Assembly (NCBI GenBank): GCA_028714495.1
Contig: JAQTMH010000001.1
Span: 309,036 to 343,867 of the forward strand
DNA length: 34,832 bases
Source of the DNA: Patescibacteria group bacterium
Lineage (GTDB): Bacteria > Patescibacteriota > Patescibacteriia > JAHIZJ01
Direction: 5' to 3'
In this document: positions 1 through 34,832 of the stretch, in pieces
How positions within the stretch are numbered: the stretch's first letter is position 1
How the letters are laid out: the number at the start of each line of letters is the position of its first letter
Notes under the pieces: model-generated
What the model was told of the DNA's origin: nothing
The model's input: the letters and a program-made list of their open reading frames with translations, nothing else
Databases searched by the model: none
Translations under genes and position numbers: made by a program

Positions 1-333
1 GTGTTAAAGAACAAAAAATAATTGGGCGTCATCAACACATCAGCCTATAATAAAATAATAAAGCTGTCAAGAGCAGATCAATGACAGATAGTATACGGAA
101 CCACGGATCGGGAGTTTTCCATCACAAAAAATCTACTAATTATAATTATGGCGGATCCGCCTTTGGCTGGGACTCCCTACGGGCGCACCACTCAGAATCA
201 ACACACCCTCTTTATCCCAGAGGATTTTTTTAATACCACCCTTGACAAGATTTTCCAGCCGTGCTAACATTTTCAAGCATTCTTCAGTCAGTCTAATCGT
301 GGACTGGCATGGCAAAAACTGGAGGATCATTCC

Positions 334-384
334 ATGTATGTGTCCCGTTCCTTCACCCGTTCGTACTATTACCTCGCGAACTGA
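334..384 (+). CDS. Putative 16-aa short peptide MYVSRSFTRSYYYLAN
   Basis: GGAGG at 321-325, 8 nt before ATG at 334; stops TGA 382-384; followed by hairpins and an intrinsic terminator. Too short for coding statistics. Confidence 0.3.
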   Translation: MYVSRSFTRSYYYLAN

Positions 385-400
385 CCCCGGCCGCCGGCCC

Positions 401-427
401 CGCAGCTAGGCTCCTAGCCTAACTGCG
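401..427 (+). other. Stable hairpin, part of structured 3' region before terminator
   Basis: cgcag-c-taggct-cct-agccta-a-ctgcg: 5+6 bp stem. Confidence 0.5.
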
Positions 428-434
428 AGCCTCG

Positions 435-470
435 AGCCCCTGAGACCACCAATCAGGGGCTTCTTTTTTA
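435..470 (+). terminator. Rho-independent terminator
   Basis: gcccctga (436-443) / tcaggggc (453-460) stem followed by ttctttttt. Confidence 0.8.
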
Positions 471-472
471 AT

Positions 473-500
473 AAAATACCATCCATTAAGGTGGTATTTT
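473..500. terminator. Hairpin, possible bidirectional terminator
   Basis: aaaatacca / tggtatttt inverted repeat. Confidence 0.4.
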
Positions 501-654
501 ACATACTAAATTAACTTTTGTGCGCGCAGAGGGATTCGACGGGTCATTCGACCCGTCGTTAGGTTGAATAACCTGACGAACTACCGACCCCCGGCATGCG
601 CCGGGGCAGGCTGTTTGTTTAAGTTAGCAACTGCTTAATATCCAAAACCGGTCA

Positions 655-730
655 TGGTGGGCGCAGGAGGATTCGAACCTCCGACCGTTTGCTTAAGAGG
701 CAACTGCTCTACCAGCTGAGCTATGCGCCC
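655..730 (-). tRNA. tRNA-Lys (anticodon CTT), CCA encoded
   Basis: Reverse complement GGGCGCATAGCTCAGCTGGTAGAGCAGTTGCCTCTTAAGCAAACGGTCGGAGGTTCGAATCCTCCTGCGCCCACCA folds as a cloverleaf; anticodon loop CTCTTAA. Confidence 0.93.
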
Positions 731-741
731 ACCATGACTAC

Positions 742-876
742 TTTCTTAAAGCCACTGCTCTTCCGGTGTCTCACGGTCCCTTCGGGACATCGTTCGACCC
801 GTCTCGGCCGCCGCGACACAAGCAGTTGCGTCGTTCTCGCTTCGCGAGGCGGCCTCGACCCAGTTGAGCTATAGCC
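742..876 (-). other. tRNA-like or structured RNA segment starting GGCTATAGCTCAACTGGG
   Basis: Minus strand begins with a tRNA-like acceptor/D-arm sequence (876-859), then hairpins (CTCGC-GAA-GCGAG; GTCCC-GAA-GGGAC); preceded by a promoter-like TTGAAA-N17-TACAGT on the minus strand. No complete cloverleaf found. Confidence 0.35.
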
Positions 877-979
877 TATTAGCTTTTTGTACTGTAGCTT
901 AAATATTAAAATATTTCAAGTCCAGCACGACTAATAAATTGTACTGCTATAAATCTGTCCCTACTATGTTTAATAATAT

Positions 980-1005
980 ATAACGCCTCATTTACGAGGC
1001 GTTAT
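980..1005. terminator. Hairpin downstream of pilT
   Basis: ataacgcctc-atttac-gaggcgttat, perfect 10-bp stem just past the pilT stop; no clean U-tract. Confidence 0.55.
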
Positions 1006-1029
1006 TGCTAGCAAGCTGTTTAAAAATCC

Positions 1030-2115
1030 TTATTCCAGCGTCTCTGGCTCGCTCATATAGCTCAAGGCTGTCTCCCGGCTGATAAAGCCTTCCTTATAAA
1101 GCCGCTTGATATCCTGATCCATGGTATGCATCCCGTATTCAGCGCTGGTTTGAATTACTGATTTAATTTGAGGGATTTTATTTTCTCGGATCAAATTCGC
1201 GATCGCCGGAGTGTTAATTAACACTTCGCGAGTCGCCACCCTGCCATATGACAATGGTTCGACTTTTGGATTGCCCATCACGCCTTTTTTCGTGCGCAAA
1301 CGGGGCAAGAGCTGCTGCGAAATAATACCCTTTAAAAACAGGGAGAGTTGAAGGCGAATTTGGGATTGCTGATTCGGGGGAAACACATCGATAATACGGT
1401 CAACCGTCTGAGCCGCATTATACGTGTGCAGAGTAGCCAAAACCAGGTGTCCGGTTTCAGCCATGGTAATGGTTGTGGCAATCGTATCAAGATCCCGCAT
1501 TTCGCCAACCAAAATGACATTGGGATCCTGGCGCAACACGTGTTTCAAGGCTTCTTGGAAAGAAAGCATGTCGCTTCCAAGCTGGCGCTGTCGAATTATG
1601 CTTTTTTTCGGGGTATAAATAAATTCGATCGGGTCTTCCAGGGTTATAATGTTGCAGCGCCTTTCGGAATTTATCAAATCAATCATCGCGGCCAGCGTGG
1701 TTGATTTGCCGCAGCCAGTCGGACCAGTCACTAAAATCAATCCCTGCTTCAGCCGTAAAAGCTCAAAGACCACCGGCGGCATCTGTAATTGCTCCAAAGA
1801 CGGAGTAATGGTCGAGATAACCCTGGCTGCCAAGCTTACGCGGTCTTTTTCCCAGTGCAGGTTTACCCGGAAGCGTGACAATCCTTTTATCTCGTATGAG
1901 ATGTCTAGTTCTCGGTTTCCCTCAAAAGTTTTTAGCCGCCGCTCGTCAAGAATGTCAAAAACCATGGTTTTAAGTGCATCCGGATCAATTGGCTTCATAT
2001 CTGGTATTTCAGTCAACTCGCCATCAATTCTCAAAATCGGGGGCATATCAGCTACTAAATGAAGGTCTGAAGCGCCTTTTTCCACCGCAATTTTTAAAAG
2101 TTGTTCTACGGTCAT
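1030..2115 (-). CDS. pilT: Twitching motility / type IV pilus retraction ATPase PilT
   Basis: Walker A GPTGCGKSTT, Walker B ILVGEMRD, ASDLHLV start motif, AETGHLVLATLHT; likely start MTVEQLLKIAVEKGASDLHL at 2115 rather than the longer ORF. Confidence 0.93.
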   Translation of the reverse strand: MTVEQLLKIAVEKGASDLHLVADMPPILRIDGELTEIPDMKPIDPDALKTMVFDILDERRLKTFEGNRELDISYEIKGLSRFRVNLHWEKDRVSLAARVISTITPSLEQLQMPPVVFELLRLKQGLILVTGPTGCGKSTTLAAMIDLINSERRCNIITLEDPIEFIYTPKKSIIRQRQLGSDMLSFQEALKHVLRQDPNVILVGEMRDLDTIATTITMAETGHLVLATLHTYNAAQTVDRIIDVFPPNQQSQIRLQLSLFLKGIISQQLLPRLRTKKGVMGNPKVEPLSYGRVATREVLINTPAIANLIRENKIPQIKSVIQTSAEYGMHTMDQDIKRLYKEGFISRETALSYMSEPETLE

Positions 2116-2223
2116 AGATGAAAATAAAAAGTTAGGCTTTCCTAACTTCAAATTAAGCAATAAATATAGTACATTCCTTGTTTTTTAGCTTTTCTGTTTC
2201 CATTTTTATTTTCTTACATATAT

Positions 2224-2252
2224 ATTGTAGCATAACGTTTAAAAGTTGTCAA
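2224..2252 (-). promoter_or_regulatory. Sigma70-like promoter for pilT
   Basis: Minus strand TTGACA (2252-2247) - 17 nt - TACAAT (2229-2224). Confidence 0.65.
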
Positions 2253-2290
2253 GATGCTTAAACTCCTTGACAACAGGGCAATAATGTTTT

Positions 2291-2319
2291 TTGACAATAA
2301 TCAAAATATTTGTTATTAT
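2291..2319 (+). promoter_or_regulatory. Sigma70-like promoter for the giant surface protein gene
   Basis: TTGACA 2291-2296, 17-nt spacer, TATTAT 2314-2319. Confidence 0.65.
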
Positions 2320-2422
2320 AAGAGTGGAAATTTATATTGTTTTAGTCTTTTCTAGGCTAATTTTAGCCAATTTTTGTGGTTTTATTCAATTTTTCAATAT
2401 TTCTGATGATTCTTTTTCAGAA

Positions 2423-5400
2423 ATGAAAACAAAAAGGAAGAGACGAGAGGTAAAAAAATTATTTTTGTTGAAAATAACGAGTAAATTCGTCAGGGTTTTT
2501 GCTTGGCCTAAGATCCTCAGCCGATATTCAGTACGGAATATCTTTTCTCCCCATTTCAATCAAAAAAGCCGAAAGAGACAATCCATTATTGCCACAATCG
2601 GCGTATTTTTATTTCTGCTGCTCACTGTGGGCGCTTTTTTAGGCTGGAGGATTTTCTGGGCTTCGGCAACGAGCGACACTATAACATTTAATACTCAGGC
2701 TATCTGGGAAGCGGGCGAATATTATCCCGGCACCATCGATACAAAATCAACGGCTGATAGCATGAAAATCCAATCCGGCTATGTTGGCGACTGGGACAAG
2801 GGTACGCCGGGTTTCTATACTGACCTTGCTGGTTATGATTATTGGAGCTATGATGGCGCATCCTATGGCGCAGATTTTACAACTGATGGAACTTACATTT
2901 ATTTAATTGTCGGCAATCGCCGACCCTATCTCATCCGTTATAATCCCGAAACGAACAGTTGGAAACAACTGGCGAGCGCGCCGACAACTTTTTATTATGG
3001 CGGATCCATAACTTATGACGCTTCGACTAAGTCAATCTTCGCTATCGACGGCGGCGAGCAGAATGAAACAGGAAATGCCACAAAGCACATGTACCAGTAC
3101 GACCTGGCTACTGACGCTTGGAGTCGGGTAACGGACGCGCCGGATCCCTGGGGTCTGGGTTCATCAATCGCGGCCGATGGGGCTGGGACAATCTACGCGG
3201 TCCGCGGCCGAAGCACTGATACACTCTGGTCTTATGACATTGCCAGCGACGAGTGGGATGTAACGCTGCCCGCTCTACCCACTCCTTATTATGTCTATAC
3301 TACGAACGGCCAGCCGCTCGAATTTGTCAACGAGCCGTACTCCGATGTTAATGGCGATCATTGCGCCAGTGGTTGTCTTTTTACGCTCTACGGCAACAAT
3401 AATCGGCAGTTTTTTCGCTACGATATCGCCGAGCGGCAGTGGTACTATAATTCTCCCACTGATCTGACAATTCCTTCGGCCCTCGGCGGCGTCGGTTACG
3501 GTTCGTCATTTGCCTATGACTCAACCAACGGCAATCTCTACCTCCTCCACGGCAATCAAACCGATGATTTTTCAAAATATGATGTTTCAGCCTCTGATTG
3601 GGACGACGCGGCGGCCGATACGCCAGACGCGCCCGGCGTCGTCTATAATGGTGGAGCGCTCGTGTATCTCGATGGGTATATTTACGCGTTTAAGGGTTAC
3701 GGCGTGCCAGACATCTGGCGATTTAAAGTTGACGATCCAGGCGGCAATGCCTGGGAATCGATTTCCACTCCGCTCGCTGTTGGAAACGATGAAAATGGGA
3801 TGATGACATTCGTGCCGAATGGCTCCTATTGTGCTGACGCTACCGGTTGTTTGTTTGTTTTACGCGGGGCTAACATCAATCCCGCCTCCGCGGATACCTT
3901 CTGGCGCTACAATATCGGTGCGCGCACCTGGTCGACGCTTTCCGATACGAATACCACAACCTCGCAAAACCCGACTTCATACTTCCGACAAGGAACAAGT
4001 ACCTGTTGGAATGGCGCCGACTATATTTACGCCCTGAAGGCGAACAATGTCACCAACGGCTCAAACACGGAATTCTATCGTTATACGATTTCCACCGATA
4101 CCTGGTCGAATTCGGTCAACGGTCTACCCCTGAATCACAGCGGCCCGGGCGATTATCCGAGCGGAAACCGCACCGCTCACTATGGAGCATCCCTTGCTTG
4201 TCTCGGGGCCAATGTTTATGCGATTAAAGGCGGGTCAGACGCCAACGGCTCGAATCATTTCTTTAAGTTCGATGGTACGAACTGGAGTTCATTGACGGTC
4301 GTACCGCAACGGACTTACGTCGGCGGCGCTCTCGTCTCGGTTCCAAACGGCGTTGATTGCGCTGACGCAACCGGCTGTGTCTTCGCGCTGATGGGCAATC
4401 AACGCGGAGATTTCTACCGTTATGATACGACCGCCGGAACCTGGACCAGCCGGGCTTCGTTACCAACCGCGACCAATTACACCGCCGCGCTTTCCTATGA
4501 TGCCAGTGGTCAGATTTACGCCACTTCGGGCGACTACGATACACGTATGTGGCGGTATGATATCACCACGAACACCTGGACTCGCGTGGCTGATCTACCC
4601 GCCCGGGTTGGCTACAATAATGCTTTGGCTTATGACGCGACAGCCGGCACAATGTATCTCCAAATGGGCATGTCAACAAACTCAATCTGGCGTTTCACAC
4701 CCTCAAACAACAATTATATCAGCTCGGCTACTTGGATCTCCGCCACCCAGGATCTAGACTATGTCAACGCCTGGGAGCAATTAACTGCCACCAATCCAAC
4801 GCCTGGTTCATCAAGTATCAGTTTTGCTCTGCGTTCCAGCACGGATAAAGTAACCTGGTCTGACTGGGAAACGGTCGTGAATGCTGAAACGGGTGACACA
4901 ACCACCCAGAGTTTATCGTCAATCACCACTCCGGCCCGCCGCTATATCCAAATCAAGATTACTCTCACCTCTGATGGTACGAATACGCCGACCTTAAGTG
5001 ATCTGGCGGTTACTTACACAAAAGACGGTACCGCGCCGACCAATCCAACCATCTCAGGCTATTCGGATTCAACAGAAACCACAGGTCTGACTAGCGACAA
5101 CTCGTATTACTACACCAATCCGTACTTTAAACTGGAGGATGCGGCTGATGCTCATTCTGGGATCGCTGGCTACTATGTACGCTGGTCAGACGATGACGAA
5201 GACGATCCAGCGGCGAGCGAAGATTATTACCAGACCGGTGCAACCTATGTGGTAAATACCGAGTTGACGCCGAATGGAACCTATTATCTGCTGGTCAAAA
5301 CTAAGGATAACGCTGGAAATGTTTCTAGTTCGTCAACTAGTTTTACTTACATTTATTCCGGCATTCTTATTACAGACGAAACTCGCCAAACCTGGACCGC

Positions 5401-8400
5401 TGAGGCGGATTTTGAAGCAGCCGGGACTGACGAGAGCAATATCAATACTGAGGCCGGGACTGGAACAGCCATGACGCTCGATAGTGTATCACCCGGCACC
5501 TGGATGGATTTACCGGCGACCTATGGGGTTAGTCCGGATAATCTTACCGCCTACCGCGATACTTCAATGACATATGACGGAGATAATACCATCTACGTTC
5601 TTCGCGCTGAGAATAGCAAGAAATTCTATTCATATACGATCTCGAGTAAAACTTGGACGAACCTCGCCGATATCACGAGCACAAATGTTGCCTGGTACGG
5701 TGCGGTTATTGAGTACGTCAGCGGCGCCGCCAATTGTCGTGATAACGAGAGTGATGTGACTGGCACGACTAAGTGCGTTTATGCTTTGCCTGGTTCGAGT
5801 GTCAACCCGCCCGTCGGCGATACCTCGAAAGAATTCCTCCGCTATGATATTGATGGCACAGACGCGAATTCCTGGACTAGCCGGGCGGCTATTTCCGGCG
5901 TCCTTTTATACGGCGCTGACCTCGTCTGGGCTGGTGGCGATTATTTGTATGCTGAGCGTGGATATAATCAGTCAAATTTCTACCGGTACAGCATCTCCAC
6001 CAATACCTGGGCTGATCGCGCCACTCCGGATAATGCTTTTTACTATGGGTCGACTCTCGCCTATGTGCCAAACGGAACCTACTGCGGTGACAGCCAGGGC
6101 TGCATTTTTGCCACGCGCGGCGCCGGTTCGGATCACTTCTGGCGCTACGATATTAACGCCAACTCGTGGAGCTATCTGACCGCGCCGCCGAATGCTTCAA
6201 GTTCAAAAGGTAATTACGGCGCCACCTCGCTTTATTACGACGGATATATTTATTTATCCGGCGGCTATGCCGCAACCGATTTCATGAAGTATGACATTCT
6301 AACTGATACCTGGACGTTGCTCGCCGACTTACCCGCCACACACTATTTTGGTTCGACCAATGGTCTGATTTACCACGGCGATACCGATACAATATACATG
6401 TTGCGCGGCTACAACGAATACAGTTTCTTTAGTTACGATGTCGTGAACGACAAATGGCGCAATCCGACCTTGCCGCACGGCATGAGCTCAAATGGTTTCA
6501 GCTACGGCGGCCTGACCTATGACGACAGTGATACGCTCTATGTCGCGCGCGGCGGAAACAATAACGATTTCTATAAATACACCATCTCAACCCAGATCTG
6601 GACCCGACTGGCTGATGTGCCAATGCGAATGTATTACACCTCTGACCTTATTTATGTAGACGGCTATGTTTATGCCCTTACTGGGATACCACCCTATGCT
6701 GAAGGCGTAACTAAATTTTACCGTTACGATCCGACGACCGATCTCTGGACCAGGCTCGATGATACCCCAAGCACAGTTGGCTATGGCACAAAGCTGATCT
6801 ACGACGGCGACCACACGATCTACACGGCGAGAGGCGCTGGCACAGCCACCTATTATTCTTATGACCTAGATGACCCAGGCTGGTCGACCCAGGCCTCGGC
6901 CGTTCCCGGAACGCTCACCAACGGCGCCTGCGCGGTCATGACCGAGATTAGTGACGTGAAATACATATATCAGATCCGGTCATCGAATACATTAGATGTC
7001 TATCGTTGCACGCTCGACACGGAAGCTGGCACCTGCACCTGGACCGCCCAAGGCCAGCCCGGTGATCCAACCGACGCTCCAGCCGGAGCCGGTAGTATTA
7101 ACCTATATTACGGCGCTGCTTGCACGGTCAGTGGTGGTAATATTTTCGTTCCGCGCGGCAATACAAACAATCTCGACTTTCTTGTTTATAATATTTCTGG
7201 TGATTCATGGGCAAGTCGTTCATTAAACAGCTTTTACTACGACGGCCGACTGGTGACTGGACCGGGAGATATTTTATACGGCTTCCGTGGCTATAATACT
7301 TCGTCGTTAGAACGATATGTTCAGCAAACGGATACAACCAGCTTTGAGCGCGTTGGCACCTGGACCTCGCAGATTATTGATAGCGGCACAATCTATGATT
7401 TCGGCGGACTGACGGCGAATGATACCGCACCGGATAATACCGCCTTAAAATACGAAACGCGCACTTGCTCAGATGCGGGCTGCGCTGATGATGTCGACGA
7501 TGAACATTGGTCTGACTGGGATGAGGTGTCAAATGAAAAAACTGTCGGATCGACCGACTACTATACCCTTGATTCAACGCCCGCTCAATACGTCCAGTTG
7601 AAAATAACCTTTACTTCTGATCGAATCTACACGCCGACCGTTAACGATATTACCTTGAGCTATTACGCAGATGGTACGGCGCCGGATAATCCCGATACCT
7701 TGACCGCGAAATCGCAGGCTTCGGGTGGCGTGGATATCGAAAGCGGCGATTGGAACAATTACACAACTCCATATTTTTCCTGGTCCGGCGCGGCTGATAA
7801 TACTGGCGGTATTGGTATCCAAGGCTATTGTGTTTACTTCGGCACTAATTCTGAAGCTGATCCGGCGGATGGTTGCACTCCTCAAACAGCGGCCACCTAC
7901 ACGTCGTCTAGCCTCTCAACTGGGGAGACTTACTATCTCCGGATAAAGACAAAAGACTATCTGGGCAATACTTCGGCTGAAACTTGGGCTCCATTTACAT
8001 ATAGTCTGGATAGTGTCGCGCCCTCTCGCCCGACAAATTTGGCCTCCAGTCCGGCCGTTCCATCGGCCGCCAACAGTTTTAATATTTTCTGGACAGCCGG
8101 TTCTGACTCAGGCGGTTCACCCAGTTTTCAGCATTGTTACAAACGCTATTTCAGCGATGAAATTCAGGATGAAAGTGACACCTGTATTCCAAGCACCGAA
8201 ACCTCGCTCCTCGGCATTGAGGCGCTGGTTGAGGGGGTGAACTATTTCAAAATCAGAACACTTGACGAAGCCGGCAACTATTCCAATGGCGGTGAGTATG
8301 AATCAGTTGCCTATCGCTGGGCTCAAACACCTCCGAGCCTGCCCTTGAATGTTGAGCACGGGGAGGTTGAGGGTGATGACTATTCACATACCTTTGCCTG

Positions 8401-11128
8401 GAGTGAACCGGCTGAACACGCTTTTGACATCGGCGCTTACTGCTATCAAATTAACGAAATTCCAACCGCCAGTTATTGTAACAATAGCACCTATGGACGT
8501 TGGACGACCACGGTCGAAACAGCTGGTAAGTTTCTCGCGGCCTTTCGTACGCCTAACACTCAACCCGGTACTAACACATTTTATGTCGTTGCTAAAGATG
8601 AGGCCGGCTTGGTTGACTGGGACACCGAATCTTTTGACTGTGCTAATGGCCTTGGCTGTATTGAGTTTGAATCGAACACAATTTCGCCGAACGCCCCCCA
8701 GAGCTTTTCCCTGGTTGACGCTTCGAACCGTGACGCCCAAAGCTACCGCTTAACCTTGGGCTGGAAAAAGCCGGCTGACAACCCCGGTTCGGTTCTTTAT
8801 AAATACAATGTCTACCGTTCGACCGACGGCGTTGAATATACCCTGCGCGAAAGCCTGCTTCACGTCGACGGGCAGGATGAATACGCTTATACCGACGTCA
8901 GCCTGACCAGTACCGTCACTTACTACTACAAAGTAACGGCTTCGGATCTAGCCGGCGCCGAATCAGACTATACGTCAGCTATTTCTATGAAACCAGAGGG
9001 CAAATACACCATTCCTCCTGATCTAGTGGGCGCTCCATCAATTCAACCGCGCATTCGTTCAGCTCTGATTGAATGGCTGACTGAACCATCAACTCACCCG
9101 GCTAGCTCCTTCGTTCGCTACGGCTTGACTGAAGAATACGAATTGGGCGAACAGGGATCGTCAGATTTGGTTTCAAGCCACTCAGTTACGCTTATTGATT
9201 TAGAGCCGGCGACTACCTATCATTTCGAGCTAAAATGGCTGGATCGTGACGGTAATATCGGCTCCTCGCCTGACTATGAATTTACCACCAACGACGCGCC
9301 GTCAGCTCCAATCAATTTGACCGTGGACCCAGCTTCAAACACGGTAAACCGCTACACTTTTGATTGGGACCCGCCGGCCGACGAGGGCGTGACGATCAGC
9401 GGGTATTTCTATAGCGTAAACAATGTTCCAACCGTAGATAATGTAAAATTCGTTACTGATTCCCAGGTCGGACCGATCGCCGCGGCGACTCAACAGGGGG
9501 TAAATACTTTATACGTGGTGGCTGTTGATGATGCTGGCAACGTTAATTACGCTAATTATATTTCAGTTGAATTCGAAGTTCATACCGCCGCTCCAGGCGA
9601 ACCTCAAAATGTTACTATTATTGATTCCTCTGATCGAAACGCTGAACGCTATAATATCACCCTGACCTGGGACCCGCCAGCAACAGCCAGCACTGAAGAC
9701 GAAAACGAGATTTATTACTCCATCTACCGCTCGGAAGACGGCGGCATTTCATTTTCAAATATCGCCCGACTGACTTCAACCGGCTATCTTGACACTGGCT
9801 TAAATAATACCGTCAAGTATTATTATAAAATCACCGCCTCAGATAAGGCCGGGGCTTCATCAGAGTCTACTGATCCGGTGGCTGAGATTCCCGAGGGGCG
9901 CTACACCGCGCCGCCGGCTATCACCGAGCTGCCCATTGCCCTGGCTGATTCTTACACGGCCGTAATCACTTGGCGTACTGAGCGTGAAGCCTCTTCATTC
10001 GTGGACTTTGGGATCACCAGCAAAGAATGGGCCGAAGAGCAGGGTACGGCCCAGCTGATAGAAGCGCACTCCGTCAAGATCACCGGCTTAAAACCCGAAA
10101 CAAAATATTATTACCAGGTAAAAAGTATAGATATTGATGAAAATGTCGCTTATTCCGAGGTATATTCCTTTGTCACTCTCGAAGCCCCGAGAGTTTCCGA
10201 AGTGGCAATCACCGACGTCAGGCTATTTGACGCAATCATATCCTGGAAAACCAATAAAGAAACGACAACCTCTCTTGATTACGGCACCACCACTAAATAC
10301 GGCACGACCTATACTGACGTTGGCGGATCATTTACCTTCACCCATACCATTAAATTGGAAAAGCTAACTGACGCCACGACTTACCATCTGCGGATGGCCG
10401 GTCAAGACTCCAACAACAATCCTGTGCAGTCCGATGATTATAGTTTTACCACCCTAACCTTCCCGAAAGTTTCCGACATCAGGTTCCAAAATAAAGCTGA
10501 GGGCGAAACCGAGGTCACCTGGAAAACCAATGTTCCCACCACCTCCAATGTTGAATACTATAATCCGGACATCCCTTCGAAGACTCAAGGCAATACGGCC
10601 CTGGTTACCGAGCACTCAGTTCTACTCTTTGGGCTGGAAGACGCCACCCTTTATTCAACCAAGGTTCGTGGAACTGATCAATTCGGCTATGAGGCTGTTT
10701 CAGACGTGCTTACTTTCACCACTCTCGAAGATACCACGCCGCCAATCATCTCTAATGTCCAGTCAGAGTCTAACACCGTAGGCGCGGGCGACGCTTCTAA
10801 GGTCCAAATTATTATCTCTTGGCGAACTAACGAGCCAACCACATCCAAGGTTGAGTATGGCGAGGGTCTCGGAGATACCGCCTATTCGGGCGAGACCGAT
10901 GAAAACGCTGAGTTGGTTTTTGAGCACCTGGTGGTCGTCTCGAATCTTTCACCGGCCCGGACCTATCATTTCCGCGTGGTTTCAAACGATAAGGCCGGCA
11001 ATGAATCAAAATCCGGCTCATATTCCGTTTTAACCTCGCGCAAGCGCGAATCCTTCCTCCAGTTAGTCGTCTCCCAACTTGAAACCACCTTTTCCTGGCT
11101 AGGCAATATGGGTAATATATTTAAATAG
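2423..11128 (+). CDS. Giant (~2,900 aa) membrane-anchored surface protein with Kelch-like beta-propeller repeats and fibronectin type III domains
   Basis: Basic N-terminus plus TM segment IIATIGVFLFLLLTVGAFLGWRIFW; many repeats of the type 'xYRYDxxTxxWxxLAxxP...Y.G..L.Y'; C-terminal Fn3-like units (EATVTWKTNxPTTSxVEYG...). Start at ATG 2423 preferred because the longer ORF start overlaps the promoter -35; no clear SD, so start is uncertain. Confidence 0.85.
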   Translation: MKTKRKRREVKKLFLLKITSKFVRVFAWPKILSRYSVRNIFSPHFNQKSRKRQSIIATIGVFLFLLLTVGAFLGWRIFWASATSDTITFNTQAIWEAGEYYPGTIDTKSTADSMKIQSGYVGDWDKGTPGFYTDLAGYDYWSYDGASYGADFTTDGTYIYLIVGNRRPYLIRYNPETNSWKQLASAPTTFYYGGSITYDASTKSIFAIDGGEQNETGNATKHMYQYDLATDAWSRVTDAPDPWGLGSSIAADGAGTIYAVRGRSTDTLWSYDIASDEWDVTLPALPTPYYVYTTNGQPLEFVNEPYSDVNGDHCASGCLFTLYGNNNRQFFRYDIAERQWYYNSPTDLTIPSALGGVGYGSSFAYDSTNGNLYLLHGNQTDDFSKYDVSASDWDDAAADTPDAPGVVYNGGALVYLDGYIYAFKGYGVPDIWRFKVDDPGGNAWESISTPLAVGNDENGMMTFVPNGSYCADATGCLFVLRGANINPASADTFWRYNIGARTWSTLSDTNTTTSQNPTSYFRQGTSTCWNGADYIYALKANNVTNGSNTEFYRYTISTDTWSNSVNGLPLNHSGPGDYPSGNRTAHYGASLACLGANVYAIKGGSDANGSNHFFKFDGTNWSSLTVVPQRTYVGGALVSVPNGVDCADATGCVFALMGNQRGDFYRYDTTAGTWTSRASLPTATNYTAALSYDASGQIYATSGDYDTRMWRYDITTNTWTRVADLPARVGYNNALAYDATAGTMYLQMGMSTNSIWRFTPSNNNYISSATWISATQDLDYVNAWEQLTATNPTPGSSSISFALRSSTDKVTWSDWETVVNAETGDTTTQSLSSITTPARRYIQIKITLTSDGTNTPTLSDLAVTYTKDGTAPTNPTISGYSDSTETTGLTSDNSYYYTNPYFKLEDAADAHSGIAGYYVRWSDDDEDDPAASEDYYQTGATYVVNTELTPNGTYYLLVKTKDNAGNVSSSSTSFTYIYSGILITDETRQTWTAEADFEAAGTDESNINTEAGTGTAMTLDSVSPGTWMDLPATYGVSPDNLTAYRDTSMTYDGDNTIYVLRAENSKKFYSYTISSKTWTNLADITSTNVAWYGAVIEYVSGAANCRDNESDVTGTTKCVYALPGSSVNPPVGDTSKEFLRYDIDGTDANSWTSRAAISGVLLYGADLVWAGGDYLYAERGYNQSNFYRYSISTNTWADRATPDNAFYYGSTLAYVPNGTYCGDSQGCIFATRGAGSDHFWRYDINANSWSYLTAPPNASSSKGNYGATSLYYDGYIYLSGGYAATDFMKYDILTDTWTLLADLPATHYFGSTNGLIYHGDTDTIYMLRGYNEYSFFSYDVVNDKWRNPTLPHGMSSNGFSYGGLTYDDSDTLYVARGGNNNDFYKYTISTQIWTRLADVPMRMYYTSDLIYVDGYVYALTGIPPYAEGVTKFYRYDPTTDLWTRLDDTPSTVGYGTKLIYDGDHTIYTARGAGTATYYSYDLDDPGWSTQASAVPGTLTNGACAVMTEISDVKYIYQIRSSNTLDVYRCTLDTEAGTCTWTAQGQPGDPTDAPAGAGSINLYYGAACTVSGGNIFVPRGNTNNLDFLVYNISGDSWASRSLNSFYYDGRLVTGPGDILYGFRGYNTSSLERYVQQTDTTSFERVGTWTSQIIDSGTIYDFGGLTANDTAPDNTALKYETRTCSDAGCADDVDDEHWSDWDEVSNEKTVGSTDYYTLDSTPAQYVQLKITFTSDRIYTPTVNDITLSYYADGTAPDNPDTLTAKSQASGGVDIESGDWNNYTTPYFSWSGAADNTGGIGIQGYCVYFGTNSEADPADGCTPQTAATYTSSSLSTGETYYLRIKTKDYLGNTSAETWAPFTYSLDSVAPSRPTNLASSPAVPSAANSFNIFWTAGSDSGGSPSFQHCYKRYFSDEIQDESDTCIPSTETSLLGIEALVEGVNYFKIRTLDEAGNYSNGGEYESVAYRWAQTPPSLPLNVEHGEVEGDDYSHTFAWSEPAEHAFDIGAYCYQINEIPTASYCNNSTYGRWTTTVETAGKFLAAFRTPNTQPGTNTFYVVAKDEAGLVDWDTESFDCANGLGCIEFESNTISPNAPQSFSLVDASNRDAQSYRLTLGWKKPADNPGSVLYKYNVYRSTDGVEYTLRESLLHVDGQDEYAYTDVSLTSTVTYYYKVTASDLAGAESDYTSAISMKPEGKYTIPPDLVGAPSIQPRIRSALIEWLTEPSTHPASSFVRYGLTEEYELGEQGSSDLVSSHSVTLIDLEPATTYHFELKWLDRDGNIGSSPDYEFTTNDAPSAPINLTVDPASNTVNRYTFDWDPPADEGVTISGYFYSVNNVPTVDNVKFVTDSQVGPIAAATQQGVNTLYVVAVDDAGNVNYANYISVEFEVHTAAPGEPQNVTIIDSSDRNAERYNITLTWDPPATASTEDENEIYYSIYRSEDGGISFSNIARLTSTGYLDTGLNNTVKYYYKITASDKAGASSESTDPVAEIPEGRYTAPPAITELPIALADSYTAVITWRTEREASSFVDFGITSKEWAEEQGTAQLIEAHSVKITGLKPETKYYYQVKSIDIDENVAYSEVYSFVTLEAPRVSEVAITDVRLFDAIISWKTNKETTTSLDYGTTTKYGTTYTDVGGSFTFTHTIKLEKLTDATTYHLRMAGQDSNNNPVQSDDYSFTTLTFPKVSDIRFQNKAEGETEVTWKTNVPTTSNVEYYNPDIPSKTQGNTALVTEHSVLLFGLEDATLYSTKVRGTDQFGYEAVSDVLTFTTLEDTTPPIISNVQSESNTVGAGDASKVQIIISWRTNEPTTSKVEYGEGLGDTAYSGETDENAELVFEHLVVVSNLSPARTYHFRVVSNDKAGNESKSGSYSVLTSRKRESFLQLVVSQLETTFSWLGNMGNIFK

Positions 11129-11183
11129 ATCTAGAATCTATGTTACAATATACGGCTAAGGAAAAGCAAAATAATAAAAGATT

Positions 11184-12011
11184 ATGGTTAATGGCACTCC
11201 AGTAACTACTGACCAAAAATCAGCTCCTGAACAAAAACCCGCTTCGCCTGTAACAGTCAACGGATCCTTGGTTAGTGAAATTGTGGCTGATCAGCAGGAT
11301 TTATCCAAAGATTCATTCTTCAAAAAACCGATTATCAAGCTGGAGGGTGTCGGCAAGAGTTTTAAGGTCGGCAATGAGTGGGTAAAAATACTCAAGAATA
11401 TTAATCTAGAAATTTTTCCCCGCGAATTTGTGGTAATTCTCGGCCCCTCGGGCTGCGGAAAATCCACCCTGTTAAACACTATCCTCGGCCTGGAAAAGCC
11501 AACCTCTGGCCGGGTTATCATCCGCGGTCACGACATCACCAATTACAATCTCGATCAATTGGCTCAATTCCGTCTCAAAAAGTTCGGGGTCGTCTATCAG
11601 CGACCCGACTGGTTGAGAGCTTTAAATGTTATTGAGAATGTCGCCCTGCCGCTGGCTATCACTGACATACCAAAAAAATATCGTTTAAACCGAGCCTTAG
11701 AACTTTTGCGTAAATTGAAGATCGACCACCGGGCCTACTATAACCCCACTGAACTGTCCGGCGGTCAACAGCAACGCGCCGTCATTGCCCGGGCTCTGAT
11801 CAATAACCCCTGGATCGTCGTAACCGATGAGCCAACCGGTAACCTGGACAGTGAATCAGCTGATAACGTCATGCAAATTTTCCGTTCACTTAACGAGGAT
11901 TCGAAACGTACCTTGATTATGGTCACCCACAATATCGACTATGTCCATTACGCCACCCGGACTGTTTATATGAGAGACGGTGAAATTCTAAATAAGCGAA
12001 TAAACATATAA
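11184..12011 (+). CDS. ABC transporter ATP-binding protein (MacB/LolD-like)
   Basis: Walker A GPSGCGKST, signature LSGGQQQRAVIARAL, Walker B WIVVTDEPTGNLD; ~50-aa N-terminal extension. Confidence 0.93.
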   Translation: MVNGTPVTTDQKSAPEQKPASPVTVNGSLVSEIVADQQDLSKDSFFKKPIIKLEGVGKSFKVGNEWVKILKNINLEIFPREFVVILGPSGCGKSTLLNTILGLEKPTSGRVIIRGHDITNYNLDQLAQFRLKKFGVVYQRPDWLRALNVIENVALPLAITDIPKKYRLNRALELLRKLKIDHRAYYNPTELSGGQQQRAVIARALINNPWIVVTDEPTGNLDSESADNVMQIFRSLNEDSKRTLIMVTHNIDYVHYATRTVYMRDGEILNKRINI

Positions 12012-12014
12012 ATC

Positions 12015-13211
12015 ATGCGCCTTAGCTATATTGTATTTCTCGCGGTCAGAAGTCTGCGTAACCGTAAACTCCGAAGCGCTCTTACTATCGGCGGTATGAT
12101 TGTTGGAATCGGCGCCATTGTCTTTCTCGTTTCGCTGGGATTCGGTCTGCAAAAACTGATCAAGGAGCGGGTGACGAACATCGAGGCCTTGACCGTTCTC
12201 GAGGTTTCAACCGGCGAATCACTTCTTTTAAAAATTGACAAAAAAGCCATTGATAGTTTCAAGGCCATACCCAACGTAGTCGAAGTCAGCCCCTCGGTAA
12301 ACCTCTCGGGTCAAGCGCTCTACCAAAATGCTGGCACTGATATCGCGGTTTTTGGCATCAATCCGACCTATGCCTCGATCGAAAGTACGCGCCTAGTAAA
12401 TTCCGGTCGGGCCCTAAACGAGGGCACCAAGGACGAGGCGCTGCTTACTACCACTGCCCTGGAACTGCTAGGCATCGCCAATCGTCAAGATATCCTTGGC
12501 CAATCTATCCGCCTAAAAGTTTTTATTCCTGATCCAGATTCAGAAACCGGGGATCAGATTTCAGAAGATGCCACAGTCAAAGTGGTGGGCATTATTGATG
12601 ACGAGGAATTGAGCGTGGCTTACGTCCCGCTTGATTTAATCGAACCCTTCGGGATCAAGGAGTACGACATGGCAAAGGTTAAAGTAACTGAGCGCTCTAA
12701 GCTCAACGACGTCAGGCTTCGGATTGAAACCCAGGGTTACCAGGTTGCTTCCTTGGCTGATACCGTCGGTCAAATCGACCAGATTTTCCTTGTTTTCCAA
12801 GTAGTTATGGGTGGGTTTGGTCTTATCGCCATGTTCGTGGCTTCACTCGGGGCTTTCAATACTCTCACGGTTTCCCTTCTTGAAAGAACCCGCGAAGTCG
12901 GGATAATGAAAGCTCTCGGCTCGACCCGCAAAGATATTTATCGGCTCTTTCTGACTGAGTCGTGGGTTATTTCTCTCACTGGCGGTCTGTTGGGCATTCT
13001 CCTCGGCTGGGGAGGCGGAGCCTTGGGCAACCTCGGCTTAAATTATCTGGCCAATCGCTTCGGTGGGGAAGCGGTTGACGTTTTTTACACGCCCTGGTTA
13101 TTTGTTATCCTGATGGTCACCATCTCGCTGGGCATCGGCTTCTTAACCGGAGCCTACCCGGCCCAGCGCGCTTCAAAGCTCAACCCTCTGGACGCCCTGC
13201 GATACGAATAA
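12015..13211 (+). CDS. ABC transporter permease (MacB/FtsX family)
   Basis: N-terminal TM RSALTIGGMIVGIGAIVFLVSLG, MacB periplasmic-like core, C-terminal TMs with LLERTREVGIMKALGSTRKDI and YPAQRASKLNPLDALRYE. Confidence 0.92.
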   Translation: MRLSYIVFLAVRSLRNRKLRSALTIGGMIVGIGAIVFLVSLGFGLQKLIKERVTNIEALTVLEVSTGESLLLKIDKKAIDSFKAIPNVVEVSPSVNLSGQALYQNAGTDIAVFGINPTYASIESTRLVNSGRALNEGTKDEALLTTTALELLGIANRQDILGQSIRLKVFIPDPDSETGDQISEDATVKVVGIIDDEELSVAYVPLDLIEPFGIKEYDMAKVKVTERSKLNDVRLRIETQGYQVASLADTVGQIDQIFLVFQVVMGGFGLIAMFVASLGAFNTLTVSLLERTREVGIMKALGSTRKDIYRLFLTESWVISLTGGLLGILLGWGGGALGNLGLNYLANRFGGEAVDVFYTPWLFVILMVTISLGIGFLTGAYPAQRASKLNPLDALRYE

Positions 13212-13224
13212 TATTTCGATACAA

Positions 13225-13250
13225 TAAAACAGCGAGCAAACGCTGTTTTA
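13225..13250. terminator. Bidirectional terminator between convergent genes
   Basis: taaaacagcg-agcaaa-cgctgtttta, perfect 10-bp stem with A/T-rich flanks. Confidence 0.75.
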
Positions 13251-13271
13251 TTATCTAACAATGTCCTTTAT

Positions 13272-16200
13272 TTAGAAGTCTCCGGCTGCGACCGTAATAC
13301 CACTTTTATATGACGCGGCGTAAGCGTTGAATTCTTTCGCCACTTGTTTCCCGGTTTGATCAAAAATTCTAACTGCCGGGCTGCTATCGCTACCGACCCC
13401 GGTAATAATCTCGCTGACTCCATCGCCGTCAATATCGACAGAGGATACCGAGATACCGCCGCGGAAATTGGGGCTGTAGGCCATAAATCCAGGGTTGATT
13501 AAAGCCACCGTCTTGTTTTTACCAAGGCCGAATATTCTCACGTGCGGACCGCCCGCGCTGACAATCCCGGTCATTATTTCATCTCGGCCATCGCCGTTCA
13601 CGTCGCCCATGCAGGAATTTATTCCGCCGCGGAAACTGGGCGCGTAAGCCATAATTCCCAGTGAGACTGCCACATATTTTTTATTTCTAACGCCGAACGT
13701 CCGAATATGCGGCCCGCCTTTGCTAGTCGGCGTAGTTACGATATCGCCGATGCCATCGCCCTCGATATCGCCAATGGAAATCGCGATTCCGCCACGAAAA
13801 TTCTTATCGTAAGCATAGAAGTTTTCTGAGACTGCCACAATTTTGCCGCTACGCAAACCGAATATCCGGACATTCGGACTGCCACCGCTGATCGGAGCTA
13901 CCGCGATTTCAGCCGGGCCATCGCCTTCGATATCGCCAACGGCGATGTTAATTCCGCCACGGAATTTTGAATCATAGGCGTCGAAATCCAAACCCAGATT
14001 ATCCCCATTTTCATTGAATACTTTAATCGTCGGGATACCCCCCTCCCTGGTACTGGTCACAATTTCCGTGTTTCCGTCTCCATTCACGTCTCCGGTAGCA
14101 ACATTTATCCCGCCCCGAAAGCTGTCAGAATAAGCGTTAAAACTCTTGAGAAATTTACCCGACGTGTCAAACACCCTTACTTCGGGCCCACCGCCTTTTT
14201 TCGTGCCGGTGATAACACGGACCGCCGGATTAAAGACATACGTCAAATATACTCCGTCTGAAACATTGCTCAGGTTATCAACCGCCTTGACGTGTAAATA
14301 GTAGGTGCCATGGGTCGTAAGTCGAGGAGCGGCATAGGTGTTTGTCGTCTGAAATGTGCCTGAAAGGGCGTCGGCATAAACGTCAGTTGAAAAGTATACA
14401 TAGTATCCTTGCAGGCCGTTAGTGTCCTCCGCGCCTGTCCATTCGAAGTAGGGCCGGCGGACTGCTTGATCCACCGTATCTGGGTCGACTAAACTAGAAC
14501 TGCCCGACCGGCCGTTGTAAACATAGTAAAGGGTCGGCGCTTGAGTTACCTCCTTATCAATGTTGCTCACGGTAGCTGTGGCTGTGCCACTATTGCCTGC
14601 TAAATCAGCATATTCAAATATAAAACTGCCGTTTTCAGTGAAAGTGTATGAATTCGAACCCAAATTATTGGTTATGGTGATAGTCTCGTCTGATGTTAGC
14701 GTTGCTACCACGTTTCCGCTGATCGGCTCAGTGGTTGAATAGCTGATAGTGACTGTCGCGACTGTTTTATCAATGTTGCTAACCGTGGCAATTGCCGAGC
14801 CCGGATTACCCGCCAAATCAGTAAATTGAAAAGTAAAACTGCCGTTTTCAGTGAAGGTGTAGGCAGCAGAGCCGCTGTTATTCGTCACGGTAACTGTTTC
14901 ATCGGGAACTAAAGTCGCTGTCACGTCTTCATTAGTTGGGTCGGTGGTTGAATAGCTGATGGTAGCGGTCGGAGCATCATCGTCAACGTACTGGAGCGAC
15001 GAGGCGGCATTGATTCTGCTTTCAGTCGCGATTAGACCAGCCAGCGAGCTTTTATAATCCGCATTGTCCAAAATCGCGTTCCTCAATCCCGAATAGCTGT
15101 AGCTGGAGTTGCTTGCCTTAAGTAAAGCCGCTAAGCCCGTAACCTGAGGCGTGGCCATTGAAGTGCCTTGAAAATAATCATAGCTGCCGTTTGCCGCCTG
15201 GGGATAGATTATTCTTACGTTGTCCACATACGCTCCATAATAGTTATTTATCGAGTCATCAGTCACCCATTGGAATCTAACCATAAGGTTGGCATTTTTA
15301 TACTGCGTAATATCGATTGTGTTTTCCCCGTAATCCAAATCGCCGCAATAGTATTCCACTTCGTGCCAATCGCCTCCGTCATATACTTGAACCGAGAGAT
15401 AGTCATACAAACAATCCGCCTCATATTCTGCCTCAACGGCGTAATCATATTGCAGAATAACGGTGCTTTGGGCCGATGCATCCATGGCCTCAGAGGTGAC
15501 ATAGCCATTGGCGTTGTTTTGATAGGGCTCTGACGCTGAATCGGCCCAAGCTTTGATATCTCCGCCGACTGTGGCGCCTGTCACCCAATAACTATTTGTT
15601 CCGCTCTCACTAAACACGGTATTGGTAAAGTCAGGCGTAGCCGCCTCCGTAAAAGTCTCATCAATGTAGCGATAGGGAACTGAGCTATAAATATTCACGC
15701 CGGGCGCGGCCACGTCAACCGAAGTTGTTCCGTAATTGGAAAAAGAGGCTAAATCATCATTTTGATCAGTCGCGGCTACTGAAATAATATTATCCAAGTC
15801 ATAATCAGACGGATAGGCGTGCGTTCCTCCGTCATTATCAGTCGCGCTATTGCCAGCCGCGGCCATGAGTAGGAGTCCGGCATCTCTAGCGTCCGAAATC
15901 GCGTCATAGGATGTTTGGCTATAACCGCTACCGCCGCCGCTGTAATTGGCGATTTTTATCCCCTGGGCCACGGCATAATTAATTGCCGCCGCGAAATCGC
16001 TGGTCGTGCCCGAACCGTTTTCATCAAAGACGCGCAAAGGCATAATTTTTACGGTCCAATTGACTCCAACCACGCCCGTGGCATTGTTGCCGATCGCTCC
16101 GATTGTCCCGGCCACGTGGGTTCCGTGGCCATTTTGATCTTCCGGCGTGCTATCCGAATCAACAAAGTCGTATCCGCTGACCACGTTAGCGTGCAGATCC

Positions 16201-16796
16201 GGATGATTTTGGGCGATGCCACTGTCAATCACCGCCACGGTTACCGAACTTGAACCGGTTTCGATAGTCCAGGCTTCTGGCGCGTCCATATCAGCGTCGA
16301 GCGTACCAGCCGTGCCATTCACCGTCTGGCCGGTATTATGCAAACCCCAAAGCTGACTAAATGAAGTATCATTGGGCATAGTAAAGATGTGTTCAATATA
16401 ATTCGGTTCAGCGTATTCAACTGTCGGGTCAGCCTCCAATTCATCGATCAGCTGGGTCGTGGTTTTGGCTTCTGATTTCAAAAGCAGAACATTTTGTTCT
16501 TTAAGTTGTGTTTTTTCCGAAAGACCCCTGACCTCAGCCAAAGCCGCGGCGCTGGCAATCCCCTGCGGCTGATTCAAGTCTACTTCACTTTTTTTAAATT
16601 TAACCAGTACCTCGCCCTCAACAAAGTTTTTCTCAGCCTTGGCCTGACCTGTCCGGCCGCTGGCGATTCTATGCTCGGCCAGCGACTGGTCATACGGCTT
16701 GGCCTTGCCCTGGTCTTCAGAAGCAACGGCCTTGGGCAGGACAAATACCACCAAAAGAAGAGCTGTTATTAAAGCTAACCTTTTAAAAATAAACAT
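13272..16796 (-). CDS. Secreted subtilisin-like S8 serine protease with Ig-like domains and C-terminal FG-GAP/VCBS-like repeats
   Basis: Signal peptide; propeptide-like GEVLVKFKK; catalytic motifs VAVIDSGI, NGHGTHVAGTIGA, GTSMATPQVTG; ~7 C-terminal 'RGGI.V..GDV.GDG..EIVT....GG.P.VRIF' repeats; RBS AGGAGG upstream. Confidence 0.93.
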   Translation of the reverse strand: MFIFKRLALITALLLVVFVLPKAVASEDQGKAKPYDQSLAEHRIASGRTGQAKAEKNFVEGEVLVKFKKSEVDLNQPQGIASAAALAEVRGLSEKTQLKEQNVLLLKSEAKTTTQLIDELEADPTVEYAEPNYIEHIFTMPNDTSFSQLWGLHNTGQTVNGTAGTLDADMDAPEAWTIETGSSSVTVAVIDSGIAQNHPDLHANVVSGYDFVDSDSTPEDQNGHGTHVAGTIGAIGNNATGVVGVNWTVKIMPLRVFDENGSGTTSDFAAAINYAVAQGIKIANYSGGGSGYSQTSYDAISDARDAGLLLMAAAGNSATDNDGGTHAYPSDYDLDNIISVAATDQNDDLASFSNYGTTSVDVAAPGVNIYSSVPYRYIDETFTEAATPDFTNTVFSESGTNSYWVTGATVGGDIKAWADSASEPYQNNANGYVTSEAMDASAQSTVILQYDYAVEAEYEADCLYDYLSVQVYDGGDWHEVEYYCGDLDYGENTIDITQYKNANLMVRFQWVTDDSINNYYGAYVDNVRIIYPQAANGSYDYFQGTSMATPQVTGLAALLKASNSSYSYSGLRNAILDNADYKSSLAGLIATESRINAASSLQYVDDDAPTATISYSTTDPTNEDVTATLVPDETVTVTNNSGSAAYTFTENGSFTFQFTDLAGNPGSAIATVSNIDKTVATVTISYSTTEPISGNVVATLTSDETITITNNLGSNSYTFTENGSFIFEYADLAGNSGTATATVSNIDKEVTQAPTLYYVYNGRSGSSSLVDPDTVDQAVRRPYFEWTGAEDTNGLQGYYVYFSTDVYADALSGTFQTTNTYAAPRLTTHGTYYLHVKAVDNLSNVSDGVYLTYVFNPAVRVITGTKKGGGPEVRVFDTSGKFLKSFNAYSDSFRGGINVATGDVNGDGNTEIVTSTREGGIPTIKVFNENGDNLGLDFDAYDSKFRGGINIAVGDIEGDGPAEIAVAPISGGSPNVRIFGLRSGKIVAVSENFYAYDKNFRGGIAISIGDIEGDGIGDIVTTPTSKGGPHIRTFGVRNKKYVAVSLGIMAYAPSFRGGINSCMGDVNGDGRDEIMTGIVSAGGPHVRIFGLGKNKTVALINPGFMAYSPNFRGGISVSSVDIDGDGVSEIITGVGSDSSPAVRIFDQTGKQVAKEFNAYAASYKSGITVAAGDF

Positions 16797-16950
16797 TTGG
16801 TGGTCCTCCTAATATTAGATTATTTTTTGATTAAGTTGCTCTTATGCTGCTTCAAGCTTATTATATCAAAATACGGCCATTAGCAGAAGCCTCGTACATT
16901 GACAGTTCGGCCGGTGGAAATTATACTAGAATAGATTTTCTTTTAAGTAC

Positions 16951-17025
16951 GGCCCTATCGTCTAATGGTTAGGACACCACGCTTTCAATGTGGTAATCGG
17001 GGTTCGATCCCCCGTGGGGCTACCA
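16951..17025 (+). tRNA. tRNA-Glu (anticodon TTC), CCA encoded
   Basis: GGCCCTATCGTCTAATGGTTAGGACACCACGCTTTCAATGTGGTAATCGGGGTTCGATCCCCCGTGGGGCTACCA; anticodon loop CTTTCAA. Confidence 0.93.
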
Positions 17026-17105
17026 GAATCATACTATTCGAAGTTTTTAAAAACTTTTTGCAGGCGAGGATGGTCATCCTCGCCTTTGGCGTATATAATA
17101 GTGAT

Positions 17106-18101
17106 ATGAAAATCCTAGCCATCGAAACTTCCTGCGATGATACTTCGGTCAGCCTGGTTAATATTGCCAAGGGACGCGTAACCGTTCTCTTGGAAGTTGT
17201 TTCGTCCCAGGTGAATATCCACGCAAAATACGGCGGGGTAGTGCCAGAGGTCGCGGCCCGGAAACACATTGAAAACATCGGCCCGATTCTCAAGGCCGTT
17301 CTAGCCAAACATCCCAGCCGATCAATTGATCGCATCGCCGTTACAACCGGACCGGGTTTGATTACTTCGCTACTGATTGGCGTTGAGACTGCCAAAACGC
17401 TCGCCTATGCCTGGGACAAGCCGATTGTCGGTATTAACCACCTTGAAGGCCATATTTTATCCTGTTTGATTGACTCAGGAAAACCGAGGTTCCCCGCGAT
17501 TGCCTTAGTCGTGTCTGGCGGCCATACGCTGCTGGTTCTGGTAACTAGAATCGGAAAATATTCTATTATCGGTCAAACTCAAGATGACGCGGCCGGCGAA
17601 GCCTTTGATAAGGTGGCCAGGCTATTAAAGCTCGGCTACCCGGGCGGCCCGATTATCGAAAAGCTGGCCCGAAAGGGGAACCCAACCGCTTTTGATCTGC
17701 CCCGGCCCATGCTTGAACAGAAAAACTTTGATTTCAGCTTTGCCGGACTGAAAACCGCCGTGCTCTATCTCTATCGAGACGGAAAAATACCCCGCGGCAA
17801 AATCAATGATTTGTGCGCTTCTTTCCAACAAGCGACAGTTGACGTTTTGGTTTCAAAAACTATTAAGGCCGCCAGGAAATATAGTGCCAAGTCTGTCCTG
17901 CTCTCTGGCGGCGTGGCAGCCAACCAGCTACTTCGATCCGCGCTCAGCCGACAAGTGAAGAATGGCCTGGGTCGTCCGTTTCATGTTCCCAAAGCCAAAC
18001 ATTCAACTGACAATGCAACTATGGTAGCGGTGGCTGGCTACTATCACAAACCTATTCACTGGTCAAAGATAAGGGCTAATCCAAACTTGGAATTAAAATA
18101 G
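17106..18101 (+). CDS. tsaD: tRNA N6-adenosine threonylcarbamoyltransferase TsaD
   Basis: MKILAIETSCDDTSVSLV, GVVPEVAARKHIENI, INHLEGHI, SGGHTLLV, SGGVAANQLLR; the longer ORF start at 16965 lies within tRNA-Glu so the start is set to 17106. Confidence 0.95.
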   Translation: MKILAIETSCDDTSVSLVNIAKGRVTVLLEVVSSQVNIHAKYGGVVPEVAARKHIENIGPILKAVLAKHPSRSIDRIAVTTGPGLITSLLIGVETAKTLAYAWDKPIVGINHLEGHILSCLIDSGKPRFPAIALVVSGGHTLLVLVTRIGKYSIIGQTQDDAAGEAFDKVARLLKLGYPGGPIIEKLARKGNPTAFDLPRPMLEQKNFDFSFAGLKTAVLYLYRDGKIPRGKINDLCASFQQATVDVLVSKTIKAARKYSAKSVLLSGGVAANQLLRSALSRQVKNGLGRPFHVPKAKHSTDNATMVAVAGYYHKPIHWSKIRANPNLELK

Positions 18102-18110
18102 TATAAGAGG

Positions 18111-18139
18111 TATTTCGAAATCTTTAGAAATTTCGAAAT
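18111..18139. repeat. 28-bp operator-like repeat, copy 1
   Basis: tatttcgaaatctttagaaatttcgaaa (18111-18138), containing two ATTTCGAAAT palindromes (18112-18121, 18130-18139); identical copy at 18472-18499. Confidence 0.75.
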
Positions 18140-18145
18140 TCCATA

Positions 18146-18403
18146 TCAACCAACAATCTGCCGGAATAAACGCAATTGTCTGATTCTCTTAGGCACAGAA
18201 TACCAGGTTTCGTTCTTCCGCCGTTGCGCCTCAATATATCCTTCTCGGTACAATTTTCTAAGATGGTACGAGGCGGTTGAGTTTGCGATGCCCAGTTTTC
18301 GCGAGAGCTCTCCTACTGGACATTGGCCGGAATTAAGTAATTGAAGGATGGCTAGTCTCCGATCGCTTCCAAGGGCTTTGAATGTTGAAATTAGTTTTTT
18401 CAT
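18146..18403 (-). CDS. ArsR-family-like winged helix transcriptional regulator (85 aa)
   Basis: FKALGSDRRLAILQLLNSGQCPVGELSRKLGIANSTASYHLRKLYREGYIEAQRRKNETWYSV: ArsR-type HTH. Confidence 0.85.
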   Translation of the reverse strand: MKKLISTFKALGSDRRLAILQLLNSGQCPVGELSRKLGIANSTASYHLRKLYREGYIEAQRRKNETWYSVPKRIRQLRLFRQIVG

Positions 18404-18442
18404 TGTAAATAAAAATAATGGCAGTTACCCGTCATTAACTTA

Positions 18443-18470
18443 ATCATATACCCCCAATTCATTCTGTCAA
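18443..18470 (-). promoter_or_regulatory. Sigma70-like promoter for the arsR-like gene
   Basis: Minus strand TTGACA (18470-18465), 16-nt spacer, TATGAT (18448-18443). Confidence 0.7.
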
Positions 18471-18471
18471 C

Positions 18472-18499
18472 TATTTCGAAATCTTTAGAAATTTCGAAA
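18472..18499. promoter_or_regulatory. 28-bp operator-like repeat, copy 2, between divergent arsR-like and valS promoters
   Basis: Exact copy of 18111-18138. Confidence 0.7.
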
Positions 18500-18509
18500 A
18501 TCCAAAAAA

Positions 18510-18538
18510 TTGACCAAATAGCCTTTTTTCAGTAAAAT
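18510..18538 (+). promoter_or_regulatory. Sigma70-like promoter for valS
   Basis: TTGACC 18510-18515, 17-nt spacer, TAAAAT 18533-18538. Confidence 0.65.
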
Positions 18539-18570
18539 TACAGGAGTAATCATACATTTCTGTTTAGTCT

Positions 18571-21219
18571 ATGCCCCAGGAACTCCCAAAAGCCTACGAA
18601 CCAAAAGAAGTTGAAAAAGCGATTTACCTGAAATGGGGAAAATCCGGCTTTTTTAATCCTGACAAATTGCCGGGCAAGCGCTCGAAAAACTTTTCCATCA
18701 GCCTGCCGCCGCCCAATGCCACAGGTATTCTCCATATCGGCCACGCCGTGATGCTGGCGATACAGGATTTGCTGATCCGGTTCGAACGGATGCGCGGGAA
18801 AAAGACGCTTTGGCTGCCTGGCACTGATCACGCGGCCATTGCCACGCAAAATGTGGTGGAGCAGAGTTTAAAAGCCGAGGGTAAGACCAAAAACGATTTA
18901 GGCCGTGAGAAATTCCTTGAGCGTATCAATGAATATGTCGCTTCCAAACGAAATTCGATCCGCGAACAAGTTGTTCGCCTAGGCTCGAGCTGCGATTGGT
19001 CCAGGGAGCGCTTCACGCTTGATGCCGGTTTATCAAACGCCGTGGTTACCGCTTTTAAAACCCTTTATGATGACGGTTTAATTTACCGGGGTGACCGCAT
19101 AGTAAATTGGTGCCCCCGCTGCCAATCCACCCTGGCTGATGACGAGGTGGAGTATATCGAGAAAAAGACGCCTTTTTTCTATTTCAAATACGGCCCAGTA
19201 GTGATCGGCACAGCCCGGCCAGAAACCAAGTTCGGAGACAAGGTTATTATTGTCCACCCAGACGATAAGCGCTATCAGAACATAGTCGGAAAAGACTTCG
19301 AGGTTGAGTGGATCCTGGGAAAAATTAAAGCCCGGGTAATCGCTGACCCGGCCGCCGATCCGGCCATGGGAAGCGGCGCCATGACCATTACGCCAGGACA
19401 CAGCTTTGTTGATTTTGAACTGGCTAAAAAACATAATATTGAAATTGAAAAAATTATTGACGAGCGGGGCTGCTTAACCGAAGCGGCTGGCGAAATGAAG
19501 GGCTGGCCAGTCCGTGAGGCACGAAAGAGGGTAGTGGAAATTCTCCGAGCCAAAGGCCTGATCGAAAAAGTTGACGAAAATTATATTCATAATCTCTCTG
19601 TTTGTTATCGCTGCAACACTCCGGTTGAGCCGCTGGTTTCCAAGCAGTGGTTCTTGGCCGTGGATCAGCCGACTAAACAGCTAAATGGAAAAACTCTAAA
19701 AACACGGGCGCTCGAGGTTATTGATAATAAGGAAATCGAATTCGTGCCTGAACGCTTTGGCAAAATTTACCTGCACTGGATGACCAATTTGCATGACTGG
19801 TGCATTTCGCGGCAGATTTGGTACGGCCATAGAATACCGGTCTGGCACCGAGGGAAAGAAATCGTGGTGAGCGGATCTAATCCAAAAGGCGAGGGCTGGT
19901 CTCAAGAAATCGACACTCTCGACACCTGGTTTTCTTCCTCCTTGTGGACTTTTTCCACGCTCGGCTGGCCAATAACAAAAGAGATTGGTTTTGATGCGTC
20001 ATTGGTTGATTTGGTGAAATCCGGAAAAAAGACAAAAACTTTTCGTTTGCGTGATCACGATCTTTCGGCCGGAGAAACGTGTTTCACGCACGACAGCAAA
20101 ACGAAAAAAAAGTTCGGGTACTTACATATTGTTCGCGCCACCAAAATACGGTTTGACGAGATTGAGCTTCACGCGGTTGGCCACGAACCATACAAAAGTC
20201 GCGCCGAACTGAACACGACATTTCAAAAATATTACCCGGACATTGCGATCACGTCCGACACGCCGGTGTGGCTGTACGAGTTTGTCTATCAAAAAAAATC
20301 GGATTTAGAACTATTTCATCCCACCTCAGTCATGGAAACCGCCTACGATATTATTTTCTTCTGGGTGGCGCGGATGATTATGATGTCCACTTACCTGGTT
20401 AAGGAGATACCCTTCAAAACCGTTTATTTTCATGGATTAGTCCGTGATAAAAAAGGTCGGAAGATGTCCAAATCTCTTGGCAACGGTATTGACCCATTAG
20501 AAATGGCTGATAAATACGGGGCAGACGCGGTCAGGTTAAGTTTAATCATTGGCACCTCGCCGGGTAACGACCAAAAATTAGACGAACAGAAAATCGCCGG
20601 CTACAGAAACTATGTTAATAAGGTTTGGAATATCGGCCGCTTCTTGGCAATGCAGACTAAGGGGAAAAAACTTAATCAGCCGAAAATTAAATCATTGGCT
20701 GATAAATGGATCATTAGCCAGCTTCAATATTTTTCACAAGTAATCACCACAATTGGGCTTGAGCGTTATACTTTTTCTCCTGTTGGTGAATCAGTTTACG
20801 AATTTACTTGGCATTTTTTCGCTGACTGGTATCTCGAAATCGTAAAAGTTGAGGGTAATGTCGCGCTGGCCAAACATATCTTTGGCATCTTGCTTAAGCT
20901 GCTCCACCCCTATATGCCGTTTGTCACTGAACACCTCTGGTCAATCCTTAAATATGATGAGGGATTATTGATGATCGCTCCGTGGCCCGATTCTGGAAAA
21001 GACTTTCTTGGCTGGAAAGATGACAAAAAAACCCGTGAGGATATTGAAATGGAGTTTAGTGAATTAATGAAGGCGGTAATTGACTTCCGCCGCCAGCGCA
21101 AAGAAGCTGGCACTCCAGCTGGTCAACCATGTGAAGTAAAACTTGACGCAAAAAGCCCACTGTGGCAAGATCAAGCGATAATTGAAAAGCTGGCTCGTGT
21201 TAAATTGGTAAAAGCCTAA
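18571..21219 (+). CDS. valS: Valyl-tRNA synthetase with inserted ASCH-like domain
   Basis: PPPNATGILHIGHA, KWGKSGFF, WCPRCQSTLADDEVEY, HDWCISRQIWYGHRIPVW, KMSKSLGNGIDP; extra ~105 aa between FSTLGWP and DLELFHPTSVMETAYDIIFFW. Confidence 0.96.
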   Translation: MPQELPKAYEPKEVEKAIYLKWGKSGFFNPDKLPGKRSKNFSISLPPPNATGILHIGHAVMLAIQDLLIRFERMRGKKTLWLPGTDHAAIATQNVVEQSLKAEGKTKNDLGREKFLERINEYVASKRNSIREQVVRLGSSCDWSRERFTLDAGLSNAVVTAFKTLYDDGLIYRGDRIVNWCPRCQSTLADDEVEYIEKKTPFFYFKYGPVVIGTARPETKFGDKVIIVHPDDKRYQNIVGKDFEVEWILGKIKARVIADPAADPAMGSGAMTITPGHSFVDFELAKKHNIEIEKIIDERGCLTEAAGEMKGWPVREARKRVVEILRAKGLIEKVDENYIHNLSVCYRCNTPVEPLVSKQWFLAVDQPTKQLNGKTLKTRALEVIDNKEIEFVPERFGKIYLHWMTNLHDWCISRQIWYGHRIPVWHRGKEIVVSGSNPKGEGWSQEIDTLDTWFSSSLWTFSTLGWPITKEIGFDASLVDLVKSGKKTKTFRLRDHDLSAGETCFTHDSKTKKKFGYLHIVRATKIRFDEIELHAVGHEPYKSRAELNTTFQKYYPDIAITSDTPVWLYEFVYQKKSDLELFHPTSVMETAYDIIFFWVARMIMMSTYLVKEIPFKTVYFHGLVRDKKGRKMSKSLGNGIDPLEMADKYGADAVRLSLIIGTSPGNDQKLDEQKIAGYRNYVNKVWNIGRFLAMQTKGKKLNQPKIKSLADKWIISQLQYFSQVITTIGLERYTFSPVGESVYEFTWHFFADWYLEIVKVEGNVALAKHIFGILLKLLHPYMPFVTEHLWSILKYDEGLLMIAPWPDSGKDFLGWKDDKKTREDIEMEFSELMKAVIDFRRQRKEAGTPAGQPCEVKLDAKSPLWQDQAIIEKLARVKLVKA

Positions 21220-21230
21220 CCTTCAATTCT

Positions 21231-22448
21231 ATGCCTAGAAATCCCGAAACGAGCATCTACCGAGGAGATCCAAGCGAGGTTTTCGCCCGTGATTTTATTC
21301 GCCGAGCCCCAGAATTAGATCACTACGAGGAGGTTGCTTTTGAAAGAATGGTCGCTCCCTATTTCCACGATAAACCCCAACATACCCAACTCGGCCGAGA
21401 CTTTCCTCCAGGTGCGTATAAAAGGGGCGAGCTTGAATCAGACTATCAAGAAGTGCTGCGCCTCCGGGATCGTGACAAGAAAGACGATACCGAGCGCGGA
21501 CGAATCCTCGAAGCTTTTTTTGGTCAACAAGCCGCTAGGCTAGGCTGGTTTGGCGAGAATTGCCGGGCTGTCAGAACGACCGAGTATGATGACCGCAAAA
21601 ATGCCACTGATCTGGTCTTGGTTTTCAACACCGGTGAGGGTGAACCGCTTTATTTGGCAGTTGATGTCACCACAGCTGAAAATCCAGCCGCCCTCAATGA
21701 AAAACTCAGCCGCTTGGTTAGAGGCATTGATACGGGGAATCTAACTGATTTAAAATATTTTCATGACGAAACCGGCGGGAGCGACAAACAGCCCGCGCTG
21801 AGACAGCTTCACGGCTTGCCGCGGGTAGTTATTGGTCTGACCCCAGAAGGAGTGGCGGCTTTATCAAAAGATTTGGCTCCTTATTTAGCTAGTGGTGGTA
21901 AAAACACAGCCGCGGAAAGGGCGCTTCGGTCACATGATATCCAGTCTCAGTTACTGAAAGACGTTAAACAACAGTTGGAAAACGAGATATTGCGCGCTGT
22001 TTTACGATATATCCAGCTGATTTCTGAAAAGGACGAAGCAACACTTTTTAATTACCGCTGTGAACAGCTTGGCCCGGATAATTATAATAATGTCCGCGCA
22101 CTATTAAACCTAGTGCACGACGGCGTCCTTCTGGAAAAAACTGACGAGAAATTGGTTAGAGAATTCGACAAGCTGCTTGAAGGCATTCCGCTTCTTGAAG
22201 AACTCGGGAAAAAATTTGGGATTACTTATCCCTTAACCGAGATCGTAGAAAAACATAGCCAAATTAGAAACCAGCTTAGTTTAGTTCTAGAAAAAAAAGA
22301 GGGCTCACGAGTCTCACCAGAGACTAGAGCCCGGGTACGAACGCTTGGTTTGTCACGGCCGGCTTGGCTGAGGACCGATCGGCTTGGAGCCGAACCTTTC
22401 AGAAAGTGGCTTAACCACCTCCCGCCCGCCCGGCCACAGGCCGCTTAA
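21231..22448 (+). CDS. Uncharacterised protein, possible PD-(D/E)XK nuclease-like fold
   Basis: 405-aa ORF directly downstream of valS; E-rich helix then NATDLVLVFN...EPLYLAVDVTT resembles a PD-(D/E)XK core with DxT in place of ExK. Function is a guess; the ORF itself is solid. Confidence 0.7.
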   Translation: MPRNPETSIYRGDPSEVFARDFIRRAPELDHYEEVAFERMVAPYFHDKPQHTQLGRDFPPGAYKRGELESDYQEVLRLRDRDKKDDTERGRILEAFFGQQAARLGWFGENCRAVRTTEYDDRKNATDLVLVFNTGEGEPLYLAVDVTTAENPAALNEKLSRLVRGIDTGNLTDLKYFHDETGGSDKQPALRQLHGLPRVVIGLTPEGVAALSKDLAPYLASGGKNTAAERALRSHDIQSQLLKDVKQQLENEILRAVLRYIQLISEKDEATLFNYRCEQLGPDNYNNVRALLNLVHDGVLLEKTDEKLVREFDKLLEGIPLLEELGKKFGITYPLTEIVEKHSQIRNQLSLVLEKKEGSRVSPETRARVRTLGLSRPAWLRTDRLGAEPFRKWLNHLPPARPQAA

Positions 22449-22545
22449 GCAAGCGCAGAAACCGCCACCAAATTCGCGACAGCAACCTCTGATTCTCCTG
22501 GAAGAGGAGCTGTCCGACTGGATGTACATACCTTCTCCTCTTCAT
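22411..22545 (-). CDS. Unannotated 44-aa basic small protein MKRRRYVHPVGQLLFQENQRLLSRIWWRFLRLLKRPVAGRAGGG
   Basis: RBS AAAGGAGG (22559-22552) 6 nt before ATG 22545; promoter-like TTGATT (22613-22608)-N16-TATAAT (22591-22586) on the minus strand; stop at 22411; tail overlaps antisense with the 405-aa CDS. Confidence 0.5.
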   Translation of the reverse strand: MKRRRYVHPVGQLLFQENQRLLSRIWWRFLRLLKRPVAGRAGGG

Positions 22546-22656
22546 CAGGAGCCTCCTTTGGTTTCTGATTTTTGTTTTCAGAGATATTATACCTTAGCAG
22601 AGAAGAAAATCAATGTCAAGCCGTTGGCTTCGATGTCAAAAAACTCCCTAAATTCC

Positions 22657-22691
22657 TTACGTCCCCGCAAATTCAATCTGCGGGGACGTAA
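22657..22691. repeat. Perfect 13-bp hairpin without U-tract
   Basis: ttacgtccccgca-aattcaatc-tgcggggacgtaa. Confidence 0.6.
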
Positions 22692-22723
22692 TCTACAACC
22701 CATCACTATTACTAGTCTTAAAC

Positions 22724-22763
22724 AAATAAAAAATGGCCTGACCAATAATGATCTGGCCATTTT
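22724..22763 (-). terminator. Terminator of the 110-aa gene
   Basis: Minus strand AAAATGGCC...GGCCATTTTTTATTTG. Confidence 0.65.
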
Positions 22764-22796
22764 GAGCGATCAACTCACTAGCTCCCAGTGTGTTGA

Positions 22797-23129
22797 CTAG
22801 CCGTCATCCCGGCCGTTATTCCATTTACTCCAGGCAAAACCAGTAGCCCACGCGAGCAGCTCTTCCTCGGACATTCTCCTAACAGGCCCCGTAGCAGGCA
22901 AATCTTCGGGATGTCTGCTCTGCCTTCTGGCACATTCGAGCTGGCCGGCAAACGTCCTCAAGTCCTGACCAACTGAACCGACCAGTTCACGTTTCTGCCA
23001 GGGAAACCGCGTCTCGTAAATCCTTGCCTGCTTCTCAGCCAGTACCTCGGCGGTTGATCTGAGCACCCGCACTGTGCTCGGGTCGACTCCCTGCAAGGCC
23101 CTTCCGCACGCAGTAGGATCAAAGGACAT
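22797..23129 (-). CDS. Hypothetical protein (110 aa)
   Basis: Minus strand GGAGGAGTTAGCC-ATG gives a good RBS; followed by a terminator. Confidence 0.65.
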   Translation of the reverse strand: MSFDPTACGRALQGVDPSTVRVLRSTAEVLAEKQARIYETRFPWQKRELVGSVGQDLRTFAGQLECARRQSRHPEDLPATGPVRRMSEEELLAWATGFAWSKWNNGRDDG

Positions 23130-23232
23130 GGCTAACTCCTCCCTAGATATAGAGTTGATCTATGGAAAAGGAACACGGCTTTCACTTTCATACATTATCA
23201 TACTTTTATACTAAAATCAATTCAATATCTAA

Positions 23233-23256
23233 AAAATGCCTAAAATTAGGCATTTT
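23233..23256 (-). terminator. Rho-independent terminator of pilB
   Basis: aaaatgccta-aaat-taggcatttt stem; minus strand ends ...GGCATTTTTTAG. Confidence 0.75.
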
Positions 23257-23272
23257 AATTGTTGATAACCTA

Positions 23273-24991
23273 TTATTCTGCTACCCGAAATACTTCCTCG
23301 ATTGTCGTTATCCCGTCGATCGCTTTAAGTATACCGTCCTGAACCATTGTAATCATCCCATGTTTCATGGCTAGGTCTTGAAGTTCGTTTTCAGACACAT
23401 TACCTGAAAGAATGCTTTTTTCAAGTTCCGGGTTCATAGTCATTATCTCATAGAGGCCGACTCTACCCTTCATACCCAATTTCTGGCATTTTGGACAGCC
23501 TTGCCCTTTATAAAATTTGACTTTGCCACTGTCTACCTCATATCCTGAGTTGGCCGGAATTTCACTGATAATCTTTTTAATTTTCTCCATCTCTGTTTCG
23601 TTCGGCTGATATTCAATCTTGCAGTTGGGGCAAATTCTCCTGACCAGCCGCTGAGCCATCACCGAATTTAGGGCTGGCGCGAGGAGAAATGGCTTGGCGT
23701 CTAAAGCGATAAACCGCGGGATAGTCCCGGCCGCGCTATTAGTATGGATTGTCGATAAAACCAGGTGTCCGGTCAAAGCGGCTTGGATGGCTATTTCAGC
23801 CGTCTCGCTATCACGAATTTCACCAACCATTACAATATCAGGATCTTGCCTCAAAATAGCGCGCAACCCCTTGGCAAAAGTATAATCACGGCTTACGTCT
23901 ATCTGGCTTTGACTGATGCCGGCCAGCTTATATTCGATTGGATCTTCTAGGGTGACGATCTTCGCGTCCGGACGATTTAAAAGGTTAAGAATAGCGTAAA
24001 GAGTCGTGGTTTTACCCGAACCAGTCGGCCCGGTAGTAATAATCATTCCGTTGGGCCGATCTATTTCCCGTTTCAGCCAATCATAAGCTCGGCCGCGAAT
24101 ACCCAGATCGTCAAATTTTAAACCCGTGGCTGATGAGCGTAAAAGCCTCATGACTACGCTCTCGCCATAGGCCGTCGGCAGAGTTGAAACACGAATATCT
24201 ATTTTATCATCTCCGGTAGCCACCGTAATCCGCCCATCTTGCGGCATGGTAGTAACGTTCAGTTTCAATCTGGCCATGAGTTTTATTCGGCTAATTACTT
24301 TTGGCCATTGGTTTTTTTCCATTGTCGCTACGTCAAAGAGCAGGCCATCGACTCGAAATCGCACTTTTATTTGCTTCTCTTCCGCCTCAATATGTATGTC
24401 CGAAGCTCCGGCGTTAATCGCCGACGCCAAGATAATCGTAAAGATGTCGGTTATTGACGCTATCTTTATCTTCCGATCAAGGGTAGGGAAATCAGTAATC
24501 TCGTTTTGATAGCGTACGATATCCGCTTGGCTGATTTGAAGGTCGCTCGTTACCTGTTTGATTTTTACTACCCGTTCATAGTTCTTGAGCGCGTGTTCGA
24601 AACTATCCTGCGAAATTAAATAAAGATCGACTCCGCCGTGATATTTCTGGGCAAGTTTTGAGACCATTCCCTGAAGCGTCGGCAGCTCTGGGTCAACTAT
24701 TCCCAGACGCAGTCTTCGGCCGTTCTCAAAAAAAACGATCGCTTTATTATCCCTAGCCTCAACTTCAGTAATCGTGGCAATTGTTTCCGGACTGATCGGA
24801 TAACCCCTGAGACTGACGTAGTTTAGGCCTAATTCCTGGGCCCGATTCCGAGTTAATCTCTCCTGTTCCTTAATGTCAATCTGTTTCATCTTTTCGCTGA
24901 GACGATCGGTCGTCAAAGGTCCAGCGGCCGGCTGACCCGTGGCTTTTGATTCTTTGATTAAATCCTCAATTGAGGGCGTAAGTTTTGTCAT
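23273..24991 (-). CDS. pilB: Type IV pilus assembly / type II secretion ATPase PilB/GspE
   Basis: GPTGSGKTTTLYAILNLLN, TLEDPIEYKLAGISQSQI, RQDPDIVMVGEIRDSETAEIAIQAALTGHLVLSTIHTNSA, zinc-binding CPNCKIEY / CPKCQKLG. Confidence 0.95.
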   Translation of the reverse strand: MTKLTPSIEDLIKESKATGQPAAGPLTTDRLSEKMKQIDIKEQERLTRNRAQELGLNYVSLRGYPISPETIATITEVEARDNKAIVFFENGRRLRLGIVDPELPTLQGMVSKLAQKYHGGVDLYLISQDSFEHALKNYERVVKIKQVTSDLQISQADIVRYQNEITDFPTLDRKIKIASITDIFTIILASAINAGASDIHIEAEEKQIKVRFRVDGLLFDVATMEKNQWPKVISRIKLMARLKLNVTTMPQDGRITVATGDDKIDIRVSTLPTAYGESVVMRLLRSSATGLKFDDLGIRGRAYDWLKREIDRPNGMIITTGPTGSGKTTTLYAILNLLNRPDAKIVTLEDPIEYKLAGISQSQIDVSRDYTFAKGLRAILRQDPDIVMVGEIRDSETAEIAIQAALTGHLVLSTIHTNSAAGTIPRFIALDAKPFLLAPALNSVMAQRLVRRICPNCKIEYQPNETEMEKIKKIISEIPANSGYEVDSGKVKFYKGQGCPKCQKLGMKGRVGLYEIMTMNPELEKSILSGNVSENELQDLAMKHGMITMVQDGILKAIDGITTIEEVFRVAE

Positions 24992-25060
24992 AGGTCTCTA
25001 AAGTATATCAGATTTTTACAAAATAAAAAAACGGGCGCTGCGCCAGCTGTTTTGAATAAT

Positions 25061-26194
25061 TTAGGACACGTATTGTTCGAGCGTCTTAATCAGTTTTTGC
25101 TCGAGAGTAATAATATCGGTATTATCAATTTGTATCTTGGTAAATCCTTTTCTAATCTCCGGATGGAATTCTCTTAAAATCCTAACCGGGTCGAGATAGT
25201 GCGGCATATAAATGATCCCCTGTACCCGGCCGGGCTTTGCTTCATAAAGAATTAAAATCACTTTGGCGTCCGGGGTGTTGACGATTAGTTCGTCAATTAC
25301 GCCTGGCAAGTCGTCCACCCTGGCTCCTGATTTTACGAAATCGTCAGCCGATAATAGCGACCAGACTATGGTCCGGTGTTTATTGGTTCTTAAGCGGGCC
25401 AGGGTCCTGCCCCATAGTTTCAGCGTGGTGATCGATTTTGTTTGATAGAGATTCTTAATAATCTCATCGCGCCGAGCTCCTGAGTCAATCAGGTAGCTAG
25501 CCACCGCTAATGACTTCGGGGTAACCGCCGGACTCTGAAAGCTTTTGGTTTTTGAGATAATGCCCGTCAAAAGATTAGTGGCGATGTATTCATCCAAATT
25601 TTCCTCACCCATAAACTTTATCAGTTCAAAGACAATTTCCGAAGTTGAAGTGGCGGTAATGTCAACGATGTTTACTTGACCAAAGTTTTCATTGGCCGCC
25701 TTATGATCAATATTGATGGTAGGTGTTTGATAAAAGAATTCGGTATGATCATCATAGAGCTTGCCCAATGAATCGAGATCGGTGGCGCCCAGGACAACGA
25801 TCAGATCGTGGGCAAACTTACCAGATTCAGTAGAAACGTCCTTAGCTTCAAAATGGCCACTGTGTGGTGTAATATAAATGTACAGCTTTTTGTCTCTGAT
25901 ATCGTAGCTTAGTTCCTCGACATTGGTGCGGCTAACATCCAACGTGATAATGAACTGCCTCAAGCTGGTGAGATCATTGTGAATGTTTTCGCTTTTTGGC
26001 AGGAAATTCGCGTTGGGTGGAAGCTGAAATTCATTGCAGACAATCTTGCACTCTTTTTTGAACTTTTCTATGACTAAAAAAAGGGCTAAGCCGGACGCGA
26101 TGACATCAATCGACGGATCGCGCGGCATAACAATTAGTATGTTCTTGGATTTTTTGATAATATCTCGAGCTTGTTGAAACGGGGATAGGGCCAT
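25061..26194 (-). CDS. DHH-family phosphoesterase-like protein with altered catalytic motifs
   Basis: NrnA/RecJ-like layout: ILIVMPRDPSIDVIASGLAL, NIDHKAANENFGQVNIVD, C-terminal DHHA1-like region. Confidence 0.8.
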   Translation of the reverse strand: MALSPFQQARDIIKKSKNILIVMPRDPSIDVIASGLALFLVIEKFKKECKIVCNEFQLPPNANFLPKSENIHNDLTSLRQFIITLDVSRTNVEELSYDIRDKKLYIYITPHSGHFEAKDVSTESGKFAHDLIVVLGATDLDSLGKLYDDHTEFFYQTPTINIDHKAANENFGQVNIVDITATSTSEIVFELIKFMGEENLDEYIATNLLTGIISKTKSFQSPAVTPKSLAVASYLIDSGARRDEIIKNLYQTKSITTLKLWGRTLARLRTNKHRTIVWSLLSADDFVKSGARVDDLPGVIDELIVNTPDAKVILILYEAKPGRVQGIIYMPHYLDPVRILREFHPEIRKGFTKIQIDNTDIITLEQKLIKTLEQYVS

Positions 26195-26280
26195 ATTTGC
26201 TAGCTTTCTTTGGTTTAGAATTACTTAGCATATCGCAGCAAAAAAGGTATGTCAAGATGAATATTAGATAAACCACTTGG

Positions 26281-26712
26281 ATGAAAAAATACCTTTCGAA
26301 AAACGTTAACCAGACATTAGTTTTATCTCTAATATTAGCCAAATTACTAAAAGGTGGAGATGTTGTACTTTTTAAGGGTGGCTTGGGAAGCGGAAAAACC
26401 ACTTTTGTAAAAGGAATCGCTCGTTATTTTGGAATCAGATCTCTTATCCAAAGCCCCACCTTTGTGATTTATAAGCCCTACACCATATCCAAACACCGTT
26501 CTGAGTGTAAGGCTAAATATCTCTACCATATCGACACCTACAGGCTAAATAGCAAAAAAGACGCAGAAAATCTTGGATTATTCGAAATATTGACAAACAA
26601 GAATAATATTGTCTTAATTGAGAATCCAAAGTATTTTTTTGCCAATGTTAGCAATAAAAAGTATGTTACAATCAAGAATAGTAATTCTACAACAAGATTA
26701 TTTCAATTTTAA
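26281..26712 (+). CDS. tsaE: tRNA threonylcarbamoyladenosine biosynthesis ATPase TsaE
   Basis: GGLGSGKTTFVKGIARYFGI, QSPTFVIYKPY, YHIDTYRL. Confidence 0.88.
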   Translation: MKKYLSKNVNQTLVLSLILAKLLKGGDVVLFKGGLGSGKTTFVKGIARYFGIRSLIQSPTFVIYKPYTISKHRSECKAKYLYHIDTYRLNSKKDAENLGLFEILTNKNNIVLIENPKYFFANVSNKKYVTIKNSNSTTRLFQF

Positions 26713-26713
26713 T

Positions 26714-26742
26714 TTGACAAATACAAAAATATAAAGTATAAT
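26714..26742 (+). promoter_or_regulatory. Perfect consensus sigma70 promoter upstream of the Fn3/LysM gene
   Basis: TTGACA 26714-26719, 17-nt spacer, TATAAT 26737-26742. Confidence 0.85.
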
Positions 26743-26905
26743 ATAGATATAAAGCATATCCTCGGGTACACAAAAAACCAATAAAATCCAAATAAACTGA
26801 AATAAAAATTAAATTTGAATAAAATGTCGGTTCGCTCTATCGAACCCTTAATCATTTACCATCACGCCCTTTGGTAATTCCTAGGAGGGTGTTTTCGCGT
26901 TAACT

Positions 26906-29900
26906 ATGTTTCCCTATTGCAAAAAAATTAGATACTTTTTCGTTGACCTGATATCCCAGATCAGGCGTCGTCAAAGATGCTTGTCTGGCTTTTGGCAAAA
27001 AACTTTTTTGGGCTTCGCCTACTGGCTTGTCTTTATTATATCGCATATCTGCATCTCTATTGTTTGTTTGCCGGTTTATCTCACGAAAAGCCCTTACGAA
27101 AGCTTTCAACTTTTAGCGCGTCAGGGCGGCGGAGGCAAATATCTTGATTCATATGATCAGCATCTAGTCTTTCAAAGAATTTCAGTCGCGACGGCAATTT
27201 TTTCTGTGACTTTGGTCATCATAAAAATTTTGACCGTGGTCTTAATCTCTCTCTATTCAATTTCGCCAGATCTCGGATCGGCCGCGGGCGGCGACGAACA
27301 AGGCGGCTGCCAATGCGATAGACATAATTTCGGCGGAACTGTTTCTGATTGCGTTACCGATCAAACCTTTGTCTTGGGCGGCAGCTGGCTTGAAACTGGC
27401 CATGGCTGCTTGGCCCTTGATTTTGTCTGGGAATATTATGACTATTCGACTGGCCAAACCACTAGCATGGCGCCAGCCGGCACAGCCTTCACCGTACCCA
27501 TCAACCCGATACTAGACGTTCCCGAAGACAATATAGAATCCCAGACTGTAACCTGTAAGACAACGGGTAAGTATTTGGCCAAGGTCGACATCGATAATAT
27601 TCCGCCTGAAAGCTATTTGATTTACATCAATACTCCAGCCGTGCCCTCAGGCGCTTCAGCCACGCCAAATAGTGAAAACGCCCTCACTGTCTCCTGGAAT
27701 GATAACGCAAACAACGAGGAATATTATCGGATTGAATATGCCAGCTATGCTGGAAGCTGCGGCGCCTATTCAGAAGATGGCACGACAAATCAAAATATCT
27801 CTTCGTATAATCTAGACGGGTTAAGTCCAAATCAGCCTTACTGCGCTCGCGTTCGGGCCTCCAATCCGGTCGGCAACACTACCTATTCCACGGCCGCGGT
27901 TGTCAGAACTTATGCACCGGATCCCAACACCAGCTCAGCGCGTTCCGCCTCAACCTGGTATACGAGCGGCGATTTCACCTTTTCAAATAATGACTCCTGG
28001 GGCGCGGGCGGGGTCGAATATTTCCGATACGCCTGGGATACCTCAAGCTCTCATACTTGGACAGGCGCGGAAACCACTTGGTCAGCCGATACGCTGTCAC
28101 TAAATACCACTGATACAACCGGCAAGTATCTCCATCTGAAATCGTATAACGCCGATGACGCCACTTCCGATAGCGCGGTTGTTGATTTGGGTCCATACTT
28201 TTTTGACTCTATCGAACCGCCGGCCACCACCCAAGTCAAAGACGGCGCTAGTTCTGATATCAACTGGGCTAATAGTTCTTCTTCGCTGGCCGCAAACTGG
28301 CCAGAGATTGTTGACGCCACTTCCGGCCTGCTTAAGTATCAATATGCCATCGGAACTTCTTCTGGCGGGACTGACGTACGAGATTGGACTGACCATGATA
28401 CCAGCACTTCAATTTCCCTCACCGGTTTGACTCTGACTGAAGGCAATACCTATTATCTATCGATCAGGGGAGTTGATAACGCTGGTTTGGCCGGCGACGC
28501 TACCAGCTCGGATGGCGTGACACTCGATCTAACCAATCCTCTTATCATTGACAACGAAACAACTGATCGCGGCTGGTTAAACGCTGGCCCCTCTTTTAAT
28601 GTCGATTTTACAAATCAGAGCTCTGGCTCTCTCCTCGATTCTGCCCAGTATGCCGTCGGATCGACTGCCGGCGCTACTGACGTAATTGATTGGACAAATA
28701 TTTTCACCGATGACGTCAATGGCTATACGACAAACTGGACTGTTGATTTCCAGAATCTACGGGAAGGTGAAAACTATGTTTCGGCAAGGACAACTGACTT
28801 GGCCGGTAACACGCTGACTGAATCAGACATATTTACTGTAAAAAAAGATGCGGTCGCGGCTACGATTTCTCAAATCTCAAGCCAATCAGAAACTACTCAA
28901 GCCACCATTACCTGGCAAACCAGCGAACCAGCCACCACTCAAATTGAGTGGGGTTCGACCCAAAACCTCGGCTATACCACAACCCTTATTTCGGAACTGA
29001 CTACCGAGCACACTGTTACCCTCACCGGCTTAAATGAGGGGCAAACCTATTATTACCAAATTTTGGCAAACGACCGCGCTAACAACAATAGCCAATCAAA
29101 TATTCTGAACCTCGCGACTTCAGAGCTTGAACCAACCCTGATCACAAACGCCCTAGTTTCCGAAATTAGCGAAACCTCGGCCAAGGTAACCTGGGAGACA
29201 AATCACCCGGCCACTTCCAAGGTCCGTTTTGGCCCAACCACCGCCTATGGCCAAGAGGTGTTTGATTCTACTCTGGTGGCTGACCACGCCCTGGTTTTAT
29301 CCGATCTAACTCCTGGTACAACCTACCACTACGAAGTTTTATCAACCGGAAATACTGTCGCCATAGATGCCGATGCCACTTTCACCACTTCAGAAGAGAC
29401 CCCGGCCGAGGAAGAACCTGAGGAGGAAGAACCCGAAGAAGAAACACCGCCTTCTGAGCCTGTGCCTGGCCCGTATATCTTTGATCTTCCCACCCCCACC
29501 GTGGTCTCGCCCCAGGCTAACGAAACTACAAAAACCCGCCAGCCGGTCATTACTGGTCTGGCCCTCAGCTCAAATTTAATAAAAGTGTTTATTGACGGTA
29601 TTTACAATGGCTACACTTCCGCTTCAAACGATCAGTCCGGTACAGGCAATTTTTCCTATAAACCATTTCTGAATCTCACGGTCGGTACCCACACTCTCCA
29701 GGTCGAGGCTTGGTCAGAGAAACATCGCAGCCAGAAATCCAGCCTGATAAGCTTCGTGGTGCCTGTTTCTTATGTCACGCCAACCGTTATCCAGCCACTG
29801 GTTAAAGACGGACCGAATCCCGAGGTGGTAATTTCCGGTGTGGCAAAAAATAATTCACGAATTGTCATCCAGATCGACGGCCAGGAAGTGGCTGAAACCA

Positions 29901-30271
29901 AAACTATAAACGACCCCTCTGGTACGGGTAGTTTTTCAGTTGTCGTTTCAACTAATCACATTCTTTCCTCTGGCGAACACAAAATAACCGTGGTGGCTTA
30001 TTCCCAAAACGGTTTGGCGAGCCTACCAACAACGCCGGTGAGTTTTACAAAAACTACGGCCGACAATACGACTAAACCCACTTTAAAATTCGGCCGGACG
30101 ATAACCTACCGGGTAAGTTCCGGCGATTGTCTCTGGAATATTGCTAAAAAGTTTTTAGGTAACGGAGCGCGCTATCAAGAGATTGTCGCTCTAAATATCA
30201 TTTCGTATCCCTCACTCTCGGCTCAACCAAATTACATCAGACCAAACTGGGAATTAAACATCGCGCCATAA
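26906..30271 (+). CDS. Membrane-anchored surface protein with Fn3 domains, acidic linker, Ig-like domains and C-terminal LysM
   Basis: Two N-terminal TM segments; Fn3-like repeats; EETPAEEEPEEEEPEEETPPSEP linker; C-terminal ITYRVSSGDCLWNIAKKFLGNGARYQEIVALN...W is LysM-like. Confidence 0.87.
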   Translation: MFPYCKKIRYFFVDLISQIRRRQRCLSGFWQKTFLGFAYWLVFIISHICISIVCLPVYLTKSPYESFQLLARQGGGGKYLDSYDQHLVFQRISVATAIFSVTLVIIKILTVVLISLYSISPDLGSAAGGDEQGGCQCDRHNFGGTVSDCVTDQTFVLGGSWLETGHGCLALDFVWEYYDYSTGQTTSMAPAGTAFTVPINPILDVPEDNIESQTVTCKTTGKYLAKVDIDNIPPESYLIYINTPAVPSGASATPNSENALTVSWNDNANNEEYYRIEYASYAGSCGAYSEDGTTNQNISSYNLDGLSPNQPYCARVRASNPVGNTTYSTAAVVRTYAPDPNTSSARSASTWYTSGDFTFSNNDSWGAGGVEYFRYAWDTSSSHTWTGAETTWSADTLSLNTTDTTGKYLHLKSYNADDATSDSAVVDLGPYFFDSIEPPATTQVKDGASSDINWANSSSSLAANWPEIVDATSGLLKYQYAIGTSSGGTDVRDWTDHDTSTSISLTGLTLTEGNTYYLSIRGVDNAGLAGDATSSDGVTLDLTNPLIIDNETTDRGWLNAGPSFNVDFTNQSSGSLLDSAQYAVGSTAGATDVIDWTNIFTDDVNGYTTNWTVDFQNLREGENYVSARTTDLAGNTLTESDIFTVKKDAVAATISQISSQSETTQATITWQTSEPATTQIEWGSTQNLGYTTTLISELTTEHTVTLTGLNEGQTYYYQILANDRANNNSQSNILNLATSELEPTLITNALVSEISETSAKVTWETNHPATSKVRFGPTTAYGQEVFDSTLVADHALVLSDLTPGTTYHYEVLSTGNTVAIDADATFTTSEETPAEEEPEEEEPEEETPPSEPVPGPYIFDLPTPTVVSPQANETTKTRQPVITGLALSSNLIKVFIDGIYNGYTSASNDQSGTGNFSYKPFLNLTVGTHTLQVEAWSEKHRSQKSSLISFVVPVSYVTPTVIQPLVKDGPNPEVVISGVAKNNSRIVIQIDGQEVAETKTINDPSGTGSFSVVVSTNHILSSGEHKITVVAYSQNGLASLPTTPVSFTKTTADNTTKPTLKFGRTITYRVSSGDCLWNIAKKFLGNGARYQEIVALNIISYPSLSAQPNYIRPNWELNIAP

Positions 30272-30317
30272 CAAAAAGCAACCTGGCCACCCTTTTCTTG
30301 GTTCAGATCGATACCTT

Positions 30318-30611
30318 CTAGCCGCTGGCGGGCACAACTCCCTTCGAGGCCATTCGCGCCTCTTTCTCTACTAATTCTTTTATTACTCCATCCTCAACAA
30401 CCATTTTTTCCACGGTCAGGCTTATAACATTGCTCGGTAAAATAATCAGTTCTTGATCAAAAAACCCGACTATCCCCTGATGGGTCTTAACGTAATAACG
30501 GGTGATCTTTTGTTCCAATTCATCAACGTCGAAATGAGTAATATAGCCAAGATGCGTATTTGACTTGGTGTAGACCGGGAGTTTAATTAGGTCTTTGTTC
30601 TGCAGTACCAT
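30318..30611 (-). CDS. PRC-barrel domain protein
   Basis: MVLQNKDLIKLPVYTKSNTHLGYITHFDVDELEQKITRYYVK...LIILPSNVISLTVEKMVVED is PRC-barrel-like; overlaps the 3' end of yidC by 29 nt. Confidence 0.72.
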   Translation of the reverse strand: MVLQNKDLIKLPVYTKSNTHLGYITHFDVDELEQKITRYYVKTHQGIVGFFDQELIILPSNVISLTVEKMVVEDGVIKELVEKEARMASKGVVPASG

Positions 30612-31362
30612 TGTTTGCGATATTCTTCTTATGCCAGCGTAGAAATAAATATTGCTGGATTATTTGAAACGCGGTTGAGGCGCCCCAATAGAGGGTCAGC
30701 CCGGCGGGAAAACTGGCGCCAAAAATAAAAGTAATCACCGGCATCAAATACATCATCTGGCGGCTCATGTTTTGAGCCATGCCTCCGCTTTTGGCTTTTT
30801 TGGGTTGCTGGCTCATCAGCATTCGTGATTGCCAGAGCTGGAGAACAGCCGCGATCCCGGCCAAAACATAATTTTTTGTTTGGGTTAGATCAACAAAACC
30901 AAGAAAATGTCCATTAATCGCCGTATTGGCGTAAATATCACTCAACGGCTGATAAAGATGTTCCAGCTGGTTAGCGGCCAAAATGCCGGTGGCTGGATCA
31001 GTCCGCGACACGGCAATAAATACTTGGTACAAGGCGATTAAAATCGGAAATTGTATTAATATCGGCAGGCAAGATGAAAAGGGGCTGATTTTATTTTCAC
31101 GATAAAATACCACCAACTGACGACTTAATTCCTCGCGATTACCGGCATATTTTTTCCTTAGGGCGTCAAGCTTGGGCTGAATTTCCTGCATTGCCTGCTG
31201 TGATTTAATCGAATACCAAGCCGGGTAGAACAGTATTAATTTGAGAATAAAGGTTACTAAAATTATCGATACGCCAAGATCGTGCGGCGGCAAATTATGA
31301 TAAATCGCCATCAGCAGGTTAAATATTGGCTCGAAAAGGATTGTATTAAAAATTTCTACCAT
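30583..31362 (-). CDS. yidC: Membrane protein insertase YidC/Oxa1
   Basis: Oxa1-type TMs; VSIILVTFILKLILFYPAWYSIKSQQAMQEIQPKLDALRKKY; PILIQFPILIALYQVF; synteny. Confidence 0.95.
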   Translation of the reverse strand: MVEIFNTILFEPIFNLLMAIYHNLPPHDLGVSIILVTFILKLILFYPAWYSIKSQQAMQEIQPKLDALRKKYAGNREELSRQLVVFYRENKISPFSSCLPILIQFPILIALYQVFIAVSRTDPATGILAANQLEHLYQPLSDIYANTAINGHFLGFVDLTQTKNYVLAGIAAVLQLWQSRMLMSQQPKKAKSGGMAQNMSRQMMYLMPVITFIFGASFPAGLTLYWGASTAFQIIQQYLFLRWHKKNIANNGTAEQRPN

Positions 31363-31365
31363 AAA

Positions 31366-31611
31366 CTAGTTTACCGGGTCAGCCCCGCCTCGGCTAAATG
31401 GGTGGCAACGGAACAGCCTAAAAAGGCCTTTCCAGCCGCCTCGCCATAAACCATGTTTTTCTATTGCCTGGTATAAATATTCTGAGCAGGTTGGCTTGAA
31501 CCGGCAACATCCAAACATATTGAGAGAGGAGAATACCCCGTGGTCTGGGGAAAGGCTTTTTTGATATATTCTTATTATTCCAAGCGCTAATTTTTTGGCT
31601 ATTTTTAGCAT
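31366..31611 (-). CDS. yidD: Membrane protein insertion efficiency factor YidD
   Basis: [13 protein letters not shown]...[45 protein letters not shown]. Confidence 0.95.
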
Positions 31612-31613
31612 AA

Positions 31614-31955
31614 TTATTTCAATATTCTACTCTTTTTAAACATTTCTTCAAAATCTCTATTCAATTGGCTAATATTAGCGGTAATAAATGATCTTTTGGG
31701 AATAATCACACAGTCAAACCCTCTAGAAATATTAGCTAATCTTAGCCTAATCTTTTCTCTTATCTGTCTTTTTACCCGATTTCTTACTGTCGCATTTTTT
31801 GATATTTTCTGTGAAACTACCACCCCAAAACGGGTACTGTGCTTATTATTTGAGTATAAACGCAATATCAGGTGTTTCGAAAAAAAAGTTGCGCCTTTCC
31901 GGTAGACCTTCTGAAAATCATTTGAAGACGTGAGGCGGTTACTTTTGGGTAACAT
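31614..31955 (-). CDS. rnpA: Ribonuclease P protein component
   Basis: [21 protein letters not shown]...[26 protein letters not shown]. Confidence 0.95.
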
Positions 31956-31966
31956 AAACTCTTGCC

Positions 31967-32110
31967 TTACCCTCCCACCACCATCCTGGCCCGTCCCTTT
32001 TGGCGGCGGCGGCGCAGGGTGTTTCTTCCAGACTTAGTCTTCATCCGGTTACGAAATCCGTGTTTTTTAAGGCGCTTAATTTTTTTTGGTTGATAGGTTC
32101 TTTTCGTCAT
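31967..32110 (-). CDS. rpmH: 50S ribosomal protein L34 (47 aa; absent from the supplied ORF track)
   Basis: Translated by hand: [47 protein letters not shown]. Confidence 0.96.
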
Positions 32111-32128
32111 AGTCTTTTTCTCTATACT

Positions 32129-32157
32129 ATTCTACCAGTAATCCAAGGGCTGGTCAA
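32129..32157 (-). promoter_or_regulatory. Sigma70-like promoter for the rpmH-rnpA-yidD-yidC operon
   Basis: Minus strand TTGACC (32157-32152), 17-nt spacer, TAGAAT (32134-32129). Confidence 0.7.
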
Positions 32158-32298
32158 TCATGCGGTCTGTTGTTATTACGGGTATCCACAGGCCTTCCAC
32201 AGTTTATGAACAAATTGTTGTTTTATGACAATATTTATTTTTGCTTTTTTGTGGTATATTCAAGTGTGAGTTTTAAGCGCCAAATATTTTTATAACAA
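32158..32298. promoter_or_regulatory. Possible part of oriC (rpmH-dnaA intergenic)
   Basis: DnaA-box-like gtatccaca (32182-32190), then an AT-rich stretch before dnaA. Confidence 0.4.
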
Positions 32299-33690
32299 AT
32301 GAACAAAGAACAATTGTGGGAATCCGTTTTGGGCGAACTTGAGCTCACCTTGAGTCGAGCCAACTTCACTACCTGGTTTAAAAACACTTTTGTCGCATCA
32401 TACGAAGACAATCGTATCGTTATTGCCGTACCCAACGCCTTTACTAAAAACTGGTTCGAGAACAAATATCATTCAAATATTTTAAAAATTATTCAGTCGC
32501 TGACCAATAAGGCGGTGGCTGAAGTAGTTTATAAAATTGAGAGCCCCCGGGCCTATTTAACGCGTGAGATAAAAACTGAGTCAGCGGCTAATCTCCGCAA
32601 AGATACGGAGATTAATGAGCCAGCTTCGGTTTCAATTTCTGACACCTCAATTCAAAATCACTCGGGCGGTCTAAATCCACGCTACCTATTCGATAGCTTC
32701 GTGGTAGGCAAGGGGAATGAGCTGGCTAAAGCCGCCGCCTTGGCGGTTGCCAATAAACCGGGTCTGGTCTATAACCCGCTTTTTATTTATGGCGGGGTTG
32801 GCCTAGGTAAAACCCACTTGATGCAGGCAATCGGCAATGAAATTTTAAAAAACAAAAAAGGGGGGCGGATCGTTTACGTGACCAGCGAGAAATTCACCAG
32901 TGAATTTGTCCAGGCAATCAGCCGGGGCGGCGGCGCTGATTTTAAAAACCGCTATCGAAATATTGACGTCCTTCTGGTCGACGATATCCAGTTTTTAGCC
33001 GGCAAGGAAGGTACTCAGGAAGAATTTTTTCATACTTTTAACGCTCTCCACCACGAAAACAAACAAATTGTCATTAGCTCAGATCGCCCCCCCAAGGCCA
33101 TTCCCGCCCTTGAAAATAGGCTGGTTTCACGCTTTGAATGGGGGATGATCGTGGATATCAGCCAGCCTGACTTTGAAACGCGGCTGGCCATTCTTGAGGC
33201 TAAATGCCAAGAAAAAAATTATCAACTTCCGACAGACATCCTCCATCATATCGCCAACACCGTTCACGAAAACATCCGCGAGCTTGAAGGGGCCCTGAAT
33301 CGAATTATGGCCTACCATGAATTAAATCGTAGCCAGCCCACCCTGGAATCAGCCAAGGCGCTTCTGTCCAATATTACTTCCCGTCCCAAAAAAAACGCCC
33401 TCCTGCCGAAACAGGTTATTTTAACAGTCGCCACCTTTTATGATACAAAACTTGAGGACATAACCGGCGTTAGCCGCAAAAAAGAACTGGTCGTACCGCG
33501 ACAAATTATTATGTTTCTCTTGCGCGAAGAATTGGGCTGTTCCTATCCCTTAATCGGCCAGGAGCTGGGAGGCCGCGATCATACCACGGCCATGCACGCT
33601 CATACCAAAATCAAAAAAGAATTGAGTACAAACGAGAAAATTAATCAAGACATCGCTCTAATAAAACAACGCCTGTACAACAACGCTTAG
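32299..33690 (+). CDS. dnaA: Chromosomal replication initiator protein DnaA
   Basis: NPLFIYGGVGLGKTHLMQAIGNE, DVLLVDDIQFLAGKEGTQEEFFHTFN, SSDRPPKAIPALENRLVSRFEWG, GGRDHTTAMHAHTKI. Confidence 0.97.
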   Translation: MNKEQLWESVLGELELTLSRANFTTWFKNTFVASYEDNRIVIAVPNAFTKNWFENKYHSNILKIIQSLTNKAVAEVVYKIESPRAYLTREIKTESAANLRKDTEINEPASVSISDTSIQNHSGGLNPRYLFDSFVVGKGNELAKAAALAVANKPGLVYNPLFIYGGVGLGKTHLMQAIGNEILKNKKGGRIVYVTSEKFTSEFVQAISRGGGADFKNRYRNIDVLLVDDIQFLAGKEGTQEEFFHTFNALHHENKQIVISSDRPPKAIPALENRLVSRFEWGMIVDISQPDFETRLAILEAKCQEKNYQLPTDILHHIANTVHENIRELEGALNRIMAYHELNRSQPTLESAKALLSNITSRPKKNALLPKQVILTVATFYDTKLEDITGVSRKKELVVPRQIIMFLLREELGCSYPLIGQELGGRDHTTAMHAHTKIKKELSTNEKINQDIALIKQRLYNNA

Positions 33691-33918
33691 GTTGTTGGTA
33701 TGAGGTGAATATGCTGTGCATTGAATTTAACAACTTTCATCCCGGCTGGCTGGGTCAATAATTTTTTACACCGTCGCCTCACCAGTTACCTACAGGTTTT
33801 CCCAACTGAGTAAAAAATTTATTCAAATAATTCTCAACAAAAACTTGCTAATTAAAACCTTTTACACTTATCCACGCCCTTCCTACTCCATTACTATCTT
33901 TATTAATTAAATAAACTT
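33691..33918. promoter_or_regulatory. Candidate oriC (dnaA-dnaN intergenic)
   Basis: DnaA box ttatccacg 33868-33876, weaker ttacctaca near 33786, AT-rich flanks. Confidence 0.5.
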
Positions 33919-34832
33919 ATGAAATTTTCCTGTCTCCAAGAACATCTAAACAAGGGACTTAATCAAGTCAGTCATCTGGCAAGCAAAAATGTTTCTTTGC
34001 CGATTTTGAACAACGTACTGATTTCTTGCGAGAAAGGCATTATAAAACTTTCCGCCACTAATTTGGAAATGGGCATTAACACGATTGTTCGTGGAAAAGT
34101 TGATGAGGCTGGAAAAATAACCGTGCCAGCCAAAACCCTGGCCGACCACATAAATCTTTTGCCCGACGAAAAAATTGAGCTAACGAGCCAGGAAAACAAC
34201 CTATTGGTCAAAAGTAAAAGCACCCAAACGACAATTCGTGGCCAATCAGCCGATGAATTTCCGGTGATTCCGGTGGTTGAACAAAAAACCAGCCACGCGG
34301 TAAAAGCGAAAGATTTTAAAAAATCCATCGGTCAGGTGGTCTACGCGGTGGCCCAAGACGAATCGCGTCCAGAAATCAGCGGTGTTTATATAAAAATCAA
34401 GTCCGGTCGCGCGACCATCGTGGCTACTGATAGTTACCGCCTGGCTGAAAAAAAGACGCAATTAGCCAAGCCCAACGAACATGACGTCGAAGCTATTATA
34501 CCAACCCGAACGATCCAGGAGCTTGCCCGGATTGTTTACGACGACGCCAATAATCTTGAAATGTATTTTAGTGACAATCAGGTGATGTTTGTTTGTGAAG
34601 GAGTTGAGCTTATCTCGAGGATTATTGAGGGCCAATATCCAGACTACCGGCAAATAATCCCCCAGGATTACAAAACCGTGGCCAAGTTTTCTTGCGACGA
34701 GATGATCAAGGCGGTAAAAAGCGCCGCGCTCTTCTCTAAGACTGGGATAAACGACGTCAATCTGAAATTCAACGCCAAGGCGGGAAGAATTATGGTGTCT
34801 TCGGCCAACACGCAATTAGGGGAAAGCACTAC
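33919..34832 (+). CDS. dnaN: DNA polymerase III beta sliding clamp, truncated by window end
   Basis: MKFSCLQEHLNKGLNQVSHLASKNVSLPILNNVLISCEKGIIKLSATNLEMGI...ATDSYRLAEKK; open at the window end so missing from the ORF track. Confidence 0.95.
   Translation, partial: MKFSCLQEHLNKGLNQVSHLASKNVSLPILNNVLISCEKGIIKLSATNLEMGINTIVRGKVDEAGKITVPAKTLADHINLLPDEKIELTSQENNLLVKSKSTQTTIRGQSADEFPVIPVVEQKTSHAVKAKDFKKSIGQVVYAVAQDESRPEISGVYIKIKSGRATIVATDSYRLAEKKTQLAKPNEHDVEAIIPTRTIQELARIVYDDANNLEMYFSDNQVMFVCEGVELISRIIEGQYPDYRQIIPQDYKTVAKFSCDEMIKAVKSAALFSKTGINDVNLKFNAKAGRIMVSSANTQLGEST

Follow-up and report, generated by a model that had tools for sequence, protein, structure and literature searches.

Both ASCH domains and domains nested in aminoacyl-tRNA synthetases are known already, and the closest described counterpart of the domain considered here is E. 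coli YqfB, an N4-acetylcytidine amidohydrolase (PMC6972931; 9kyf, 9kyh) that is the nearest solved structure by fold and by profile. In YqfB, K21, T24 and R26 are essential, the E74A substitution causes a 1000-fold loss and H70A a loss of about 10-fold, and D27 and H70 are invariant among YqfB enzymes (PMC6972931). ZmASCH, which shares the fold of the ASCH superfamily (PF04266), is a ribonuclease (PMC5615036). With respect to nesting, the IleRS with a GNAT domain (NCBIfam NF040702, ileS_w_GNAT, known here by the name of the model alone) is likewise an editing class-I synthetase that carries a catalytic domain, but both the host and the domain differ from those described below. No description of an ASCH domain or a histidine phosphatase nested in ValRS, IleRS or LeuRS was found in the literature searched, most subscription papers being outside its scope, and this agrees with an earlier note on the same DNA, which knew of no such ValRS fusion.

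The window analysed here is a stretch of 34,832 nucleotides from a Patescibacteria genome (assembly GCA_028714495.1, contig JAQTMH010000001.1), and the following features of its valS gene bear on the argument.

18571-21219, + strand: valS, valyl-tRNA synthetase, 882 aa (ORF, NCBIfam models)
18733-18744, + strand: HIGH signature, aa 55-58, intact (motif reading)
19210-19227, + strand: TARPET motif of the CP1 editing domain, aa 214-219, intact (motif reading)
19837-19920, + strand: zinc-knuckle region from PVWHRG to DTWFSS, short and without Cys in the window ValRS
19921-19938, + strand: DTWFSS, aa 451-456, its Trp aligned with W456 of 1GAX; upstream side of the split
19972-20313, + strand: nested ASCH (YqfB-like) domain, aa 468-581, between GWP and FHPT (PF04266; fold match to 9kyf/9kyh; same site and length in six genomes)
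20029-20046, + strand: K487, T490 and R492 (KTKTFR), aligned with YqfB K21, T24 and R26
20182-20187, + strand: H538-E539 of the GHE motif, E539 aligned with YqfB E74
20344-20364, + strand: YDIIFFW, aa 592-598, aligned with Y489-W495 of 1GAX; downstream side of the split
20461-20475, + strand: KMSKS signature, aa 631-635, intact (motif reading)

Judged by its sequence, the 882-aa ORF is a valyl-tRNA synthetase: it scores 881 bits against the equivalog model NF004349 (cut-off 704), TIGR00422 agrees, and the HIGH, KMSKS and editing motifs are all present. Each of the two models aligns in two stretches, the first of which stops at aa 469/470. The source genome, that of a small bacterium of parasitic type (1.165 Mb, 98.9% complete), encodes only one full ValRS and, at this completeness, the insert-bearing protein must serve the cell. 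The insert comprises 114 residues (aa 468-581), preceded by GWP (aa 465-467) and followed by FHPT (aa 582); the earlier note had given it as 19972-20301, with the correct start but an end four codons early. Its placement between residues 472 and 473 of the T. thermophilus ValRS (1GAX) rests on sequence alignment, the single-sequence AlphaFold model of the whole ValRS having a pLDDT of 34. The point is flanked by W456 and D490/W495 of 1GAX, which we take to be valine-pocket residues, and most insert-free relatives have a loop of about 8-11 aa at the same place. The insert sits where the two halves of the ValRS catalytic domain join, in a loop that appears to be permissive.

Multiple lines of evidence from profile and structure comparisons bear on the identity of the insert. 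The Pfam ASCH model PF04266 (cut-off 21.2) matches the isolated insert with 34.4 bits (E 3.7e-8) and the whole ValRS with 29.6 bits. A three-row AlphaFold model of the insert (mean pLDDT 86, pTM 0.77) gives as its best matches, in a Foldseek search of the PDB, the structures of E. coli YqfB alone and with ac4C (9kyf, 9kyh), at E 4e-7 to 7e-7, with a TM by target length of 0.81-0.83 and an rmsd of 2.2-2.4 A; the matches that come next are other ASCH and ASCH-like proteins. ZmASCH is more distant than YqfB in this comparison (E 7e-5 vs 4e-7, TM by query 0.58 vs 0.71). A ten-row profile of the insert also retrieves YqfB first from the PDB, at E 0.0036; a phmmer search of the PDB with the single insert sequence gave no match. 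We conclude from sequence and model that the insert is an ASCH domain with a PUA-like fold, nearest to YqfB in fold and with a plausible pocket, and the model further suggests a complete, independently folding domain of the YqfB kind. The earlier note had proposed an ASCH/YqfB-like domain in the ValRS catalytic core, to be examined by a profile search and by an AlphaFold comparison with YqfB, and both, together with the residue alignment, bear it out. Its further impression of a different codon use does not hold, the GC3 of the insert being 0.52 against 0.51 and its codon score lying mid-range among equal-sized windows of the gene.

In the alignment with YqfB, K487, T490, R492 and E539 of the insert fall on K21, T24, R26 and E74, and Y555 falls on Y89. 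Thus, the assignment of K487, T490 and E539 to the catalytic Lys, Thr and Glu in the earlier note is correct and extends to the Arg, but its statement that the catalytic residues are preserved applies to these four positions and not to D27 and H70, which have no counterpart in any aligned insert or free relative. The insert is about 18% identical to YqfB and nested in ValRS, whereas YqfB is free, and its activity is a prediction. Given that the YqfB equivalog model NF003443 scores it at 22.6 bits, far below the cut-off of 93, and that D27 and H70 are missing, hydrolase activity should be taken as a lead only.

Beyond the window, we surveyed 381 genomes of the same class and 380 genomes of the phylum. 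Across the two samples, 24 genomes (18 of the 381 in the class sample) have an ASCH domain within the reading frame of a synthetase, at three sites in ValRS and one in LeuRS. Site (a), after GWP in ValRS, is occupied in six genomes (G000, G041, G296, G524, G666, G607), with inserts of identical length (114 aa) and a shared linker before FHPT, KSDL or a close variant. Site (b) is the zinc-knuckle loop of ValRS, with an ASCH domain in 13 genomes. Site (c), at the start of the ValRS editing domain, is represented by G441 (L183), with a different ASCH subtype that has K..E.R instead of K..T.R, and site (d) is the same place in LeuRS (G252, G353, G514, G567). A homologous fusion lies in a named Patescibacteria record, L112, which reads the same as G041, a genome of the window's own class. 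A scan of the whole genome collection proved too strict, yielding 2 loci and missing known cases. No phage relatives were found at E 1e-3.

Retention of the pocket residues differs among the sites. The Lys, Thr and Arg are kept in all six site (a) inserts and the Glu in five, G607 being without it; in LeuRS the corresponding counts are 4/4 and 3/4. The zinc-knuckle inserts all keep Thr and Arg (13/13), 10 of the 13 keep Lys, and none has the Glu. Among the free-standing single-gene relatives, Lys, Thr and Arg are present in 31/31 and Glu in 27/31. The copies therefore need not share one activity, and the loss of the Glu from all 13 zinc-knuckle inserts and from G607 implies that hydrolysis is not common to all of them unless the chemistry has changed. 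The survey of Patescibacteria ValRS proposed in the earlier note thus shows a recurrent fusion, found at several sites and also in LeuRS.

The nearest sequence relatives of the insert are the free-standing ASCH genes of the phylum, mostly of 110-130 aa, which have the K/T/R set and mostly the Glu in common with it but are separate genes. In the tree the inserts nested in synthetases make up a clade of their own (100/97), to which six free copies also belong. Three small free genes of 124-128 aa (L041, L042, L044) lie inside the zinc-knuckle insert clade and, from their sequences, look as if they had been released from ValRS or had been donors to it. Inspection by eye places some free ASCH genes next to MazG-like, NUDIX, Maf-like, RNase H or TrpRS genes. 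Other free-standing arrangements include a phosphatase-ASCH fusion (L070), an ASCH-RNase H fusion (L077) and, as judged by eye, an ASCH domain joined to an inorganic-pyrophosphatase-like and GrpB-like part (L072).

Furthermore, ASCH is not the only domain nested in these loops. Histidine phosphatases occupy the zinc-knuckle loop of ValRS in L021, L032, L158 and L175, and two of them are present in L207. In the same loop, L025 has an ASCH domain plus a phosphatase, and L171 has, in front of a histidine phosphatase, a serine-hydrolase-like domain with an AHSLG motif, whose resemblance to RBBP9 was judged by eye only; G607 combines a phosphatase in the zinc knuckle with ASCH at site (a). A survey of the phylum sample with PF00300 returned many phosphatase matches in frames of 860-1570 aa. 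We read 25 of these long frames, and 21 have IleRS or ValRS motifs, the other four being class-I synthetase-like as judged by eye. Many of the phosphatase-bearing IleRS contain two histidine phosphatases in tandem; in L163, L179, L180 and L188-L192 the pair lies between PLPIW and CWFESG.

The distribution of site (a) inserts is patchy. The six inserts form one group (support 94/73; 91% of bootstrap trees, from few columns), and their hosts are scattered on the ValRS tree, which requires five changes when the five rows with ASCH alone are counted, at least four of them forced by well-supported branches. Within family f6, insert-free, site (a), zinc-knuckle and phosphatase-bearing ValRS are all present, and G607, with ASCH and phosphatase, stands next to G702, which has neither. 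In the two other members of the family no ASCH match was obtained, the ValRS of one being a contig-edge fragment and that of the other not being found. One old gain followed by many precise losses would fit the site (a) pattern, as would exchange between ValRS genes by recombination; at the protein level, a search for local gene conversion around the insert gave no clear local rise in identity. In the close pairs among G524, G666 and G607, the insert has pN of 0.20-0.29 and pS of 0.74-0.88 and the C-part of the host ValRS has pN of 0.19-0.23, and since synonymous sites are near saturation the pN/pS ratios are rough. The insert is clearly constrained, under purifying selection of nearly host-like strength.

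With respect to function, we give about an even chance to the proposal that the insert is a working small-molecule module, an acyl-cytidine-type hydrolase or binding module, carried by ValRS. The predicted module would bind and hydrolyse a small acylated-cytidine-like compound, with Lys as the base, Thr as the nucleophile and Glu as the acid; ValRS might carry it as a passenger or work beside it, and selection would keep it as a working unit. The catalysis, the substrate and any coupling to aminoacylation are what we infer here. This reading is favoured because the pocket residues and selection are maintained at site (a), because the companions in the loops are hydrolases, and because YqfB-type proteins do not bind tRNA in EMSA (PMC9599836). 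The NUDIX, MazG-like or Maf-like genes next to some single-gene relatives, read by eye, also count in its favour. The EMSA result, together with the preserved K/T/R/E at site (a), the phosphatases in the same loop and the many insert-free sisters with an otherwise similar ValRS, also speaks against the main alternative, in which the domain is an RNA-binding appendage that touches the acceptor end of the tRNA and modulates how tightly the tRNA is bound or how it is passed on to the editing site. We consider such an appendage rather unlikely, although ASCH belongs to the PUA superfold, the hosts are tRNA enzymes, the inserts either split the catalytic domain or stand at the start of the editing domain, and the zinc-knuckle copies keep the fold and Thr/Arg but not the Glu.

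Conceivably, the nested hydrolases could instead be guards that destroy nucleoside- or aminoacyl-nucleotide-type inhibitors close to their synthetase target, as self-protection in microbial competition. This would explain the patchiness, the presence so far in ValRS, IleRS and LeuRS only, and the several enzyme types per loop. No inhibitor of ValRS on which such a guard would act is known to us, and the Glu is missing from the zinc-knuckle copies; we regard a guard role as distinctly unlikely. By analogy only, nucleoside inhibitors of other synthetases offer parallels: albomycins vary in the C4 pyrimidine substituent, with an N4-carbamoyl group installed in synthesis and a warhead that inhibits SerRS (PMC6123416), and agrocin 84 gives rise to TM84, a LeuRS inhibitor countered by a self-immunity synthetase (PMC5059758). 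An insertion or spacer that has no function and that a permissive loop tolerates would suit the abundance of insert-free relatives and the changes of state within one family, but it is hard to reconcile with purifying selection, constant length and conserved pocket residues, and we deem it very improbable. That the segment is a normal connective peptide of ValRS, or an artefact of assembly or annotation, has a negligible probability and is refuted by its absence from the ValRS profiles and from 1GAX and by the ASCH fold match; moreover, five further genomes, each assembled independently, have homologous inserts of the same length at exactly this site, which means that neither chance nor assembly error is involved.

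Returning to the small-molecule module, TmcA and TmcAL are the known bacterial ac4C writers, and neither was found in the source genome, the TmcA search being one without a positive control; an internal source of ac4C is therefore doubtful. The insert is one case of a wider habit of the phylum, in which CP loops of ValRS, IleRS and LeuRS accommodate small hydrolase domains (ASCH, histidine phosphatase and one serine-hydrolase-like domain), with gain, loss or exchange of these domains at fixed sites. A bolder version, which we consider unlikely, is that hydrolases for detoxification or metabolite repair (ASCH, histidine phosphatase, serine hydrolase) dock interchangeably in these loops, as a mobile protective layer that is built into the synthetases and passes from genome to genome at set positions. 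Few enzymes are as conserved as synthetases, and the finding of the same small hydrolases nested time and again in several of them, at fixed sites and with a patchy spread, suggests that one of the largest uncultured bacterial groups has a so far unrecognised function connected with translation or with nucleotide housekeeping.

Elsewhere in the window, a 405-aa ORF (21231-22448, + strand) with no Pfam match lies directly behind valS, and a 2945-aa protein with Kelch repeats and fibronectin-type domains (2291-11128, + strand) is probably a giant surface protein.
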